DNA of 64,000 bases from Curtobacterium sp. UNCCL20 (GTDB taxonomy: Bacteria > Actinomycetota > Actinomycetes > Actinomycetales > Microbacteriaceae): NCBI RefSeq assembly GCF_900101675.1, contig NZ_FNKG01000002.1, positions 391,005 to 455,004 of the forward strand. Direction: 5' to 3'. How positions within the stretch are numbered: the stretch's first letter is position 1; every line of letters begins with the position of its first letter. Positions 1 through 64,000 of the stretch are shown here, in pieces. Position numbers and translations under genes: made by a program. The notes below the pieces were generated by a model. It worked only from the letters and a program-made list of their open reading frames with translations, did no database searches and was not told the DNA's origin.

Positions 1-775
1 TGATGAACGCCTGCTCGAGTCCGACGGCGAGCAGGTCGTTCGCGGCGAACACCGCGTCCGGACGCTCGGAGGCCGGTCGGGCCTGGAGCTCCTCGCCGAT
101 GCGACGGCCCTCGAGGACGGACAGCGACGACGTCGTGAGCACCTCGAGGGAGACCCCGGCCTCGGCGGCCGCGGCGACGGCGCCGGCGTGGCGGTCGGCG
201 ACCTGCCGGATGCCGAACGGGCCGCCGACGAACGCGATGCGCTGCCGGCCGATCTCGGCCAGGTGCGTGACCGCGATGCGGCCGCCCGCGACGTCGTCGA
301 CCGACACCGACGCGAAGTGCTCGTCGTCGGCGCGACGGTCGACGAGGACCACGGCGGTGCCCTGGTCGCGGAGACGTGCGAGGCGGGAGAGGTCGTCGCC
401 CGCGGGGGAGATGAGGAGCCCGGCGACCCGGCGCTCCTCGAACAGGTCGACGTAGGTGTGCTCGCGGTCGACCGACTCGTCGGAGTTGCCGACCAGGACC
501 GCGAGGCCCTTCTGCATCGCCGCGTCCTCGGCGCCGCGGGCGACGTCGGTGAAGAACGGGTTGCCGCCGTCGAGCACGATGAGGCCGACGGTGGAGCTCC
601 GGCCGGCTCGGAGCTGGCGGGCGGAGTCGTTGCGGACGAAGCCGAGCTCCGCGATGGCGGCCTGCACGCGTTCGACCGTGCCCGGGGCGACCTTGTCGGG
701 GCGGTTCAGCACGTTCGACACGGTGCCGAGGGACACGCCGGCGAGCGCTGCGACCTCCCGAACGCTGACTGCCAT
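1..775 (-). CDS. LacI-family transcriptional regulator (C-terminus beyond window edge)
   Basis: DNA-binding sugar-responsive repressor. Residues about 3-25 form the LacI helix-turn-helix (REVAALAGVSLGTVSNVLN), followed by the hinge (RNDSARQLRAGRSSTVGLI) and a periplasmic-binding-protein-like effector domain that runs off the left edge after about 258 codons. The ATG at 775 is preceded by AGGA. It is divergent from the MFS transporter at 911, so it most likely represses the transporter and mutarotase genes through the dyad at 873-884. The effector is not visible in the sequence; the mutarotase suggests L-rhamnose or a related deoxysugar. Family assignment is firm, ligand is inference. Confidence 0.9.
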   Translation of the reverse strand, partial: MAVSVREVAALAGVSLGTVSNVLNRPDKVAPGTVERVQAAIAELGFVRNDSARQLRAGRSSTVGLIVLDGGNPFFTDVARGAEDAAMQKGLAVLVGNSDESVDREHTYVDLFEERRVAGLLISPAGDDLSRLARLRDQGTAVVLVDRRADDEHFASVSVDDVAGGRIAVTHLAEIGRQRIAFVGGPFGIRQVADRHAGAVAAAAEAGVSLEVLTTSSLSVLEGRRIGEELQARPASERPDAVFAANDLLAVGLEQAFI

Positions 776-812
776 GGGGTCATCCTGGCATCGGGTCGGG
801 GGTTTCGGGGGA

Positions 813-835
813 GCGACTTGCCCAGCGACTTGCCC
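813..835. repeat. 11-bp direct repeat in the LacI/MFS divergent region
   Basis: GCGACTTGCCC occurs at 813-823 and again at 825-835, one base apart. It lies between the two divergent starts and could be a regulator contact or a slippage product. No function can be assigned. Confidence 0.5.
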
Positions 836-872
836 TCCGGACGCGCAGCGGGTACCGTCCTCGCAGCACCGT

Positions 873-884
873 TGAAACGATTCA
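873..884. promoter_or_regulatory. Candidate LacI-type operator
   Basis: TGAAACGATTCA is a near-palindrome centred on CG, the usual form of LacI-family operators. It lies between a LacI gene and the MFS gene, about 15 bp downstream of a TACCGT hexamer (853-858) that could be the -10 of the transporter promoter. Repression by the protein encoded at 1-775 is inferred. Confidence 0.55.
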
Positions 885-910
885 CCGACGAACGCACGAA
901 CGGAGGACCA

Positions 911-2269
911 ATGGCGGTCCGCATCGGAGCCCGCAACACCACGGGCTGGAAGGCGACGATCTCCGTCGCCATGTCGAACTACATCGAGTCCGGGTCGATC
1001 ATCGCGATCGCCACGAGCCTCAGCCTCTGGCAGGCCCAGTTCCACATCGGGGACCTGCAGGTCGGCCTGCTGGCGAGCCTGTCCGCGAACGCGTTCGGCG
1101 CCGCCGCGGGCGCGATCATCGGCGGGCCGCTCTGCGACCGGTACGGCCGGAAGTTCATCTACACGTACGACCTGCTGCTCTACATGCTCGGCATCCTGCT
1201 CGCCGTGTTCGCCGGCAGCTACGGCATGCTCCTCGTCGGCTTCATCCTCACCGGCATCGCCGTCGGCGCGGGCGTCCCCGCCAGCTGGACCTACATCGCC
1301 GAGCAGGCGCCCGCCGACCGGCGCGCTGCCCACGTCGGCACCGCGCAGCTCGCGTGGTCGATCGGCCCGATGGTCGGGTTCGCACTGGCGATCGCCGCCG
1401 CACCGCTGGGGCTCCTCGGCAGCCGCCTGATCTTCGCGCACCTGTTCGTCGTCGCCGCGATCGTGTGGTGGTTGCGGCGCGGCCTGCCCGAATCGACGAT
1501 CTGGAAGGACGAGCGTGCGGCCACCGGCAGTGCGAACTTCTTCCACGGCTTCACGCAGCTCTTCAGTCGCCGCAAGAACCTCACCGCGATGCTGTTCCTG
1601 TTCGGCGTCTACGCGCTCTGGAACACGGTCGCGGGCCAGGCCGGCATCTTCCAGCCGCGCGTCTACTCCGCCACCGGCGTGACGAGCGTCCCGGAGCAGT
1701 ACGGGCTGCAGATCCTGGTGTGGGGCTGCACCGTCGCCGCGACGTACTTCGGCTTCATGCGCTACGGAGACCGGGTCAGCCGCCGGGTGCTCTACGCGGC
1801 CGGAGCCCTCCTCGCGATCATCGCCTGGGCGGTGCTCATCTACGCGCCGGCGAACCTCGGCACGCTGCTCTTCTTCGCGATCGCGTGGGGCATCTCGTCC
1901 GGCATCGGCGCCCAGGCGTTCTACGGCCTCTGGACGAGCGAGCTCTTCGCGACCCGGTACCGCGCCAGCGCCCAGGGCGTCCTGTTCCTCGCCGCCCGCG
2001 TGATGGTCGGCCTGCTGAGCATCTGGTTCCCCCTGCTCCTGTCCGACATCGGCCTGCGCGGCCTCGGCGGCCTCATCATCGGCCTGCTCGCGCTGTCGTT
2101 CATGGTCGGCACCATCTGGGCGCCGAACACGCGCGGCCGCACCCTCGAGGAGATCGAAGCCGAGCGCTACGGCACCGTCACCAGCGTGACCGGCACGGTC
2201 CGGACACCCGAGGAGCACGCGGCGCGCGAGCAGGTCCGCGCGGCGGGCCGCGAGCGGACGGGGCGGTGA
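911..2269 (+). CDS. MFS transporter, sugar/metabolite porter type
   Basis: A 452-residue membrane transporter with about 12 hydrophobic segments. The MFS loop 2-3 motif is seen at residues 76-81 (DRYGRK), and PESTIWKDE follows the sixth helix as in metabolite:proton symporters. The ATG at 911 follows CGGAGGA (901-907); the longer open frame upstream has no coding character. It is followed closely by L-rhamnose mutarotase and is divergent from a LacI regulator, so the likely cargo is L-rhamnose or a similar deoxysugar. Substrate is inferred from context only. Confidence 0.85.
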   Translation: MAVRIGARNTTGWKATISVAMSNYIESGSIIAIATSLSLWQAQFHIGDLQVGLLASLSANAFGAAAGAIIGGPLCDRYGRKFIYTYDLLLYMLGILLAVFAGSYGMLLVGFILTGIAVGAGVPASWTYIAEQAPADRRAAHVGTAQLAWSIGPMVGFALAIAAAPLGLLGSRLIFAHLFVVAAIVWWLRRGLPESTIWKDERAATGSANFFHGFTQLFSRRKNLTAMLFLFGVYALWNTVAGQAGIFQPRVYSATGVTSVPEQYGLQILVWGCTVAATYFGFMRYGDRVSRRVLYAAGALLAIIAWAVLIYAPANLGTLLFFAIAWGISSGIGAQAFYGLWTSELFATRYRASAQGVLFLAARVMVGLLSIWFPLLLSDIGLRGLGGLIIGLLALSFMVGTIWAPNTRGRTLEEIEAERYGTVTSVTGTVRTPEEHAAREQVRAAGRERTGR

Positions 2270-2328
2270 ACGACGCCGACGAGCGTCGTCCGCGGCTCCG
2301 GTCGGACCAGCCTGGAGGCACGGATCAC

Positions 2329-2670
2329 GTGACCCGCGTCTGCTTCCGTCTGCAGGTGGCGGCCGAGCACATGGACGCCTACCGGGAACGGCACGCAGCT
2401 GTCTGGCCGGCGATGCTCCGGGCGATCGCGGCGGCGGGACGCCGGAACTACTCGCTGTTCCTCGACGACGACGGCCTGCTCATCGGGTACTACGAGACCG
2501 ACTCGGTGGCCGATGCGGACGCGGCGCTCGCCACGTCCGAGGTGGCCGGCGCGTGGGAGGCGCACATGCAGGACCTGTTCGACGGCTCCACCGGGCGGGC
2601 GGACCAGACGGCGCGGGTGCTGCCCGAGGTGTTCAACCTCGAGGACCAGCTGGCGGCGGCGGGGGACTGA
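2329..2670 (+). CDS. rhaM: L-rhamnose mutarotase
   Basis: Interconverts alpha and beta anomers of L-rhamnose in the cytoplasm. The 113-residue length fits the RhaM/DUF718 family (about 104 aa). Tyr18 and His22 (YRERH) occupy the positions of the catalytic pair of Escherichia coli RhaM, followed by the typical AVWPAML segment. The GTG at 2329 has GGAGG at 2314-2318. That ribosome site is part of a CCTGGAGGCACGG element that also occurs as a dispersed repeat in this window. It is probably cotranscribed with the MFS gene. No rhamnose isomerase, kinase or aldolase is in the window. Confidence 0.85.
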   Translation: MTRVCFRLQVAAEHMDAYRERHAAVWPAMLRAIAAAGRRNYSLFLDDDGLLIGYYETDSVADADAALATSEVAGAWEAHMQDLFDGSTGRADQTARVLPEVFNLEDQLAAAGD

Positions 2671-2844
2671 CGGTCCGTGTCAGGGGCGCACCGTGCGTGC
2701 TTCGCCACTCGGTGTGCGGTTGACGGGCTGGTGCGACCTCCTGGTCTCGCACCGGGTGCCGAACCTCGCACCGGATGACGGAGGCTGCACCGTGCGCCGC
2801 CCGCGAACTGCCCCGGCTGCCAGACCGCGGATACCCGCCGCGGA

Positions 2845-2850
2845 TACCGT
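2845..2850 (+). promoter_or_regulatory. -10 element TACCGT, leaderless start
   Basis: TACCGT ends 6 bp before the ATG at 2857. It sits in the second of two direct copies of CCGCGGATACC (2825-2835 and 2838-2848). No Shine-Dalgarno sequence fits between, so transcription probably starts at the ATG. Confidence 0.6.
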
Positions 2851-2856
2851 GGGCGC

Positions 2857-3771
2857 ATGCAGCCGCCCGCAGCGGGGACCCTCCGCGTCCTCCACCTCTC
2901 CGACACCCACCTGACCGGTGACGGCGCCCTGCACCAGGGATCCGTCGACACCACGGCCGCGCTCGAGGGCGTCCTGGCACGGGTCGACAGCATCCCGGGC
3001 GTCGGGCTGGTCGTCGTGTCCGGCGACGTCTCCGAGGACGGCTCCGCCGAGTCCTACGCCGTGGTCCGCGACCGCGTCGGCGGCTGGGCCGAGCGGCACG
3101 GGGCCGCACTCGTCGCGGTGCCCGGCAACCACGACCTCCGCGAGGGGTTCCGCCAGGTGCTCGCGAACGGGCACGTCCTCGGCGAGGGCGGCCGACCGCT
3201 CATGCACACGATGGAGTACCACCCGCCGACCGTGCCGGTGTCAGGACAGTCCGTCGTCGCCGGCCGCCGGGTCGTCACCGTCGACACCAGCGTCCCCGGC
3301 GCCGGGTACGGCGAGGTCAGCGAGACGGCGCTCGAACGCCTCCGCACCGCCCTCGCCGGCGAGCCCGCACCGGACGGCAGCATCGTCGTCCTGCACCACC
3401 CGCCCCTGCCGGCGCCGACGGCTCTGCACGACGCCCTGAAGCTCCGGAACCCGGGCGCCCTGGCCGATGCGATCCGCGGCACCGACGTCCGCGTGGTCCT
3501 CGCCGGCCACTACCACCACCACTTCGCCGGATCGCTCGCCGGCGTGCCCGTCCTCGTCGCGCCCGGGGTCGCGAACGACACCGACGTCACCGGATCGTGG
3601 TCCGAGGAGTCCGCGTACGTCGACGCCGGGGCACTCGTCGTCGACCTCGCCGAGGACGGCTCGGTGTGGTCGACGCCGGTCCGCGTGCCGCGTCCGGACG
3701 CCGACCCGCTGGCGTTCCACATGGACGCCGAGACGGTGACCGCCGTCATCGACGCGTCCACCGCGGGCTGA
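2857..3771 (+). CDS. Calcineurin-like metallophosphoesterase (CpdA-like)
   Basis: A 304-residue cytoplasmic enzyme of the class that hydrolyses phosphoesters such as 3',5'-cAMP. The dimetal motifs are in order: DTH at residues 16-18, a GD at about 56 (VVVSGDVSEDG), GNHD at about 89, VVLHHPP near 170 and GHYHHH near 215. Family members with this arrangement include CpdA phosphodiesterases and Icc-like proteins; the actual substrate is unknown. It stands alone between the mutarotase and a palindromic repeat. Confidence 0.8.
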   Translation: MQPPAAGTLRVLHLSDTHLTGDGALHQGSVDTTAALEGVLARVDSIPGVGLVVVSGDVSEDGSAESYAVVRDRVGGWAERHGAALVAVPGNHDLREGFRQVLANGHVLGEGGRPLMHTMEYHPPTVPVSGQSVVAGRRVVTVDTSVPGAGYGEVSETALERLRTALAGEPAPDGSIVVLHHPPLPAPTALHDALKLRNPGALADAIRGTDVRVVLAGHYHHHFAGSLAGVPVLVAPGVANDTDVTGSWSEESAYVDAGALVVDLAEDGSVWSTPVRVPRPDADPLAFHMDAETVTAVIDASTAG

Positions 3772-3785
3772 CGTCCGGACCCACC

Positions 3786-3827
3786 GGCCTGGAGGCGCGT
3801 GGCGGCGCCGCCACGCGCCTCCAGGCC
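3786..3827. repeat. Full-length GGCCTGGAGGC palindrome, copy A
   Basis: A perfect 42-bp palindrome with 21-bp arms (arm begins GGCCTGGAGGCGCGTGG), just after the phosphoesterase stop and upstream of the next gene. In RNA it would form a very stable hairpin and could end transcription or protect the 3' end. It is the best-conserved member of the dispersed family. Confidence 0.9.
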
Positions 3828-3914
3828 CGGACACCCGACGTCGTACCCTGCACGTCCGGGCTGCGGTCGGGATTTCCGAGTACCAAAGGGACAGACCTCA
3901 GCGAAGGAGCAACC

Positions 3915-4976
3915 ATGCGGATCGGCAGCGCAGTTCAGTACGACCGGTACGGCGACTTCGACGTCGTCGAACTCGTCCCCCAGGAGCGTCCGACGGCCGG
4001 AGCCGGCGAGATCGTGGTCGAGATCGTCGCCGCCGGACTGAACCACATCGAGCGGTTCCTCCGCGAGGGGAAGCTCCGCGACCACATCGAGCTCGACTTC
4101 CCGGCCCGGCAGGGCGTCGACTTCGCCGGCATCGTCCGGGCACGTGGCGAGGGTGTGAAGGACCTCAAGGTCGGCGACGAGGTCATGGGACACGCCCCGG
4201 CCGGCGGGTCGCACGCTACCTGGCTCGTGGTGCCGCGTGGCGCCGTCATCAAGAAGCCGGAGCACGTCGGCTGGGAGGTCGCGGGCGGCCTCTACCTCGC
4301 CGGCTGCACCGCGGCGACCGTCGTCCGCGACCTGAAGCTCGGCCCGGACGACACGGTCGTCATCAGCGCGGCGGCCGGCGGCGTCGGGCACATCGAGTGC
4401 CAGCTCGCCCACGATGCCGGTGCGACCGTGATCGCGCTCGGCAGCGCCCGCAACCACGACTACCTGCGGCAGATCGGCACGCTCCCGGTCGTCTACGGCG
4501 ACGGCGAGGAGGCGCGCATCCGCGAGATCGCCGACGGCCGACCGATCACCGCGTTCATCGACAACCACGGCGAGAGCGACGCCGAGGTCCTCTCGGAGCG
4601 CCTCGGCGTACCGTCCGGGCGCTTCGTGTCGTCGGAGACCCGTCGCGACATCGAGATCCGGTTCCTCCGCGCACCGGCGGAGGACGAGGTCCCCCGGGAA
4701 CTCCTGACCCTGCTCGCCAAGGCCGTGCAGGACCGCCGCGTGCAGGTGCTCATCTCGGGGTTCTACCCGTTCGAGTACATCGTCGAGGCGTACGAGGACC
4801 TGGCCGAGATGAAGTCCCGCGGGAAGGTCGTCATCGGCATGCAGACCGTCGAGACCGGTGCCCGTCTGGACTGGTACCGGTCCGAGAAGGCACGGGACCT
4901 GCGCGACCGGTACGCCGACGCTCGCGGGACCGACACCGAGACGATGGCGGGTGGCTCGGCGAGTCCGGCCAGCTGA
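3915..4976 (+). CDS. MDR-family alcohol dehydrogenase / quinone oxidoreductase-like
   Basis: A 353-residue NAD(P)H-dependent oxidoreductase of the medium-chain superfamily. The N-terminal GroES-like domain contains AAGLNHIE and a VDFAGIV segment; the Rossmann fold has AAAGGVGHIECQLA at about 155-168. It lacks the Cys/His zinc ligands of true alcohol dehydrogenases, so it resembles quinone reductases (QOR). The ATG at 3915 has GAAGGAG just upstream (3902-3908). The C-terminal 30 residues are polar and poorly conserved in type. Substrate unknown; it appears monocistronic. Confidence 0.8.
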   Translation: MRIGSAVQYDRYGDFDVVELVPQERPTAGAGEIVVEIVAAGLNHIERFLREGKLRDHIELDFPARQGVDFAGIVRARGEGVKDLKVGDEVMGHAPAGGSHATWLVVPRGAVIKKPEHVGWEVAGGLYLAGCTAATVVRDLKLGPDDTVVISAAAGGVGHIECQLAHDAGATVIALGSARNHDYLRQIGTLPVVYGDGEEARIREIADGRPITAFIDNHGESDAEVLSERLGVPSGRFVSSETRRDIEIRFLRAPAEDEVPRELLTLLAKAVQDRRVQVLISGFYPFEYIVEAYEDLAEMKSRGKVVIGMQTVETGARLDWYRSEKARDLRDRYADARGTDTETMAGGSASPAS

Positions 4977-4987
4977 CCGCGGCGGGG

Positions 4988-5911
4988 CTAGCTCAGGATG
5001 TCCTTCGTCGCGAACCGGCTGTACGCGAGCGCTCCGAACACCACGACGTAGCCGAGCTGCAGCACCGCGTTCGACCCGAACGAGTCGAACGAGATCGGGT
5101 CGCGCAGCAGGTCCCCGAACCCGAGCCACTGGTGCGAGAACAGGAACGGGTGCAGCCAGTCGAGCTGCGGCAGCTGGTCGAGCACCTGGGAGGCGCCGGC
5201 CAGCACCACGGTCGCGGCCATCGCGCCGACGGGCACGCTCGTCAGCGTCGACGCGAACAGGCCGATCGCCGACAGGCCGAGCATCGAGAGCGTCACGTAC
5301 AGCGCGAGCAGCAGGGCACGACCGGCGTAGGACCAGCCGTCCACCTGGGTGCCGGACAGCAGGGTGACCGGGCCGATCGGGAACAGGACGGCACCGATCG
5401 CCGCGCCGACGAGGACCACGAGGAGCGTCGCGGCGAGGCAGAACGCCACCGCCCCGGCGTACTTCACCAGGATGAAGCGGACTCGACCCGTCGGCGCGAC
5501 GAGCAGGTAGCGGATGGTGCCGTGGCTCGCTTCGCCCGCGACGGTGTCGCCGGCGACCACGCCGACGGTGAGCGGCAGGAACAGCGGGATCGAGACCGTC
5601 AGCGCGGTGAACGCCACGAACAGTCCGTTGTTGGTGATGTCGCCCAGGAAGGCCGGGCCGCCGGCGTCCGGGCCGGTGGTGATCCGGACGGCGACGGCGA
5701 TGAGGATCGGTACGAGGGCCAGCGCACCGATCATCGCCCAGGTGCGCCGTCGGCGGAAGACGAGGGCGAGTTCGGAGCCGAGGAGCGCGAACGGGCGCTG
5801 GCGGCGCACGACCCGCGCGGCCGGAGTGGTGCCGGCAGCGGGGGCGGTGCCGTCCACGTCGGTGGTCGTGGGGTTGGGGGTCCCGGACGCGGCGGTGTCA
5901 GGCTGCGACAT
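4988..5911 (-). CDS. ABC-2 type transporter permease
   Basis: A 307-residue membrane subunit with a polar, Thr/Ala-rich N-terminus and six predicted hydrophobic segments. GDTVAGEASHGTIRYLL in the second third is the classic ABC-2 permease signature region. It overlaps the ATPase gene upstream by 14 bp, showing translational coupling, and the operon begins with the LolA-like gene at 7948. Together they make an export system. Cargo is not evident; related pairs handle drugs, lipids or lantibiotic-type compounds. Confidence 0.85.
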   Translation of the reverse strand: MSQPDTAASGTPNPTTTDVDGTAPAAGTTPAARVVRRQRPFALLGSELALVFRRRRTWAMIGALALVPILIAVAVRITTGPDAGGPAFLGDITNNGLFVAFTALTVSIPLFLPLTVGVVAGDTVAGEASHGTIRYLLVAPTGRVRFILVKYAGAVAFCLAATLLVVLVGAAIGAVLFPIGPVTLLSGTQVDGWSYAGRALLLALYVTLSMLGLSAIGLFASTLTSVPVGAMAATVVLAGASQVLDQLPQLDWLHPFLFSHQWLGFGDLLRDPISFDSFGSNAVLQLGYVVVFGALAYSRFATKDILS

Positions 5912-6869
5912 CGAATCCCTCCCCGGTGAGTGCGACGAACAGGTCCTCGAGCGTGCCGCCGCCGACCGTCAGGCCGCGGACCCGGACATCCGCACGGACG
6001 AGTTCGGCCGCGATCGTCTCCGGCAGGACCTCGTGCGGCAGGTCGGCGACCAGGACGTCCGCCCCGCCGTCGTGTCGCGGGGTCAGCCCCAGGCGCATCA
6101 GCACCGAGCCTGCCTGGCCGAGGTCGGGCGTCCGGACCGTCACCGTGCGCGCGCCGGCCGAGCGGAGTTCGTCGAGCGTGCCCTGCGCGACGAGCTTCCC
6201 CGTCCGCATCACCGCCGCGTGCGTGCACACCTGCTCGATCTCGGCGAGGAGGTGACTCGACACGAACACCGTCGTGCCGTCGTCGGCGAGGGAGCGGATG
6301 AGGTTCCGGACCTCGCGCGTGCCCTGCGGGTCGAGGCCGTTCGTCGGCTCGTCGAGCACGAGCAGGTCCCGCGGGGCGAGCACGGCGTTGGCCAGACCGA
6401 GGCGCTGCTTCATGCCGAGCGAGTACGCGTGCGCCTTCTTGTCGGCCGCGTGCGTCAGACCGACGCGGTCGAGGGCGCTCGCCACGCGGTCCTTCCGGGT
6501 CCGGGGGTCCGAGGTGGGATCGGCGGCGTCGAAGCGCAGCAGGTTGCCCCGGCCGGACAGGTACGGGTAGAACGCCGGGCCCTCCACGAGCGCACCGACG
6601 CGGGGGAGCACCTGGTGCAGGGCCGTCGGCATCGACTCGCCGAGGACCTCGATCGAGCCGCCCGTCGCGCTCGACAGGCCGAGCAGCATCCGGATCGTGG
6701 TGGTCTTGCCGGAGCCGTTCGGCCCGAGGAAGCCGAAGACGGCCCCACGGGGGACGGCCAGGTCGATGCCGTCGACGGCGCGCTGCTTCCGGAAGACCTT
6801 CCGGAGGCCCGTGGTGCGGATCGCGAGATCCGGTCGCGGGCCCGACGCGTCGGGGTCGGTCGTGGTCAC
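5898..6869 (-). CDS. ABC transporter ATP-binding protein
   Basis: A 323-residue ATPase that powers the ABC-2 permease downstream. Walker A is GPNGSGKT at 49-56, the signature is a divergent SLGMKQRLGLA, and Walker B is LLVLDEPTNGLDP, with a switch His in VFVSSHLL. The C-terminal extension after about residue 225 is typical of CcmA/DrrA-type subunits. It overlaps the LolA-like gene by 4 bp (ATGA) and the permease by 14 bp, so all three are translated together. Confidence 0.92.
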   Translation of the reverse strand: MTTTDPDASGPRPDLAIRTTGLRKVFRKQRAVDGIDLAVPRGAVFGFLGPNGSGKTTTIRMLLGLSSATGGSIEVLGESMPTALHQVLPRVGALVEGPAFYPYLSGRGNLLRFDAADPTSDPRTRKDRVASALDRVGLTHAADKKAHAYSLGMKQRLGLANAVLAPRDLLVLDEPTNGLDPQGTREVRNLIRSLADDGTTVFVSSHLLAEIEQVCTHAAVMRTGKLVAQGTLDELRSAGARTVTVRTPDLGQAGSVLMRLGLTPRHDGGADVLVADLPHEVLPETIAAELVRADVRVRGLTVGGGTLEDLFVALTGEGFDVAA

Positions 6870-7948
6870 TTCGCGGCGGCGACCAGGGCGGACACCGGGA
6901 CGGCACCCGCCAGGACCCGGCCGTCGTCGGTGAGGTACACCGACACGAGCGAGGTCTGGACCGCGCGGCCGCCGTCGACCGACTTCGTCAGCTGTCCGAG
7001 CAGCCCCGACGCCTCGTCACCGAGCGAGGACTGGTCGACCGTGCCGGCGGGGAGCTCGGCGATCGTGCTCCACCCCTTCCCCGTGAACGTCGGCTCCGCG
7101 CCGTCCGCGTGGGAGCCGTGCGTGCGGTGGTGGTCCGCGTCGCCCTTCGCGTGCGAGCCCGCGTCGGAGAGGTCCTTCGTCTCGACCTTCGCACCCGACG
7201 GTGGGGTGAAGTCGAACAGCCGGGAAGCCGGGGCGCCGTAGCTGAGGCTCGTGAAGCCGACCTGCACGGCCGGGTCGTCCCGGCCCTTCGCGTCGACCGT
7301 GGCGCGGAGCGGCAGACCGGTCTGCTGGTCGATCGCCAGGCGGACGGTGCCCACGAGCGTGCCCGAGGCCTTCGGTGTCAGGGTGATCTGCCAGGCGTCG
7401 TGCCCGGCGACCCGGACCTCGGTCGGCTTCGAGACCGTGGTGCTGGGCGTGATCGCGTCGACCGCCTGCTTCGCGATCTCCGCCGGGGTCGTCGTGCCGT
7501 CCCGCGGTGTCGCGGCGTCCTTCGGCAGGGTGACGTGCGTCGCCGTGCGCTCCTTCGAGTCCCACGTCCAGACGTCGCTGCCGTTCCGGACCAGGTCCTG
7601 CTCGGCGAGCTGCTGCGTCAGCTGGACGCGCTGCTTGCTCGGGCCGTCGACGTAGACGCGGGCGGTGTGCGACGAGGTGAGGAGGCTCAGCGCGTCGGAG
7701 GCGTCACCCTCGAGCGAGGAGCCGCCGGACCCGGTCGGGAGCTCGGGCAGCCCGAGGTCGCTCGTCTGCACGAGCTTGCCGGAGTACTGCGCGTCGGAGG
7801 ACTCTGCGATGCTGGCGATGACGTCGGCGGCGCTCGGGTTCTTCCCCGCGACCGGGTCGTTGGCGGCGTTCGCGATCATCGGAGCGGCGACGGCGCCGGC
7901 CACGACGACCGGAGCGATGACTGCGGGCAGCCAGGCTGACTTCTTCAT
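6866..7948 (-). CDS. LolA/LppX-like exported lipoprotein-carrier-type protein (DUF2092-like)
   Basis: A 360-residue secreted protein. Residues 1-29 are a signal peptide (KKSA, hydrophobic core, ANA). The body resembles outer-membrane lipoprotein-sorting proteins and sigma-E regulator RseB: repeated beta strands with SSHTARVYVDG, WTWDSKERTATHV and a final YLTDDGRVLAGAVPV. A His/Asp-rich insert (HAKGDADHHRTHGSHADG) could bind metal. The ATG at 7948 has GAGGGG upstream. It heads an operon with an ABC exporter, which suggests it receives or delivers a hydrophobic cargo, or senses envelope state. No Cys lipobox is seen. Confidence 0.7.
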   Translation of the reverse strand: MKKSAWLPAVIAPVVVAGAVAAPMIANAANDPVAGKNPSAADVIASIAESSDAQYSGKLVQTSDLGLPELPTGSGGSSLEGDASDALSLLTSSHTARVYVDGPSKQRVQLTQQLAEQDLVRNGSDVWTWDSKERTATHVTLPKDAATPRDGTTTPAEIAKQAVDAITPSTTVSKPTEVRVAGHDAWQITLTPKASGTLVGTVRLAIDQQTGLPLRATVDAKGRDDPAVQVGFTSLSYGAPASRLFDFTPPSGAKVETKDLSDAGSHAKGDADHHRTHGSHADGAEPTFTGKGWSTIAELPAGTVDQSSLGDEASGLLGQLTKSVDGGRAVQTSLVSVYLTDDGRVLAGAVPVSALVAAAK

Positions 7949-8097
7949 CGGTTTCCCCTCGGTGGAGCATCGGGTGCGGGAGTACGGTACGTCCGGCCCC
8001 CGACAGTGGGCTGGGCGTCGCCGAGGTCCACGATCGCTCCCGAGTCCGCCCGCCGTCGTCCGTCGCGGGGATGACCCGCATCGGTCGCACGTCGGGG

Positions 8098-8580
8098 CTA
8101 CGCGGAGGCGTCGACCCCGGCGGGTGCGCTGCCGTCGTACTCGCAGATCGCCCGGACCTTCTCGGCGCTCGCCGAGGTGCGGTCGAACTCGTAGCCGAGC
8201 CACTCCTTCGCCAGCCGGCGAGCGAGCTCGACACCGACGACTCGCTGCCCCATGCAGAGCACCTGGGCGTCGTTCGACAGGATCGACCGCTCCACGCTGT
8301 ACGAGTCGTGCGCGGTCACGGCTCGGATGCCCGGCACCTTGTTCGCACTGATCGCGACGCCGAGTCCGGTGCCGCAGATCAGGATCGCCCGGTCGGCCTC
8401 GCCGTTCGCCACGAGTCGTGCTGCATCGACGGCGACGTGCGGGTAGGCGGTGTGGCCGTCGGCGTCGACGCCCACATCCTGCACGGACGACACCCGGTCG
8501 TCGGCGAGGAGGTCGGCCTTGATGATCTCCTTGTAGTCGAACCCGGCGTCGTCGGACCCGATCACGAGTCGGTACGTCAT
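8098..8580 (-). CDS. RpiB/LacAB-family sugar-phosphate isomerase
   Basis: A 160-residue aldose-ketose isomerase. [19 protein letters not shown] carries the family's catalytic Cys, and a His follows in [11 protein letters not shown]. The N-terminal motif is SDDAGFDYK, so the His of the usual DHAG motif is replaced by Asp. [15 protein letters not shown] and the [12 protein letters not shown] end recall the tetrulose-phosphate isomerases (DerI/EryI type) rather than ribose-5-phosphate isomerase B. Divergent from a SorC regulator, which fits an inducible polyol pathway. Substrate is inference. Confidence 0.8.
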
Positions 8581-8672
8581 GCGTGCTCACCTTCCAGTCC
8601 TGTGGTCTCCTCCCAGTCTGCGCGCCCTCCTGACATCTGTCCAGAACACAATTTCCGCTGGGCGTGTCACGC

Positions 8673-8678
8673 TACGAT
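8673..8678 (+). promoter_or_regulatory. -10 element TACGAT, leaderless start
   Basis: TACGAT ends 6 bp before the ATG at 8685 with no ribosome site between. This favours 8685 over the GTG at 8664 as the start of the SorC regulator. Confidence 0.65.
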
Positions 8679-8684
8679 CAGCCC

Positions 8685-9647
8685 ATGTCGGCCGAGACCC
8701 CCACCCCTGACGGCGCCCGGACCCGCTTCCCGCTCGACACCGTGTACCAGGCCGCGCGGATGTACTACCTCGAGGACGCCACCCAGGTGGAGATCGCCTC
8801 GCGGCTCGGGGTCTCGCGGCCCACCGTCAGTCGCCTCGTCGCCGAGGCCCGCAAGGCCGGGCTGGTCCGCATCGAGGTCGTCGACCCGTTCCAGGACGAG
8901 ACCGTCGCGCTCGCCGAACGCCTGCAGGTCGTCCTCGGTCTCCACGCCGTGCACCTCGCCGCGGTCACGCACACCGCGACGCTCGGCACCGACCTCGCCG
9001 GACCGCTGGCCGCAGCCGTCGAGGGGATGGGGCTCGTGCCGGGCGACGCGGTGCTGATGTCCTCCGGTCGGACCGTCTACGACGTCGCCCACGCCGGGAT
9101 GCCACCGCTCGTCGGGGTGCAGCTCGTGCCGACCGTCGGCGGGCAGGCGGACCCGATGCCGTGGTTCCAGACGAACGAGATCACCCGGGCGGCCGCGCAG
9201 CACTCCGGTGCGATCCCCGCGTTCCTCTTCGCGCAGGCGCTGCCCTCGCCGGCGATGCGGGCCTCGCTCGACGAGGACCCCGCGTTCCAGCACGTCGTCG
9301 GGCTCTGGGGGCGGGCGAAGGGCGCGATCCTCGGGATCGGTGCACCGACCCCGACCCGCGACGCGCTGACCCGGGGCCTCCCGGTCGAGGACGCCGTGTT
9401 CGACCAGGCGGCGGGGGACGTCTGCCTCAACTTCTACGCAGCCGACGGTTCCGCGATCGAGTTCCCGGGGAGCGAGCGGATGGTCCGGACCTCCCGCGAG
9501 GTGCTCGCCGGTGTCCCGCACGCGGTCGGCGTGGCCGTCGGCACCGCCAAGGTCGCGAGCATCATCGGTGCCGCGCGTGGCGGGCTCGTCAACGAGCTCG
9601 TCACGGACGCGGCGACCGCGCGCGCACTGCTCGACGCGCTCGCCTGA
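8685..9647 (+). CDS. SorC-family sugar-binding transcriptional regulator
   Basis: A 320-residue regulator: an N-terminal HTH at about residues 18-55 (DATQVEIASRLGVSRPTVSRLV) and a C-terminal SorC/DeoR sugar-phosphate-binding domain with PTVGGQ and a long GIGAPTPTRD loop. It probably controls the divergent RpiB-type isomerase gene in response to a phosphorylated sugar. The first residues (SAETPTPDGARTRF) are a short non-conserved lead. A second paralogue lies at 14750. Confidence 0.88.
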   Translation: MSAETPTPDGARTRFPLDTVYQAARMYYLEDATQVEIASRLGVSRPTVSRLVAEARKAGLVRIEVVDPFQDETVALAERLQVVLGLHAVHLAAVTHTATLGTDLAGPLAAAVEGMGLVPGDAVLMSSGRTVYDVAHAGMPPLVGVQLVPTVGGQADPMPWFQTNEITRAAAQHSGAIPAFLFAQALPSPAMRASLDEDPAFQHVVGLWGRAKGAILGIGAPTPTRDALTRGLPVEDAVFDQAAGDVCLNFYAADGSAIEFPGSERMVRTSREVLAGVPHAVGVAVGTAKVASIIGAARGGLVNELVTDAATARALLDALA

Positions 9648-9678
9648 CGCGGGTGCGGCCCTGGCGGCCCCCTGTCCT

Positions 9679-9720
9679 GGCCGGGAGGCGCGTGGCGGGC
9701 CCGCCACGTGCCTCCCGGCC
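9679..9720. repeat. GGCCTGGAGGC-family palindrome, copy B
   Basis: A 42-bp palindrome with 21-bp arms and one mismatch, GGCCGGGAGGCGCGTGGC on the left. It separates the SorC gene from the convergent DinB gene and may serve as a two-way terminator. Confidence 0.85.
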
Positions 9721-9734
9721 CGGAGATCCCGCCT

Positions 9735-10259
9735 CTACCGCCCGCGCCGCACGTCCCAGAGGTGGTGCACCGGGTCGTGCGCGTAGTAGGTCGCGAGGGT
9801 CGCGACGGTGAAGGCGCTGCCGTCCGAGCGCAGCCCCGTCCGCTCCAGCTGGTCGTCGCGCACGTCGTCGAACGCCCTCGCCGCCCGGTGCGCGGCCTCG
9901 CCGAGCTCGCGGGCCACCACGGCCGGGTCCTGCTCGCCGTAGCGGTCCGCGACGGCGGTGGCGTCCTGGTCCCAGTTCGGGAACGTCGGGGCGTCCTCGG
10001 CGAGCATCAGGGCGAGCCGTTCGGCCATCTTCCGGTGCACGTCTCGGACGTGCGCGCCGTACTCGAGCGGGGACCACGTGTGGTCGTCCGGACCTTCCCG
10101 GGCGTCGTCGCGGCCGAGCACCGCTGGCCACGCCGACGCGTTCGCCTCGATGATCCCCGGGACGTCCCGGATCGACACCGTGCTGCCGTCGTAGCCGCAC
10201 TCGGGGCACGCGGACTCGATGACCCACGTCCAGTTCTTCGTCTCGGGTTCGATCGCCAT
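9735..10259 (-). CDS. DinB-superfamily protein
   Basis: A 174-residue protein of the DinB/YfiT four-helix fold, whose members are metal-dependent thiol transferases or hydrolases, often using mycothiol or bacillithiol. HVRDVHRKM (near 75) and YYAHDPVHHLWDV (C-terminus) supply the spaced His residues of the metal site. The N-terminus adds a CPECG segment, in which two Cys are spaced as in half a zinc ribbon. The start at 10259 is supported by a -10 hexamer 6 bp upstream. Substrate unknown. Confidence 0.75.
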   Translation of the reverse strand: MAIEPETKNWTWVIESACPECGYDGSTVSIRDVPGIIEANASAWPAVLGRDDAREGPDDHTWSPLEYGAHVRDVHRKMAERLALMLAEDAPTFPNWDQDATAVADRYGEQDPAVVARELGEAAHRAARAFDDVRDDQLERTGLRSDGSAFTVATLATYYAHDPVHHLWDVRRGR

Positions 10260-10265
10260 GACGCG

Positions 10266-10271
10266 ATCGTA
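10266..10271 (-). promoter_or_regulatory. -10 element TACGAT, leaderless start
   Basis: On the minus strand TACGAT ends 6 bp before the ATG at 10259. No ribosome site is present, so the DinB mRNA is probably leaderless. Confidence 0.6.
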
Positions 10272-10464
10272 GGGCCGCGCGTTCAGGTTCCGGCTGGCAC
10301 CGCCACGGATCCGCTTGCCCACGGGGAAGCGGCACTGTCCCTCGTCCGAGGGACACGCCCGTTCCTGTGAATCACCGGCCAATGACATTTCGGTTGCTCG
10401 GTAACGTCGTCGGCTGTTCCCGGGCCGGTACCCGTCGGCCCGCCGATCCACCGAGGAGAAACGC

Positions 10465-11997
10465 ATGGGCTCCGATCCCAGCAGTACCCCGAAGCGGCCC
10501 GAACGGCGCCTCCGCGTGAGCGACGTCACCGTGGTCGACAAGAGCATGATGCGCCGAGCCGTCAGCGGCATGGTCGTCGGCAACACGATGGAGTGGTACG
10601 ACGTCGGCGTCTACGGCTACCTCGCGGTCACGATGGGGAAGGTCTTCCTCCCCACCGCCGAACCCGCCGTGCAGATCCTGTTCAGCCTGGGTGTCTTCGC
10701 CGCGACGTACATCGCCCGCCCGCTCGGCGGCATCGTGTTCGGACGCCTCGGCGACCGCATCGGCCGGCAGAAGGTGCTCGCCACGACGCTCATCATGATG
10801 GCCGCGTCGACCTTCCTCATCGGGGCCCTGCCCGCGTACGCCACGATCGGGGCCCTCGCACCGATCGTGCTCGTCGTGCTGAAGCTCGCGCAGGGCTTCT
10901 CGACCGGTGGCGAGTACGCCGGCGCGACGACCTTCGTGACCGAGTACGCGCCGGACCGACGCCGCGGGTTCTTCGCGAGCATCCTCGACTTCGGCAGCTA
11001 CCTGGGCTTCGCGCTCGGGGCGTCCGTGGTCTCCGTGCTGCAGCTCACCCTGGGTGACGAGGCGATGACCGCGTACGGCTGGCGCTTCCCGTTCCTCGCC
11101 GCCGGTGTCATCGGCGTGGTGGCGATCTACTTCCGTCTGCGCATCGAGGAGTCGCCTGCGTTCCAGGCGACGCAGGCCGCGCAGGAGGCGGCGTCCGAGG
11201 TGCGCGGGTCCTTCGGCGGCGACCGCCCGGCCAACGTGTTCGCGATGGTCCGTGCCCACTGGCGACCGATCCTCATCGCGGTGATGCTCGTCGCCGCGTC
11301 GAACACCGTCGGGTACGCGCTGACGTCGTACATGCCGACGTACCTCACCGACTCGCTCGGGTACTCCCCGCTCGACGGCACGCTCCTGACGATCCCCGTC
11401 CTCGTGCTCCTCGCGCTGATGCTCCCGCTCACCGGCAAGCTGTCCGACGCCGTCGGCCGACGCGTCGTGATGTGGATCGGCGCCGGCACCACCGTCGTCC
11501 TCGTCGTCCCCGCGTTCCTGCTCATCGGCCACGGCGAACAGTGGTCGACCCTCGCCGGGCTCGGGCTGCTGGCCCTGATGACGGCGCTGTGGGTGTCGAA
11601 CCAGGCGGCCTCGCTGCCGGCCCTCTTCCCGACCTCGACCCGCTACGGCGGCATGGGCTTCGCCTACAACATCGCCATCGCGGTGTTCGGTGGGACGACG
11701 CCCCTCATCGTGCAGGCCCTGCTCACCGCCACGGGCGACGAGCTCGCGCCCGCGTACTTCCTGATGGCGATGAGCACACTCGGGGCCGTCGGGGTGTTCT
11801 GCATGAAGGAGTCGTCGAAGCGGCCCCTGCCGGGTTCGATGCCCGCGGTCGAGACCGAGGACGAGGCGCGCGAGCTCGTGCTGACGCAGGACACCAACCC
11901 GGACCTCGACCTCGGCGACCTGCCGTTCGCGGCCGAGGACGCGGCACGTCGGGCACGCGAGGCCGCGGCGGAGTCGCAGATGACCGGCGCCCGCTGA
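10465..11997 (+). CDS. MHS-family MFS transporter (ProP/ShiA-like)
   Basis: A 510-residue proton symporter with 12 membrane segments. GNTMEWYDVGVYGYLA at about 36-51 and GRLGDRIGRQK near 93-103 are hallmarks of the metabolite:H+ symporter family that carries proline, betaine, citrate, shikimate or ketoglutarate. The C-terminal 80 residues are acidic and cytoplasmic (ETEDEARELV). The ATG has GAGGAG at 10453-10458. It appears monocistronic; an inverted repeat follows it. The length and the ProP-like N-terminus favour an osmolyte or organic acid, not settled. Confidence 0.88.
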   Translation: MGSDPSSTPKRPERRLRVSDVTVVDKSMMRRAVSGMVVGNTMEWYDVGVYGYLAVTMGKVFLPTAEPAVQILFSLGVFAATYIARPLGGIVFGRLGDRIGRQKVLATTLIMMAASTFLIGALPAYATIGALAPIVLVVLKLAQGFSTGGEYAGATTFVTEYAPDRRRGFFASILDFGSYLGFALGASVVSVLQLTLGDEAMTAYGWRFPFLAAGVIGVVAIYFRLRIEESPAFQATQAAQEAASEVRGSFGGDRPANVFAMVRAHWRPILIAVMLVAASNTVGYALTSYMPTYLTDSLGYSPLDGTLLTIPVLVLLALMLPLTGKLSDAVGRRVVMWIGAGTTVVLVVPAFLLIGHGEQWSTLAGLGLLALMTALWVSNQAASLPALFPTSTRYGGMGFAYNIAIAVFGGTTPLIVQALLTATGDELAPAYFLMAMSTLGAVGVFCMKESSKRPLPGSMPAVETEDEARELVLTQDTNPDLDLGDLPFAAEDAARRAREAAAESQMTGAR

Positions 11998-12015
11998 CGC
12001 CGCCCGAGCGGCGCC

Positions 12016-12069
12016 GACCCGGAACGACATCGCGGTCGTCGTACGACGTCGACGATGTCGTTCCGGGTC
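12016..12069. terminator. Inverted repeat with 17-bp perfect arms
   Basis: GACCCGGAACGACATCG at 12016-12032 pairs exactly with 12053-12069. The 20-bp loop holds its own dyad CGTCGTACGACG. It follows the MHS transporter stop by 18 bp and precedes the next promoter, so a terminator is likely. There is no T run, as is usual in such genomes. Confidence 0.65.
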
Positions 12070-12089
12070 GTCCGGTCCCCGGGGTTCCG

Positions 12090-12095
12090 TAGGGT
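12090..12095 (+). promoter_or_regulatory. -10 element TAGGGT, leaderless start
   Basis: TAGGGT ends 6 bp before the ATG at 12102, with no Shine-Dalgarno sequence. Confidence 0.65.
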
Positions 12096-12101
12096 GGCTG
12101 C

Positions 12102-12758
12102 ATGCGACTGCTGCTCATCCGCCACGGCCAGACCCCTGCGAACGTGAACGGCGTCCTCGACGCCGCAGTCCCCGGGCCCGGCCTCACCGAGCTCGGGCAG
12201 CAGCAGGCCGACGCGCTGCCGGCCGCCCTCGCCGACCGGGGCATCGAGCGGCTCTTCACCTCGTCGATGGTCCGGACGCAGATCACGGCGGCACCGCTCG
12301 CCGCCGCACTCGGCCTCGAGCCGGTGGTGCTGCCCGGCCTCCGCGAGATCGAGGCCGGCGACCTGCAGGGAGCGCACGACAAGGTCTCGGTGCAGACGTA
12401 CATCTCGACGGTGCACGGCTGGTCGCTGGGGGACCGCAGCACCCGGATGCCCGGCGCGGAGCGCGGTGACGAGTTCTTCGCCCGCTACGACGACGCGGTC
12501 CGCCAGATCGTGGCGACCGGCGTCGACGTGGCCGCGGCGTTCAGCCACGGTGCGGCGATCCGGACCTGGGCGAGCGCCGCGTCGCAGAACACCCCCGACG
12601 AGTTCGGCACGCAGCGGCACCTCGAGAACACCGGCATCGTCGAGGTCGAGGGATCGTTCGAGGACGGCTGGCGCCTCGTCGACTGGGAGGGTGAGCCCAT
12701 CGGCGGCGAGCAGCTCATCGACCGGACGGCGCAGGACCCGACCGGCGAGCGGTTCTGA
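12102..12758 (+). CDS. Histidine phosphatase family protein
   Basis: A 218-residue phosphoglycerate-mutase-like phosphatase. The phosphohistidine motif is LLIRHGQTPAN at residues 4-14, an Arg lies in SSMVRTQ (about 55), and the second catalytic His is in AAFSHGAAIR near 148. A REIEAGDLQG segment supplies the usual acidic residue. Substrates in the family range from phosphoglycerate to cobalamin and trehalose phosphates; none is indicated here. It converges on glpD across a terminator palindrome. Confidence 0.85.
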   Translation: MRLLLIRHGQTPANVNGVLDAAVPGPGLTELGQQQADALPAALADRGIERLFTSSMVRTQITAAPLAAALGLEPVVLPGLREIEAGDLQGAHDKVSVQTYISTVHGWSLGDRSTRMPGAERGDEFFARYDDAVRQIVATGVDVAAAFSHGAAIRTWASAASQNTPDEFGTQRHLENTGIVEVEGSFEDGWRLVDWEGEPIGGEQLIDRTAQDPTGERF

Positions 12759-12770
12759 ACAGACCGGACG

Positions 12771-12816
12771 ACGGACGGGAGGCGCGGTGCCAGCTGGCAC
12801 CGCGCCTCCCGTCCGT
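12771..12816. repeat. GGCCTGGAGGC-family palindrome, copy C (bidirectional terminator candidate)
   Basis: A perfect 46-bp palindrome (23-bp arms, core GGGAGGCGCGGTGCCAG) placed exactly between two convergent genes, 12 bp from each stop. This position is the strongest support for a terminator role of the family. Confidence 0.85.
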
Positions 12817-12827
12817 TGCTGCGTGCG

Positions 12828-14570
12828 TTACGCGAGCTGCGACGCGGACGTCAGCGGCACGATCACGCCGTGCGACTCGCGCAGGACGTCGAGCGTGCGC
12901 TGGACCTCGTCCGCGCGCTCCTCGGGGCTCCAGCCGAGCGTCGACGCCAGCACGTCGGCCAGCTCGTCGAGGAGGTCGATCGTGACGCCGCCGACGAACG
13001 CGAGGTTCGTGCGACGCAGGACCACGTCGATCAGGTGCACCGCCTGCTCGTGCTGCGCGAAGTAGGCGACCTCGGCACGGGTGAGCGACGGGTCCGACTC
13101 GAGCGGGTCGACCGGGCCGTCCACCAGGACGTCGACGACCTCGGCGGCGCGGGTGCCGTAGCGCTCGAGCAGTGCCTCGACCACGGACTCGTCGAGCCCG
13201 TCACGGTGCGACTTGATCCAGAGCGCACGCTGGGCGTCGGTCGTCGGGAACTCCTTGCCGCCGCCGATCGGCATGCCGGTCGTGTCGACCGTGCGGGCGA
13301 CACCGAGCTTCGTCGTGGCCTCGGTCGACAGGTGCGCGGCGAGGGCGCGGAACGTCGTCCACTTGCCGCCGACGAGCGACAGCACGGTGCTGCCCGGCAG
13401 CCCGGCGATCGGGGTGTCCACGATCCGGTAGTCGCGGGAGACGAAGCCGGGGGCGGTGTCCTCGTGACGGGGGAGCGGACGGATGCCGGAGTAGCTGTAG
13501 ACGATGTGGTCGCGGGTGACCTCGATCTGCGGGAAGACGTGCTTCACGAGCCCGAAGAAGTAGTCGATCTCCTCGTCGGTGGTGGTGACCGGCTTCGACG
13601 GGTCGGCGTCGATGTCGGTGGTGCCGATGAGGACCCGGCCCTTGAGCGGGTAGATGAGGACGATGCGGCCGTCGTTGTTCTCGAAGAACAGCTCGCGACC
13701 CTTGGTCGCCTCGAGCAGCTCGTCGTTCTGCACGACGATGTGGGAGCCCTTCGTGCCGCCCATGAACTTCGTCTCCCCGCCGAACGCGCCGTTGGTGAGG
13801 TCGGTCCAGGGGCCGGAGGCGTTGATGACGACGTCCGCGGTGAACACGAACTCCGAGCCGGTCTCGCGGTCGCGGAGGACGACGCCGCCGTCGCGGGTGC
13901 CCGCGGCCTCGACGTAGTTGGTGGCGCGGGCGGTCGCGGCCGAGCCGGTCCCGGTGCCCGCTGCCAGGCCGTCCTTGAGGACGTCGAGGGCGAGACGCTC
14001 CGGCTCGTGCACCGACGCGTCGTAGTAGGTGCCCGTGTACTTCAGGTCCTTGTTGAGGGCCGGCATGTCCTCGAGCGCGGCCTTCTTCGTGCGGAAGACG
14101 TGCTTCGGGACGGAGCCGCCGTCGCGCGAGAAGGAGTCGTAGATCGTCATGCCGATCTTGATGAGCATGGCGCCGCGCTCCTTCGTGGAGCGCTGCTTGT
14201 GGGTGAGCATCCGGAGCGGCGCGTTCATGATGCCGGAGAACGTCGAGAAGATCGGCATCGTCGTCTGCAGCGGCTTGACGTAGTGGGGGGCGATCCGGAT
14301 CAGGCCGTTGCGCTCCTGCACGCTCTCGCGGACGAGGCGGAACTCGCCGTTCTCGAGGTAGCGGATGCCGCCGTGGATCATGTGGGACGAGGCCGCGGAC
14401 GCACCGGAGGCGTAGTCGCCGCGCTCGACGAGGGCGACGTCCACCCCCTGCAGGGCGAGGTCGCGGAAGGTGGCGATGCCGTTGATGCCGCCACCGACGA
14501 CGAGGACCTGTGCGTTCGGGCGCTCCGTGAGCGCGTTCACCGTGTTCCGGGGCTGCGTCTTCTTCGACAT
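12828..14570 (-). CDS. glpD: Aerobic glycerol-3-phosphate dehydrogenase
   Basis: FAD enzyme oxidising sn-glycerol 3-phosphate to dihydroxyacetone phosphate and passing electrons to the quinone pool at the membrane. The 580-residue length matches the family. The FAD-binding motif is VVGGGINGIATFRDLALQG at about 21-40, followed by SGASAASSHMIHGGIRYLE, and the C-terminal DAO_C domain ends near SASQLA. The ATG at 14570 follows AGGAAG at about 11 bp. It is divergent from a SorC regulator. Two 14-bp dyads between them suggest direct control, unlike the DeoR-type GlpR of many bacteria. Confidence 0.93.
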   Translation of the reverse strand: MSKKTQPRNTVNALTERPNAQVLVVGGGINGIATFRDLALQGVDVALVERGDYASGASAASSHMIHGGIRYLENGEFRLVRESVQERNGLIRIAPHYVKPLQTTMPIFSTFSGIMNAPLRMLTHKQRSTKERGAMLIKIGMTIYDSFSRDGGSVPKHVFRTKKAALEDMPALNKDLKYTGTYYDASVHEPERLALDVLKDGLAAGTGTGSAATARATNYVEAAGTRDGGVVLRDRETGSEFVFTADVVINASGPWTDLTNGAFGGETKFMGGTKGSHIVVQNDELLEATKGRELFFENNDGRIVLIYPLKGRVLIGTTDIDADPSKPVTTTDEEIDYFFGLVKHVFPQIEVTRDHIVYSYSGIRPLPRHEDTAPGFVSRDYRIVDTPIAGLPGSTVLSLVGGKWTTFRALAAHLSTEATTKLGVARTVDTTGMPIGGGKEFPTTDAQRALWIKSHRDGLDESVVEALLERYGTRAAEVVDVLVDGPVDPLESDPSLTRAEVAYFAQHEQAVHLIDVVLRRTNLAFVGGVTIDLLDELADVLASTLGWSPEERADEVQRTLDVLRESHGVIVPLTSASQLA

Positions 14571-14648
14571 CTGCTGCGTCGCTTCCTTGGTCGGTACTGG
14601 GGGTTCGACATCGATCGTGCGCCTCGGTGAGAGGTCGGGCAACTCGCG

Positions 14649-14662
14649 TGCACGAACGTGCA
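14649..14662. promoter_or_regulatory. Operator dyad 1, TGCACGNNCGTGCA
   Basis: TGCACGAACGTGCA is a perfect inverted repeat with a 2-bp spacer, 79 bp upstream of the glpD start. The same dyad recurs at 14724-14737, nearer the regulator gene. It is a strong candidate binding site for the SorC protein encoded at 14750. Confidence 0.7.
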
Positions 14663-14692
14663 GCACACGTGTCGCGCAGGCAGGATCGGGGA

Positions 14693-14704
14693 CCTGGAGG
14701 CGCG
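14693..14704 (+). repeat. GGCCTGGAGGC-family half site
   Basis: CCTGGAGGCGCG, one arm of the dispersed palindrome family, between the two operators of the glpD/sorC region. No matching second arm is adjacent. Confidence 0.5.
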
Positions 14705-14723
14705 ACAGGGGTTGCAGAGGCCG

Positions 14724-14737
14724 TGCACGTCCGTGCA
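14724..14737. promoter_or_regulatory. Operator dyad 2, TGCACGNNCGTGCA
   Basis: TGCACGTCCGTGCA is the second exact copy of the dyad, 12 bp before the regulator start at 14750. Sitting at the regulator's own promoter, it suggests autoregulation. Confidence 0.7.
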
Positions 14738-14749
14738 TGCTCAGTTCCC

Positions 14750-15712
14750 ATGAGTGATGCAGCGCAGCCGATGCGAACGCAGCAGGCGCTGCGCGCCGCA
14801 CACCTGTACTACCTGCAGGACCTGACGATGGACGCCATCGCCGACGAGCTCGGCACCTCGCGCTCGTCGGTCTCGCGCCTGCTGAAGTACGCCAGGGACA
14901 CCGGGCTGGTCGACATCCAGATCCGATCGCCCCTCGACCAGGCCGCTGCGCTCAGCCGGAGCATCCGATCGCGGTTCGGCGTGCACGCGCACGTCGTCCC
15001 GGTGCCGGACCACACGAGCGACGTCGACCGGCTCGAGCGGGTGGCGCTGTCCGCCGCGCGCATCCTCACGCAGTACGTCGAGTCGAACATGGTGATCGGC
15101 ATCTCGTGGGGATCGACGGTGAGTGCGGTCAGCCGGTACCTCGTACCGAAGACCACGCACGGTTCGACGGTCGTGCAGATCAACGGCGCGGCGAACACCC
15201 GGACCACCGGCATCGTCTACGCGTCCGAGATCCTCCGCCGGTTCGGCGAGGCCTACGGCGCGTTCGTGCAGCAGTTCCCCGTGCCGGCGTTCTTCGACGA
15301 CCCCTCGACGAAGGAAGCGCTGTTCCGGGAGCGCTCGATCCGCCGCGTCCTCGACCTGCACGAGCGGATGGACCTCGTCGTGTTCGGCGTGGGGGCTCCG
15401 CAGGCGCCGGTGCCCTCGCACGTGTACTCCGGCGGCTACCTCGACCCCGAGGACCGCGACGAGCTCACGAAGGCCCAGGTGGTCGGCGACGTCTCGACCG
15501 TGTTCTACCGCGCCGACGGGTCGTGGAAGGACATCGGCGTGAACGCCCGCGCCGGTGCGCCCGACCTCGACACCATCAAGCGCGCACCCCGCCGGGTCTG
15601 CGTCGTCGCAGGTCGCTCGAAGGCAGCGTCGCTGCGTGGAGCACTGGCCGCCGGGCTCATCACCGACCTCATCCTGGACGAGAGCGTCGGGCAGGCGATC
15701 CTGCAGCCCTGA
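14750..15712 (+). CDS. SorC-family sugar-binding transcriptional regulator
   Basis: A 320-residue regulator. The HTH spans about residues 24-52 (TMDAIADELGTSRSSVSRLLKYA), followed by the SorC sugar-phosphate domain with NMVIGISWGSTVS and VVQINGAAN segments. It is divergent from glpD, with twin TGCACGNNCGTGCA dyads between the genes, so it probably regulates glpD and itself in response to a polyol phosphate. Paralogous to the regulator at 8685. The start is ATG at 14750; an in-frame ATG seven codons on (at MRTQQ) is a possible alternative. Confidence 0.88.
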   Translation: MSDAAQPMRTQQALRAAHLYYLQDLTMDAIADELGTSRSSVSRLLKYARDTGLVDIQIRSPLDQAAALSRSIRSRFGVHAHVVPVPDHTSDVDRLERVALSAARILTQYVESNMVIGISWGSTVSAVSRYLVPKTTHGSTVVQINGAANTRTTGIVYASEILRRFGEAYGAFVQQFPVPAFFDDPSTKEALFRERSIRRVLDLHERMDLVVFGVGAPQAPVPSHVYSGGYLDPEDRDELTKAQVVGDVSTVFYRADGSWKDIGVNARAGAPDLDTIKRAPRRVCVVAGRSKAASLRGALAAGLITDLILDESVGQAILQP

Positions 15713-15747
15713 GTCACGATCTGATCTACTTTGTCGGTGGTGCCGGG

Positions 15748-15753
15748 TACGTT
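15748..15753 (+). promoter_or_regulatory. -10 element TACGTT, leaderless start
   Basis: TACGTT ends 7 bp before the ATG at 15761; no ribosome site is present. Confidence 0.55.
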
Positions 15754-15760
15754 CCGGTGC

Positions 15761-16789
15761 ATGGTGCCCACCAACGAAACCCGCCGACCGGCGACCGCGG
15801 AGATCGACACGATCCCGTCGTCCCCGGACACCGGCGACGTCGACGAGCGCGCTACCGGCCGGTACTTCCGGCGGCTCGTGGGCACCGACGTCCACCAGGC
15901 GCTCGCGTTCTTCGGCAGCGACTACGACTTCCGCGCACCACGGGTCCGACGGACGCACCAGCAGGCGCACTGGGACTTCGCCGGCGTCGGCGACGACCGG
16001 ATGTCCCTCCGGTCGTCGCGCTTCCTGGTCGACCTGCAGACCGACAGCCGCACGGACGGCGAGTTCCTCGTCGCGTGGATCCGCGGTGGCAGCAGCACGC
16101 TGACGTACGGGGGAGAGTCGTACGACCTCGAGCCGGGCGTCCCCGTGGTCCTGCCCTTCGCCGAGACGTTCGAGCTGCACCACCGCGACATCGCGATGAA
16201 CCTCGTGCAGCTCGACAGCGACTTCGTCCGGTCGATCGTCGGCGAGGACGACTTCACGTTCGAGACCCTCCGTCGTCCGTCCGCCGAGGGCATGCGGGCG
16301 TGGCAGTCCGTGGTCCGGGGGTACGCCTCCACCTGGCTCGACGTCGACCACGAGCTGACACCCACCGCCCAGCGGGACATCACCGAGGCGTTCGCCACCG
16401 CGGCGATCGCCGCCTTCCCCCAGCGCAGCCCGTGGCGGTCGACCGTGACCGGCAGCGGTCCGGAGCACGAACGCCTCCGCCGGGCGCTCGAGTACGTGCA
16501 CGACCACGCGCGCGAGCCCATCGGCACGCCCGAGATCGCCGAGGCGGCCGGCCTCAGCCCGCGCGGCCTGCAGCAGTCGCTCCGACGACACCTCGACCAG
16601 ACCCCCGGCGAACTCCTCCGCGGGGTCCGGCTGGACGGCGCCCGCGCGGACCTCGTGCGCAGCGACCGCGACGAGACGTCGGTCGCGGACGTCGCCCGGG
16701 CGTGGGGCTTCGGGCACCTCGGACGCTTCTCGGCGACCTACCGCGCCCGCTTCGGTGAGCTGCCGAGCGAGTCGCTCCGCTCGCGCTGA
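15761..16789 (+). CDS. AraC-family transcriptional regulator
   Basis: A 342-residue regulator. The N-terminal half (about 60-210) is a cupin-like ligand domain (GGSSTLTYGGESYDLEPG). The C-terminal AraC HTH pair occupies about 240-340, with GTPEIAEAAGLSPRGLQQSL in the first helix-turn-helix and VADVARAWGFGHLGRFSATY in the second. The neighbours (a flavin oxidase downstream, SorC upstream) do not reveal the target. Start chosen from the -10 hexamer 7 bp upstream. Confidence 0.88.
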   Translation: MVPTNETRRPATAEIDTIPSSPDTGDVDERATGRYFRRLVGTDVHQALAFFGSDYDFRAPRVRRTHQQAHWDFAGVGDDRMSLRSSRFLVDLQTDSRTDGEFLVAWIRGGSSTLTYGGESYDLEPGVPVVLPFAETFELHHRDIAMNLVQLDSDFVRSIVGEDDFTFETLRRPSAEGMRAWQSVVRGYASTWLDVDHELTPTAQRDITEAFATAAIAAFPQRSPWRSTVTGSGPEHERLRRALEYVHDHAREPIGTPEIAEAAGLSPRGLQQSLRRHLDQTPGELLRGVRLDGARADLVRSDRDETSVADVARAWGFGHLGRFSATYRARFGELPSESLRSR

Positions 16790-16802
16790 GCTCTGCCCTC
16801 GG

Positions 16803-16808
16803 TAGCGT
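16803..16808 (+). promoter_or_regulatory. -10 element TAGCGT, leaderless start
   Basis: TAGCGT ends 6 bp before the ATG at 16815, immediately after the AraC gene. Confidence 0.65.
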
Positions 16809-16814
16809 GGCGGC

Positions 16815-18203
16815 ATGGACACCGTCGTCGCCGCCCTTCGCTCCGCCCTCCACGACGAGGACGGCACGCTCGTCCTGACCGACCCCGCCGCGCTCGACGC
16901 GGCACGGACGGACAAGTCCGGGTGGACCGCACCCGGCGGACCCGTCGCCGTGGTCGAGGCCCGAACCGTCGAGCACGTCCAGGCGACGCTCCGGACCTGT
17001 TCGGCGCTCGGCGTCCCCGTCGTGCCGCGCGGCGCCGGCACCGGGCTCGCCGGCGGCGCGAACGGCACCGCGGGCAGCGTCGTCCTCAGCGTCGCCCGGA
17101 TGGACCGCATCATCGGGGTCTCGACCGAGGACGAGTTCGCGATCGTCGAACCGGGCGTGCTGAACGGCGACCTCAACGCGGCGGTCGCCGAGCACGGGCT
17201 GCGGTTCGCCCCGGACCCGGCGAGTGCGGCGATCGCGAGCGTCGGCGGCAACATCGCCACGAACGCCGGGGGCCTCCGGTGCGTGAAGTACGGCGTCACC
17301 CGCGAGGCGGTGCTCGGACTCGACGTCGTGCTCGCCGACGGCCGGCTCGTCTCCACCGGCCACCGCACGGTGAAGGGCGTCACCGGCCTCGACCTGACGG
17401 CGCTGCTCGTCGGCTCCGAGGGCACCCTCGGCGTGATCGTCGGGGCGACCGTGCGGCTGGTACCGGTGCCCGCGGGCGAACCGGCCACGCTCGGTGCGGT
17501 GTTCCCCTCGGTCGAGGCGGCCGCACGCGCGGCGGCGCTCGTCGTGACCGAGGCGGAGCGGCCGTCCACCGTCGAGCTGCTCGACGCCGCCGCGCTCGAG
17601 GGGATCGCGGCGTACCTCGGGCCGGACGTGATCGCGCAGACCGTGGGGAGCACCGCGGCGGGGGAGGTGTTCCTCCTCGTCGAGTACGACGGCCCGGGCG
17701 CGACTGAGGCGGCGCTGGGAGCCGCTCCGCGCCTCCAGTCCGAAGGCGGCACCGTGCACCTGGCCGGCTCGGCCGCCGAGCGCGAGCGCCTGCTGACGAT
17801 CCGTCGGTCGTTCCACCCGGCGATGGAGGCGCGGGGCCGAGTGCTCATCGAGGACGTCGCCGTGCCGCGCAGCCGGCTCGCCGAGATGTTCGCCCGCGTC
17901 GAGGCGATCGGCGACGAGTACGGCATCCGGATCCCCACCGTCGCCCACGCGGGTGACGGCAACCTGCACCCGAACTTCGTGTTCGAGGGCGACGAGGTCC
18001 CGCCGCACGTGTGGGAGGCGGCGGATGCGATGTTCCGCGCGGCGATCGAACTCGGCGGGACGCTGACGGGAGAGCACGGGGTCGGGGTGCTCAAGCGCCG
18101 GTGGATCGGCGACGAGCTCGGTGACGACCTGCTCGAGCTGCAGCGGGGGATACGGCGGGTGTTCGACCCGGCCGGGATCCTCAACCCGGGCAAGGTGTTC
18201 TGA
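16815..18203 (+). CDS. FAD-binding oxidase, glycolate/D-lactate dehydrogenase type (GlcD-like)
   Basis: A 462-residue flavoenzyme oxidising a 2-hydroxy acid such as glycolate or D-lactate. The PCMH-type FAD domain has VPRGAGTGLAGGANG at about 72-86 and SVGGNIATNAGG near 140. The C-terminal oxidase domain has PTVAHAGDGNLHPN (metal-binding His) and LTGEHGVGVLKR near the end. No GlcE/GlcF partners are nearby, so it works alone or with remote subunits. It may remove glyoxylate-pathway glycolate, but no link to the allantoin cluster is shown. Confidence 0.85.
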   Translation: MDTVVAALRSALHDEDGTLVLTDPAALDAARTDKSGWTAPGGPVAVVEARTVEHVQATLRTCSALGVPVVPRGAGTGLAGGANGTAGSVVLSVARMDRIIGVSTEDEFAIVEPGVLNGDLNAAVAEHGLRFAPDPASAAIASVGGNIATNAGGLRCVKYGVTREAVLGLDVVLADGRLVSTGHRTVKGVTGLDLTALLVGSEGTLGVIVGATVRLVPVPAGEPATLGAVFPSVEAAARAAALVVTEAERPSTVELLDAAALEGIAAYLGPDVIAQTVGSTAAGEVFLLVEYDGPGATEAALGAAPRLQSEGGTVHLAGSAAERERLLTIRRSFHPAMEARGRVLIEDVAVPRSRLAEMFARVEAIGDEYGIRIPTVAHAGDGNLHPNFVFEGDEVPPHVWEAADAMFRAAIELGGTLTGEHGVGVLKRRWIGDELGDDLLELQRGIRRVFDPAGILNPGKVF

Positions 18204-18328
18204 CGCGCGCACCGAATTCGGTGGGACCGTTCCGCGTCTTTTCTCGAGATCATTCGGCCGCAACACTCCCGTAACGAATCCGGTGCTCAATGGTGGGGAC
18301 GAGAGCACCGCCCACGAAGGAGTCTGCA

Positions 18329-19429
18329 ATGCGTATCGGCGTCCCCACCGAGATCAAGAACAACGAGTTCCGCGTCGCCGCCACCCCCGCCGGGGTCGCC
18401 GAGCTGGCGCTGCACGGCCACGAGGTCCTGGTGCAGGCGGGAGCGGGTGACGGATCGTCCTTCCCGGACGCCGAGTACGCCGCCGCCGGCGCGACCATCG
18501 TGCCGACCGCCGCCGAGGTGTGGGCCCAGGCCGAGATGATCATGAAGGTCAAGGAACCCGTCGCCTCCGAGTACGCCTCGATCCGGCCCGGGCAGGTCCT
18601 CTTCACCTACCTGCACCTCGCCGCGGACCGACCCCTCACCGACGCGCTCATCGACTCGGGCGCCACCGCGATCGCGTACGAGACCGTGCAGCTGCCCGAC
18701 CGGTCGCTGCCGCTGCTGTCCCCGATGTCGGAGATCGCCGGGCGCCTGTCCGCGCAGGTCGGAGCGAACCACCTGATGCGTGCCCACGGCGGTCGCGGCC
18801 TCCTGCTCGGCGGCGTCCCCGGCACCCCGAAGGGACGCGTCGTCGTCATCGGCGGCGGGGTCGCGGGGGAGCACGCCACGACGATGGCGCTCGGCATGGG
18901 CGCCGACGTCACCGTGTTCGACATCAGCCTGCCGCGGCTCCGCGCGCTCGACGCCCGGTTCGACGGACGGGTCACGACGCTGCGGTCCTCGTCGCACGCG
19001 ATCGCCGAGGCACTGCGCGACGCCGACCTCGTCATCGGCTCGGTGCTCATCCCCGGGGCGTCGGCGCCGAAGCTCGTGACCGACGCGATGGTGGCGGACA
19101 TGCGCCCCGGATCGGTCCTCGTCGACATCGCCATCGACCAGGGCGGCTGCTTCGAGGGCTCGCACCCGACCACCCACGACGACCCCACCTTCGCCGTGCA
19201 CGACACCGTGTACTACTGCGTGGCGAACATGCCGGGAGCCGTCCCGCGCACCAGCACGATCTCGCTGACGAACGCGACGCTGCCGTACGCCGTCGCGATC
19301 GCGAACCGCGGCTGGGAGGACGCCACCGCGGCGGACCCGGCGCTCGCGCTCGGGGTGAACGTGCACGCGGGGCGGGTCGTGAACGAGGCCGTCGCGGCGG
19401 CGCACGGGCTGGCGGTCGCGGGGCGCTGA
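18329..19429 (+). CDS. ald: Alanine dehydrogenase
   Basis: NAD-dependent interconversion of L-alanine and pyruvate plus ammonia, a 366-residue cytoplasmic enzyme of normal length. N-terminal [17 protein letters not shown] is diagnostic; MKVKEP (substrate Lys near 74), YLHLAADRP (His near 95) and NAD-binding [13 protein letters not shown] near 170 follow, then [11 protein letters not shown]. The ATG at 18329 has GAAGGAG 6 bp upstream. The 125-bp leader contains a short dyad CACCGAATTCGGTG (18210-18223) and ATTCG/CGAAT pairs that could be Lrp/AldR sites. Confidence 0.93.
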
Positions 19430-19480
19430 CGCGCGCGGTGCGCGACGCGCGGGCGCGCGGGCGCGCGGCGCGCCCCTGGG

Positions 19481-19550
19481 CCGAGACTCGGGCTGAGCGA
19501 CGTTTCTCGCGGTCACGACCCCGAGAGCTGTCGCTCAGGCCGAGACTCGG
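19481..19550. repeat. TGAGCGACA dyad element, copy 1
   Basis: A 70-bp element bounded by CCGAGACTCGG on both sides, with TGAGCGAC facing GTCGCTCA inside and a central CGCGGTC...CCGAG. The inner 44 bp match copy 2 (40893-40936) in opposite orientation. It follows ald and a run of GCGCGCGGTGCGCG-type sequence, and includes the stop codon of the TspO-like gene. Confidence 0.75.
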
Positions 19551-20350
19551 ACCCCGCCGGCCCCGACGCGCGCAGCCGCGCCGCGCCACCCGACCCGGGC
19601 CCGCACCACGACGGTCACGACGACCGCCGCAGCCGCAGCCACCACCGCCGCGACCGCGGTCGGCGTCGACACGAGCGGCCCGTCCAGCCGAGCGACCGCG
19701 ACCCACGCCAGCCCCCACGCGAGCGAGGCGACGGGCCCCAGGCGTCCCCGGCCCCACACGGCGAGCAGGACCCCGACGAGCCCGGCGACCGCCGCGACGA
19801 GCACGCCCCAGACGTCCTGCGAGAGCCCGAAGCCGCGGAAGCCGGCAGCCGTGAGGACCGCGGCGGTGTTCGCCGCCGTCGCGACGCACACCCACCCGAG
19901 GTACAGCCCGAACGTCCCGTCGGTGACGATCGCCCCGACGATGCCGGCGGGGCGGGTGCGCCGCAGGATCCGGAACGTCCAGACCAGCACGACGAGCAGT
20001 GCGACGATGATCGGCTCGCTCAGCCACAGGAACCCGAACTGCACGGACAGGATCCACGCCGCGTTGAGCAGCAGGGACAGGATCGCGGGCACGGCCAGCT
20101 GCGCGTGCCGGGCGTCGTCGGCGGTCCGGAAGCACTGGCGCACGGCGTACGCCAGCAGTCCCACGTAGATGACGCTCCAGATCGAGAAGGCCGGCCCGTC
20201 CGGTGCGATGGCCGTGGAGGACGCCGAGAGCGCCCCGCCCGCGGCGTCCTGGATGGGGGTCCCACCCGCGGCGCCGGAGCCCACGAACGCACCGACGACC
20301 GCGACCACGGCGCTCACCGCGACCGCGATCCGCTTCCAGATCTTCTGCAT
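19535..20350 (-). CDS. TspO/MBR-like tryptophan-rich sensory protein
   Basis: A 271-residue membrane protein with 7-8 hydrophobic segments. PDGPAFSIWSVIYVGLLAY at about 54-72 and the later LLNAAWILSVQFGFLWLS match the TspO/MBR family core, which binds porphyrins and lipids; the length is above the usual 160 residues, as in actinobacterial tryptophan-rich sensory proteins. The ATG at 20350 has AAAGGGA upstream; an in-frame upstream ATG (MLTKGTA) is possible. Its stop codon lies inside the dispersed 70-bp element. Confidence 0.7.
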   Translation of the reverse strand: MQKIWKRIAVAVSAVVAVVGAFVGSGAAGGTPIQDAAGGALSASSTAIAPDGPAFSIWSVIYVGLLAYAVRQCFRTADDARHAQLAVPAILSLLLNAAWILSVQFGFLWLSEPIIVALLVVLVWTFRILRRTRPAGIVGAIVTDGTFGLYLGWVCVATAANTAAVLTAAGFRGFGLSQDVWGVLVAAVAGLVGVLLAVWGRGRLGPVASLAWGLAWVAVARLDGPLVSTPTAVAAVVAAAAAVVVTVVVRARVGWRGAAARVGAGGVRVSA

Positions 20351-20440
20351 GGCAGTCCCTTTCGTCAGCATGCTGATGACCTGCACGGTAGGCGGACGGA
20401 CGGGTGGTCCGCGCAGCCCACGCTCAGGAACGGGCGACTG

Positions 20441-20455
20441 CCTGGAGGCACGGCG
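20441..20455 (+). repeat. GGCCTGGAGGC-family half site
   Basis: CCTGGAGGCACGGCG, followed by a degraded CCGCCTCGCG right side, between TspO and corA. Confidence 0.5.
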
Positions 20456-20499
20456 CACCCCCGCCTCGCGCGTCGCGCCCCGCAGACCGTCCCGCTGCG

Positions 20500-20505
20500 T
20501 ACGGT
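20500..20505 (+). promoter_or_regulatory. -10 element TACGGT, leaderless start
   Basis: TACGGT ends 6 bp before the GTG at 20512 and defines the corA start. Confidence 0.6.
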
Positions 20506-20511
20506 GGGGTC

Positions 20512-21495
20512 GTGAGCGTCGAGCTGAACACCGTCTACGTCGACCGGATCGCGCCGATCGCGAGTCCCTCGTTGGACGACACCTTCCGGATGCTCGAGGA
20601 CCAGGGCGCCAGCGCGTGCATCGTGCTCCACCAGCCCGACGCCGAGGAGCTGGGCGACGTCGCGGTCGCCCTCGGCCTGCACGAGCTCGCGGTCGAGGAC
20701 TCCGCCGAGGGGCACCAGCGCCCGAAGCTCGAGCGCTACGGCTCGACGCTCTTCGTGGTCCTGAAGCCCGCGCTGTACAACGACACGGCGGAGGAGGTCG
20801 AGTTCGGCGAGGTGCACGCCTTCGTCGGCGAGGAGTTCTTCCTCGCGGTCGTGCAGGCCGACCCGCGCGGCAAGCAGACCGTCCCGCGGGCCCTGCAGCG
20901 GATGAGCGGCAAGCCGGGTCTCGTGACGGTGGGTCCGCAGGCGCAGCTCTGGGCCCTGATGGACTCGATCGTCGACGGCTACATGCCGGTGATCGACGGG
21001 CTCGAGGAGGACATCAACCAGATCGAGGACCAGTTGTTCGCGGGCGAGGCCGGGGTCTCCCGTCGCATCTACGAGCTGTTCGGCGAGGTCGTGGACTTCC
21101 AGCGTGCGGCCCGACCCCTCGTGTACATGATCGAGAACCTGCACCGCGGCGCCGAGAAGTACCACCTGCCGGTCGAGATGCAGCGACGGTTCCGGGACGT
21201 GCTCGACCACGCCATCCGGACGGTGGAGCGTCTGGACACGTTCCGGCAGCTGCTGCAGAACGCCCTGACGGTCGACTCGACCCTGGCGGCGCAGAAGCAG
21301 AACGACGACACGAAGCGCATCTCGGGCTGGGCGGCGATCCTGTTCGCTCCGACGCTCATCGCGGCCGTCTACGGGATGAACTTCACGCACATGCCGGAAC
21401 TGCAGTGGCGGTGGGGGTACCCGCTGGCGCTGGTGGCGATGGTGGCCTTCGCGGCCGTGCTCTGGATCGTGTTCAAGGTCAAGCGCTGGTTCTGA
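20512..21495 (+). CDS. corA: CorA-type magnesium transporter
   Basis: A 327-residue Mg2+/Co2+ channel of the inner membrane. The long soluble N-terminal domain leads into the stalk helix, and the two C-terminal membrane helices carry the pore motif YGMNF at about 285. The family's second signature Glu/Asn loop (HMPELQWRWGYP) follows. The GTG start is set by the -10 hexamer. Function as Mg2+ uptake is inferred from the motif. Confidence 0.9.
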   Translation: MSVELNTVYVDRIAPIASPSLDDTFRMLEDQGASACIVLHQPDAEELGDVAVALGLHELAVEDSAEGHQRPKLERYGSTLFVVLKPALYNDTAEEVEFGEVHAFVGEEFFLAVVQADPRGKQTVPRALQRMSGKPGLVTVGPQAQLWALMDSIVDGYMPVIDGLEEDINQIEDQLFAGEAGVSRRIYELFGEVVDFQRAARPLVYMIENLHRGAEKYHLPVEMQRRFRDVLDHAIRTVERLDTFRQLLQNALTVDSTLAAQKQNDDTKRISGWAAILFAPTLIAAVYGMNFTHMPELQWRWGYPLALVAMVAFAAVLWIVFKVKRWF

Positions 21496-21534
21496 TCGCG
21501 GGGGAGCCCGACCTTGTGCCGCGCGTCGGGTTGC

Positions 21535-21548
21535 TGGGAGCGCTCCCA
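21535..21548. promoter_or_regulatory. CebR-type operator TGGGAGCGCTCCCA
   Basis: A perfect 14-bp palindrome (16 bp with flanking C and G) 43 bp before the alpha-galactosidase start. It is identical to the binding sequence known for CebR/CelR, LacI-family repressors of cello-oligosaccharide genes in Streptomyces and Thermobifida. No LacI gene lies beside it, so the regulator must be encoded elsewhere. Confidence 0.75.
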
Positions 21549-21590
21549 GACCGGGAGACTTGACGCGTCACCGCCGCGACTGGAGCACCG

Positions 21591-23702
21591 ATGCCCGACG
21601 AACTCGTCCACCTGACCGCCGGGGGCGTCTCCCTCGTCCTCGACTGCCGCGACCGGGCACTGCCCGCCGTCGTGCACTGGGGCGCGGCGCTCGGGCCGCT
21701 CGACGACGCCGAGCTCGTGGCGCTCGCCGCGGCCGACGTCGCACCGGTCGCCCAGAACGAGGTGGACGTGCCGGTCCGGCTCGCGATCCTGCCCGAGCCG
21801 CACCGCGGGTGGACCGGCCGACCGGGGCTGTCCGGGCACCGCGACGGACGGGACTGGTCGCCGGCCTTCACGGTGTCGACGCTCGACGTCACGGACACGA
21901 GCGTGACCGTCGAGGCCGAGGACACCACCGCGGGGCTCGCGCTCCGGCTGACCGTCGAACTGCTGGCCTCCGGGCTCGTCCGCACCCGCGCGGCCGTCAC
22001 GAACACCGGTGCGGGGACCTACACGGTCGACGACCTCACCCTCGCCCTGCCGATCCCGTCGCACGCGCGCGAGGTCCTCGACTTCGCCGGACGGTGGGGC
22101 AAGGAACGCACACCGCAGCGTCGCGAGCTGGTCGTCGGCACGCACGAGCGCGAGGGACGCAAGGGTCGCACCGGCGCCGACGCCGCGACCGTCCTCAGTG
22201 TCGGTGAGCCCGGGTTCGGCTTCGCCCGCGGCGAGGTCTGGGGCGTGCACACGGCGTGGAGCGGGAACCACCGGCACACGGCCGAGCGACTCGCCACCGG
22301 ACGGCAGGTCGTCGGCGGCGGCGAACTGCTGCTGCCCGGCGAGGTCCGGCTCGCCACCGGTGCGACGTACGAGGGACCGTGGCTCTACGGCGCGTACGGC
22401 GACGGCCTCGACGACCAGGCACGGCGGTTCCACCGCTGGCTCCGGAGCCGACCGACGCACCCGCGGACCCCGCGACCGATGACGATCAACGTCTGGGAAG
22501 CGGTCTACTTCGACCACGACCTGGCCCGGCTGACCGACCTCGCCGAACGCGCCGCCCGGCTCGGGGTCGAGCGGTACGTCCTCGACGACGGCTGGTTCCG
22601 GCACCGCCGTGACGACCACGCCGGGCTCGGCGACTGGTACGTCGACGAGGACGTCTGGCCGGAGGGCCTCGGGCCGATCGTCGACCGCGTCCGTGCGCTC
22701 GGCATGGAGTTCGGCCTCTGGTTCGAGCCCGAGATGGTGAACGAGGACAGCGACCTCGCCCGCGCGCACCCGGAGTGGATCATGCAGGCGGACGGTCGCC
22801 TGCCGCTCCGGTCCCGCGACCAGCAGGTCCTCAACCTCGCCGTGCCGGAGGCCTTCGCGTACGTGCTCGAACGGATGACGGCGATCATCGGCGAGTACCG
22901 GGTCGAGTACGTGAAGTGGGACCTCAACCGCGATCTCCTCGAGGCGGGTCGCCCGGGCGGCGGTGCCGCGGTGCACGAGCAGACCCTGGCGGCGTACCGG
23001 CTGATGGCGACCCTCAAGGAGCGGTTCCCCCGGCTCGAGATCGAGTCCTGCTCGTCGGGCGGCGCCCGTGTCGACCTCGGGGTCATCGAGCACACCGACC
23101 GCGTGTGGGTGTCGGACGACATCGACCCCCTCGAGCGACAGCAGATGCACCGCTGGACGCAGCAGCTCCTGCCGCCGGAGCTGCTCGGTGCACACATCGC
23201 GAGCAGGAGGAGCCACACGACGGGGCGCGTGCACGACCTGGCGTTCCGAGCGGGCACGGCGATCATCGGGCACCTCGGCATCGAGTGGGACCTGACCCAG
23301 GCGACCCCCGACGAGGAGCGCGACCTGGCGACCTGGATCGCGCTCTACAAGGAGCTCCGGTCGCTGCTGCACGGCGGCGACCTGGTCCGGATCGACGAGG
23401 TCGACGACACCCGTCTGGTGTACGGCACGGTCGCACCGGACAAGCGCCGCGCGCTGTTCTCCTTCGTGAGCACCGGACGGTCCGAGGTCTCCGGCACCGG
23501 CCGCATCCGGTTCCGCGACCTCGATCCCGGAGCCTCGTACCGGGTGGACCCGGTGGTGATCGGCGACGACTCCGGCATCGTCGCCCCGGACTGGTGGTCC
23601 GGGGACCGCGTGTTCCGCGGGCGCGTGCTCGAGACGGTCGGCCTGCAGCCGCCGCTCGTCCCGGCCGACTGCGTGGTGCCGTTCCGTCTGACGGCGCTCT
23701 GA
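21591..23702 (+). CDS. Alpha-galactosidase, GH36
   Basis: A 703-residue retaining glycosidase releasing galactose from alpha-galactosides such as raffinose and melibiose. N-terminal beta supersandwich, then the TIM barrel with MTINVWEAVYFDHD (about 297), ERYVLDDGWFRHR, WFEPEMVNEDSDL, the nucleophile Asp in YVKWDLNRD (about 440) and the acid/base Asp in RVWVSDDIDPLERQQ. No signal peptide, so it acts in the cytoplasm. The ATG has a GGAG site. A CebR-type operator precedes it, suggesting control together with beta-glucan utilisation. Confidence 0.9.
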   Translation: MPDELVHLTAGGVSLVLDCRDRALPAVVHWGAALGPLDDAELVALAAADVAPVAQNEVDVPVRLAILPEPHRGWTGRPGLSGHRDGRDWSPAFTVSTLDVTDTSVTVEAEDTTAGLALRLTVELLASGLVRTRAAVTNTGAGTYTVDDLTLALPIPSHAREVLDFAGRWGKERTPQRRELVVGTHEREGRKGRTGADAATVLSVGEPGFGFARGEVWGVHTAWSGNHRHTAERLATGRQVVGGGELLLPGEVRLATGATYEGPWLYGAYGDGLDDQARRFHRWLRSRPTHPRTPRPMTINVWEAVYFDHDLARLTDLAERAARLGVERYVLDDGWFRHRRDDHAGLGDWYVDEDVWPEGLGPIVDRVRALGMEFGLWFEPEMVNEDSDLARAHPEWIMQADGRLPLRSRDQQVLNLAVPEAFAYVLERMTAIIGEYRVEYVKWDLNRDLLEAGRPGGGAAVHEQTLAAYRLMATLKERFPRLEIESCSSGGARVDLGVIEHTDRVWVSDDIDPLERQQMHRWTQQLLPPELLGAHIASRRSHTTGRVHDLAFRAGTAIIGHLGIEWDLTQATPDEERDLATWIALYKELRSLLHGGDLVRIDEVDDTRLVYGTVAPDKRRALFSFVSTGRSEVSGTGRIRFRDLDPGASYRVDPVVIGDDSGIVAPDWWSGDRVFRGRVLETVGLQPPLVPADCVVPFRLTAL

Positions 23703-23716
23703 CCGCGCGTCCGACG

Positions 23717-23730
23717 GGCCTGGAGGCGCG
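23717..23730 (+). repeat. GGCCTGGAGGC-family half site
   Basis: GGCCTGGAGGCGCG 15 bp after the alpha-galactosidase stop, with only a degraded right arm. It marks the gene end as other copies do. Confidence 0.55.
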
Positions 23731-23838
23731 GCCCGGCTCACCGGTCCCGCCCAGGTCCCGCACATGGTCGCCCCATGGAACCTGGACAGGATCACAGGAA
23801 CGCGTCGGTCCGGCGCGTGCATCCGGAAGGACCTCCCC

Positions 23839-24249
23839 GTGCAGTGCCCCAACGACCAGGCCACCCTCGTGATGTCGGAGCGATCCGGCATCGAGATCGA
23901 CTACTGCCCCGTGTGCCGGGGCGTGTGGCTCGACCGCGGCGAACTCGACAAGATCGTCGAGCGCGCATCGGCCGGTCCTGCGCCGATTCCCGCGCCGGGC
24001 GTGCCGTCGCAGCAGCCCCTGCCGGGCTCCGGGTACCCGCAGCCCGGGTACGCCCCCGGGATGGCCGTGCCGCGCAACGGGTACGCGTCGCCGCGGTCGC
24101 CCGGCTCGCCGTCCTCGTGGGACAAGCAGGCCGGACGCGGGTACGGCCAGCAGTACGGCCAGCCCGGGTACGGGCAGCAGTACGGCCAGCAGCAGCACGG
24201 CCGCGGCGGGAAGCGCCGGGGCAACTGGCTGAGCGAGCTGTTCGACTGA
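23839..24249 (+). CDS. TFIIB-type zinc-ribbon protein with Gly/Tyr/Gln-rich tail
   Basis: A 136-residue protein. Residues 1-40 are a zf-TFIIB ribbon: CPND near the start and YCPVCRGVWLDRGELDKI. The rest is a low-complexity tail with repeats of GYGQQYGQ and PGYG, ending in NWLSELFD. Such tails are disordered and may phase-separate. The GTG at 23839 follows GGAAGGA (23824-23830) with an 8-bp gap. The family is found across actinobacteria without a firm function. Confidence 0.78.
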   Translation: MQCPNDQATLVMSERSGIEIDYCPVCRGVWLDRGELDKIVERASAGPAPIPAPGVPSQQPLPGSGYPQPGYAPGMAVPRNGYASPRSPGSPSSWDKQAGRGYGQQYGQPGYGQQYGQQQHGRGGKRRGNWLSELFD

Positions 24250-24304
24250 GCCGGACCGTCCGTCCGCGCGTCGTCGTGTGACCGGCTGCGCCGAGGGGAG
24301 CCGA

Positions 24305-24310
24305 TAGGCT
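24305..24310 (+). promoter_or_regulatory. -10 element TAGGCT, leaderless start
   Basis: TAGGCT ends 7 bp before the ATG at 24318; no ribosome site. Confidence 0.6.
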
Positions 24311-24317
24311 CCACGTC

Positions 24318-25610
24318 ATGCCGCACACCGGACACGCGACACGTGCGACCCCTGTCTGGGCCCTCAAGCTCGCCGTCGTCACCGGCCTCGTCGGCATCGC
24401 GGGCGGCATCGCCGGCGTCTCTGTCTGGCTCGCGCTGCAGCTCATCCAGTTCGTCGCCTTCGGGTACGGGTTCGGCGGCCACCACGAGGCCGCGGACGCC
24501 CCGTCGGCACTGAACCGTTTCCTCGCGCTCGTCGCCGCGGGCGTCCTGACCGGCGTCGCGTGGTGGGCCCTCCGACGGTGGGGTCGGCCGATCGTGTCCG
24601 TGCCCGCTGCGGTCGGCGGCAAGCGGATGCCCGCCCTCGCCACCGTCGCGAACGCCGGCGTGCAGATCCTCGCCGTCGGCCTCGGCGCCTCGATCGGCAA
24701 AGAGGTGGCGCCCCGCGAGATCGGTGCCTGGCTGTCCCAGCTCGTCACCGCCCGGGCCGGCCTGACCGCCCGCGAGACGAAGATCCTCGTCGCCTGCGGA
24801 GCGGCCGCCGGCCTCGCCGCGGTCTACGACGTCCCGCTCGGCGGCGCGCTGTTCGCCGTCGAGGTGCTCCTCGGGGAGCTGACCTTCGCGACTGCGCTGC
24901 CGGCCTTCGCCACGAGCGCGGTCGCCGCGCTGGTCGCCCGGCTCGTCATCCCGGACGAGGTGCTCTACCACGTGCCCGCGATGCACCTCTCGCCGTCCCT
25001 CATCGTGTGGGCCGTGATCGTCGGCCCCGTGCTCGGCTTCGCGGGGGTCGGCTTCGTCAAGCTCACCAACCGGCTGCAGGGCATCGCCCCGAAGGGCTGG
25101 CACCTGCTCGTCGTCCTCCCCGTGGTGTTCGCGATGGTCGGGCTGATCGCCGTGCCGTTCCCGGAGATCCTCGGCAACGGACGCGCGCTGGGGGTCGTCG
25201 CGATGAACACCTCGCTCCACGCCGGCACCGTGATGGGACTGTCCCCGATCCTCTTCCTGCTCGTGCTCGGGGTCATCCGCACGATCACGACCGCCGCCAC
25301 GATCGGCGCGGGTGCGGTGGGTGGCACGCTCACGCCGTCGATCGCGATCGGCTCCGCGGTCGGCGGAGGACTCGGCGGCCTCTGGCTGCTGCTGTGGCCG
25401 GCGGACGGTCCGAGCCTCACTGCCTTCGCCTTCATCGGCGCCGCGGCGTTCCTCGCCACGACCATGCGGGCGCCGTTCACCGCGCTCGTGCTCGTGGTCG
25501 AGTTCACGCAGCAGGGGACCGACATCCTGATCCCGTCCCTGCTGGCGGTCTCCGGGTCGGTCGCGGTCGGCTACGTGCTCGCCCGCCGTCGCAGCGCCCA
25601 GATGGTCTGA
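24318..25610 (+). CDS. ClC-family chloride channel / antiporter
   Basis: A 430-residue membrane protein with about 10-12 helices. GASIGKEVAPREIGAW (about 130-145) is the equivalent of the GREGP ion-path motif and keeps the gating Glu. AVYDVPLGGALFAVEVLLGE and GAVGGTLTPSIAIGS (GxFxP-like, with Leu for Phe) follow. The altered motifs and lack of CBS domains point to a divergent prokaryotic branch, so ion selectivity and coupling are uncertain. Confidence 0.85.
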   Translation: MPHTGHATRATPVWALKLAVVTGLVGIAGGIAGVSVWLALQLIQFVAFGYGFGGHHEAADAPSALNRFLALVAAGVLTGVAWWALRRWGRPIVSVPAAVGGKRMPALATVANAGVQILAVGLGASIGKEVAPREIGAWLSQLVTARAGLTARETKILVACGAAAGLAAVYDVPLGGALFAVEVLLGELTFATALPAFATSAVAALVARLVIPDEVLYHVPAMHLSPSLIVWAVIVGPVLGFAGVGFVKLTNRLQGIAPKGWHLLVVLPVVFAMVGLIAVPFPEILGNGRALGVVAMNTSLHAGTVMGLSPILFLLVLGVIRTITTAATIGAGAVGGTLTPSIAIGSAVGGGLGGLWLLLWPADGPSLTAFAFIGAAAFLATTMRAPFTALVLVVEFTQQGTDILIPSLLAVSGSVAVGYVLARRRSAQMV

Positions 25611-25721
25611 CGGACGACGCCTGAACAGTTCGTGACGATCCGGCACGGGCAGCGTCGGACCGGCCTACGATCGGCCGCAGACGACGGGGCACCGGGCTCC
25701 GCGCGACGCGAGGAGCAGCCG

Positions 25722-25934
25722 ATGGCGGGGTTCGACGACATCACGAAGAAGGCACAGGAGTTCCTGAAGGACGGCAAGGTCCAGGACGCCCTGAAGAGCG
25801 AGCAGGCCGAGGGCATCAGTGACAAGGTGCTCGACGGGGTCGCCGACGCCGTGAAGAAGGCGACCGGCGGCAAGTTCGACGACAAGATCGACGGCGCCCG
25901 CGACTCCGCGGACAAGCACGTCGGCAACCAGTAG
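25722..25934 (+). CDS. Small MT0933-like antitoxin-type protein
   Basis: A 70-residue acidic/lysine-rich protein (MAGFDDITKKAQEF ... DSADKHVGNQ). It fits the actinobacterial MT0933-like antitoxin family (Rv0909 type): helical, rich in KVLDGVADAVKKATGGKFDDKID. The ATG has GAGGAG 6-8 bp upstream. No toxin gene is adjacent, so an antitoxin role is doubtful; stress-related CsbD-like behaviour is another possibility. Confidence 0.65.
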   Translation: MAGFDDITKKAQEFLKDGKVQDALKSEQAEGISDKVLDGVADAVKKATGGKFDDKIDGARDSADKHVGNQ

Positions 25935-25945
25935 CCCATGTGACC

Positions 25946-25982
25946 CGAACGGCCCCGGACCACGTCGGTCCGGGGCCGTTCG
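25946..25982. terminator. Strong hairpin terminator
   Basis: CGAACGGCCCCGGACC (25946-25961), loop ACGTC and an exactly complementary arm (25967-25982): a 16-bp perfect stem 11 bp after the antitoxin-like gene. Confidence 0.85.
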
Positions 25983-26038
25983 CCGTCGGCGCGTGCTCCT
26001 GACTGGACGCCGGGCCGCCGGCGGACCACCATTGACGG

Positions 26039-27349
26039 GTGACTGTCGTGGCGCCGAACCAACCGCTCACCGAGTCCGAGGTCGAGGCGATCAAGCAGGA
26101 CTTCCCGATCCTCCAGCAGGAGGTGAACGGGTTCCCCCTCGCCTACCTCGACTCCGGTGCGACCGCCGAGCGACCCCGGCAGGTGCTCGACGCCGAACGA
26201 CACTTCCTCGAGCACGACAACGCCGCCGTGCACCGCGGCGCGCACACCCTCGCTGCGCTCAGCACGGACGCGTACGAGGACGCCCGGACCACCGTCGCCG
26301 GCTTCATCGGTGCGGCCGCCCCGACCGAGGTCGTCTGGACGTCGAACGCGACCGACGCGCTCAACCTCGTCGCGTACGGCATCGCGAACGCCAGCCGCGG
26401 CCGCGGGGGAGCGGACGCCGACCGCTTCCGGATCGGCCCCGGGGACGAGGTCCTCGTCACCGAGGCCGAACACCACGCCAACCTCGTCCCGTGGCAGGAA
26501 CTCGCCGCCCTCACCGGGGCGACGCTCCGCTGGGTCCCCGTCGCGGACGACGGCACCTGGACCGCCGAGGACGCGGTGGCCCTGATCGGTCCGCGCACCA
26601 GGATCGTCGCCTTCGCCCACGTGTCGAACGTCACCGGCATGGTCGCCCCCGTGTCGGCCGTCGTCGCCGCCGCGCACGCGCACGGAGCCCTGGTGGTCCT
26701 CGACGCCTGCCAGTCCGCGCCGCACCGGCCGCTCGACGTGCAGGCGCTCGGCGTCGACTTCGCCGCGTTCTCCGGGCACAAGATGCTCGGCCCGAACGGC
26801 ATCGGCGTGCTCTGGGGTCGCCGGGAACTGCTCGACGCCCTGCCGCCGTTCCGCACCGGCGGCTCGATGATCTCCACGGTGACGATGGAGCACAGCGAGT
26901 TCATGCCCGCCCCCGAGCGGTTCGAGGCCGGCACGCAGCCGGTGTCCCAGGCCGTCGCGCTCGCCGAGGCGGTCCGGTACCTGCAGGGCATCGGCATGGA
27001 GCGGGTCCGTGCGCACGAGGAGCACCTCGCGCGCCGACTCCTCGACGGTCTCGCCGCGGTCCCCGGCATCCGCGTCGTCGGCCCGCCCGCCGCGGTGCCG
27101 CGCTCCGGCCTGGTGTCGTTCGACGTCGACGGTGTGCACGCCCACGACGTCTCCCAGTACCTCGACGCGCAGGGTATCGCGGTGCGCTCCGGCCACCACT
27201 GCGCCCAGCCCCTGCACCGCCGGCTCGGCCTCGTCGCCACCAGCCGCGCGAGCACGTACGTGTACACGACGGAGCAGGACGTCGACCGCTTCCTGCGAGC
27301 CGTCGGCGAGATCCGCGGGTACTTCCGCGTCGAGGGGGCGTCCGCGTGA
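26039..27349 (+). CDS. sufS: Cysteine desulfurase, SufS type
   Basis: PLP enzyme that removes sulfur from L-cysteine for Fe-S cluster assembly. 436 residues. LAYLDSGATAERP near the start, EHHANLVPWQ, the PLP Lys in FSGHKMLGPNGIGVLWG (about 242) and the catalytic Cys in VRSGHHCAQPL (about 385) are all present. The GTG at 26039 has only a weak CACCAT hexamer upstream. Its stop overlaps the sufU start (GTGA), so sulfur is probably passed straight to SufU. Confidence 0.93.
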   Translation: MTVVAPNQPLTESEVEAIKQDFPILQQEVNGFPLAYLDSGATAERPRQVLDAERHFLEHDNAAVHRGAHTLAALSTDAYEDARTTVAGFIGAAAPTEVVWTSNATDALNLVAYGIANASRGRGGADADRFRIGPGDEVLVTEAEHHANLVPWQELAALTGATLRWVPVADDGTWTAEDAVALIGPRTRIVAFAHVSNVTGMVAPVSAVVAAAHAHGALVVLDACQSAPHRPLDVQALGVDFAAFSGHKMLGPNGIGVLWGRRELLDALPPFRTGGSMISTVTMEHSEFMPAPERFEAGTQPVSQAVALAEAVRYLQGIGMERVRAHEEHLARRLLDGLAAVPGIRVVGPPAAVPRSGLVSFDVDGVHAHDVSQYLDAQGIAVRSGHHCAQPLHRRLGLVATSRASTYVYTTEQDVDRFLRAVGEIRGYFRVEGASA

Positions 27350-27795
27350 ACGCGCTCGACTCCCTGTACCAGCAGGTCATCCTCGACCACGCCAAGTCCC
27401 GGCACGGCGACGGCCCGCTCGAGGCCGCCGACGCGTCGCACTTCGAGCGGAACCCCACGTGCGGTGACGAGATCACCGTGCGCGTCCGGCTCGAGCCCGG
27501 GACGGACCGCATCGCCGAGCTCGCCTGGCAGGGGGACGGCTGCTCGATCTCGATGGCGTCGGCCTCGGTCCTGACGGACATGGCGGTTGGCCGGACGGTC
27601 CCCGAGCTCCTGGCACTCACCGACGCGTTCCGCGCGATGATGCGGTCCCGCGGCGCGGGCGAACCCGACGAGGACGTCCTCGAGGACCTCATCGCCTTCC
27701 ACGGCGTCTCGAAGTTCGTCATGCGCGTCAAGTGCGGCATGCTCGCGTGGGTCGCGGCCGAAGCCGCCGTGCGCGAGGCGACCGCACGCCCCTGA
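27346..27795 (+). CDS. sufU: SufU Fe-S assembly sulfur-transfer protein
   Basis: A 149-residue SufU/IscU-type protein accepting sulfane sulfur from SufS. The three conserved Cys are at 39 (NPTCGDEI), 66 (GDGCSISMAS) and about 128 (RVKCGMLAW), with the SufU insert GRTVPELLALTDAFRAMMRS between. GTG start overlaps the sufS stop by 4 bp. The rest of the suf operon (sufBCD) is not in the window. Confidence 0.92.
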   Translation: MNALDSLYQQVILDHAKSRHGDGPLEAADASHFERNPTCGDEITVRVRLEPGTDRIAELAWQGDGCSISMASASVLTDMAVGRTVPELLALTDAFRAMMRSRGAGEPDEDVLEDLIAFHGVSKFVMRVKCGMLAWVAAEAAVREATARP

Positions 27796-27809
27796 CGTGA
27801 CCAGCAGAC

Positions 27810-27851
27810 GGCCTGGAGGCACGGTGCGGGCCCGCCCCGCGCCTCCAGGCC
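27810..27851. repeat. GGCCTGGAGGC-family palindrome, copy D
   Basis: A 42-bp palindrome with two mismatches (left arm GGCCTGGAGGCACGGTGCG), 14 bp after sufU and before a separate gene. Candidate terminator. Confidence 0.85.
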
Positions 27852-27891
27852 GGTACTCGACCGGACGCGCCGACAGGCGCATGATCGTCGG

Positions 27892-28461
27892 GTGCAGTAC
27901 ACGACGCGGTTGCTGACGGAGGAGACCTGGCCGGACTTCGCCGCGCTCGTCGAGCGCAGCAACGGCATCTGGGGCGGCTGCTGGTGCATCGGGTTCCACC
28001 CGGACGCAGCGGCGGTCCGAGCCGACCCGACGGTGCGCAACGAAGACGCGAAACGACGACACGTCCGCCGCGGCACGAACCACCAGGTGCTGGTCTACGC
28101 CGACGGCACCGCGGTGGGCTGGTGCCAGTTCGGCCGCCCTCCGGAGCTGCCGAACGTGCAGAACCGGGGAACGTACGAGCGTGGTGCGACGACACCGCCG
28201 GACTGGCGGATCGGCTGCGTCTTCGTGGAGTCGCGCCACCGCGGGCAGGGTGTCGCCCGCGCCGCGGTCACCACCGCGCTCGACGAGATCCGCGCGGCCG
28301 GCGGCGGAATCGTCGAGGCGTACCCGGAGCAGACCGTCGACCGGCCGCCGCAGCGCGGGGCGTACCTGCACACCGGTCCCGAGGAACTCTTCACCGCGTT
28401 CGGGTTCGTCCGTGACCGTCGCATCGCGAAGTGGCGATGGGTGATGCGGGCCACCGTCTGA
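27892..28461 (+). CDS. GNAT-family N-acetyltransferase
   Basis: A 189-residue acetyltransferase. GGCWCIGFHP (about 25-34) and the acetyl-CoA segment RIGCVFVESRHRGQGVARAAVTTA near 105-125 define it, followed by VEAYPEQ. The CWC and aromatic start are typical of a GNAT subgroup that often sits in antibiotic or toxin-resistance lists, but the substrate is unknown. GTG start with a weak CATGAT hexamer 6 bp upstream. Confidence 0.8.
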   Translation: MQYTTRLLTEETWPDFAALVERSNGIWGGCWCIGFHPDAAAVRADPTVRNEDAKRRHVRRGTNHQVLVYADGTAVGWCQFGRPPELPNVQNRGTYERGATTPPDWRIGCVFVESRHRGQGVARAAVTTALDEIRAAGGGIVEAYPEQTVDRPPQRGAYLHTGPEELFTAFGFVRDRRIAKWRWVMRATV

Positions 28462-28509
28462 CCCGCGTCACGGTTCGTCACCGTGCGTGACGGACGGCGG
28501 CCGCCGACG

Positions 28510-28515
28510 TAGCGT
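28510..28515 (+). promoter_or_regulatory. -10 element TAGCGT, leaderless start
   Basis: TAGCGT ends 7 bp before the GTG at 28523 and sets the start of the monooxygenase. Confidence 0.65.
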
Positions 28516-28522
28516 CGCGACC

Positions 28523-29923
28523 GTGACCGACCCGAAGCAGCGACAGATCCGGTTCAACGCGTTCGACATGAACTGCGTGGCGCACCAGTCCTCCGGGCTG
28601 TGGCGGCACCCGCGGGACCGCTCCCGCCACTACAACGACCTGTCCTACTGGACCGAACTGGCGAAGACGCTGGAGCGGGGTGCGTTCGACGGCATCTTCA
28701 TCGCCGACGTCCTCGGCACGTACGACGTGTACGGCGGGACCGACGAGGCGGCGCTCCGCACCGGGTCGCAGGTGCCGGTGAACGACCCGATCCTGCTCGT
28801 CTCGGCGATGGCGTCGGTGACCGAGCACCTCGGCTTCGGGATCACCGCGGGCACCGCCTACGAGCACCCGTACCCGTTCGCCCGCCGCATCTCGACGCTC
28901 GACCACCTCACCAAGGGTCGCATCGGCTGGAACGTCGTGACCGGCTACCTGCCGAGCGCCGCACGGAACATGGGACAGACCGACCAGCTCAGCCACGACG
29001 ACCGGTACGACGTCGCCGACGAGTACCTCGAGGTCCTCTACAAGCTGTGGGAGGGCTCGTGGGAGGACGACGCCGTCGTCGCGGACCGCGAGACCGGGGT
29101 GTTCACCGACCCGTCGAAGGTGCACCCGATCGAGCACCACGGGGAGCACTTCGACGTCCCCGGCATCCACCTCGCCGAGCCGTCCGTCCAGCGCTCGCCC
29201 GTGATCTACCAGGCCGGGGCGTCGCCGCGCGGAGTCCGGTTCGCCGCCGAGAACGCCGAGGCGGTGTTCGTCGGCGCACCCACGATCCCCCAGCTCGCGG
29301 CCACCGTCGGCAGGATCCGCGACGCCCTCGAGGCGGCCGGCCGTGACCGGTACGCGGCGAAGGTGTACACCCTGCTGACCGTCATCACGGACGAGACCGA
29401 CGAGCTGGCACAGGCGAAGTACCAGGACTACCTGTCGTACGCCTCGGAGCTCGGCGCCCTCGTGCTCAACTCCGGGTGGATGGGCGTCGACCTGTCGCAG
29501 TGGGACCTCGACGAGCCCCTCGGGGACGTCGAGTCGAACGCGATCCAGTCGGTCGCGGCGAACATCGCGAGCGCCACCGGCGAGGACGGGTCCGCCTGGA
29601 CGATCCGGGACCTGGCCCGGCACACGGCGATCGGCGGCCTCGGCCCGGTGGCGGTCGGCGGCGGGGCGACCATCGCGCAGCAGCTCGTCGACATCCAGGA
29701 GCAGACCGACGTCGACGGGTTCAACCTGGCGTACGCCGTCACGCCCGGCACGTGGGAGGACGTGATCGAGTTCGTGATCCCGGAGCTCCGGGCGCGAGGT
29801 GTCTACCCCGATGGCTACGAGGCGGGTTCGCTCCGCCACAAGCTGCACGGCCGGGGCGACCGGCTGCCCGCGGAACACCGTGGCGCCTCCTTCCGGATCG
29901 TCAGCGAGGCGGTCGTAGGCTGA
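28523..29923 (+). CDS. LLM-class flavin monooxygenase, NtaA/SnaA/DszA type
   Basis: A 466-residue FMNH2-dependent monooxygenase of the luciferase superfamily. FDMNCVAHQSSGLWRHPRD, FIADVLGTYDVYGG and the family core GRIGWNVVTGYLPSAARNMG are those of nitrilotriacetate monooxygenase A and dibenzothiophene-sulfone monooxygenase DszA. No flavin reductase is beside it, so FMNH2 must come from elsewhere. Likely roles are oxidising a sulfonated or amino-polycarboxylate compound; the substrate cannot be read from sequence. Confidence 0.85.
   Translation: MTDPKQRQIRFNAFDMNCVAHQSSGLWRHPRDRSRHYNDLSYWTELAKTLERGAFDGIFIADVLGTYDVYGGTDEAALRTGSQVPVNDPILLVSAMASVTEHLGFGITAGTAYEHPYPFARRISTLDHLTKGRIGWNVVTGYLPSAARNMGQTDQLSHDDRYDVADEYLEVLYKLWEGSWEDDAVVADRETGVFTDPSKVHPIEHHGEHFDVPGIHLAEPSVQRSPVIYQAGASPRGVRFAAENAEAVFVGAPTIPQLAATVGRIRDALEAAGRDRYAAKVYTLLTVITDETDELAQAKYQDYLSYASELGALVLNSGWMGVDLSQWDLDEPLGDVESNAIQSVAANIASATGEDGSAWTIRDLARHTAIGGLGPVAVGGGATIAQQLVDIQEQTDVDGFNLAYAVTPGTWEDVIEFVIPELRARGVYPDGYEAGSLRHKLHGRGDRLPAEHRGASFRIVSEAVVG
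29916..29921 (+). promoter_or_regulatory. -10 element TAGGCT inside the preceding gene end
   Basis: TAGGCT overlaps the last codons and stop of the monooxygenase and ends 6 bp before the GTG at 29928. Confidence 0.6.
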
Positions 29924-29927
29924 CCGG

Positions 29928-30734
29928 GTGATCGGCCCCTCCCGCGACGCGACCGTCGTCCGTCTCGCGACCCGGGGTGCGGCCGAGGCGTGCGTGGACC
30001 TCTGGGCCGCCGCCGTCGCCGCGCGGGACGGTGCGGAGGAGTCCGAGGCCGTCCGTGCCCGTGCACGGGGGAAGTTCGCGGCCGAGCGGGTGGCGCTCGT
30101 CGTCGCGGAGGACCGTGCCGGTGATGTCGGTAGCGACGGTGCTGGCGTCGGTGCTGGCAGCGCTGCTGGCGTCGGTGCTGGCGTCGGTGCGCGCGGCGGC
30201 GCGGGCGGCGTCGGCGTGCTCGTGGGGTTCGCGCTTGTGACCTCTCCGGGGACCGGTTCGCCCGGAGACCCCGTGGACGCCGCGTACCTCTCCCTGCTGG
30301 CGGTCGCCCCCGGCGCACAGGGACGCGGGCTCGGCCGGTCCCTGCTGCAGGCCGCCGTCGCCGAGGCCGCGCGGGCCGGCCACGACCGCTGCCTGCTGCA
30401 CGCGCTCGACGACAACGAGCCGGCGCTCCGCCTCTACCGGAGCGCGGGCTTCCAACCTGTCGGTCCGGCGTTCCCGCACGCGCTGAACGGTCGCGCCACG
30501 CGGGCGTGGGTCGCCCGTGCCCGGAGGCTGGACGACGGCACGACGCCCGCGCGCGTCACCGGCGAAGGGCGTCCACCGGCACCGGGTCCGGCACCGATGC
30601 CGGAACAGGCGCCGGCGCCCGGGTCGGCTGAGTGGCCCGCGACGGCCGCTTCGCCCACGGGAACCACGACCGCCGCGGCGCCCACTTCGCCCGCGGCGCC
30701 TGCAGCAGGTACGGCTGGGGCGTCGGGTAGCTGA
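29928..30734 (+). CDS. GNAT acetyltransferase with low-complexity insert and Pro/Ala tail
   Basis: A 268-residue protein. The GNAT core is split: N-terminal strands to about residue 63, a Gly/Ala/Val repeat insert at about 66-100 (GAGVGAGSAAGVGAG), then LSLLAVAPGAQGRGLGRSLLQAAVAEA with the acetyl-CoA loop and LRLYRSAGFQPVG. After about residue 200 there is only a Pro/Ala/Thr tail. That tail overlaps the convergent gene at 30556-31188 by 179 bp, so part of it may be a by-product of the opposite gene's base composition. Substrate unknown. Confidence 0.75.
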   Translation: MIGPSRDATVVRLATRGAAEACVDLWAAAVAARDGAEESEAVRARARGKFAAERVALVVAEDRAGDVGSDGAGVGAGSAAGVGAGVGARGGAGGVGVLVGFALVTSPGTGSPGDPVDAAYLSLLAVAPGAQGRGLGRSLLQAAVAEAARAGHDRCLLHALDDNEPALRLYRSAGFQPVGPAFPHALNGRATRAWVARARRLDDGTTPARVTGEGRPPAPGPAPMPEQAPAPGSAEWPATAASPTGTTTAAAPTSPAAPAAGTAGASGS

Positions 30735-31188
30735 CGAGCTCGAGCGTCGACCCCCACGGCGTCAGCGTGTAGACGAACCGGTTCCCCGCGCCCGCCTCGA
30801 GCCCACGGAGGTCCCGCGGCTCCGAGTTGCGCCGACCACCCGCCGCCTCGATCCGCCCGAGGCTCTCGTCGAGGTCGTCGGCGTACACGGCAAGGTGCTG
30901 CCACCCGAGGTCGGACGGCAGCGCCGCGCCGCGCTGGTCCGGCCCGTGGTACTCGAACAGCTCGAGTCCGGGCCCGTCCGGCAGCGCGAGCATCCGCATC
31001 GCCCCCTGGGCCATGGACCCAGGGATCCCGAGGTAGCGGTGCGCTTCGGGCGTGCCGTTGGGTGCGTCGCTCCGGCGTCGCATGTCGTACAGCACGACGG
31101 CGTCGAACGCCGCCTCGAAGAACGCCGTGGCCGCGTCGATGTCCGGCACCGTGACGCCCACGTGGTCGATCCTGATCCCCTTGGTCAT
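30556..31188 (-). CDS. Glyoxalase/VOC-fold protein
   Basis: A 210-residue vicinal-oxygen-chelate protein. RIDHVGVTVPDIDAATAFFE at residues 5-24 has the metal His, LELFEYHGPDQ the central Glu, and WQHLAVYADDLDESL the second His; STLELVSYP carries the final Glu. The last 40 residues (from about 170) are Pro/Ala-rich and overlap the GNAT gene. A weak TACCAA hexamer (31195-31200) is 6 bp before the ATG. Function could be lyase, isomerase or dioxygenase; not decidable. Confidence 0.78.
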   Translation of the reverse strand: MTKGIRIDHVGVTVPDIDAATAFFEAAFDAVVLYDMRRRSDAPNGTPEAHRYLGIPGSMAQGAMRMLALPDGPGLELFEYHGPDQRGAALPSDLGWQHLAVYADDLDESLGRIEAAGGRRNSEPRDLRGLEAGAGNRFVYTLTPWGSTLELVSYPTPQPYLLQAPRAKWAPRRSWFPWAKRPSRATQPTRAPAPVPASVPDPVPVDALRR

Positions 31189-31288
31189 GGCTGATTGGTA
31201 GCACCGCGGGCGTCCCCGCTCGCGGCCGTCGGACGCCCGTTGCGAGTTCCGTGCGGCATCCCGCAGGGCAGGGGACCGGGAACGGTTC

Positions 31289-31302
31289 GGAACGTCCGTT
31301 CC
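31289..31302. promoter_or_regulatory. Candidate operator GGAACGNNCGTTCC upstream of allantoin permease
   Basis: GGAACGTCCGTTCC is a perfect dyad 120 bp before the NCS1 permease start. A near-identical site precedes the aminotransferase gene at 35347-35360. The shared sequence within one gene cluster suggests binding by the cluster's RpiR regulator. Confidence 0.55.
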
Positions 31303-31421
31303 AGGACGGGTGGCCCGACACACGACCGTTACACGGGGGAAACGGGCGCATCGAACAGCCTCCGTAGCTTGCTGCTCAGAGGCGGGCACCGCTCGCCCTT
31401 CCCACTCCTCCGGAGGACGCC

Positions 31422-32981
31422 ATGGCCACTGAGCTCCACGCCCCGATCGCCGCGCCCCACGCCCCCCTCACGACGACCGCACCCGCCGGTGCCGGTCTCG
31501 TCAAGCCCGGGTACGACCCGGCGCTCACCAACGAAGACCTCGCCCCGCTCCGCAAGCAGACGTGGACGAGCTACAACATCTTCGCCTTCTGGATGTCCGA
31601 CGTGCACTCGGTGGGCGGCTACGTCACCGCCGGGTCGCTCTTCGCGCTCGGCATCGCCAGCTGGCAGGTGCTCATCGCCCTGGTGGTCGGCATCCTCATC
31701 GTCCAGGTCTTCGCGAACCTCGTCGCGAAGCCGTCCCAGCGCACCGGCGTGCCGTACCCGGTGATCAACCGCGCGGTGTTCGGCGTCCTCGGGGCGAACG
31801 TCCCCGCGATCATCCGCGGGCTGATCGCGATGGCCTGGTACGGCGTGCAGACCTTCCTCGCCGCGCAGTCGCTCAACATCATCTTCCTCAAGTTCGTCCC
31901 GGCGTCGGCGGGGCTCCTCGAGCACTCGTTCCTCGGGCTCCCCGCGCTCGGCTGGATCTCCTACGCGATCCTCTGGGTCGCACAGGGCGCCCTGTTCTGG
32001 ATGGGCATGGACGCCATCAAGAAGTTCATCGACTGGGCCGGCCCAGCGGTGTACGTCGTGATGATCGCGCTGGCGGTCTACCTCGTCAGCACCGCCGGCA
32101 TCGGCAACATCTCGTTCACCCTGTCCGCCGGGGAGCCGCTCTCCTTCGGCGCGAGCATCCCGGTGATGTTGTCGGCGATCGCCCTCGTGGTGAGCTACTT
32201 CTCCGGCCCGATGCTGAACTTCGGTGACTTCTCCCGCTACGCGAAGTCGTTCGGCGCGGTGAAGCGCGGCAACCTCTGGGGTCTGCCGATCAACTTCCTG
32301 TTCTTCTCGATCCTGACGGTCCTCTGCGCGAGCGCCACGGTGCCGGTCTTCGGCAAGCTCATCACCGACCCGATCGAGACCGTGCAGGCGATCGGTGCGC
32401 CGTTCGCGATCCTGCTCGGCGGCCTGACGTTCGTCACCGCCACGGTCGGCATCAACATCGTCGCGAACTTCATCAGCCCCGCGTTCGACTTCTCGAACGT
32501 CGCGCCGCGGAAGATCAGCTGGCGCGCCGGCGGCATGATCGCGGCGGTCGGCTCCGTGCTCCTCACGCCGTGGAACTGGTACGGCAACGACCAGGCGATC
32601 CTGTACACGCTCGGTGTGCTCGGCGCCCTGATCGGCCCGCTGTTCGGCATCCTCATCGCCGGGTACTACATCGTCGCGAAGCAGCGCGTCGCAGTCGACG
32701 ACATGTACACGAAGGACACGACCGCCCGGTACTGGTACTCGAAGGGCTGCAACCCGAACGCCATCTGGACGCTCGTCATCACGGGTGTCGTCTCGGTCAC
32801 GAGCGCGGTCCTGCCCCCGGCCACCGGTGTGCTCCCGTGGCTGTCGAACTACAGCTGGTTCATCGGCTGCGGCCTCGGCCTCGTGGTCTTCTGGGCCCTG
32901 GAGCGAGTCCGGCCGACCATGCCGGTGCTCGAGGCCGACGACCCCACGGTCGACGACGGCGCCGCCCGCAGCCGCGCCTGA
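31422..32981 (+). CDS. NCS1-family allantoin/nucleobase permease
   Basis: A 519-residue membrane symporter with 12 helices. NEDLAPLRKQTWTSYNIFAFWMSDVHSVGGY and QRTGVPYPVINR (N-terminal half) are typical of NCS1 carriers such as PucI and allantoin permease; NFGDFSRYAK lies in helix 6-7. The ATG at 31422 has CGGAGG at 31411-31416. It is the first gene of the allantoin cluster, so allantoin import is the likely job, though hydantoins are possible. Confidence 0.85.
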   Translation: MATELHAPIAAPHAPLTTTAPAGAGLVKPGYDPALTNEDLAPLRKQTWTSYNIFAFWMSDVHSVGGYVTAGSLFALGIASWQVLIALVVGILIVQVFANLVAKPSQRTGVPYPVINRAVFGVLGANVPAIIRGLIAMAWYGVQTFLAAQSLNIIFLKFVPASAGLLEHSFLGLPALGWISYAILWVAQGALFWMGMDAIKKFIDWAGPAVYVVMIALAVYLVSTAGIGNISFTLSAGEPLSFGASIPVMLSAIALVVSYFSGPMLNFGDFSRYAKSFGAVKRGNLWGLPINFLFFSILTVLCASATVPVFGKLITDPIETVQAIGAPFAILLGGLTFVTATVGINIVANFISPAFDFSNVAPRKISWRAGGMIAAVGSVLLTPWNWYGNDQAILYTLGVLGALIGPLFGILIAGYYIVAKQRVAVDDMYTKDTTARYWYSKGCNPNAIWTLVITGVVSVTSAVLPPATGVLPWLSNYSWFIGCGLGLVVFWALERVRPTMPVLEADDPTVDDGAARSRA

Positions 32982-33049
32982 CCACGTCGCCGCGGCCCGT
33001 CCTCCACAGGCGGGTCGCGGCGCTCGGTCGTCCACAGAACACGGCCACG

Positions 33050-33073
33050 GCCTGGAGACGCGGGTCGTCTCCG
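33050..33073. repeat. GGCCTGGAGGC-family variant hairpin
   Basis: GGCCTGGAGACGCGGGT followed by CGTCTCC: a half site that has acquired its own short stem (GGAGACG at 33055-33061 with CGTCTCC at 33067-33073). It lies between permease and racemase and may weaken readthrough. Confidence 0.5.
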
Positions 33074-33128
33074 CCACGATGATCACCACCCAGCACCACT
33101 GCTCCGCTGCTCCACCGGAAGGACCCCG

Positions 33129-33962
33129 ATGCGCATCCGTGTCGTCAACCCCAACACCACCGCGTCGATGACACGGTCCATCGGTGCCGCCGCCGCGGCC
33201 GTCGCCGGTCCCGGCACACTGATCGAGGCGGTGAACCCGTCGATGGGGCCGGCGTCCATCGAGAGCCACTACGAGGAAGCCCTGGCGGTGCCCGGGCTGC
33301 TCGAACAGATCGCCGTCGGCGAGCACGACGGGGTGGACGCGTACGTGGTCGCCTGCTTCGGCGACCCCGGGCTCGACGCCGCGCGCGAGCTCGCCAGCAG
33401 GCCGGTCATCGGGATCGCCGAGGCCGGGTTCCACGCCGCGGCGTTGCTCGGCCGGAGGTTCGGGGTGGTCACGACACTCGCCCGCACGACGGGCCGGGCG
33501 CACGAGCTGGCCGATCGCTACGGCTTCGCGTCGCTCGTCACCGAGATCCGCGCGTGCGAGGTCCCGGTTCTCCGGCTCGAGGACCCGACCTCGGGTGCGC
33601 GCGAACTCGTCATCGAGGAGTGCCGTGCCGTCATCGCCGGGGGAGCGGACGCGGTGGTCCTCGGGTGCGCCGGGATGGCCGACTTCTGCGCGGACGTCTC
33701 ACGGGCGATCGGTGCGCCGGTCGTCGACGGGGTCGCCGCGGCCACGGTGCTCGCCGAGTCGCTCGTGCGCCTCGGCCTGACGACGGGCAAGCACGGCGAG
33801 TACGCCCCGCCACCGGTGAAGGAGTTCTCCGGGCTCCTGGCCGGGTTCGGTTCCCGCGATGGTGGATCCGGACCAGAGCACCCGCGTCCTGCCGCCCGGA
33901 TCGGCCACGGCGCAACCGGAACCGGCCACCGCGACGACGCGGCGGTCGGAGCGGGCGCATGA
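33129..33962 (+). CDS. Allantoin/hydantoin racemase, Asp/Glu racemase superfamily
   Basis: A 277-residue cofactor-independent racemase that equilibrates R- and S-allantoin. VVNPNTTASMT at 5-15 binds the substrate; the two catalytic Cys are at 76 (VVACFGDPG) and near 178 (VVLGCAGMADF). The ATG follows GGAAGGACC. The last 40 residues are extra and low in complexity. It overlaps the allantoinase start (ATGA), coupling the two steps. HyuE (hydantoin) is the alternative, but the neighbours favour allantoin. Confidence 0.85.
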   Translation: MRIRVVNPNTTASMTRSIGAAAAAVAGPGTLIEAVNPSMGPASIESHYEEALAVPGLLEQIAVGEHDGVDAYVVACFGDPGLDAARELASRPVIGIAEAGFHAAALLGRRFGVVTTLARTTGRAHELADRYGFASLVTEIRACEVPVLRLEDPTSGARELVIEECRAVIAGGADAVVLGCAGMADFCADVSRAIGAPVVDGVAAATVLAESLVRLGLTTGKHGEYAPPPVKEFSGLLAGFGSRDGGSGPEHPRPAARIGHGATGTGHRDDAAVGAGA

Positions 33963-35350
33963 CGGGCCTCCAGGCGGACCTCGTGCTGCGCGCACGGCGC
34001 GCATGGATCGACGGTGCGTTCCGTCCCGCCGCGGTCGTCGTCCGCGACGGCCGCATCGTCGAGGTCCTGCCGCTCGACACCGACGTCCAGGCGACCGAGG
34101 ACCACCGCGTCCCGGACGACCAGGTCCTGCTGCCCGGACTCGTCGACACCCACGTGCACGTGAACGAACCGGGCCGGACCGAGTGGGAGGGCTTCGCATC
34201 CGCCACCCGGGCCGCCGCGCTCGGCGGGGTCACCACGATCCTCGACATGCCGCTCAACTCGATCCCGGCGACCACCACGGTCGACGCACTGGCCGTGAAA
34301 CGAACCAGCGCCACCGGTCGCGTGGCGGTCGACGTCGGCTTCTGGGGCGGCGCGGTGCCGGCGAGCCTCGGCTCGCTCGACGCCCTGCACGACGCCGGGG
34401 TCTTCGGCTTCAAGTGCTTCACCGCACCCTCGGGCGTGGACGAGTTCCCGCACCTCGATCCCGAGCAGCTCCGCGCGGCGATCGAGGAGGTCGCCCGCAT
34501 CGACGCCCTGCTCATCGTGCACGCCGAGGACCCCGCGTACCTGGTGGCACACGACGCTCTGGGCAGCCACTACGAGGACTTCCTCGTCACGCGCCCCGTC
34601 GACGCCGAACGGTCCGCGATCGCCCGCGTGATCGACGGTGCGCGGGAGACCGGGGCGCGCGTGCACATCCTGCACCTGTCCGACGCCGGAGCACTGCCGA
34701 TGCTCCGCGCGGCGAAGGCCGACGGCGTGCGGATCACCGTCGAGACCTGCCCGCACTACCTGGCGTTCGAGGCCGGCACCATCCCGGACGGCGCCACCGA
34801 GTACAAGTGCTGCCCGCCGATCCGTGACGACGCCAACCGCGACGCACTGTGGGCCGGCGTGCTCGACGGGACGATCGACATGATCGTGTCCGACCACTCG
34901 CCGTCGACGGCGGACCTCAAGGTCGACGACTGGGGGCTCGCGTGGGGCGGCATCGCGGGGTTGCAGGTCGGCTTCCGTGCCGTGTGGACCGAGGGCTCGC
35001 GGCGGGGCGTCCCGCTCGAGGCGCTCCTCCCGCTCGTCACGACCGGACCGGCGGCGCTCGCCGGCTTCTCGGACCGGGGCGTCATCGCACCCGGGGCGCT
35101 GGCGCACTTCGCGGTGTTCGACCCGGACGTCACCGCCGTGATCGAGGTCGCCGGCCTCGCACACCGCAATCCCGTCTCGGCGTTCGCCGGGCACGAGGCA
35201 CGGGGCCGGGTCACCGAGACCTGGCTGCGCGGGCGGCTGATCGCCACCGCCGACGGTGGTGTGACGGCAGTCGGCGGAGAACTCGTCGCGCGGTCCGCGC
35301 CCGTCGGCGCCGTTGCCGCCGTCCTCGACGGCATCGAAACACGTTTGTAA
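33959..35350 (+). CDS. allB: Allantoinase
   Basis: Metal-dependent cyclic amidohydrolase opening allantoin to allantoate. 463 residues. DTHVHVNEPGR at 63-73 gives the first metal ligands; the carboxylated Lys is in GFKCFTAPSG (about 151), then LIVHAEDP, HILHLSDAGALPML and MIVSDHSPST with the catalytic Asp. TVETCPHYLAFEAG and YKCCPPIRDDANR are allantoinase-specific compared with dihydropyrimidinase. Start overlaps the racemase stop by 4 bp. Confidence 0.92.
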   Translation: MTGLQADLVLRARRAWIDGAFRPAAVVVRDGRIVEVLPLDTDVQATEDHRVPDDQVLLPGLVDTHVHVNEPGRTEWEGFASATRAAALGGVTTILDMPLNSIPATTTVDALAVKRTSATGRVAVDVGFWGGAVPASLGSLDALHDAGVFGFKCFTAPSGVDEFPHLDPEQLRAAIEEVARIDALLIVHAEDPAYLVAHDALGSHYEDFLVTRPVDAERSAIARVIDGARETGARVHILHLSDAGALPMLRAAKADGVRITVETCPHYLAFEAGTIPDGATEYKCCPPIRDDANRDALWAGVLDGTIDMIVSDHSPSTADLKVDDWGLAWGGIAGLQVGFRAVWTEGSRRGVPLEALLPLVTTGPAALAGFSDRGVIAPGALAHFAVFDPDVTAVIEVAGLAHRNPVSAFAGHEARGRVTETWLRGRLIATADGGVTAVGGELVARSAPVGAVAAVLDGIETRL

Positions 35351-35360
35351 CGATCGTTCC
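35347..35360. promoter_or_regulatory. Candidate operator GTAACGATCGTTCC upstream of aminotransferase
   Basis: Matches GGAACGNNCGTTCC except in the first two bases and overlaps the end of allantoinase. A TACGCT hexamer at 35363-35368 could be the -10, which would place the site over the spacer. It implies a second, regulated promoter inside the cluster. Confidence 0.5.
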
Positions 35361-35392
35361 GATACGCTCGGATCAGGAACGGAGGAACCACC

Positions 35393-36640
35393 ATGCTCCC
35401 AGTGAACCCGCCCGCTCGTCTCCTCATGGGGCCCGGCCCGATCACCGCCGACCCGCGCGTGCTCCGGGCGCTGTCGACGCCGCTGGTCGGCCAGTACGAC
35501 CCGTGGATGACCACGACGATGAACGAGACGCAGGAGCTCTACCGGCAGGTGTTCGGCACCGTGAACGACGCCACGGTGCTCGTCGACGGGACCTCCCGTG
35601 CCGGCATCGAAGCAGCGCTGGTGTCCCTGCTCGCACCCGGCGACCGCGTCCTCGTGCCGGTGTTCGGCCGGTTCGGGCACCTGCTCGCCGAGATCGCCGG
35701 TCGTGCCGGGGCCGAGGTCCACACCATCGAGACCGACTGGGGGCAGGTGTTCACGCCGTCCACGATCGAAGCCGCCATCGCCCGCGTCCGACCGAAGGTC
35801 CTGGCGATCGTGCAGGGCGACACCTCCACCACGATGAACCAGCCGCTCGACGAGCTCGGGGCGATCTGCGAACGGCACGGCGTGCTGTTCTACACCGACG
35901 CCACCGCGACCGTCGGGGGCAACCCGCTCGAGGTCGACGCGTGGGGGATCGACGCCGTCAGTGCCGGGCTGCAGAAGTGCCTCGGCGGCCCGTCCGGCAG
36001 CGCACCGCTCACCCTGTCGCCGAAGGCCGTGGCGGTGCTCGAGCGCCGGCGCAGCGTCGAGGCCGGGATCCGCGAGCCGGGCGACGACGTGTCGGACGAC
36101 CCGATCCGCTCGAACTACCTCGACCTCGCGATGATCCTCGACTACTGGGGGCCGCGCCGCCTGAACCACCACACCGAGGCCGCCTCGATGCTCTACGCGG
36201 CGAACGAGTGCGCCCGCATCCTCCTCGACGAGGGCCGTGACGCCGTCGTCGCCCGGCATGAAGTGGCCGGCCGGGCGATGCTGTCCGGCGTGCAGGCACT
36301 CGGGCTCGGGGTGTTCGGCGATGTGGCGCACAAGATGCACAACGTCGTCGCCGTCGAGATCCCCGACGACGTCGTCGGCGACGAGGTCCGCGCGTCGATG
36401 CTCGACGACCACGGCATCGAGATCGGCACCTCGTTCGGCCCGCTGCACGGCCGGGTCTGGCGGATCGGCACGATGGGCTACAACGCCCGGAAGGACACCG
36501 TCGTGACGACCCTCGCCGCACTCGAGCACGCGCTCCGTCGGGCCGGCCACGCGGTGCCGCACGGCGGGGGCGTCGACGCCGCACTCGACGCGTACCGTGT
36601 GGACACCGCTGCAGGCGTCCCGGCCGAGGTCCTCGCGTGA
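35393..36640 (+). CDS. Alanine-glyoxylate / ureidoglycine-glyoxylate-type aminotransferase (PucG-like)
   Basis: A 415-residue class V PLP enzyme. LLMGPGPITADPRVL at the N-terminus, FYTDATATVGGNPLEVD and the PLP Lys in SAGLQKCLGGPSGSAPL (about 198) are family marks. In Bacillus subtilis PucG moves the amino group of S-ureidoglycine to glyoxylate, giving oxalurate and glycine. Placement directly before allantoate amidohydrolase supports that reaction here. ATG with GGAGG. GTGA overlap with the next gene. Confidence 0.85.
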   Translation: MLPVNPPARLLMGPGPITADPRVLRALSTPLVGQYDPWMTTTMNETQELYRQVFGTVNDATVLVDGTSRAGIEAALVSLLAPGDRVLVPVFGRFGHLLAEIAGRAGAEVHTIETDWGQVFTPSTIEAAIARVRPKVLAIVQGDTSTTMNQPLDELGAICERHGVLFYTDATATVGGNPLEVDAWGIDAVSAGLQKCLGGPSGSAPLTLSPKAVAVLERRRSVEAGIREPGDDVSDDPIRSNYLDLAMILDYWGPRRLNHHTEAASMLYAANECARILLDEGRDAVVARHEVAGRAMLSGVQALGLGVFGDVAHKMHNVVAVEIPDDVVGDEVRASMLDDHGIEIGTSFGPLHGRVWRIGTMGYNARKDTVVTTLAALEHALRRAGHAVPHGGGVDAALDAYRVDTAAGVPAEVLA

Positions 36641-37896
36641 GCGCCGTACCGGTGGTCAGCGCGACCGAGCTCGCGAGCGCCGACGCCGAGCTCGTCGCAC
36701 GGTGGTGCGACGAGCTCGCCACGGTCAGCGCGGAGCCCGGGCGCATCACGCGGGTCTACCTCTCACCGGAGCACGCGCGGGTGAACGCCGTCGTCGGGCG
36801 GTGGATGCAGGACGCCGGGCTCAGTACCTGGCAGGACGCCGCCGGCAACCTGCACGGCCGCGTCGACGGCAGCACCGCTGACGCTCCTGTCCTGCTGCTC
36901 GGCTCGCACCTCGACACGGTGGTCGACGCCGGCCGGTACGACGGCATCGTCGGGGTCCTGATGGCGATCCGCACCGTCGCCCGGCTGACCGCGCGGGGCC
37001 CCCTGCCGGTGGCGCTCGAGGTGATCGCGTTCTCCGACGAAGAGGGCACCCGCTTCGGCAAGGCGCTGCTCGGGTCCTCCGCAGTGGCCGGGGTGTGGGA
37101 CGCGTCCTGGTGGGAGCTGCAGGACGGGGACGGGGTCACGCTCCGCGACGCCTTCGCGCGCTTCGGGCTCGACCCCGACCGGGTCGGCGAGGCAGCGGTG
37201 GACCCGGCGACCCTCGTCGGCTACCTCGAGGCCCACATCGAGCAGGGGCCGTACCTCGAGCAGGCCGGTCAGGCGCTCGGCGTCGTCACGAGCATCGCCA
37301 GCGCCCGCCGCTTCACGGTCGAGGCCGTCGGCGAGGCACGGCACGCCGGCGGCACCCCGTACGAGCGCCGCCACGACGCGCTGCTCGCCGCAGCCGAGGC
37401 CGCCCTGGCGGTCGAACGGATCTGCCGAGCGTCGCAGCACGTCGGCACGGTCGGCACGATGACCGTCGAGCCCGGGGCCGTCAACGTCGTGCCGGGGCTG
37501 GCACGGTTCTCGGTCGACCTCCGCGGGGAGTTCGACGAGGGGCGCGACCGGGTGTGGGAGGAGATCACCAAGGCGTTCACCCTGATCGGCGAACGTCGTG
37601 GTGTGGCCGTCGCGCCGACCGAGGTGCACCGAGCGCCCGCGGTGTTCTGCGCGCCGCGACTGATGGACGCCGTCCGGGCCGGCATCGAGTCGACGGGGGA
37701 GACCGAGCCGATGCGGCTGTTCTCCCGCGCCGGGCACGACGCCATGTCGCTCGGCCTCGTCACCGACGTCGCCATGCTGTTCCTCCGCAACCCGGACGGC
37801 ATCAGTCACCACCCCGACGAGTTCGTCTCCACCGAGGACATCGCCCTCGGACTCGATGCGCTCGCCGTCGCCGTCGAACAGGTGGCAGGCGCATGA
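36637..37896 (+). CDS. allC: Allantoate amidohydrolase, M20 family
   Basis: A 419-residue metal-dependent hydrolase that takes allantoate to S-ureidoglycine, CO2 and ammonia. LLLGSHLDTVVDAGRYDGIVGVL (about 88-110) has the first metal His and bridging Asp, IAFSDEEGTRFGKALLGS the catalytic Glu pair, YLEAHIEQGP another His, and LFSRAGHDAMSLG plus ISHHPDEFV the last ligands. This set is shared with carbamoylases, so N-carbamoyl amino acid hydrolase is the alternative. GTG start overlaps the aminotransferase stop. Confidence 0.88.
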   Translation: MSAVPVVSATELASADAELVARWCDELATVSAEPGRITRVYLSPEHARVNAVVGRWMQDAGLSTWQDAAGNLHGRVDGSTADAPVLLLGSHLDTVVDAGRYDGIVGVLMAIRTVARLTARGPLPVALEVIAFSDEEGTRFGKALLGSSAVAGVWDASWWELQDGDGVTLRDAFARFGLDPDRVGEAAVDPATLVGYLEAHIEQGPYLEQAGQALGVVTSIASARRFTVEAVGEARHAGGTPYERRHDALLAAAEAALAVERICRASQHVGTVGTMTVEPGAVNVVPGLARFSVDLRGEFDEGRDRVWEEITKAFTLIGERRGVAVAPTEVHRAPAVFCAPRLMDAVRAGIESTGETEPMRLFSRAGHDAMSLGLVTDVAMLFLRNPDGISHHPDEFVSTEDIALGLDALAVAVEQVAGA

Positions 37897-38726
37897 GCAC
37901 CGCCGGAACCGACGTCCGCGCCCGCATCGACTCGGTGTGGGACGACCTGTCGCCCGCCGAACGCCGCGTCGCCGCCATGGTCCGCCACGACCCCGAGCTG
38001 CTGCTCGTCGGCACCTCGGCCGAACTCGCCGCCGAGTCCGGCACGTCGAAGGCCACGGTCTCGCGACTCGTGCGGTCCCTGGGCTTCCAGGACGCCGCCG
38101 AGGTCCGGCAGAACCTCATGTCGGCGCGGGGCACCGGGCTGCCGTGGGCAGCGGAGGACGCCGCCCACGTCGACCAGCGTGCCGTGGAGTCCCGCAACCT
38201 CGACGCCGCGTTCGCCTCACTCGCGCGCGCGGATCGTCCCCGTCTCGCGCGCCGGATCGTCCGCGCGCGCCGGGTGCTCGTCATCGGGGAGCGCGGCGCG
38301 TACCCGGTCGCCGTGCAGCTCCGCGCGCAGCTCGCCCAGGTCCGGCCGGACGTCCGGATCGGACCCGCGCCCGGGCAGCGGCTCGGCGAAGAGGTCGCGG
38401 ACCTCGATCGACGGGACCTCGTGGTGCTCGTCACCGTGCGCCGCCACGCGTCCGGGGTCGGACGGCTCGTCCGCCACTGCGTCGGGACCGGGGCCGACGT
38501 CGTCGTGCTCGGCGACCCCACCGCGGCGGTCATCGCTGCCCCGGCGGCCACCGCCGTCCTGTGCCCGGTCGACTCACCGTCGGCGTTCGACTCGATGGCG
38601 GCCCTGTTCGCGGTCGTCGCGGCGATCGCGAACGACGTGTACGAGGCGTCGGGGCCGGGCGGTCGCGCCCGGGTGGACGCGGTGGCGAGTGCCTACGACG
38701 CGCTCGGGGAACTCGCGGCGCCCTGA
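37893..38726 (+). CDS. RpiR/MurR-family transcriptional regulator
   Basis: A 277-residue regulator: N-terminal RpiR HTH (LSPAERRVAAMVRHDPELLL, then AELAAESGTSKATVSRLVRSLG) and a C-terminal SIS domain (about 120-260, LVIGERGAYPVAVQL). It is the last gene of the allantoin operon (ATGA overlap with allC) and most likely controls it through the GGAACGNNCGTTCC dyads. SIS domains usually sense phosphosugars, so the effector in an allantoin cluster is an open question. Its end overlaps the convergent SRPBCC gene by 34 bp. Confidence 0.88.
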   Translation: MSTAGTDVRARIDSVWDDLSPAERRVAAMVRHDPELLLVGTSAELAAESGTSKATVSRLVRSLGFQDAAEVRQNLMSARGTGLPWAAEDAAHVDQRAVESRNLDAAFASLARADRPRLARRIVRARRVLVIGERGAYPVAVQLRAQLAQVRPDVRIGPAPGQRLGEEVADLDRRDLVVLVTVRRHASGVGRLVRHCVGTGADVVVLGDPTAAVIAAPAATAVLCPVDSPSAFDSMAALFAVVAAIANDVYEASGPGGRARVDAVASAYDALGELAAP

Positions 38727-39181
38727 TCGTCGCCGCGGAGCTCCGCGGCGAGCGAGGCGTTCCGCTCCCGGATGAGGCGCGGGAGGTAGCGGGCCAGCGC
38801 GATCCGCTCGGCGAGCAGCCCCAACGGCCCGAGTGGAGCGCTGAACTCGATCTCGTCGACCATCCGCGTGCCGCGTGCCGACGGCTCGAACTGGTGGAGG
38901 TGGTGGAAGCGTGCGAACGGACCACGCACCTGTTCGTCGACGAACCGGTGGGGCGCCTCCAGGGCGGTGATCCGACTCGTCATCCGCCAGACGATCCCGA
39001 AGTGGCGAGCACGCCACGTGACGGACTCGCCCAGGCGGATCGTGCCGGAGGTCGTCCCGTCGACCGCCTGCTCGCCGCTGGCGGCCATCGACCGTTCGTG
39101 CGCGCCGATGTCGAGCGACAGGGCGAACGCCCGCTCGGGTGGCGCGTCGAGCTCGGTGACGACGCGGAAGGCGACGGTCAC
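38693..39181 (-). CDS. SRPBCC (START-like) protein
   Basis: A 162-residue protein with the helix-grip fold used to hold hydrophobic ligands. FRVVTELDAPPERAFALSLDIGAHERSM at the start and RMTSRITALEAPHRFVDEQVRGPFARFHHLHQFE in the middle are typical, ending in LGLLAERIALARYLPRLIRERN. The GTG at 39181 overlaps the GNAT stop (GTGA). Its 3' end overlaps the RpiR gene. Ligand unknown. Confidence 0.8.
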   Translation of the reverse strand: MTVAFRVVTELDAPPERAFALSLDIGAHERSMAASGEQAVDGTTSGTIRLGESVTWRARHFGIVWRMTSRITALEAPHRFVDEQVRGPFARFHHLHQFEPSARGTRMVDEIEFSAPLGPLGLLAERIALARYLPRLIRERNASLAAELRGDDQGAASSPSAS

Positions 39182-39753
39182 GGCGCAGGCCAGACCGTCG
39201 GCGACGTGCGGTCGTCCTCCCGCAGTGCTGCCGCCAGCAGCTGGTCGTGGCGCTGGCCCCGGTGGGAGACGCCAGAGCGCATCCGGCCCTCGTAGCGCAG
39301 GCCGACGCGCTGCGCGATCGCGGCGGACGGCGTGTTCGTCGCGATCGCACGCCACTGCACCCGGACCAGGCCGAGGCCCTGCGGCGGCGCGGCGAAGGCC
39401 CAGTCGAGCACCGCTCGGGCGGCCTCGGTCACGAAGCCGTGCCCGCGACCGTCGGGGTGCATCGCGTAGCCGATCTCGGCGGCGCCGTCCACGAAGCCGA
39501 ACAGCCCGATCGTGCCGAGCAGCCGGTGGTCCTCCGCCCGACGGATGCCGAACTCGTACCGGGTGTCCGCGTGCCACCCGGTGCCGACCACCTCGGTGAT
39601 CCAGTGCCGGGCCTCGGCGTGCCCGTAGGGGACCGGGACCGGCGTGTAGGCGATGACGTCGGGGTCGTTCGCGTAGGCGACGACGTCGCCGGCGTCGGCG
39701 GGTTCCGGGGCGGAGAGCAGGAGCCGATCGGTCCGGAGCGTGACGGGGTCCAT
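39178..39753 (-). CDS. GNAT acetyltransferase, RimJ/RimL type
   Basis: A 191-residue acetyltransferase. LRTDRLLLSAPEPADAGDVV at the N-terminus and EIGYAMHPDGRGHGFVTEAARAVLDWAF (about 93-120) with NTPSAAIAQRVGLRYEG are those of the RimJ/RimL group that acetylates protein N-termini or small amines. First gene of a two-gene minus-strand operon with the SRPBCC protein. Confidence 0.85.
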   Translation of the reverse strand: MDPVTLRTDRLLLSAPEPADAGDVVAYANDPDVIAYTPVPVPYGHAEARHWITEVVGTGWHADTRYEFGIRRAEDHRLLGTIGLFGFVDGAAEIGYAMHPDGRGHGFVTEAARAVLDWAFAAPPQGLGLVRVQWRAIATNTPSAAIAQRVGLRYEGRMRSGVSHRGQRHDQLLAAALREDDRTSPTVWPAP

Positions 39754-39759
39754 GGGGCG

Positions 39760-39765
39760 AGCCTA
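39760..39765 (-). promoter_or_regulatory. -10 element TAGGCT, leaderless start
   Basis: Minus-strand TAGGCT ends 6 bp before the ATG at 39753. Confidence 0.6.
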
Positions 39766-39784
39766 ACGACGGCGGCGAGGGCGG

Positions 39785-39790
39785 TAGCGT
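39785..39790 (+). promoter_or_regulatory. -10 element TAGCGT, leaderless start
   Basis: TAGCGT ends 6 bp before the ATG at 39797. The CGGAGG directly abutting the ATG is too close to act as a ribosome site. Confidence 0.6.
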
Positions 39791-39796
39791 CGGAGG

Positions 39797-40834
39797 ATGA
39801 CGTTCGACGCGCTGCCGTTCCCGGTCATCGACGGCCACAACGACCTGCCGTGGGAGCGCCGCGACACCCACGACTCGGGGGTCGAGGGCATCGACTCCGA
39901 GGACGGCTCGCTGCACACCGACCTGCCGAAGCTCCGAGCCGGCGGGGTCGTCGGGCAGTTCTGGTCGGTGTTCGTCCCCGCCGACGACCCGGACCCGGTC
40001 CGGACCACGCTGCAGCAGATCGACGTCGCCCACCGCATCGTCGAGCGGTACCCCGACGACCTCGTGCTCGCCCGCACCGCGGCCGAGGTCCGCGCCGCGA
40101 TCGACTCCGGCCGGATCGCGTCCCTGCTCGGCGCCGAGGGCGGGCACTCGATCGGCGACGACCTGGCGGTCCTCCGCGACTTCGCCCGACTCGGCGTCCG
40201 GTACATGACGCTCACCCACAACGACGACACCCCCTGGGCGGACTCGGCCACCGGTTCCCACCCGCACGGCGGTCTCACCGACCGGGGTCGCGACATCGTG
40301 GCGGAGATGGAGCGCATCGGGATGCTCGTCGACCTGTCGCACGTGGCGCCGAGCACCATGCGGGACACCGTCGACGTCGCCACGCAGCCGGTGGTCTTCA
40401 GCCACTCGTCCACCATCGCCGTGAACGACCACCCCCGGAACGTCCCCGACGACGTGCTCGCGCGGCTGTCCGACAACGGCGGCGTCGTGATGATCACGTT
40501 CGTGCCGGGGTTCGTGTCCGCAGCGTGGGCCGCGTGGGAGGACGGCGGGTCCGTGGGCGAGCCGCCCACCGTGACCGTGTCGGACGTCGCCGACCACGTC
40601 GAGCACGCCCGAGACGTCGCCGGGGTCCGGCACGTCGGCCTCGGCGGCGACTACGACGGCACCCCGGTGCTGCCCCCGGACCTGCGGGACGTGTCGCGGT
40701 ACCCGGTGCTCGCCGCGGAGCTGCAGCGGCGCGGGTGGAGCGAGGGTGACCTGCGGGCGCTGGCCGGCGGCAACGTGCTGCGGGTGCTCGAGGCGACGGA
40801 CGAGCGGTTCGGGCGGACGGCGCACGTGCGCTGA
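39797..40834 (+). CDS. Membrane dipeptidase family (M19) protein
   Basis: A 345-residue zinc dipeptidase, cytoplasmic here as no signal peptide is seen. IDGHNDLPWE at 11-20 (metal ligands), LLGAEGGHSIG near 113 (bridging Glu), LVDLSHVAPSTM, VVFSHSS and VGLGGDYDGTP complete the renal-dipeptidase active site. It cleaves dipeptides, including ones with D-residues. Divergent from the GNAT gene at 39753, followed by a dispersed repeat. Confidence 0.9.
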   Translation: MTFDALPFPVIDGHNDLPWERRDTHDSGVEGIDSEDGSLHTDLPKLRAGGVVGQFWSVFVPADDPDPVRTTLQQIDVAHRIVERYPDDLVLARTAAEVRAAIDSGRIASLLGAEGGHSIGDDLAVLRDFARLGVRYMTLTHNDDTPWADSATGSHPHGGLTDRGRDIVAEMERIGMLVDLSHVAPSTMRDTVDVATQPVVFSHSSTIAVNDHPRNVPDDVLARLSDNGGVVMITFVPGFVSAAWAAWEDGGSVGEPPTVTVSDVADHVEHARDVAGVRHVGLGGDYDGTPVLPPDLRDVSRYPVLAAELQRRGWSEGDLRALAGGNVLRVLEATDERFGRTAHVR

Positions 40835-40879
40835 CGCGCGCGGTGCGCGCTGCGCGCGGCCGCGCCGCGCCGCGTGGAC

Positions 40880-40949
40880 CCGAGTCTCGCGCTGAGCGAC
40901 ACTCCTCGGGCTGCGGACCGCGAAACGTGTCGCTCACCGCGAGACTCGG
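40880..40949. repeat. TGAGCGACA dyad element, copy 2
   Basis: Perfect 12-bp outer arms (CCGAGTCTCGCG at 40880-40891, complement at 40938-40949) and 10-bp inner arms TGAGCGACAC / GTGTCGCTCA. The centre matches copy 1 in reverse orientation. Like copy 1 it follows a stop codon and a GCGCGCGGTGCGCG run. Confidence 0.8.
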
Positions 40950-40990
40950 CCCGGGCGCCACGGCCGGCACGGTCGGCGCGCTGCGTCGAC

Positions 40991-41007
40991 GGCCTGGAGG
41001 CACGTGG
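40991..41007 (+). repeat. GGCCTGGAGGC-family half site
   Basis: GGCCTGGAGGCACGTGG upstream of the cysK promoter, without a second arm. Confidence 0.55.
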
Positions 41008-41061
41008 TGCGTCCGGTGCTCAGCGCACGTCATCAGACAGGGACACGCGGGGTCCGGTCGC

Positions 41062-41067
41062 TAGGAT
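41062..41067 (+). promoter_or_regulatory. -10 element TAGGAT of cysK
   Basis: TAGGAT lies 62 bp before the cysK ATG, predicting a leader of about 55 nt, unlike the leaderless genes nearby. Confidence 0.5.
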
Positions 41068-41078
41068 CGCAGCGCAGC

Positions 41079-41102
41079 CGTGCCTCCGCAGCGGAGGGCA
41101 CG
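41079..41102 (+). promoter_or_regulatory. Leader hairpin of cysK
   Basis: CGTGCCTCCGC pairs with GCGGAGGGCACG (one bulged G) in the predicted 5' leader, just before the AGAGGA ribosome site. It could affect translation or RNA stability. No known riboswitch is recognised. Confidence 0.4.
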
Positions 41103-41129
41103 CGACCTGACCCGCAGAGGACGGAACCG

Positions 41130-42068
41130 ATGAGCGGCACCATCTACGACAACATCTCGCAGGCGTTCGGGAACACCCCGCTGGTGCGGCTGAACCGCCT
41201 CCCGCAGGACGGTGGCGCCGAGGTGCTCGCGAAGCTCGAGTTCTACAACCCCGGGGCCAGCGTGAAGGACCGGCTCGGCGTCGCCATCATCGACGCGGCC
41301 GAGGAGTCCGGCGACCTGAGGCCCGGCGGCACCATCGTCGAGGGGTCCTCCGGCAACACCGGGATCGCGCTCGCACTCGTCGGCGCTGCTCGTGGGTACA
41401 AGGTCATCGTCACGATGCCCGAGACCATGAGCGTCGAGCGCCGGGCCGTGATGCGCGCGTACGGTGCCGAGATCGTCCTGACCCCGGGCGCCGAGGGCAT
41501 GAAGGGTGCCGTGGCGAAGGCCGCGGCGATCGTCGACGAGACGCCGGGCGCCATCCTCGCCCACCAGTTCGAGACGCTCGCGAACGCGGCCATCCACCGC
41601 CGCACGACGGCCGAGGAGATCCTGCGGGACACCGAGGGCCACGTCGACGTGTTCGTCGCCGGTGTCGGCACCGGCGGCACGATCACCGGCGTCGGCCAGG
41701 TGCTCAAGGAGCGCGTGCCCGGCGTGCAGATCGTCGCGGTGGAGCCGAAGGACTCGCCCCTCCTGACCGAGGGCAAGGCCGGCCCGCACAAGATCGCCGG
41801 CATCGGCGCCAACTTCATCCCGGAGGTCCTCGACCAGTCGGTCATCGACGAGGTGTTCGACGTCGAGCTGGACGACGCGCTCCGGGTCGCCCGCGCGCTC
41901 GCCACCGAGGAGGGGATCCTCGCCGGGATCTCGTCCGGCGCCATCATCCACGCCGCACTCGAGGTCGCCGCTCGCCCGGAGAACGCCGGGAAGCGGATCG
42001 TCGCCATCGTCTGCGACACGGGCGAGCGCTACCTGTCGACGGTGCTCTTCGAGGGACTCACTGCGTGA
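41130..42068 (+). CDS. cysK: Cysteine synthase A
   Basis: PLP enzyme joining O-acetyl-L-serine and sulfide to L-cysteine. 312 residues, normal length. [12 protein letters not shown] near 13, PLP Lys46 in [21 protein letters not shown] (substrate Ser/Thr loop), [13 protein letters not shown] phosphate loop, GISSGAI near the end. ATG at 41130 with AGAGGA. Overlaps cysE by 4 bp, so the substrate-making and cysteine-making enzymes are coupled and may form the cysteine synthase complex. Confidence 0.95.
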
Positions 42069-42649
42069 CGCGTCCCGTCCGACGAGGCGTGCTGCGGACC
42101 GTCCGGGAGGACCTGGCTGCAGCGCGTCGCGGTGACCCCGCCTCCCGCGGCGACCTCGAGAACGCGATCGTGTACTCGGGGCTGCACGCCATCTGGACGC
42201 ACCGTCTGACCCACCGGCTCTGGACCGCCGAGGGGCTGCCGGGTTCGCGGTTCGCGGCACGGGTGATCGCGCAGCTGGTGCGTTCGGCGACCGGCATCGA
42301 GATCCACCCCGGAGCACGGATCGGCCGACGCTTCTTCATCGACCACGGCATGGGTGTCGTCATCGGGGAGACCGCGGTGATCGGGGACGACGTCGTGGTG
42401 TTCCACGGCGTCACCCTCGGCGGCCGCGGTGGCGACCACGGCCCGGGAGTGCGTCGGCACCCGACGGTCGGTGACCGCGTGGTCCTCGGGGCCGGGTCCT
42501 CCCTGATCGGTGCGATCACGGTCGGCGCGGACTCCGTCGTCGGCGCCAACACGGTCGTGACGAAGGACGTCCCGGCCGGGTCGGTCGTCACCGGTGTGGC
42601 CGGGACGGCTCGGCCGCGCTCGGGGCACGAGGGCGTCCCGACACTCTGA
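42065..42649 (+). CDS. cysE: Serine O-acetyltransferase
   Basis: Makes O-acetyl-L-serine from serine and acetyl-CoA. 194 residues, the short EpsC-type form lacking the long N-terminal helical domain. Left-handed beta-helix from about 75: [45 protein letters not shown] and [16 protein letters not shown], with catalytic Asp/His in IDHGMG. The GTG overlaps the cysK stop. The C-terminus ends in GVPTL without the classic Ile, which is the usual CysK anchor. Confidence 0.92.
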
Positions 42650-42727
42650 GCGGAAGCCCGTGCACCGGCCCCGCGGGCGGAAGCCGTGCGCGGCGCCGCG
42701 GGCGGAAGCGGTGCGCCGGCGCCGCGG
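42650..42727 (+). repeat. Three imperfect 25-27 bp tandem units after cysE
   Basis: Units start with GCGGAAGC at 42650, 42677 and 42702 and end in CCGCGG. The last holds the palindrome GCGCCGGCGC and is followed by GGTTTTGG, so it may act as the cysE terminator facing the convergent gene. Confidence 0.65.
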
Positions 42728-42749
42728 CCGGGTTTTGGCGCGGCTCGGC

Positions 42750-43049
42750 TCAGCTGAGCTCGCAGGCGATCCCGTCGCCGTCGGCGTCCGACTTCTTGTT
42801 CGCGTTGTAGAGGGCGTCGTCCTTCTTCACCGTGCCCTTGAGCGCGCGGTAGGTGACCTTGCCCTTCGACGTCACCCGGTTCTTCGTCACGGACTTCTTC
42901 GCGATGCCCCCGGAGTACACCTTGTGCACGGCGGTGCAGTTCTTGTAGACGGTCGGCGCGGCCTCCGCGGTCGAGGTGCCGCCGACCACGGCGGTGGCGG
43001 CGAGGACGGCGGTGGCGGCAGCGATGCCGAGGGTACGGGTGAGGCGCAA
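42750..43049 (-). CDS. Secreted Excalibur-domain protein
   Basis: A 99-residue exported protein. Signal peptide at about 1-30 (TLGIAAATAVLAATAVVGG, cleaved near AEA). The mature part has YKNCTAVHKVYSGGIA and ends in KSDADGDGIACE, the Ca-binding Excalibur motif DxDxDGxxCE with its paired Cys. The TTG start at 43049 is chosen because GGGGAAG lies 5 bp upstream and it gives an intact signal peptide; upstream in-frame starts do not. A role at the cell surface is inferred. Confidence 0.8.
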   Translation of the reverse strand: MRLTRTLGIAAATAVLAATAVVGGTSTAEAAPTVYKNCTAVHKVYSGGIAKKSVTKNRVTSKGKVTYRALKGTVKKDDALYNANKKSDADGDGIACELS

Positions 43050-43213
43050 CGGTTCTTCCCCAGGAAGTCGACGTGACCGCGGAGCGGTCGCCGGGTCGGG
43101 TGCTCGGCGAGCCGATCGTACGACGCCGTGGGCATGCGCCGACCTCCCCAGAACGAGGTTCGCGCGTTCCCGCAAGGTCGCCCACCGTCGGGGGTGTGCG
43201 GCATGCTGGTCGC

Positions 43214-43597
43214 ATGGACGGCGAGGCGCTGCACGAGGTCGCGATCCGCACGGCGATGGGGCTGCCGGCGGTCGCCGAGACCCAGCCCTTCGGTGAGGGC
43301 GCCTTCGTCTACAAGGTGGTCGGCAAGATGTTCGTGATGACGTCCGAGCTGCGGGGCGTCCCGATCGTCAACCTGAAGTGCGCACCGCCCCACGGCGCAG
43401 CGCTCGTCCGGGAGCACGACGAGATCACCCCGGGATGGCACATGAACAAGCAGCACTGGATCACACTGTCACCGGGAGACGGCATCGACGAGACGCTGGT
43501 GGAGGACCTCGTCGGCAACGCGTACGACCTGGTGGTCGCCGGACTCCCTCGGGCGAAGCGACCCATCGAGCCGACGCGCGGAGTGGCACCGGAGTGA
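43214..43597 (+). CDS. MmcQ/YjbR-family protein
   Basis: A 127-residue protein of the YjbR double-wing fold. VAETQPFGEGAFVYKVVGKMFVMT near 18-41 and the ending WITLSPGDGIDETLVEDLVGNAYDLVVAGLP are characteristic. Members are called DNA-binding-like but lack a settled function. Its stop overlaps the MOSC gene's GTG. Confidence 0.85.
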   Translation: MDGEALHEVAIRTAMGLPAVAETQPFGEGAFVYKVVGKMFVMTSELRGVPIVNLKCAPPHGAALVREHDEITPGWHMNKQHWITLSPGDGIDETLVEDLVGNAYDLVVAGLPRAKRPIEPTRGVAPE

Positions 43598-44187
43598 GCG
43601 CCGACGTGGTGGGCCAGAATCAGGACGTGACCGCGAACCAGGAAGTACTCCCGAGCGTCGTCGCCGTGGCGAGGGACTCCGACCACCGCTTCAGCAAGCC
43701 GGTCGTCGAGGAGATCACCCTCGTCGAGAACTGGGGTGTCGACGGCGACGCGCACGCCGGCACGACCGTGCAGCACCGGTCCCGGGTCGCCCGCGACCCC
43801 TCGCAGCCGAACCTCCGGCAGGTGCACCTCCTCCACGCCGAGGTGTTCGACGAGGTCGCGTCGGAGGGGTTCCAGGTGGCACCGGGCGAGATGGGCGAGA
43901 ACGTCACCACTCGCGGGCTCGACCTGCTCGGGCTGCCGACCGACACCCTCCTGCACCTCGGGGACGATGCCTGCGTGCGCGTCACGGGGCTGCGGAACCC
44001 GTGCCAGCAGATCAACGGCTTCGAACCGGGTCTGCTCCGTGCGGTCCTCGGGCGAGCCGAGGACGGCACGGTGGTGCGCAAGGGCGGCGTCATGGGCGTG
44101 GTCGTCGCGGGCGGGGTCATCCGCCCGGGTGACGCCATCCGGGTCGAACTCCCCGCGGGCGAACAGCAGCCCCTCAGCCCGGTCTGA
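43594..44187 (+). CDS. MOSC-domain protein
   Basis: A 197-residue protein of the MOSC fold, which handles sulfur or molybdopterin-bound groups. HRFSKPVVEEITLVENWGVDGDAHAGTTVQHRSRV, then GEMGENVTTRGLDL and the active Cys in GLRNPCQQINGFEPGL are the family marks (YiiM-like). The GTG at 43594 overlaps the previous stop. The GTG at 43627, with CAGAAT 6 bp upstream, is a good alternative start. Confidence 0.85.
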   Translation: MSADVVGQNQDVTANQEVLPSVVAVARDSDHRFSKPVVEEITLVENWGVDGDAHAGTTVQHRSRVARDPSQPNLRQVHLLHAEVFDEVASEGFQVAPGEMGENVTTRGLDLLGLPTDTLLHLGDDACVRVTGLRNPCQQINGFEPGLLRAVLGRAEDGTVVRKGGVMGVVVAGGVIRPGDAIRVELPAGEQQPLSPV

Positions 44188-44208
44188 CGGGCCAGGGCAT
44201 CCCGCACC

Positions 44209-45204
44209 CTACTCCTCGAGGCGCGCCACGGAGCCACCCGGGACGAGGTGTGCGTCGAGGTACTCGATCGTCGGTGCGGGGCGGTCTCCCGGCAGTTCGA
44301 TGTGGTCGGCGATCAGACGAGCGGCGTGCCGCGCGATCTCGCGGGTGGGCTGCACGATGACGGTCAGCTTCGGGACGAGGGCCTGCGCGAGCTCGCGACC
44401 GTCGAAGCCGACCACCGAGATGTCCCGGCCGATGCGCAGCCCGGAGTCGTTGACGGCGGTCACCGCGCCGAGGGTGAGCTCGTAGTTCGCGGTGACGAGC
44501 CCGGTGGGTCGCGGCCACAGCGCGAGGAGCTCCTGCGCAGCGCGGTAGCCGGCGTCGACCGTCAGTGGCACGAGACGCTCGAGCGTCGGGTCCGCCGGCG
44601 TTCCGTGATCGGCCATCGCGCGCTCGAACCCCTCGGTGCGGAGGCGCATGGACGAGATCAGCGGCTCACCGCCGACGTACCCGATGCGGCGGTGTCCGTG
44701 GTCGAGGAGGTGCCGGGCGCCGAGTGCTCCCGCCGCCGGGTTGTCGATGAAGACACCGTCGGCGTGGATGTCGTCGATGTGCCAGTCGACCATCACGACG
44801 GGGACGCGTGTGGCTGCCGCGCGGAGCGCGGGGACGTCGTGCGGTGCGGTGACGGCGACGATCCCGTCGACCATCCGGGCCATGAGCAGGCTGACGGGAT
44901 CGTCGCTGGGGTCTGGGCTCGCAGCCACGATGATGCTGATCCCGCGCGGGCGGAGCGCTTCCTCGACCCCGGCGATGATCGTCAGGTGGAAGTCGTTGTC
45001 GAGTTTCGGCAGGAGCACGCCGACCGTCCGCGACCGTCGCGAGCGCAGCATCCGGGCGTGCTGGTTGGGACGGAAGTCGAGTGCACTCGCCGCCGCCTCG
45101 ATGGCCTCGCGGTTCGCTGCCAGGACGTTCCGCCCGTTGTAGTACTTCGAGATCGTGGCGAGCGAGAGGCCGGTGGCCTGCTGGATGTCCTTGTACGTCG
45201 TCAC
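44209..45204 (-). CDS. LacI-family regulator of the fucose module
   Basis: A 331-residue repressor. HTH at 3-26 (YKDIQQATGLSLATISKYYNG), where KYYNG replaces the usual RVLNG, then the hinge FRPNQHARMLRSRRSRTVGVLL and a sugar-binding domain. The GTG at 45204 has GGAGG 5 bp upstream. It is divergent from the alpha-L-fucosidase gene, with operator-like dyads between. L-fucose or a fucoside is the likely inducer. Confidence 0.9.
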   Translation of the reverse strand: MTTYKDIQQATGLSLATISKYYNGRNVLAANREAIEAAASALDFRPNQHARMLRSRRSRTVGVLLPKLDNDFHLTIIAGVEEALRPRGISIIVAASPDPSDDPVSLLMARMVDGIVAVTAPHDVPALRAAATRVPVVMVDWHIDDIHADGVFIDNPAAGALGARHLLDHGHRRIGYVGGEPLISSMRLRTEGFERAMADHGTPADPTLERLVPLTVDAGYRAAQELLALWPRPTGLVTANYELTLGAVTAVNDSGLRIGRDISVVGFDGRELAQALVPKLTVIVQPTREIARHAARLIADHIELPGDRPAPTIEYLDAHLVPGGSVARLEE

Positions 45205-45217
45205 GACCCCTCCTTTC

Positions 45218-45258
45218 GCGAATCGTTTCGCTTGGCATGAAAGCGTTGACGCAACGCT
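45218..45258. promoter_or_regulatory. LacI-type operators between regulator and fucosidase
   Basis: GCGAATCGTTTCGC at 45218-45231 is a near-palindrome centred on CG, and AGCGTTGACGCAACGCT at 45242-45258 is an exact dyad with 7-bp arms. The half site CGTTTCGC recurs at 45291-45298, 67 bp downstream. The pattern fits repression in both directions by the regulator at 44209. Confidence 0.6.
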
Positions 45259-45371
45259 ACATCACCTCGTAGCCTCCTCGCAGGTCGTAACGTTTCGCGA
45301 AGGAGCGGTCGACGGCCACGATCGGCGCGGGCGCCTTCGGCGGCCGCCTGCGCCCCGACGGACGGAGAACC

Positions 45372-46922
45372 GTGCACCTCGAACCCCTCGACCCCGCGAC
45401 ACTGCCGGAACCGGTGGACGTGTCGGACAACCGCGCTGCGCTCGCGTCGGTGGACGCCGTCGTCGCGGCTGGACCGTACGACGCCACCTGGGAGTCCCTG
45501 TCCGGGTACCGGGCACCGCAGTGGTACCGCGACGCCAAGTTCGGCGTCTTCCTGCACTGGGGGGCGTTCTCGGTCCCGGCGTTCGGCAACGAGTGGTACC
45601 CGCGGACCATGTACCGGCACGGGACGCCGACGTTCGACCACCACCTGGCGACGTACGGCCCGCACGACCGGTTCGGCTACAAGGACTTCCTGCCGCACTT
45701 CCGCATGGAGCACTTCGACCCGGACGAGTGGGTCGCGCTGTTCAAGCGCGCGGGTGCGCAGTTCGTCGTGCCCGTCGCGGAGCACCACGACGGCTACGCG
45801 ATGTACGACACCGCGCGCTCACGCTGGAACGTGACCCGGGTGGGGCCGGAGCGCGACGTGATGGGAGAACTCCTGGCGGCGGTCGACCGGTCCTGGCTGG
45901 TGACCGGGGCGTCGACGCACCGGGCCGAGCACTGGTTCTTCATGAACGGGGGAGCGGAGTTCGACTCCGACGTCCGCGACCCCGCCTACGCCGACCTGTA
46001 CGGCCCGGCGCTCCGCAAGGAGGTGAACCCCACCGAACGGTTCCTGGAGGACTGGCTCCTCCGCACGGTGGAGATCATCGACTCCTACCGCCCGCAGGTG
46101 CTCTACTTCGACACCGGGATCGAGGAGCCCTCGTTCGAGCCGTACATCCGGCGACTCGCCGCCTACTACTACAACCGGGCGGCCGAGTGGGGGCGCGGGG
46201 TCGTCATCAACTACAAGTGGGACGCTTTCCGACCCGGTTCGGCGGTGCTCGACATCGAGCGCGGCACTATGGACGCGATCCGGTCCGACGTCTGGCAGAA
46301 CGACACGTCGGTCTCGCGGACGTCGTGGAGCTGGGTCGACGGACACGACTACAAGGACGCTTCCGAACTCGTCCAGGAACTCGTCGACGTGGTCGCGAAG
46401 AACGGCAACCTGCTCCTGAACATCGGTCCGCGCCCGGACGGGACCATCCCCGAGGAAGAGGCCGCTCTGTTGGAGGCGGTCGGCGACTGGTTGGCCGTCC
46501 ACGGCGAAGCGATCTACGGATCCAGCCCCTGGGTCGTGTTCGGCGAGGGACCGACGTCGCCCGCCGCCGGGTCGTTCACCGACGCGGCGGCCCCGGTCTA
46601 CACCACCGAGGACGTCCGCTTCACGACGATGACCGAGGTCGGCCACGACTACGTGTACGGCATCGGGCTCGTCCGCCCGGTCGACGGCCGGATGCGGATC
46701 CGCAGCTTCGGCTCGGGCAGCCGGCTCGTCGACCGTCCGATCGTCGACGTCCGCGTCCTGGGCTCGACGGAGCAGCCCGCGTGGACCCGCACCGACGAGC
46801 ACCTCGAGGTCGAGCTGCCCGACTCGGAGCGGGTCGGCGACGGCGGCGCCGTCGTGCGGATCGAGTTGGCGCCGGAGGCTGCAGCCCCGCGCACCGACTT
46901 CTTCCACGGCCTGGACATCTAG
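45372..46922 (+). CDS. Alpha-L-fucosidase, GH29
   Basis: Retaining glycosidase that frees L-fucose from fucosylated glycans. 516 residues, no signal peptide, so it works inside the cell on imported oligosaccharides. KFGVFLHWGAFSVPAF, NEWYPRTMY, AEHHDGYAMYDTARSRWNV, nucleophile Asp in VLYFDTGIEEP (about 246) and KNGNLLLNIGPRPDG are GH29 marks. A C-terminal beta domain follows from about 430. The GTG at 45372 has GGAG. First gene of the fucose operon. Confidence 0.93.
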   Translation: MHLEPLDPATLPEPVDVSDNRAALASVDAVVAAGPYDATWESLSGYRAPQWYRDAKFGVFLHWGAFSVPAFGNEWYPRTMYRHGTPTFDHHLATYGPHDRFGYKDFLPHFRMEHFDPDEWVALFKRAGAQFVVPVAEHHDGYAMYDTARSRWNVTRVGPERDVMGELLAAVDRSWLVTGASTHRAEHWFFMNGGAEFDSDVRDPAYADLYGPALRKEVNPTERFLEDWLLRTVEIIDSYRPQVLYFDTGIEEPSFEPYIRRLAAYYYNRAAEWGRGVVINYKWDAFRPGSAVLDIERGTMDAIRSDVWQNDTSVSRTSWSWVDGHDYKDASELVQELVDVVAKNGNLLLNIGPRPDGTIPEEEAALLEAVGDWLAVHGEAIYGSSPWVVFGEGPTSPAAGSFTDAAAPVYTTEDVRFTTMTEVGHDYVYGIGLVRPVDGRMRIRSFGSGSRLVDRPIVDVRVLGSTEQPAWTRTDEHLEVELPDSERVGDGGAVVRIELAPEAAAPRTDFFHGLDI

Positions 46923-46972
46923 CGCGCGACGCCGTCGACCAGCACCCCTGAACCGAACCGGAGGACCCCCAC

Positions 46973-48031
46973 ATGACCACCACCGACAGCGTTCCGACCA
47001 GGCGACTCGCGAGCGGGGCGGAGATGCCCGCGATCGGGGTCGGCACCTTCGGGTCCGACCACTACCGGGCGGAGGACGTGGCCGCAGCGGTCGGGGGCGC
47101 GATCCGGGCCGGGTACCGCCTGGTCGACTGCGCGTCGGTCTACGGTAACGAGGCGGAGGTCGGCGCCGTCCTCGAGGCGGCGATCGACGGGGGTGTGCCG
47201 CGCGACGAGCTCTTCGTCATGTCGAAGGTGTGGAACGACGCGCACGAGCCGGAGGCGGCGGTCGCGTCGGTCCGCCGCTCGTTGCGCGACCTCCGGCTCG
47301 ACGTGCTCGACGCGGTGTTCGTGCACTGGCCGTTCCCGAACCACCACGCCCCGTTCGCCGACGCCGCCGACCGCGACCCCGATGCGCGCCCGTACGTCCA
47401 CGAGGAGTACATGGCCCTGTGGCACGCGCTGGAGGGTCTCGTCGACGAGGGGGTCGTGCGGCACCTCGGGACCTCGAACGTCACCGTCCCGAAGCTGACG
47501 GCGATCCTCGCCGACGCGCGGATCCGTCCGGCGCTGAACGAGATGGAGCTGCACCCGTGCTTCCAGCAGCCGGAGCTCTTCCGGTTCTGTCTCGACCACG
47601 ACATCCAGCCGGTGGGCTACTCGCCCCTCGGTTCGCCGTCGCGACCCGAGCGCGACCGGATCGCCTCCGACGTCTCCGACATGGAACACCCGGTGGTGGT
47701 GTCGATCGCCCGCGCCCACGGGGTGCACCCGGCGCTCGTCTGCCTGAAGTGGGCGGTGCAGCGCGGTCAGGTCCCGATCCCGTTCTCCGTGAAGGAGCCG
47801 CAGTTCGTCGCCAACCTGCGGGCGGTGACCGAGGACCCGTTGACCCCCGCCGAACTCGAGGAGCTGCGGTCGGTGGACCAGGACAACCGCCTCATCAAGG
47901 GCCAGGTGTTCCTGTGGCCGGGGGCGGACAGCTGGCTCGACCTGTGGGACGTGGACGGGACGATCCCGGGCTGGCACGGCTCCGCCGCCGATCGTGCGGC
48001 CGGTCGCACGGCAGCGGGAGCGGACGCATGA
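46973..48031 (+). CDS. Aldo/keto reductase, possible L-fucose dehydrogenase
   Basis: A 352-residue NAD(P)H-dependent AKR. The catalytic tetrad is visible: Asp in YRLVDCASVYGN with its Tyr, Lys in VMSKVWN, His in FVHWPFP. PVGYSPLGSPSRP and IPFSVKEPQFVANL form the cofactor site. RBS GGAGG before the ATG at 46973. It lies between fucosidase and fucose mutarotase, so oxidation of L-fucose to the lactone is a reasonable guess; D-threo-aldose dehydrogenases of this fold do that. Context-based inference. Confidence 0.82.
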   Translation: MTTTDSVPTRRLASGAEMPAIGVGTFGSDHYRAEDVAAAVGGAIRAGYRLVDCASVYGNEAEVGAVLEAAIDGGVPRDELFVMSKVWNDAHEPEAAVASVRRSLRDLRLDVLDAVFVHWPFPNHHAPFADAADRDPDARPYVHEEYMALWHALEGLVDEGVVRHLGTSNVTVPKLTAILADARIRPALNEMELHPCFQQPELFRFCLDHDIQPVGYSPLGSPSRPERDRIASDVSDMEHPVVVSIARAHGVHPALVCLKWAVQRGQVPIPFSVKEPQFVANLRAVTEDPLTPAELEELRSVDQDNRLIKGQVFLWPGADSWLDLWDVDGTIPGWHGSAADRAAGRTAAGADA

Positions 48032-48441
48032 TCACGGGCCCCGTGGTGCACCCGCCGCTCCTGGAGGCGCTCGCCTCGTCGGGTCACGGTTCCGGCGTGC
48101 TCATCGCCGACGGGAACTACCCGTACCTGACAGCCACCGGACCGGGCGTGCGCCTGATCCACCTCAACCTGCGTCCCGGCCTGCTGGACGTCACGTCGGT
48201 GCTCGACGCCGTGCTCACCGTCGTCAACGTCGAGTCCGCGACCGTCATGCAGCCCCCCGACGGGGTCACCGCCCCGGCGCAGGACGCCTTCGCCCGCCTG
48301 CTGGGCGGCGACGTCCCGTTCGAGCGGGTCGACCGGTTCGCCTTCTACGACCGGGTGCGCTCCCCGGACGTCGGCGTCGTCATCGCGACCGGCGACGAAC
48401 GGCTCTACGGCAACCTGTTGCTCACCATCGGTCTCCGCTGA
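48028..48441 (+). CDS. fucU: RbsD/FucU-family mutarotase
   Basis: A 137-residue sugar mutarotase converting anomers of L-fucose. His20 in SSGHGSGVLIADGNYPYL is the catalytic His, with Asp28 following; the C-terminal DERLYGNLLLTIGL has the conserved Tyr/Asn. It overlaps the AKR stop by 4 bp (ATGA) and ends the fucose operon. Feeding the right anomer to a dehydrogenase would explain the pairing. Confidence 0.87.
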   Translation: MITGPVVHPPLLEALASSGHGSGVLIADGNYPYLTATGPGVRLIHLNLRPGLLDVTSVLDAVLTVVNVESATVMQPPDGVTAPAQDAFARLLGGDVPFERVDRFAFYDRVRSPDVGVVIATGDERLYGNLLLTIGLR

Positions 48442-48449
48442 CGGGAAGT

Positions 48450-48477
48450 GTGACGAAACCGCTCCCCGCTCCGTCTC
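48450..48477 (+). promoter_or_regulatory. Candidate ECF-type promoter of the sigma operon
   Basis: GTGACG (48450-48455), a 16-bp spacer and CGTCTC (48472-48477) resemble ECF sigma promoters, which have a CGT-containing -10 and 16-17 bp spacing. It would give autoregulation by the sigma factor at 48730. A dyad GGGACCAC/GTGGTCCC (48486-48506) lies just downstream. Confidence 0.4.
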
Positions 48478-48522
48478 ATCGGTGCGGGACCACACCCGGT
48501 GGTCCCACACCGAGGAGCCACC

Positions 48523-48720
48523 ATGGACGAGATCGGCACCGCCCTGACCACCACCGCGACGGCCACGGCGAAGACCGCAGCCACCCCGCCGCAGCGCGAG
48601 CACAGCCGGACCGCGCCCCCGCACGTCGTGGCACAGGCCCGCGTCCGTTCCCTCGCCGCGCGCCCCGTGGGACCGATGAAGGTGCAGCGCGCCCAGGAGA
48701 ACCCCATCCACCACCAGTAG
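48523..48720 (+). CDS. Small basic protein of unknown function
   Basis: Not recognised. A 65-residue protein with a Thr/Ala-rich first half (TTTATATAKTAATPP) and a basic second half with several Arg, ending in IHHQ. The ATG at 48523 has GAGGAG 5-6 bp upstream, which supports translation. It is the first gene of the sigma/Asp23 operon, 9 bp before the sigma start. No membrane segment. It might be a regulator or chaperone of the sigma factor. Confidence 0.55.
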   Translation: MDEIGTALTTTATATAKTAATPPQREHSRTAPPHVVAQARVRSLAARPVGPMKVQRAQENPIHHQ

Positions 48721-48729
48721 AAGGAAACC

Positions 48730-49284
48730 GTGCCACACCAGCCCCTCACCGACCTCGACGACGCCGTCCTCGCAGGTCGCTCGTCCGACGGTGACGTGCG
48801 GGCGTTCGAGGTCCTCATCCGGCGGTACACGCCGCTGCTCCGCGCGTACGCCCGGCGTACCCTCGGCTCCACCGACGAGCTCGACGACGTCGTGCAGGAG
48901 ACCTTCATCACGGCGTGGAACCGGCTCGACGCGCTCGAGGACCAGGCGAAGGTGAAGTCGTGGCTGATGCGCATCCTCAGCCGGAAGTGCCTCGACCGGA
49001 TCCGCGCCCGCCGCGTGCACGACGACGTGACGGAGCTCGAGGTCGCCGCGCCGGCCGAGGACGCCCCGGAGCGCGTCGCCGAGGCCCGCTCGCGTGAGGA
49101 AGCCGTGGAGACGGCGCTCGCCGAACTGCCCGAAGCGCAGCGGCGGTGCTGGATCATGAAGGAAGTACTCGAGTACCGCTACGAGGAGATCGCCGAGGAA
49201 CTGGACCTCCCGACCTCGACCGTCCGTGGACTGCTGTCCCGGGCCCGCAAGAACATGATCCGTCTCATGGAGGGATGGCGATGA
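48730..49284 (+). CDS. ECF-type RNA polymerase sigma factor
   Basis: A 184-residue sigma-70 family protein. Region 2 is about 20-88 (FEVLIRRYTPLLRAYARRTLG, DELDDVVQETFITAWNRLD) and region 4 about 120-178 (LPEAQRRCWIMKEV, YRYEEIAEELDLPTSTVRGLLSRARK). GTG start with AAGGAAA. ATGA overlap with the Asp23-like gene downstream, whose N-terminus is anti-sigma-like. It probably directs an envelope stress response, given the Asp23 partners. Confidence 0.9.
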   Translation: MPHQPLTDLDDAVLAGRSSDGDVRAFEVLIRRYTPLLRAYARRTLGSTDELDDVVQETFITAWNRLDALEDQAKVKSWLMRILSRKCLDRIRARRVHDDVTELEVAAPAEDAPERVAEARSREEAVETALAELPEAQRRCWIMKEVLEYRYEEIAEELDLPTSTVRGLLSRARKNMIRLMEGWR

Positions 49285-49982
49285 CCGAACCAGACTCCGT
49301 CCGGCTCGACTCCCTCGAACCCGACGACCTCGACGGGCACACGATCGACGAGCTCGCCGACTACCTCGACGCCGGCATGCTGCCGGCCGACCCGACCATC
49401 GACGACTCCCCGGCGTGCCAGAACGCGCTCGCCGCGATCGTCCGCCTCCGACAGTCGTCCCTCGGTTCGCTCGACGCGGCCGCAGCGCAGGAGGCGCCGG
49501 CCGACGAGTCGTGGATCAGCGGTGTCCTCGCGAACATCTCGATCGAGGCGCGCGCCGGCCGTGACGTCCCGCTCCGCCCGGAGGCCCCGACCGAACGTCC
49601 GGTGATGACCGAGGGCGCGATCCGTTCACTCGTCCGGAGCGCCGGCGACGGCGTCCCGGACGCCCTCATCGCCCGGTGCGTGCTCGAGGGCGACGTCGTC
49701 GAGCTCGGTGCGCCCGTCCGGGTCGTCGTCGAGATCGCGGTGCGCGCCGGCGCGACGATCCCGGTCGTCGCAGCCACCGTCCGCGAGACGGTCGCCGAGG
49801 TGCTCGAGACCCAGACCGACCTGGTCGTCGAGTCGGTGGACGTGGTGGTCCGCGACCTGCTGCCCCCGACACCGGACGACGAGACGGACACGACGACCCC
49901 GACGGGCACGACGACCCCGACCGGCACGACGACCCCGACCGACACGACGAGCCCGATCGACGACGAGGAGGACCACGCATGA
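49281..49982 (+). CDS. Asp23/Gls24-like protein with anti-sigma-like N-terminus
   Basis: A 233-residue protein. Residues about 15-50 (TIDELADYLDAGMLPADPTIDDSPACQNAL) resemble the N-terminus of anti-sigma factors of this order but lack the HxxxCxxC zinc motif. Residues about 105-195 match Asp23 (ELGAPVRVVVEIAVRAGATIP, VVESVDVVVRDLLPP). The tail is a Thr/Pro repeat. The ATG at 49281 overlaps the sigma stop, with GGAGGG 6 bp upstream. Asp23 proteins lie under the envelope in Gram-positives. It may hold the sigma factor and report envelope stress. Confidence 0.75.
   Translation: MTEPDSVRLDSLEPDDLDGHTIDELADYLDAGMLPADPTIDDSPACQNALAAIVRLRQSSLGSLDAAAAQEAPADESWISGVLANISIEARAGRDVPLRPEAPTERPVMTEGAIRSLVRSAGDGVPDALIARCVLEGDVVELGAPVRVVVEIAVRAGATIPVVAATVRETVAEVLETQTDLVVESVDVVVRDLLPPTPDDETDTTTPTGTTTPTGTTTPTDTTSPIDDEEDHA
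49890..49961 (+). repeat. Four 18-bp tandem repeats coding a Thr/Pro tail
   Basis: Units ACGACGACCCCGACGGGC-like at 49890, 49908, 49926 and 49944 encode TTPTGT-type repeats. In-frame units make the tail length likely to vary among strains. Confidence 0.8.
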
Positions 49983-50287
49983 GCACCAGCGATGACACCC
50001 TGACCGCCGTCGAGGCAGCGGTCCTCGCGGTCCCCGGTGTCAGCGAGCTCTACCACGCGCGCCCGACCCTCAGCAGCACCATCGACGCCGCGAAGCGGCT
50101 CGCGACGCACACCTCGCTCGCACGCGTCGTCCTCGACGACGACGTCCTCCGCATCGTCATCGGGACCGACGGCGAACTCCCGGCACCGGAGACGGCGCGC
50201 GCCGCGCACCTCGCCGCACTCGCGGTGGCCGAGGCCCACGGCCTCGCGCTCAGCCGGGTCGACGTCCGCGTCGCGCGCGTCGGCTGA
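49979..50287 (+). CDS. Small Asp23-like protein
   Basis: A 102-residue protein. TAVEAAVLAVPGVSELYHARPTL, VVLDDDVLRIVIGTDGE and the end LSRVDVRVARVG follow the Asp23 core pattern of a GV turn, an IxIxG strand and a final VDVxV strand, in short form. ATGA overlap with the larger Asp23-like gene, so it is made from the same operon. A partner in an Asp23 assembly is the simplest guess. Confidence 0.65.
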   Translation: MSTSDDTLTAVEAAVLAVPGVSELYHARPTLSSTIDAAKRLATHTSLARVVLDDDVLRIVIGTDGELPAPETARAAHLAALAVAEAHGLALSRVDVRVARVG

Positions 50288-50300
50288 CGTCCGCCACCAC

Positions 50301-50352
50301 CCGACGGCCTGGAGGCACGTGGCGGCGCCGCCCCGCGCCTCCAGGCCGTCGG
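50301..50352. repeat. GGCCTGGAGGC-family palindrome, copy E (longest)
   Basis: A 52-bp palindrome with 26-bp arms and two mismatches (left arm CCGACGGCCTGGAGGCACG), 13 bp after the Asp23-like operon and before the convergent LtrA gene. Bidirectional terminator candidate. Confidence 0.85.
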
Positions 50353-50419
50353 CGGGTCACGTCGACGGCGGTGGCCCCGAGGCCGTCACCAGGTCGCGTC
50401 CGCAGCGGCACGCGGTGCG

Positions 50420-51568
50420 TCACTCCCGGCGTTCCGCGACCTCCAGGACCACGACGATCGCCGTCACGAGCGCGGCGGTCGCGACCAGCGACGCCTCCGG
50501 CACGGCGATGCTCGCGACCACAGCGAGTGCGAGCGCGACGATCGTCACGTTGAACCCGATCGTCAGCGTCGGCCGCAGCGCGAGCGCCCAGATCGACAGC
50601 ACGAACAGTGCCACCGGCACCGCGATGGTCGCGGCGACGGTGGCGTGGGACAGGTCGGCCTCGCCGGCGTCCGCGCTCACCGCGACCTCGATCCCGGCGG
50701 GCAGGGCTCCGGCGGCCGCGAACACGAAGTAGTGGCCGTAGCCGAACACGAGCGCGGTCGGCAGGGACCGGATGTGGGCGTGCTGCTCCCGGGAGAAGTA
50801 GATCCACCAGAGGGCGGCGACGATCACGAGCCCGCACGCGGCGAGCACGAGCAGCGACCCCAGGTGGTCGGCGTGCGCGATCCCGTCGATGACCGCGTTC
50901 GCCGAGGCGACGAGCCCCTCGCCGAGGACGATGAGCGTGAACAGCGAGTACCGCTCGGCGATGTGCCGGGTGTGCCAGGGCGTGGTGCGGGCACCGGCCT
51001 CGGCGACGGGTGGCACGAGGACCTCGAGCAGGATGAGGACCGGGATGACGAACTGCGCCACGTCGTACGGCAGCAGCACCGCGAGGACCCAGAGCACCTG
51101 GACGACGACGATGCCCACCGAGTACCGGAGCGCGGTGCGGCGGAACTCCGGCGACGAGACCGCGACGCGGAGCCACTGGCCGACGAGGGCGAGGCGCATC
51201 ACGACGTAGCCGAGCACCACGATGAGGGTGTTCCCGTCGACCATGACGTCCCGGACGCCGGCGGCGAGGACGAGCACCCCGGCCATCTGCACGAACGTCA
51301 TCACGCGGTAGAGCCAGTCGTCGGTGTCGAACGACGTGGCGAACCAGGTGAAGTTGATCCACGCCCACCAGATCGCGAAGAAGACGAAGCCGTAGGAGAG
51401 CACGGCGGAGGCGACGTGCCCCTCGGCCTCGATCTCGTGCAGGTTCATCGCGGCGAACCCGACGGCGACGACGAAGACCAGGTCGAAGAGGAGCTCGAGA
51501 GGGCTGGCGGCGCGGTGTCCCTCGGTGGGGTCCCGGGGTGCCATGCGGCGGAGTCCGATGGTGGTCAC
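50420..51568 (-). CDS. Low temperature requirement protein A (LtrA)
   Basis: A 382-residue membrane protein with about ten helices. TEGHRAASPLELLFDLVFVVAVGFA and WWAWINFTWFATSFDTDDWLYR near the start, and RYSLFTLIVLGEGLVAS in the middle, are the LtrA family core named from Listeria growth in the cold. Biochemical function is unknown. GTG start at 51568, preceded on the minus strand by TAGGCA 6 bp upstream. Confidence 0.88.
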   Translation of the reverse strand: MTTIGLRRMAPRDPTEGHRAASPLELLFDLVFVVAVGFAAMNLHEIEAEGHVASAVLSYGFVFFAIWWAWINFTWFATSFDTDDWLYRVMTFVQMAGVLVLAAGVRDVMVDGNTLIVVLGYVVMRLALVGQWLRVAVSSPEFRRTALRYSVGIVVVQVLWVLAVLLPYDVAQFVIPVLILLEVLVPPVAEAGARTTPWHTRHIAERYSLFTLIVLGEGLVASANAVIDGIAHADHLGSLLVLAACGLVIVAALWWIYFSREQHAHIRSLPTALVFGYGHYFVFAAAGALPAGIEVAVSADAGEADLSHATVAATIAVPVALFVLSIWALALRPTLTIGFNVTIVALALAVVASIAVPEASLVATAALVTAIVVVLEVAERRE

Positions 51569-51574
51569 CCGGTA

Positions 51575-51580
51575 TGCCTA
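51575..51580 (-). promoter_or_regulatory. -10 element TAGGCA, leaderless start
   Basis: Minus-strand TAGGCA ends 6 bp before the GTG at 51568. Confidence 0.45.
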
Positions 51581-51639
51581 CACGAGAACGACCCCGGGTG
51601 CTGGACCCGGGGTCGATCTCGGCGTGCGGTGTCGCCGGC

Positions 51640-52515
51640 TCAGTAGAAGTTCGACGCCTGCGAGTGCGCCCACGCGGCGCACGGGGTGCCGTACGACGCG
51701 CTGATGTACTGCAGCCCCCACGTGATCTGCGTGGTGGCGTTGGTCCGCCAGTCCGCGGCGATCGTCGCCATCTTCGACCCGGGCAGGGCCTGCGGGATGC
51801 CGGTCGCGCCGCCGTTCGCGTTGACGGCCTGGTAGTTCCAGCCGGACTCCTTGGTCCACAGGTTGTCGAGGCACTGGAACTGGTCGGCGCCCCAGCCGTA
51901 CTTCGACGCCGCGAGCGCGCTGGCGGTGGCCTTCGCACCCGCCGGGGTGTTCGACTCGGCCAGCTTGCGTGCGGCCTCGGCGGCCTTCGCGGCAGCGGCT
52001 CGCTCGGCCGCGGCCCGCTGTGCCGCGGCCTCGGCGGCTGCCTTCGCGTCGGCGTCCCGCTTGTCCTGCGTGGCGCTGGCGTCGGCGACGGCGGTGCTCG
52101 CGTCGACGGTCGAGACGATGCGCGAGGTCAGGGCGCCACCGGACAGCTTCCGGTAGTCGCCGAGCGCGTCGATCCGCCGCTCGAGCGTCGTCGTGTCGGT
52201 CTTCGCGTTGGCGGTGTCGACGACGTCCTTCGCGGTGGCGATCGTCGCGGCCGCCTGTGCGCGGTCGAGGTCGGTGCCGTCGAGCGCCGGTCCGGACGTT
52301 GCGCTGGCCGTCGGCATGCCGAGGGCTTCACCGATCGCGGGCTGCGTGCCCACGGTCGCGATGCCACCGGCGACGGCGAGCACCGCTGCGCCGCCCACGA
52401 TGAAGGTGGTGGGGCGGCGGAGCGCCCGGCGCAGTCGTCGGTTGGGGGAGTTCAGGGCCTCACGTCGAGTCGAGGCCGTGGTGGTCGTGGGGAGAGCGGT
52501 GTTGCGTCCTGTCAT
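51640..52515 (-). CDS. Secreted lytic transglycosylase-like protein
   Basis: A 291-residue cell-wall hydrolase. Basic N-terminus, membrane/signal segment at about 38-55 (TFIVGGAAVLAVAGGIATVG), an Ala/Lys/Glu coiled coil at about 140-200, then a C-terminal SLT-type fold with FQCLDNLWTKESGWNYQAVN (catalytic Glu), GATGIPQALPGSKM, WGLQYISASYGTPCAAW. This order occurs in resuscitation and aggregation-promoting factors. The ATG at 52515 is followed by a Thr-rich lead. Its 287-bp upstream gap has one GTAAC direct repeat and little else. Confidence 0.85.
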   Translation of the reverse strand: MTGRNTALPTTTTASTRREALNSPNRRLRRALRRPTTFIVGGAAVLAVAGGIATVGTQPAIGEALGMPTASATSGPALDGTDLDRAQAAATIATAKDVVDTANAKTDTTTLERRIDALGDYRKLSGGALTSRIVSTVDASTAVADASATQDKRDADAKAAAEAAAQRAAAERAAAAKAAEAARKLAESNTPAGAKATASALAASKYGWGADQFQCLDNLWTKESGWNYQAVNANGGATGIPQALPGSKMATIAADWRTNATTQITWGLQYISASYGTPCAAWAHSQASNFY

Positions 52516-52779
52516 CGGTTCCGGTGGTCGGCCGGCTCGTGGTGCGTGGCTCAGGACGGTGCGCGCGGGTGGTGGGGGGAGCGCGCAGGGGAACGTGACG
52601 TGGGGACGTCCGTCGTCGTGAGCTCGCGAGCCGGGGGAGGACCGGACGGTGGTGTGGGGCCCGTCCGTCCGCCGGCCGGCGACCGTGGGGTGGCCGCCGA
52701 TGGGCGAAGCCGACACGATGACGCGTCAGCCTGGACGCCGGGTCCAGGAGGACTGGCAGAACCGTCCGTCCACCCGTCG

Positions 52780-52795
52780 GTAACGGTTCGGTAAC
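52780..52795. promoter_or_regulatory. GTAAC-N6-GTAAC direct repeat
   Basis: GTAAC at 52780-52784 and 52791-52795, separated by 6 bp (one helical turn). Tandem half sites are the usual target of OmpR-family response regulators such as MtrA, which controls wall hydrolases in actinobacteria. It lies 265 bp before the transglycosylase start and just after the MarR stop. Binding is a guess. Confidence 0.35.
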
Positions 52796-52802
52796 GACCG
52801 GA

Positions 52803-53264
52803 TCAGGCGTTCGAGGTGTGAGGTTCCTGGGTGCGCTCGCCCTGTGCCACGCGCTCGAGAGCGTCGAGGGCAGCGGCGATCGCGTCGACGTCCTGGTCGG
52901 CCAACTCGGCGATGAGTTCGGCGACGATCCCGGTGCGGTCGGACCGTGCGCGTTCGACGGCGGCGACACCCTCGGCGGTCGCCGTCACCATGAACGCCCT
53001 GCCGTCGCGCGGGTCGGCTTCGCGCTCGATGAACCCGCGCTGCTCCAGCTCGGTGAGGATGCGGGTCATGGTCGGCTTCGTGACCACCTCGATCCGCGAC
53101 AGGTCGCCTGGGCGCAGGGGTCCCTCGCGCTGGATGGTGGCGAGGGCGGAGACCAGACCGTACCCGAGCGAGGCCGAGTCGCTGCGCGCGCGTCGGTTGA
53201 TCCGGCCGACCGCGGCGGCGAGGCGCGCCGCGATCTCGGTGCGGTCCGGCTGGCGGTGGCTCAT
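52803..53264 (-). CDS. MarR-family transcriptional regulator
   Basis: A 153-residue winged-helix regulator. RPGDLSRIEVVTKPTMTRILTELEQRGFIEREADPRDGRAFMVTATAEG spans helix 3-4 and the wing. The ATG at 53264 has GGAG at 7 bp; an in-frame TTG at 53285 is less likely. Monocistronic in the sequence shown. Effector and targets unknown. Confidence 0.88.
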   Translation of the reverse strand: MSHRQPDRTEIAARLAAAVGRINRRARSDSASLGYGLVSALATIQREGPLRPGDLSRIEVVTKPTMTRILTELEQRGFIEREADPRDGRAFMVTATAEGVAAVERARSDRTGIVAELIAELADQDVDAIAAALDALERVAQGERTQEPHTSNA

Positions 53265-53358
53265 GCGGTGCTCCGGGTCGTCCAACGGGTGGTCGGGGCG
53301 ATGCTACCGGCTCCCGTGAGCGCGTGGCGGCCACGGCGTGCGACAGTCACCGGCAGCG

Positions 53359-53375
53359 GGCCTGGAGGCACGTGG
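53359..53375 (+). repeat. GGCCTGGAGGC-family half site
   Basis: GGCCTGGAGGCACGTGG just upstream of a separate hairpin terminator; no second arm. Confidence 0.55.
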
Positions 53376-53382
53376 AACGCGG

Positions 53383-53414
53383 GCCGCCCGCCTCGCGCGG
53401 GCGAGACGGGCGGC
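53383..53414. terminator. Hairpin terminator after the GntR gene
   Basis: GCCGCCCG...CGGGCGGC with an inner CTCGC/GCGAG pair and a 4-base loop; one internal mismatch. It lies 26 bp beyond the GntR stop (minus strand), and could also end readthrough from the plus strand. Confidence 0.7.
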
Positions 53415-53439
53415 TTCCTGAGCGGGTCCTCAGGTCGGG

Positions 53440-54090
53440 TCAGCGCTTCTCACCCGGAAGCAGGTGGATGGCCTCGGTCGCGAGCTCCGCGGCGACGTTG
53501 TCACCGGATGCCGTCGCCTCGCGCAGGCGTCGGAAGTCGGCGGTCATCTGGTCCCAGTCGATCAGCTCGTCGAGGTTCGGCAGCCGGAGCCGGAACGCCA
53601 GGCCGTCCATCGTGTCGCGGCAGACGCGCTGGAGGTTCTCGTTGCCGCACTCTGCGACGTAGAGGGCGAAGACGCCGAGGGCGTCGCGGTTGACCGCGGG
53701 CACGTCGTGCGCCTCGTAGTCCTTGATGGTGGCGTCGAGCTGCGTCAGGATCTTCTTCTTCGCGCTCGCGGTGAGCCGTGGGACCGCCAGGCGGACGACA
53801 CCGCCGAAGAGGACCCCGAGCGTCTGCAGCGCCTCGACGACCTCGGACGGGTTCGGGGTGGTCACCCGCGTGTACCGGTTCGGTGCCATCTCGATCAGGC
53901 CGGCGCGGGCGAGCTGGCTGAGGGCCTCGCGGATCGGGGTGCGGGAGACGCCGAGCCAGGCGATGAGCTCGTCGTCGTTCAGGCGCTCCCCGGGCTCGAG
54001 CGTGCCGTCCATGATCGCGTCGTGGATCTTGTGACGGACGGTGTCGCGGAGCAGCTGGTGCTCGGTCGGTGCGCTGCTGGGGACCGGCAT
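53440..54090 (-). CDS. GntR-family regulator, FCD (FadR) subfamily
   Basis: A 216-residue regulator. Winged helix at about 12-75 (HKIHDAIMDGTLEPGERLNDDELIAWLGVSRTPIREAL) then the all-helical FCD ligand domain with a metal site His/Asp set. The ATG at 54090 has GGAGGA at 7 bp. It is not next to a catabolic gene. A dyad CTGATATGACAG beside its own -10 suggests self-control. Ligand probably an organic acid. Confidence 0.88.
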   Translation of the reverse strand: MPVPSSAPTEHQLLRDTVRHKIHDAIMDGTLEPGERLNDDELIAWLGVSRTPIREALSQLARAGLIEMAPNRYTRVTTPNPSEVVEALQTLGVLFGGVVRLAVPRLTASAKKKILTQLDATIKDYEAHDVPAVNRDALGVFALYVAECGNENLQRVCRDTMDGLAFRLRLPNLDELIDWDQMTADFRRLREATASGDNVAAELATEAIHLLPGEKR

Positions 54091-54163
54091 GCGGGTTCCT
54101 CCGGGATCGTGGCGGCAGGGGACGGGTTGGTGCAGCCGACCGTTCGGTGCGGACGCATGGTTC

Positions 54164-54182
54164 ACCGTACCTGATATGACAG
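54164..54182 (-). promoter_or_regulatory. GntR promoter and candidate autoregulatory dyad
   Basis: Minus-strand -10 TACGGT at 54164-54169 is followed on its upstream side by CTGATATGACAG (54171-54182), a weak inverted repeat in the spacer. The predicted leader is about 70 nt with a good ribosome site. Confidence 0.4.
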
Positions 54183-54219
54183 CGGCGTTCCGGTCGGATC
54201 AGGGAGTGTCACCGGACCC

Positions 54220-54654
54220 TCAGTCGTGCGGGTGCAGGAGTCGGAGGGTGACCGGGTCCTCGGTGCCGCCGTACCAGCGCTCGAGCACGGCTCGGAACGG
54301 TGCGTCGTCGTCGGCGGCACGCGCGAACAGCGTCATCGAGGACCGCAGCTTCATCGCGTCGACCCCACCGAGGAGCGCGTCCGCCGACCGTGCGGGTGCC
54401 GCGGCCACGACGGCTGCGGCCTCGAGCAGCCGCGGCCCGAGCACCGGGTGGTCGAGGTACGCCCGTGCCTCGTCGAGTCCGTCGATCGCGTAGTGCTGCG
54501 CGGTGGCGCTCCGGCCGAGGCCGGCCAGCTGCGGGAACTCGAACCACATCCAGTGCGAGGTCTTCCGGCCGTTCCGGAGCTCGGCGAGCGCGGTCTCGTG
54601 GACGCCCTCCTGCGCCTGCACGAAGCGGTCGAAGCGGTCCGGCTCGACGGTCAC
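54220..54654 (-). CDS. DUF1810-family protein
   Basis: A 144-residue protein. FDRFVQAQEGVHETALAELRNGRKTSHWMWFEFPQL near the start is the DUF1810 signature, with HPVLGPRLLEA and ending MTLFARAADDDAPFRAVLERWYGG. The fold is calmodulin-like in length, but no function is known. GTG start overlaps the DUF2071 stop. Last gene of a three-gene operon. Confidence 0.87.
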   Translation of the reverse strand: MTVEPDRFDRFVQAQEGVHETALAELRNGRKTSHWMWFEFPQLAGLGRSATAQHYAIDGLDEARAYLDHPVLGPRLLEAAAVVAAAPARSADALLGGVDAMKLRSSMTLFARAADDDAPFRAVLERWYGGTEDPVTLRLLHPHD

Positions 54655-55442
54655 CGGACCACGTCCCCCCAGCCGTAGCGGACGGTGGTGCCGTCCACGA
54701 CGAGCAGCGAGTCCGGTTCGCGGTCGAGGAGCCCGGGCATGCCGACGGCGTCGGGCAGATCACCCTCGAGGCGTTCGAGCCGCGCGGACCGGATCGTCAG
54801 CGGCGGGTGCTCGCGCTGCCAGAACAGCGTCTGCGCGAGCAGACGGGCGTGGATCCCCGCACGCGTCGTGAGCTCCGTCGCGAGCGGGGAGTCGACGACG
54901 TCGCCGGCCACCACGCGGAACGAGGCGTCGTGGCGGGGCTGCACCGTGCCTCCCGGCCGACCCGTCCTGCCGCGCACCCAGCGCACCGGGTGCCTGCCGG
55001 GCCGGGCCGGGTGCCGGACCGACCGGTACGCGAGGGTGTCCCCGCGACGTCGTGCCCGCGCGTGCGCGAACGTGTACGGCACCCCGAGCAGGGCGTGCGC
55101 GGCGACGATCGCCGGCACGTTCGCCGTGTCGACGGTGCGGTACGCGACCCCGCGGCGGCCGCGGTCGTCGACCGTGAGCACCTCGATCGTGACCTCGGTC
55201 ATCGTGCCGAGCCGCCCGGACGGCGGGAACGGCGGGACCCGGGTCTCGCGGAAGACGTACGCCGACAGCCCCGCCCAGGCGCTGCCGTCGACCACGTCCG
55301 GACGGGTGCCGCGCGGGACCAGCCCGGCCAACGACCCCGGGTCGTGACGCCAGTGCGCGAACACGATGTCCTCCCACGCGTGCACCGTCACCGGACGGTG
55401 CAGCAGCGGCACCGCGGCGCGGGCCCGCGCGGGCTCGGTCAC
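54651..55442 (-). CDS. DUF2071 (YqjF-like) protein
   Basis: A 263-residue protein of the acetoacetate-decarboxylase-like fold. HRPVTVHAWEDIVFAHWRHDPGSLAGLVPRGTRPDVVDGSAWAGLSAYVF and TEVTIEVLTVDDRGRRGVAYRTVD match DUF2071. GTG start overlaps the DoxX stop (GTGA), and its own stop overlaps the DUF1810 start. Enzymatic role unknown. Confidence 0.85.
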   Translation of the reverse strand: MTEPARARAAVPLLHRPVTVHAWEDIVFAHWRHDPGSLAGLVPRGTRPDVVDGSAWAGLSAYVFRETRVPPFPPSGRLGTMTEVTIEVLTVDDRGRRGVAYRTVDTANVPAIVAAHALLGVPYTFAHARARRRGDTLAYRSVRHPARPGRHPVRWVRGRTGRPGGTVQPRHDASFRVVAGDVVDSPLATELTTRAGIHARLLAQTLFWQREHPPLTIRSARLERLEGDLPDAVGMPGLLDREPDSLLVVDGTTVRYGWGDVVR

Positions 55443-55837
55443 CGCTTCGGCGCGTGCCGACCGACGCGCACGGCCCAGGCGACGAGGGGTGCCTGCAGGG
55501 GCAGGCGGAGCACCGAGCCGAGCCGCATCGCGCGGGTCGACCGGGGGCTGTCGAGCAGGTCGTTCGCCATCTTGAGGTTCGCCGGGAACACGGCGAGGAA
55601 CAGCGCCGCCGCAGCCCAGCCGGCGGCGCGTCGGGTCGCCGGGATCGCCAGGCCAGCGGCGATGCCGAGCTCTGCGACGCCCGAGGCGACCGTCGTCAGC
55701 CGCGGTGGCAGGGCATCGGGGACGATGCGGTCGTAGGTCCTCGGCCGCAGGAAGTGGGTGACACCGGCTCCGCCCAGCACGACGGCGAGGAGGGTGGCGG
55801 TGCGGGTGGCGCGTCGTTGGCGCTCGCGTCGTCGCAT
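55439..55837 (-). CDS. DoxX-family membrane protein
   Basis: A 132-residue protein with about four helices. GAGVTHFLRPRTYDRIVPDALP and SGVAELGIAAGLAIPATRRAAGW are DoxX-like, followed by AVFPANLKMANDLLDSPRS. A CACGAT hexamer 6 bp before the ATG may be the -10. First gene of the operon with DUF2071 and DUF1810. DoxX proteins are linked to redox and thiosulfate use in some species; here the role is open. Confidence 0.8.
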   Translation of the reverse strand: MRRRERQRRATRTATLLAVVLGGAGVTHFLRPRTYDRIVPDALPPRLTTVASGVAELGIAAGLAIPATRRAAGWAAAALFLAVFPANLKMANDLLDSPRSTRAMRLGSVLRLPLQAPLVAWAVRVGRHAPKR

Positions 55838-55927
55838 GGGTCCATCGTGCCCGGCCTCCCGCTCGGCGCGTACGGAGAGCGCTCAGGTCCGGCTGAGGGG
55901 GGGCCGGCGTGCAGTCCCGATCGCGGC

Positions 55928-57253
55928 TCAGGTGAGGGCGGTCGCCACCAGGTCGAGGACCGCCGTCGCCACCTCGGCCTTGCTGCCCGAGGTCTCGCGG
56001 ACCACTTCGCCGCCCGGGACGAGCACCTCGATGGCGTTCTCCTCGCGCTCGAACCCGTGCGACCAGCCGACGTGGTTCACGACGAGCAGGTCCGCCGGCT
56101 TCCGGGCGATCTTCGCGCGCCCGAGCTCGATGCGGGCGGCCCGGTCGGGTTCGGTCTCGGCGGCGAACCCGACGATGATCTGTCCGGTGCGGCGGGCGGC
56201 GACGAGGTCGGCGAGGACGTCGGGGTTCTTCACGAGCTCGAGCGTCATCGTGTCGCCCTGCGCGTCCTTCTTCAGCTTCTCGGTGTGCACCTCGGCCGGG
56301 CGGTAGTCGGCGACCGCGGCGGTCATCACGACGACGTCGGCGTCGGCGGCGGCAGCGTGCACGGCAGCGGCGAGCTCGAGGGCGGAGCCCACCGGGACCA
56401 CCTCGGCGTCGAGACCCGCGGTGAGGGACCCCTCGACGTTGGCGGCGACCACCGTGACCGTGGCTCCGCGGCGGGCGGCGTCCGCGGCGATCGCGATGCC
56501 CTGTCGACCCGACGAGCGGTTGCCGACGAAGCGGACGGGGTCGAACGGTTCGCGGGTGCCACCGGCGCTGACGACGACGCGGACGCCGGCGAGGTCGCCC
56601 TGCTCGCCTCGGGCGCCGGTGCCGGCGGCGCTGCTCGTTCCGGCGGGGTCGCCGGTGCCGGCGGCGCTGCTGACGTCGGCCGAGCCGCTGGCGTGGGCGC
56701 CCGGGTGGTCCAGGACCGCGAGTGCGGCGGCGACGATGTCCTCGGGCTCCGCCATCCGACCGATCCCGGCGTCGTCGCCCGTCAGCGCCCCGACCACCGG
56801 GCCGACGAACCGGACGCCGCGCTCCCGGAGGGTGGCGATGTTCGCCCGGGTGGCCGGGTGCTCCCACATCTGCGGGTGCATCGCGGGGGCGACCACGACG
56901 GGTGCCTCGGTCGCGAGCAGTGTCGTGCCGAGCAGGTCGCCCGCGAGGCCCGCGGTCATCCGGGCGAGGGAGTCCGCGGTGGCCGGGGCGACGACGACCA
57001 GGTCCGCCCGACGGCCGAGCGAGACGTGCCGGACCTCGGCGACGTCCTCGAAGACGCTCGTCGTGACCGGGTTCCGGCTGAGGGCCTCCAGCGTCGGCAG
57101 TCCGACGAAGCGGAGTGCCCCCTCGGTCGGGACGACGTGGACGTCGTGCCCCCGCTTCACCAGTTCGCGGACGACGCCCACGGCCTTGTAGGCCGCGATC
57201 CCCCCGGTGATGCCCACGACGACGGTCAGGCGGCGCTCTGCTGCTGCGTTCAC
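55928..57253 (-). CDS. coaBC: Bifunctional phosphopantothenoylcysteine synthetase/decarboxylase
   Basis: Two steps of coenzyme A synthesis. 441 residues. The CoaC flavoprotein half has VGITGGIAAYKAVGVVRELVKRGHDVHVV, APAMHPQMWEHPAT and the catalytic Cys region is replaced by GRMAEPEDIV; CoaB has VVVSAGGTREPFDPVRFVGNRSSGRQG, FAAETE and ARKPADLLVVN. The linker near 190-212 has a duplicated 12-residue unit. GTG at 57253 is preferred to 57262 because TAGCGT lies 7 bp before it and overlaps the latter. Confidence 0.93.
   Translation of the reverse strand: MNAAAERRLTVVVGITGGIAAYKAVGVVRELVKRGHDVHVVPTEGALRFVGLPTLEALSRNPVTTSVFEDVAEVRHVSLGRRADLVVVAPATADSLARMTAGLAGDLLGTTLLATEAPVVVAPAMHPQMWEHPATRANIATLRERGVRFVGPVVGALTGDDAGIGRMAEPEDIVAAALAVLDHPGAHASGSADVSSAAGTGDPAGTSSAAGTGARGEQGDLAGVRVVVSAGGTREPFDPVRFVGNRSSGRQGIAIAADAARRGATVTVVAANVEGSLTAGLDAEVVPVGSALELAAAVHAAAADADVVVMTAAVADYRPAEVHTEKLKKDAQGDTMTLELVKNPDVLADLVAARRTGQIIVGFAAETEPDRAARIELGRAKIARKPADLLVVNHVGWSHGFEREENAIEVLVPGGEVVRETSGSKAEVATAVLDLVATALT
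56615..56671 (-). repeat. 36-bp duplication in the coaBC linker
   Basis: GCCGGTGCCGGCGGCGCTGCT occurs at 56615-56635 and 56651-56671 (36-bp period) and codes SSAAGTG twice. In frame, in a loop between the two enzymes. Confidence 0.75.
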
Positions 57254-57260
57254 GTCGGTC

Positions 57261-57266
57261 ACGCTA
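57261..57266 (-). promoter_or_regulatory. -10 element TAGCGT, leaderless start of coaBC
   Basis: Minus-strand TAGCGT ends 7 bp before the GTG at 57253. Confidence 0.6.
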
Positions 57267-57294
57267 CCCGGGCACCCGTGCGAGGATCGACCGC

Positions 57295-58083
57295 ATGTGC
57301 ACCGTCGTCGTCCGTGTCGAACCCGGCGCCGAGTGGCCCGTCACGATGCTCGCCCTCCGTGACGAGTCGCCGGAGCGTCCGTGGGACCCGCCCGCCGCGT
57401 GGTGGCCGGAGCGCGACGCCTCGGTCCGGGGCGTCCGGGACCGTTCGGCGGGCGGCGCGTGGCTCGCCGCGTCGGACGCGGCCGGGCTCGCCGTGGTGCT
57501 GAACCGGGGCGAGGACGTGCCGAGCGACGACGGCACCTGGACCACGCGCGGGGTCGTCCCGCTCGACGCCGTCACCGGGGCGCTGCCCGGCCACGACGGC
57601 ACCGTGCCCACGACACGGGCGTTCAACCTCGTCCGGGCGACGGCCGACGGGGCCGAGGTCGTGACGTGGGACGGCGCCGAGGTGCGCACGACCGTGCTCG
57701 GTCCCGGCGTGCACATGGTCACGCACGGCGAACCCGACGACCCGGCGGCACCGCGCATCGGCCGGTGGCTCGACGCCTTCCGGGCGGCCGCGGCTCCGGT
57801 CGGGCCACCCGAGCTCGGACCCTTCGACGAGCTCCGCGCCGCCGACTCCGGCGACGACGCCGGCGACGGCTGGAGCGGCTGGTTCGGGGTCCTCGCCGAG
57901 TCGGCAGCCCTGCCGTCCGACGACTCCGACGCGATCCTCCGGGACGCCCAGGAGCACGAGGGGCACGTCGCGACGCTGTCGATCGTCGCGGCTGCCGTCG
58001 GCCCGGCGCGGACGGTCCTGCAGCACGCCCGGCTCACCGAGCCCGGACGCCTCGACGGATCGGTCGAGCTGCACCACGCCTGA
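57295..58083 (+). CDS. NRDE/TANGO2-family protein
   Basis: A 262-residue protein starting MCTVVVRVEPG, where the free N-terminal Cys after Met removal is the likely nucleophile. LALRDESPERPWDPPAAWWP is a variant of the NRDE motif (Asn replaced by Leu), followed by GGAWLAASDAAGLAVVLNR and later RAFNLVRA. NRDE proteins resemble N-terminal nucleophile hydrolases and, in animals, handle heme or lipid. Divergent from coaBC, sharing a 41-bp intergenic region. Confidence 0.82.
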   Translation: MCTVVVRVEPGAEWPVTMLALRDESPERPWDPPAAWWPERDASVRGVRDRSAGGAWLAASDAAGLAVVLNRGEDVPSDDGTWTTRGVVPLDAVTGALPGHDGTVPTTRAFNLVRATADGAEVVTWDGAEVRTTVLGPGVHMVTHGEPDDPAAPRIGRWLDAFRAAAAPVGPPELGPFDELRAADSGDDAGDGWSGWFGVLAESAALPSDDSDAILRDAQEHEGHVATLSIVAAAVGPARTVLQHARLTEPGRLDGSVELHHA

Positions 58084-58188
58084 CCCGGCGACGGGCGTCC
58101 CGTGCTTCCCGGCCCCGGAACCGCGCCGCCTGAGTGCACCCGCAGCGCCGTCGCGGTCCGGCGCGTGTCGCTGCTCGTCCGGGCGGCG

Positions 58189-58194
58189 TACCTT
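58189..58194 (+). promoter_or_regulatory. -10 element TACCTT, leaderless start
   Basis: TACCTT ends 8 bp before the GTG at 58203. Confidence 0.5.
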
Positions 58195-58202
58195 CGCCGT
58201 TC

Positions 58203-58913
58203 GTGACCACCCGATCCCGGCCCCTGCTGCTCGTCGCCCTGGCCCTCGGCGCGGTCCTCGTGCTCGGCGCGTGCAGCGAGGATCCTTCCGTCGCGGCCGA
58301 CACGACACCGTCCGCGACCGTGACGACCCGGGCGTGGGACGACGCCGCCGGGGTGGGCGTCGTGGTGATCGGTGACTCGATCACCGGTGGCCACGGGTTG
58401 ACGACGGCCGAGGCGTGGCCGGCCCGGGTCGCCGACCAGCAGGGGTGGTCCCTGACGAACCTGTCGTGCGACGGCGCCGGCGTGGCCGCACTCGGCGACG
58501 CCGACGACTGCGCGAGCGCGTACGCGACGCTGGTGAAGCGTGCGGTGGACCTCCGGCCGCAGGTCGTCATCGTGCAGGCCAGCTCGAACGACCTCGGGTT
58601 GGACACCGCCGAGGTGCGGAGCGCCACCGACCGGGTCGTCGACGACGTCCACCGGCGACTCCCGCACGCGACCCTCATCGGCCTCAGCGCGATCTGGGAC
58701 CAGGACCCGCCGCCCGCACAGCTCGCCGCGATCTCGAAGGCGATGCGCACCGCACTGCGCCGCGAGGGTGGGACGTACGTCGACATCGGGGAGCCGCTCC
58801 GCGGGCACCCGACCTGGATGCAGTCCGACGACGTGCACCCCACGGTCCGGGGGCAGCAGGCGATCGCCGCGGCGGTGACCGCGGCGTTCGCCCGCGACCA
58901 CGTGCACTTCTGA
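58203..58913 (+). CDS. SGNH/GDSL-family hydrolase lipoprotein
   Basis: A 236-residue secreted enzyme. Lipoprotein signal at 1-22 with lipobox VLGAC. SGNH blocks: VVIGDSITGGHG (Ser), LSCDGAGVA (Gly), SSNDLGLD (Asn) and DDVHPTVRG (Asp-x-x-His) near the C-terminus. It should be an esterase or acyl hydrolase outside the cell. The start is set by the -10 hexamer. The gene ends in the first copy of a 22-bp tandem repeat. Confidence 0.88.
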   Translation: MTTRSRPLLLVALALGAVLVLGACSEDPSVAADTTPSATVTTRAWDDAAGVGVVVIGDSITGGHGLTTAEAWPARVADQQGWSLTNLSCDGAGVAALGDADDCASAYATLVKRAVDLRPQVVIVQASSNDLGLDTAEVRSATDRVVDDVHRRLPHATLIGLSAIWDQDPPPAQLAAISKAMRTALRREGGTYVDIGEPLRGHPTWMQSDDVHPTVRGQQAIAAAVTAAFARDHVHF

Positions 58914-58972
58914 CGCCGCGACCACCCGCTTCTGACGCCGCGACCACCCGCTTCTGACGCCACGACCACCCG
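58907..58972 (+). repeat. Three 22-bp tandem repeats at a gene end
   Basis: Units CTTCTGACGCCGCGACCACCCG at 58907, 58929 and 58951 (the last with one change). The first unit contains the lipoprotein stop codon TGA. Likely slippage product. Confidence 0.85.
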
Positions 58973-58994
58973 CGGTGACGAGGCGGGGACGACC

Positions 58995-59007
58995 CGCGCC
59001 TCCAGGC
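58995..59007 (-). repeat. GGCCTGGAGGC-family half site, reverse orientation
   Basis: CGCGCCTCCAGGC 8 bp before the SDR stop side. Reverse-strand half copy. Confidence 0.5.
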
Positions 59008-59014
59008 AGCCCTG

Positions 59015-59923
59015 CTAGACCGGCGGACGCGTCCCGGTCAGGTCCTCGGCGACCGCCCACAGCGAGCGGGCCAGGTCGGCGCTCCGCGCCGAGCGCGGGA
59101 TCGACGCGAGGGTGGTCGGACCGGTCAACCCGAACGGCCCGGAGGGACCGTAGTAGGCGCCGCCCACCGCGTTCGGGCCGACCGCCGCGTACAGCAGGGG
59201 CTCCGCACCCTGCTCGACGGCCTGCGTGAACGGCAGAGCGCGGTTGCTGGCCTTGGCCGGCTTCGCGCGCCCGAGGGACCGCCCGGCCGACTGCAGGTTC
59301 GTCCGGGTGTAGCCGGGGTGCGCGGCGGTGCTCATTAGCGACCAGTCGACCTCGACGGAGAGGCGGTGCAGGTGGAGTGCGAGCAGCAGATCGGCGAGCT
59401 TCGACTGCGAGTACGCGCGCCAGCCGTTGTAGCCGTGCTCCCACTGCAGGTCGTCGAACCGGATCCGGCCGGGCACCGCGGCGATGCTCGACATCGTGGC
59501 GACGCGGGCGTCGGGGGAGCGGAGCAGCACGGGCAGCAGCAGGTTCGTCAGCGCGAAGGGGCCGAGGAAGTTCGTGCCGAACTGCAGCTCGAACCCGTCG
59601 ACGGTCTCGAAGCGCGTCGGCGGGGCCATCACGCCGGCGTTGTTCACCAGGACGTCGAGCGGTCGGTCGTCCGCGACGATCCCGGCCGCGAACCGTCGGA
59701 CGCTCGCGAGGTCGGCGAGGTCGAGCTCGCGCACCTCGACGTCCGCCCCCGGGTGCGCGGCCCGGATGCTGGCCGCCGCGTCGTCGCCCTTCGCCGTCGT
59801 GCGGACGGCGAGCACCACCGAGGCGCCGGCACCTGCGAGGCGCAGCGCGGTCTCCTTCCCGGTCCCGCTGTTGGCACCGGTGACGACGATGCGACGTCCG
59901 GTCTGGTCAGGGATCTTCGGCAT
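59015..59923 (-). CDS. Short-chain dehydrogenase/reductase
   Basis: A 302-residue SDR. Cofactor motif [19 protein letters not shown] at about 14-32, NNAGVMAPP, catalytic Ser in [11 protein letters not shown] and Tyr-Lys in [11 protein letters not shown], followed by [10 protein letters not shown]. Similar to protochlorophyllide-reductase-like/WWOX-type SDRs. Substrate unknown. Divergent from the LLM oxidoreductase at 60007. Confidence 0.88.
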
Positions 59924-59930
59924 GCGGGCG

Positions 59931-59936
59931 ACCGTA
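59931..59936 (-). promoter_or_regulatory. -10 element TACGGT, leaderless start
   Basis: Minus-strand TACGGT ends 7 bp before the ATG at 59923. Confidence 0.6.
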
Positions 59937-59970
59937 CACGGACGGCCTCGACGTCCGGGACCCACCGTGC

Positions 59971-59990
59971 TATGTTGATGCAAACGCATC
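59971..59990 (+). promoter_or_regulatory. Promoter and operator of the LLM oxidoreductase
   Basis: TATGTT (59971-59976) is a -10 followed at once by GATGCAAACGCATC (59977-59990), a 5-bp-armed dyad over the predicted start of transcription, typical of MarR/TetR/LacI-type repression. An RBS GGAGG precedes the ATG at 60007. Confidence 0.55.
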
Positions 59991-60006
59991 GATCTGGAGG
60001 CTCGAC

Positions 60007-61116
60007 ATGAGCAACGCATTCGGCACCGACCGCCCCTCGGACGTGCCGCCGCCCGCACCCGAGCGGATCGGCCCCGTGCAGCTCGGCCTCGACACCTTCG
60101 GCGACGTGACCGAGCGCGCCGACGGCAGCCTGAAGTCCGACGCGCAGAGCATCCGCGACGTCGTCGACCAGGCCGTCCTCGCCGACCAGGTGGGCATCGA
60201 CTTCATCGGCGTCGGTGAGCACCACCGCGCCGACTTCGTGGTGAGCGCCCCCGAGGTCGTCCTCGCCGCGATCGCCGCGTCGACGTCGCGCATCCGGATG
60301 GGCTCCGCCGTCACCGTGCTCTCCTCGGACGACCCGGTCCGCGTGTACGAGCGCTTCGCCACCGTCGACGCGATCTCGAACGGCCGCGCCGAGGTCATCC
60401 TCGGCCGCGGGTCCTTCACCGAGTCGTTCCCGCTCTTCGGGTTCGACCTGTCCGACTACGAGGTGCTCTTCGAGGAGAAGCTGCAGCTCTGGGCCTCCCT
60501 CCGCGGCGGCGACGCCGTCACCTGGTCCGGCACCAAGCGGGCGTCGCTCGTCGACCAGGACGTCTTCCCGAAGCTCGAGCACGGCGCGATCCCGACCTGG
60601 ATCGGCGTCGGCGGGTCGCCGCAGTCCGTCATCCGCGCCGCGTCGTACGGCCTGCCGCTGTTCCTCGCGATCATCGGTGGGCAGCCCGCGCAGTTCGCTC
60701 CGTTCTCGCGGCTCTACCGCCAGGCGCTCGCCCAGCTCGACCTGCCGCAGCAGCCCATCGCCATGCACTCGCCGGGCTTCATCGCCGCGAGCGACGAGGA
60801 GGCGGCGGACCGCTACTGGCCGTACCACAAAGCCGTCACGGACCAGCTGGGTCGGGAGCGCGGCTGGCCGCCCCTCGACGTCGCCGGGTACCGCGCGGGC
60901 CTGTCCGCCGGCGGTTCGCTCTACGTCGGTTCGCCGGAGACGGTCGCGCGGAAGATCGCCCGCAATATGCGGATCCTCGGGGCCTCGCGCTTCGACATGC
61001 GGTACGCGACGGGTCGCCTGCCGCACGAGGACATGATGCGGTCCATCGAGCTCTACGGCACGCAGGTCGCGCCGCGCGTGCGCGAGCTGCTGGCCGAGCC
61101 GGTCCCCGTCCCGTAG
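60007..61116 (+). CDS. LLM-class flavin-dependent oxidoreductase
   Basis: A 369-residue luciferase-like monooxygenase. [54 protein letters not shown] and [20 protein letters not shown] are its core, with [22 protein letters not shown] at the end. Members reduce or oxygenate xenobiotics with FMN. The dyad over its promoter implies regulated expression, and the divergent SDR may share the pathway. Confidence 0.87.
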
Positions 61117-61135
61117 ATCGCGGCGGGGAGCCTCC

Positions 61136-61205
61136 GCTGAACACCGGTGTTCGTCCGTCGCACCGCGGCATCTGTGGGTTCGGCAGACGAACACCGGTGT
61201 TCAGC
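61136..61205. repeat. Paired AACACCGGTGTT dyads
   Basis: GCTGAACACCGGTGTTCGTC at 61136-61155 and its exact complement at 61186-61205, with 30 bp between. Each arm also contains the 14-bp palindrome GAACACCGGTGTTC. This could be a double operator, a terminator or a mobile-type dyad. Confidence 0.8.
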
Positions 61206-61237
61206 ACGTGCGCTTGCTCGCCGGGGCGCCGGAGCAC

Positions 61238-61253
61238 GGCCTGGAGGCGCGGG
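61238..61253 (+). repeat. GGCCTGGAGGC-family half site
   Basis: GGCCTGGAGGCGCGGG shortly after the AACACCGGTGTT pair. Confidence 0.5.
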
Positions 61254-61288
61254 TCGGCCCGCCGACATCGGCTCACGGGAGCGCCGGG

Positions 61289-61294
61289 TACCGT
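61289..61294 (+). promoter_or_regulatory. -10 element TACCGT, leaderless start
   Basis: TACCGT ends 7 bp before the ATG at 61302. Confidence 0.6.
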
Positions 61295-61301
61295 CCACGG
61301 C

Positions 61302-61925
61302 ATGCCGTCCCGTCCCAGCACCGTCGAACGTCGTTTCCGTGGCCGGATCATGGGCGTCGGCACCACCTCGGGCGTGCGGTTCGTCGTCGGCATGTGGGAC
61401 CGATCGCCGTTCGGGGCGTTCACGGACGTGTTCCTCGAACTCCCCGACGGCACCAGCGTCCTGCTCGCCCCGGACGAGATCGTCGCCGCCTACGTCTCCG
61501 GCACCTACCGGTTCGACACCGTGTCGGTCGTCGACATCACCGCACGACGGACCGCGAGCGGCCTCGAGCTCGCCGCGGGATCGCTGCGGGCCACCATCGA
61601 CGTCGGCACGATCTCGCCGCTCGGCCGGATCCTCCGCATCGTCCCGAAGCCGATCGCCCGCGACCCCCGGTGGCTCGCGGTGATCGACCCCGTGGCGCGT
61701 CTCGTCGCTCCCGGATCGGGCACGGCCGGCACGGCGGGCGGCGGCCGACGCGAGTACTACGGCGTCACCGGTGCCCACGACGTCACCGGCGTGCGGGGGA
61801 CCTGGGCGGACGAACCGCTCGGTTCCCTGGCACCCCTCGACCCGCCCGTGGCGTTCGGCTTCGCGTCGATGCCGCGCATCCCGCAGGTCGTCGACGTCGA
61901 GACGACCATCCGCGAGCCCGCCTGA
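61302..61925 (+). CDS. Conserved-looking protein of unknown function
   Basis: Not recognised. A 207-residue soluble protein, no signal peptide or membrane helix. The first half is beta-rich: RRFRGRIMGVGTTSGVRFVVGMWDRSP, FTDVFLELPDGTSVLLAPDEIVAAYV, TYRFDTVSVVDITARRT. A Pro/Arg-rich stretch (PKPIARDPRW) and a Gly-rich loop follow before REYYGVTGAHDVTGVRGTWAD. The coding frame is clear and the -10 hexamer sets the start. It is probably monocistronic; the 71-bp tandem repeat follows 17 bp later. Confidence 0.7.
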   Translation: MPSRPSTVERRFRGRIMGVGTTSGVRFVVGMWDRSPFGAFTDVFLELPDGTSVLLAPDEIVAAYVSGTYRFDTVSVVDITARRTASGLELAAGSLRATIDVGTISPLGRILRIVPKPIARDPRWLAVIDPVARLVAPGSGTAGTAGGGRREYYGVTGAHDVTGVRGTWADEPLGSLAPLDPPVAFGFASMPRIPQVVDVETTIREPA

Positions 61926-61942
61926 CGCGTCGGACCGCCCCA

Positions 61943-62154
61943 GGTGCGTGTGCATGTTCCGACGTCCCACCTGTCGATCGACGGGTGCGGTGTCGTTCGG
62001 TGCGCACGCATCGGGTGCGTGTGCATGTTCCGACGTCCCACCTGTCGATCGACGGGTGCGGTGTCGGTCGGTGCGCACGCATCGGGTGCGTGTGCATGTT
62101 CCGACGTCCCACCTGTCGATCGACGGGTGCGGTGTCGTTCGGTGCGCACGCATC
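61943..62154. repeat. Three 71-bp tandem repeats, each a dyad
   Basis: Units begin GGTGCGTGTGCATG at 61943, 62014 and 62085; the third lacks the last base. Units differ by one base (GTCGTTCGG/GTCGGTCGG). Each has a central CACCTGTCGATCGACGGGTG near-palindrome and outer TGCGTGTGCA/TGCGCACGCA arms. This fills most of the 396-bp gap between genes; no coding sequence is convincing there. Confidence 0.9.
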
Positions 62155-62183
62155 CGAGCCGTGGGCGCGCGTGGGAGCCGCAC

Positions 62184-62197
62184 CGCGCCTCCAGGCC
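62184..62197 (-). repeat. GGCCTGGAGGC-family half site, reverse orientation
   Basis: CGCGCCTCCAGGCC after the 71-bp tandem array; reverse-orientation half copy. Confidence 0.5.
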
Positions 62198-62321
62198 GAT
62201 GCCCGGGCGAAACGCCGGACGCGCCCAGCGTCGAGGGGCAGACTGGCCGGAACGGAACGCGCCCCGGGGAGACCCGGCCGCACGTCGAGCACAACGGGGC
62301 GCACGACGCGAGAGGAGCACC

Positions 62322-62813
62322 ATGACCGACACAGAGGCAGACCGGCGAGCAGCCATCTCGGACATCGTCCACGGAGCCCACACGGCACTGTTGACGACCG
62401 TGAACGAGGACGGCCAGCTGCACGCGCGGCCCCTCGCCGTGCAGGACAAGGCCTTCCACGGCACACTCCGCTTCCTCGTGCAGGACGGCAGCGAGAAGGT
62501 CGAGGACATCGCCCGGAACCCGCACGTGAACGTCGCGATCGAGTCGCAGGGTGGCTACCTGTCCATCGCCGGCACCGCCACGGTCACGAAGGACGACTCC
62601 GTGATCGACGAGCTGTGGTCGCCCTTCGCGGAGGCCTGGTTCCCGGAGGGCCGTCAGGACCCCTCGATCCGCCTCCTCACCGTCGAGGGGGACTCGGTCG
62701 AGTACTGGACCCAGGACACCGGCCCGGTGGGCAGCCTCGTGCAGACGATCAAGGCCGCGCTCGGCAAGCAGAGCCAGCCCGACACCGGCGACCACGGAAC
62801 GGTCGAGCTCTAG
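62322..62813 (+). CDS. Pyridoxamine 5'-phosphate oxidase-like / general stress protein 26-like
   Basis: A 163-residue split-barrel flavin-binding protein. AISDIVHGAHTALLTTVNEDGQLHARPLAVQ and NPHVNVAIESQGGYLSIAGTATVT are those of the PPOX/GSP26 group, which binds FMN or F420. Conserved pattern WSPFAEAWFPEGRQDPSIRLLTVEG follows. ATG at 62322 with AGAGGAG. Function likely redox or stress related; not B6 biosynthesis, as it is shorter than PdxH. Confidence 0.85.
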   Translation: MTDTEADRRAAISDIVHGAHTALLTTVNEDGQLHARPLAVQDKAFHGTLRFLVQDGSEKVEDIARNPHVNVAIESQGGYLSIAGTATVTKDDSVIDELWSPFAEAWFPEGRQDPSIRLLTVEGDSVEYWTQDTGPVGSLVQTIKAALGKQSQPDTGDHGTVEL

Positions 62814-62844
62814 CCGGTGCTCGGTCCGGCTGCTCGGTTCCTCG

Positions 62845-64000
62845 TCACGGGGGGCCGAGCAGCCACAGCACGGCGACGAGCACCGGCTGCCCGAGGATCG
62901 CGCAGACCACGAGGGTCCAGCGCATCCAGGGCTTCGCCACGAGCTCGGGGGAGCCGAACAGCGGCGCGAGCGGCATCAGCAGCCGGGGCGTCGACGCCAT
63001 CGGCAGCGACACCGCGAAGACGTAGAGCGCGTACGCGGCGGAGAACACCACGGTCGTGAACCCGAGCTTCCGGGTCGACCGGCGGAGCAGCCACACCGGG
63101 TAGGACACGAGCAGGAACACCACGATGAGGACCCCGCCGACGCCGAGCCAGCGCGCGGCGATGAGGAACCACGGGGTGAGCGGCATGAAGTCGACCCGCC
63201 CGATGAAGTTCACCCACCACGACATCTCGGTCTCGAGGTAGGCGTTCGGGGTGCCGGTGGCGTGCGCGGCGATGAGCGGCCAGGCGAACCCGGCGACGAC
63301 CATCGTGACGCCCGCGGCCACGACCCGCACGCGCTCCGCCACCGGGAACGCGTCGAGCGACCGGACCCCCTCGGTCCGACGTGCACGGATCCAGCGCACC
63401 AGGGCGATCACGCCGAGGACGAGCGGGATCGCCAGGGCACCCGGTCGGGTGAAGGCGGCGACCACCCCGAGGAGCGTCAGCAGCCCGTACCGCCGTCGTT
63501 CGAGGGCGAGGAGCGCGCCGAACGTGAGGGCGAGGAACATGCTCTCGGCGTACCCGACCTGCAGCAGGAACGACAGCGGCCCGCAGGTGAAGAAGAAGAC
63601 GGCCCAGAGCGCCGCCGCGTTGCCCGCACGGTCGCGGACGAGCCGGTGCAGCAGGTAGGTGGCGAGGAGCCCGGCGAGGAGCGCGATCGCGGGCGCCCCG
63701 ACGTCGAACGGGACACCGGTCGACGCGGTCAGCATCCTGATCGTGAAGGGGAACGCGGGCAGGAAGGCCCAGGCGTTCTGTGCGACGTGGCCGCCGGCGT
63801 CGAGCGGCAGCGTCGTCGGGTAGCCGTGCACCGAGATCTGCTCGTAGTACTGGCCGTCCCACGCCGTCAGGAAGTTGAGGAAGCCGTGGTCGTTGCCCCA
63901 GATCGCGTTCTCGGGCAGCGCCCGACCGATGAGCGGGAAGGCCAGCGCGAGCCAGAACGTCGACACGATGCGGCCGCCGGTCCACACGAGGAGGACGGCG
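62845..64000 (-). CDS. PIG-V-like mannosyltransferase (N-terminus beyond window edge)
   Basis: Membrane glycosyltransferase of the GT-C type, at least 385 residues, open to the right edge. FLNFLTAWDGQYYEQISVHGYPT near the N-terminus has the acidic loop residue of PIG-V/Mannosyl_trans2 enzymes; about nine helices follow, with QVGYAESMFLALTFGALLALERRR and SLPMASTPRLLMPLAPLF. It would add mannose from a lipid-linked donor to a surface glycan. A GTG at 63987 is in frame, but codons continue upstream, so the true start is probably outside the window. Confidence 0.8.
   Translation of the reverse strand, partial: AVLLVWTGGRIVSTFWLALAFPLIGRALPENAIWGNDHGFLNFLTAWDGQYYEQISVHGYPTTLPLDAGGHVAQNAWAFLPAFPFTIRMLTASTGVPFDVGAPAIALLAGLLATYLLHRLVRDRAGNAAALWAVFFFTCGPLSFLLQVGYAESMFLALTFGALLALERRRYGLLTLLGVVAAFTRPGALAIPLVLGVIALVRWIRARRTEGVRSLDAFPVAERVRVVAAGVTMVVAGFAWPLIAAHATGTPNAYLETEMSWWVNFIGRVDFMPLTPWFLIAARWLGVGGVLIVVFLLVSYPVWLLRRSTRKLGFTTVVFSAAYALYVFAVSLPMASTPRLLMPLAPLFGSPELVAKPWMRWTLVVCAILGQPVLVAVLWLLGPP

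Follow-up and report, generated by a model that had tools for sequence, protein, structure and literature searches.

The ECF sigma factor groups closest by description to the system considered here are ECF286 and ECF292, which reportedly go back to the classification of Casas-Pastor et al. 2021. The passages of a 2022 review that deal with them state that both groups are found beside soluble proteins of the Asp23 family whose predicted role is that of an anti-sigma factor, leave this prediction aside for lack of experimental data, and give actinobacterial examples (Streptomyces rimosus and Mycolicibacterium cosmeticum; PMC8999054). The window, by which we mean the whole 64,000-nucleotide stretch of Curtobacterium sp. 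UNCCL20 DNA that was analysed, likewise holds an ECF sigma gene beside a gene for a soluble Asp23-family protein (a match at the Pfam threshold), the comparison being one of description with description. Unlike ECF286 and ECF292 as those passages describe them, the family found in the window has lost its zinc motif, is followed by a short Asp23-fold gene, has paralogues, and is linked to an Asp23 operon by a promoter motif. The earlier note on this DNA had not recognised the circuit as a described one; the same passages show that sigma factors of ECF286 and ECF292 beside Asp23 proteins had already been described, at the level of prediction (PMC8999054). Among the open-licence papers that were searched, we found no experimental study of such a sigma/Asp23-anti-sigma pair, and no mention of the lost zinc motif, of the short gene with the Asp23 fold, or of promoter and regulon.

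The C-terminal parts of class I anti-sigma factors of the ChrR, RsrA and RskA type are a cupin or a membrane anchor. The product of the gene at 49275 shares with ChrR, RsrA and RskA an N-terminal helical domain, the position of the Hx3Cx2C motif across helices 2 and 3, and a gene that overlaps that of the sigma factor; unlike them, it has two of the three zinc ligands replaced and carries a C-terminal Asp23 domain. The Asp23 protein of Staphylococcus aureus belongs to the SigB targets and is not known to carry an anti-sigma domain. The Asp23 fold is common to the window system and the Asp23/AmaP proteins of that species, and a canonical operon of the same Curtobacterium genome holds Asp23, a DUF2273-type gene and two AmaP-like genes (the latter scoring below cut-off); unlike in S. 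aureus, an Asp23 domain here forms part of a probable regulator. We consider it probable that the operon in the window is a self-regulated ECF sigma/anti-sigma unit controlling an Asp23 envelope operon, perhaps with the Asp23 domain as a reporter of the Asp23 layer. Gene order, gene overlap, domain ancestry and the shared promoter motif can be read from the sequences.

The operon lies on the plus strand, with a fucU-type gene on one side and a convergent LtrA-type gene on the other. It opens with an ECF-type promoter at 48449..48478 (TGTGACGAAA, a spacer and CGTCTCA), a 30-base motif match that contains the exact core and scores with the matrix described below. There follow genes for a basic protein of 65 residues without assigned function (48523..48720, a re-read ORF; K+R 8, D+E 4), for an ECF sigma factor with a GTG start (48730..49284), for a predicted anti-sigma factor of 235 residues (49275..49982), and for a shorter protein of 102 residues with an Asp23-like fold in its AlphaFold2 model (49979..50287), whose gene overlaps the preceding one by four bases. 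The anti-sigma gene has in-frame ATG codons at 49275 and 49281, which give a 10- or a 4-base overlap with the sigma gene, and the script that chose the start leans towards its training proteins. Between the operon and the LtrA-type gene stands a strong hairpin, a possible terminator (50301..50352, no strand assigned); the region 50285-50370 folds at -61.1 kcal/mol (z -5.1), and none of 200 shuffles was equally stable. The gene set proposed in the earlier note, namely a sigma gene, an overlapping Asp23-like gene, a shorter gene and a 65-residue basic protein, was thus recovered on re-reading 48523-50287, and the candidate ECF promoter that it placed in front was confirmed and sharpened to an exact core within a defined consensus.

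Chance or mis-called genes can be rejected as an origin of this arrangement, as the long protein was matched in 58/60 genus genomes (paralogues included) and the gene order is kept in relatives, the nearest named ones being Curtobacterium. The 65-residue protein has no match in Pfam or NCBIfam and no convincing paralogue in its own genome (next best E 0.25), and its conserved core, HxLAxxRxRxLxxRPxGPxxV, is confined to closer relatives. Its gene was considered as a general part of the operon and rejected: related small ORFs occur in only part of 36 loci, those nearer the window, and at several other Curtobacterium loci among the 36 the promoter lies closer to the sigma gene and no ORF of this type was seen. 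A single scan of viral contigs, made by pattern, brought up no relative of the system.

The 184 residues of the sigma factor contain Pfam Sigma70_r2 at 29-95 (E 2.6e-18) and Sigma70_r4_2 at 124-176 (E 3.7e-15), and TIGR02937, the sigma70-ECF family, is matched at 100.2 bits, where 42.9 would suffice; regions 2 and 4 alone, in about 180 residues, are what defines an ECF factor. Across loci L007-L035, the sigma is 87-93% identical.

The partner protein had been described as starting like an anti-sigma factor while lacking the zinc motif and any membrane helix, and each part of this description held. The AlphaFold2 model (mean pLDDT 87.7, pTM 0.55, alignment of 61 rows) shows N-terminal helices at 24-32, 40-43, 46-72 and 79-93, followed by an alpha-beta-beta-alpha-beta domain. 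The anti-sigma domain, residues 21-99 (49335..49571, delimited by the model and by stepwise profile matches), contains the decayed zinc motif T41-x3-S45-x2-C48 (49395..49418, from the alignment). Hx3Cx2C is present in 6/6 homologues of the same class outside the family and in 0/98 Microbacteriaceae sequences, two of which keep both cysteines (two duplicate loci, L040 and L041, being left out of the count). Profile comparison, with E-values that are those of single comparisons, finds the family domain related to the zinc form (probability 97.7, E 2.1e-12), which in turn matches a set of 30 zf-HC2 domains (probability 96.0, E 4.4e-9); five unrelated control profiles gave probabilities of 0.3 or below. 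The direct match of the family domain to zf-HC2 is weak (probability 44.9, E 2.2e-4), and the anti-sigma homology therefore rests on the zinc-bearing intermediate. Among the solved-structure matches listed for the long protein model there is no anti-sigma factor, a list that excludes nothing, being filled by matches to the Asp23 fold.

Passages of a study of class I anti-sigma factors describe a zinc motif that spans helices 2 and 3, with helix 1 binding sigma region 4 and helix 4 binding region 2, and the helix layout and motif position of our model agree with that description (PMC7406223). According to the same passages, Hx3Cx2C occurs in about 56% of class I anti-sigma domains, is missing from about 44%, and is not required (PMC7406223). 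In the 49275 protein, L27, Y30 and L31 of helix 1 and I88 of helix 4 are invariant over 61 sequences. Averaged over 19 residues, its hydropathy peaks at 1.67 (residues 151-169, within the predicted Asp23 fold), as compared with 2.76 for the DUF2273 membrane protein that served as a yardstick; values above 1.6 occur in 6/80 named homologues (the best 80 of 283), with a maximum of 1.91. Judged by its homology, the N-terminus is a class I anti-sigma domain that lost its zinc motif, and the protein as a whole is in all probability an anti-sigma factor. The earlier view that Asp23-like partners stand here "instead of a classical anti-sigma" must accordingly be revised, the partner being a derived class I domain joined to an Asp23 one.

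The Asp23 domain of the long protein comprises residues 110-198 (49602..49868; alpha-beta-beta-alpha-beta fold). Pfam Asp23 (PF03780) matches its residues 142-194 at E 7.3e-6 and 26.8 bits, and in a six-frame search of the genome the score was 28.3 bits; the cut-off is 28. The best solved match of this domain is the C-terminal domain of MamM (Z 10.4, 77 residues aligned, rmsd 1.9). The protein ends in an acidic, Thr/Pro-rich tail (49869-49979) with TTTPTG repeats, the length of which varies between relatives. The shorter gene that follows had also been called Asp23-like, a name that stands for its fold and its place in the operon and does not extend to Pfam, where an Asp23 match is absent. Its AlphaFold2 model (mean pLDDT 81.4) has the MamM C-terminal domain as best solved match too (Z 9.8, 74 residues aligned, rmsd 1.9), and since it shares its best solved matches with the long Asp23 domain, "Asp23-like" is fair at the level of fold. 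In another family of the class (locus L121), the gene in the position of the short gene encodes a Pfam Asp23 protein (E 8.5e-12), and there the sigma gene, a zinc-type anti-sigma gene, the Asp23 gene and a canonical Asp23 operon are consecutive on one strand. A sequence search of the PDB with canonical Asp23 gave nothing convincing (best E 0.055). The Asp23-type domains of the window resemble in fold the C-terminal domains of the metal transporters MamM and YiiP, and also a domain of EscJ/PrgK. These likenesses, seen in models, may bear on how Asp23 assembles.

The earlier note had called for a survey of gene order across Microbacteriaceae, and this survey bore out the arrangement. Among the named relatives, which are the best 80 of 283 and comprise 22 Curtobacterium-type loci (20 named Curtobacterium and two "Microbacteriaceae bacterium") and 58 others, the sigma gene lies directly upstream of the partner in 80/80, the two genes overlap in 72/80, and the short gene lies downstream of the partner in 78/80, in counts that treat related genomes separately and include some identical or nearly identical sequences (e.g. 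L131 and L132). In the same set (best 80 of 283), 46/58 loci outside the Curtobacterium type have a canonical Asp23 gene no more than 6 kb away, divergent in 31 of them; at Curtobacterium-type loci this is so in 1/22, and in none divergently. A second sample followed the ranking of the family list, leaving out genus members and one previously collected region; its 40 regions, from 36 genomes, contained the sigma gene in 40, the short gene in 32, an Asp23 gene in 32 (divergent in 24) and a DUF2273 or AmaP-like gene in 26. Of 20 earlier regions, 18 had been chosen for a neighbour of this kind and were kept out of these counts. Across genomes of the family, 81/199 gave a profile match, plain Asp23 matches included, and 118 gave none among the first-look candidates that were scored. 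The system is common across Microbacteriaceae, not universal. Within the genus, the two genomes without an anti-sigma match (G021 and G035) have only a distant canonical Asp23 copy, at 52% and 59% identity; genome G051 has the sigma/anti-sigma pair and an Asp23 copy of just 59%, and genome G034, 76% complete, has an Asp23 copy of 79% and an anti-sigma match of only 39%. The co-absence of the anti-sigma factor and a close Asp23 in the first two genomes is weak and may be explained by kinship.

A promoter motif was found to be shared in the first divergent sigma/Asp23 spacers that were inspected, and its consensus is YGTGACGAW-N14-CGTCTYA. Strict matches numbered 29, with flanking bases conserved although these had not been used in selection, and a scoring matrix was built from these sites. 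The genome, of 3.85 Mb, contains three copies of the exact core TGACGAA-N14-CGTCT, where base composition predicts about 0.12: in the window at 48451-48476 (C4:439455-439480), before the canonical Asp23 operon, where it sits 83-85 bases upstream, and at a paralogue locus. In front of this third site (C6:955616, minus strand) lie a 51-residue ORF and a ligase D gene of the opposite strand; it was rejected as the promoter of an Asp23 gene, since it faces none, and is probably a relic. Sites with one mismatch in the core number 36 more in this genome, as against 5 in all for a reversed-pattern control, so that the regulon may be larger.

In Curtobacterium, the sigma and Asp23 operons lie apart and the motif precedes both. 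Sites above 10 bits stand before 27/30 Curtobacterium sigma operons, 17 of these sites having been used in training; of 29 canonical Asp23 genes that were scored, 28 have a site of more than 15 bits between -82 and -87, which takes a GTGACTT form in six. The remaining gene is a paralogue of 52% identity, and one more locus, the thirtieth, was truncated. A matrix made from the 17 Curtobacterium sigma-operon sites placed 74/90 canonical Asp23 upstream regions from outside Curtobacterium above the 99th percentile of shuffles, as compared with 1/62, 0/59 and 1/55 control upstream regions. Upstream of non-Curtobacterium sigma genes, the motif was found in the sense direction in 36/107 and in the antisense direction in 72/107. 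With a sense site in just 36/107, autoregulation is not general outside Curtobacterium; the antisense excess, together with the 74/90 at Asp23, indicates that the motif there mainly faces the Asp23 operon.

The canonical operon of the window's own genome (C4 near 141-145 kb) encodes Asp23 (87.4 bits) and CsbD, both over their cut-offs, and products scoring below theirs: DUF2273 at 24.6 against 25.4, DUF6286 at 34.1 against 35, two AmaP-like proteins at 37.6 and 30.6 against 55, and a short Asp23 protein at 15.3 against 28. In other genomes, neighbouring genes carry the labels DUF2273, DUF6286, AmaP-like and CsbD as what we take them to be, one operon, that of the own genome, having then been scored. 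Two other canonical Asp23 genes of this genome have one weak variant site (11.3 bits) and no site, respectively. It is quite likely, judging from the motif, that the Asp23 operon is a target of the window sigma or its paralogues, and the sigma factor, the Asp23-type anti-sigma factor and the Asp23 operon look like one regulatory unit.

Paralogues complicate the assignment of the motif. A second set of sigma, Asp23-anti-sigma and short genes lies elsewhere in the genome (L036:6595-7795; G000:C6:949000-963000), and its sigma gene has kept region 4 and lost region 2; in each of ten genus genomes inspected, the counterpart is intact. A third sigma, near 53 kb of contig C4 (L037:5019-6272; G000:C4:48000-60000), is intact and 44% identical to the window sigma; it has no anti-sigma neighbour of the Asp23-fused kind and diverges from a canonical Asp23 gene with a GTGACTT-form site. 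With another intact sigma in the genome, the motif may not belong to the window sigma alone. Another Curtobacterium genome has a remnant (L050:4296-4786) in which the first ~61 residues of a sigma factor run into the partner's Asp23 half; what is missing is the remainder of the sigma factor together with the anti-sigma domain.

In the self-regulated unit that we propose, the partner would be a soluble anti-sigma factor whose zinc-less N-terminal class I domain clamps sigma regions 2 and 4; inhibition of the sigma by this domain, and use of the motif as the promoter of this sigma, would follow established ECF biology. The C-terminal Asp23 domain would report on the membrane Asp23 layer, probably by joining or leaving Asp23 assemblies, and the short Asp23-fold protein would perhaps take part in this reporting. 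Envelope stress, or too little Asp23 coverage, would free the sigma, which would then drive transcription of the operon that encodes it and of the Asp23-DUF2273-Asp23-DUF6286-AmaP-like operon; their products would bring back the off state. The role of the Asp23 domain as a sensor of the layer is a tentative suggestion. It is tempting to speculate further that this is a product-sensing circuit, in which the anti-sigma factor, having the same fold as the layer that the sigma makes, would join that layer, the sigma being released when coverage fails and recaptured when it is restored, and zinc being dispensable once the Asp23 domain senses; this version we regard as somewhat more doubtful.

Other readings of the locus deserve weight. 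Class I domains are known with various extra domains (in part after passages of PMC7406223), and the partner could be an ordinary anti-sigma factor whose Asp23 domain serves stability or dimerisation only, with a signal unrelated to Asp23. We see a sizeable minority chance of this, held down by a putative target operon that encodes the very same fold and by the short Asp23-fold gene, which accompanies the pair in 78/80 named loci (the best 80 of 283). It is distinctly unlikely that the fusion is a scaffold or positive cofactor, carrying the sigma to the membrane Asp23 layer or keeping it there, with activity set by transcription of the sigma gene: zinc anti-sigma domains are the ancestors of its N-terminal domain, and genes overlapping in this order are typical of sigma/anti-sigma pairs. 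A link to the envelope layer is suggested by the Asp23 domain and by the Asp23 operon nearby, and ECF factors without an anti-sigma factor exist, as seen in Table 2 of the 2022 review (PMC8999054).

The Asp23 operon might also be run by the other sigma, that near 53 kb of contig C4, leaving the window unit with another target or none. That sigma does adjoin another canonical Asp23 gene, and the paralogue pair of the genome has lost sigma region 2. We nevertheless think this improbable, because the window sigma is so closely conserved across L007-L035, its promoter is kept in 27/30 operons, and the site before the Asp23 gene that adjoins the other sigma is a weaker variant, with 11.3 as against 30.1 bits.

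For the proposed unit, a first condition in which it could act may be suggested by Curtobacterium aetherium, if its genes are the same: drying there is accompanied by a rise of an Asp23/Gls24 gene and of two sigma factor genes not further specified, according to the relevant part of that report (PMC12029717). In Streptomyces venezuelae, by the corresponding part of another report, one Asp23/Gls24 gene falls after ethanol shock, which counts against the proposed stress induction, the gene being one with no established tie to the window system (PMC9769785).

The roles of Asp23 proteins and the control of their amount are poorly understood. A recurring unit of sigma factor, anti-sigma factor and Asp23 with a defined promoter makes the question that was parked by the 2022 review genetically testable. 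In addition, the family shows stages in the loss of zinc ligands from an anti-sigma domain, with the gene pair retained. For the host, a soil and plant bacterium, the finding points to a stress switch apparently held off by an Asp23 fusion whose kin genes the sigma probably turns on.
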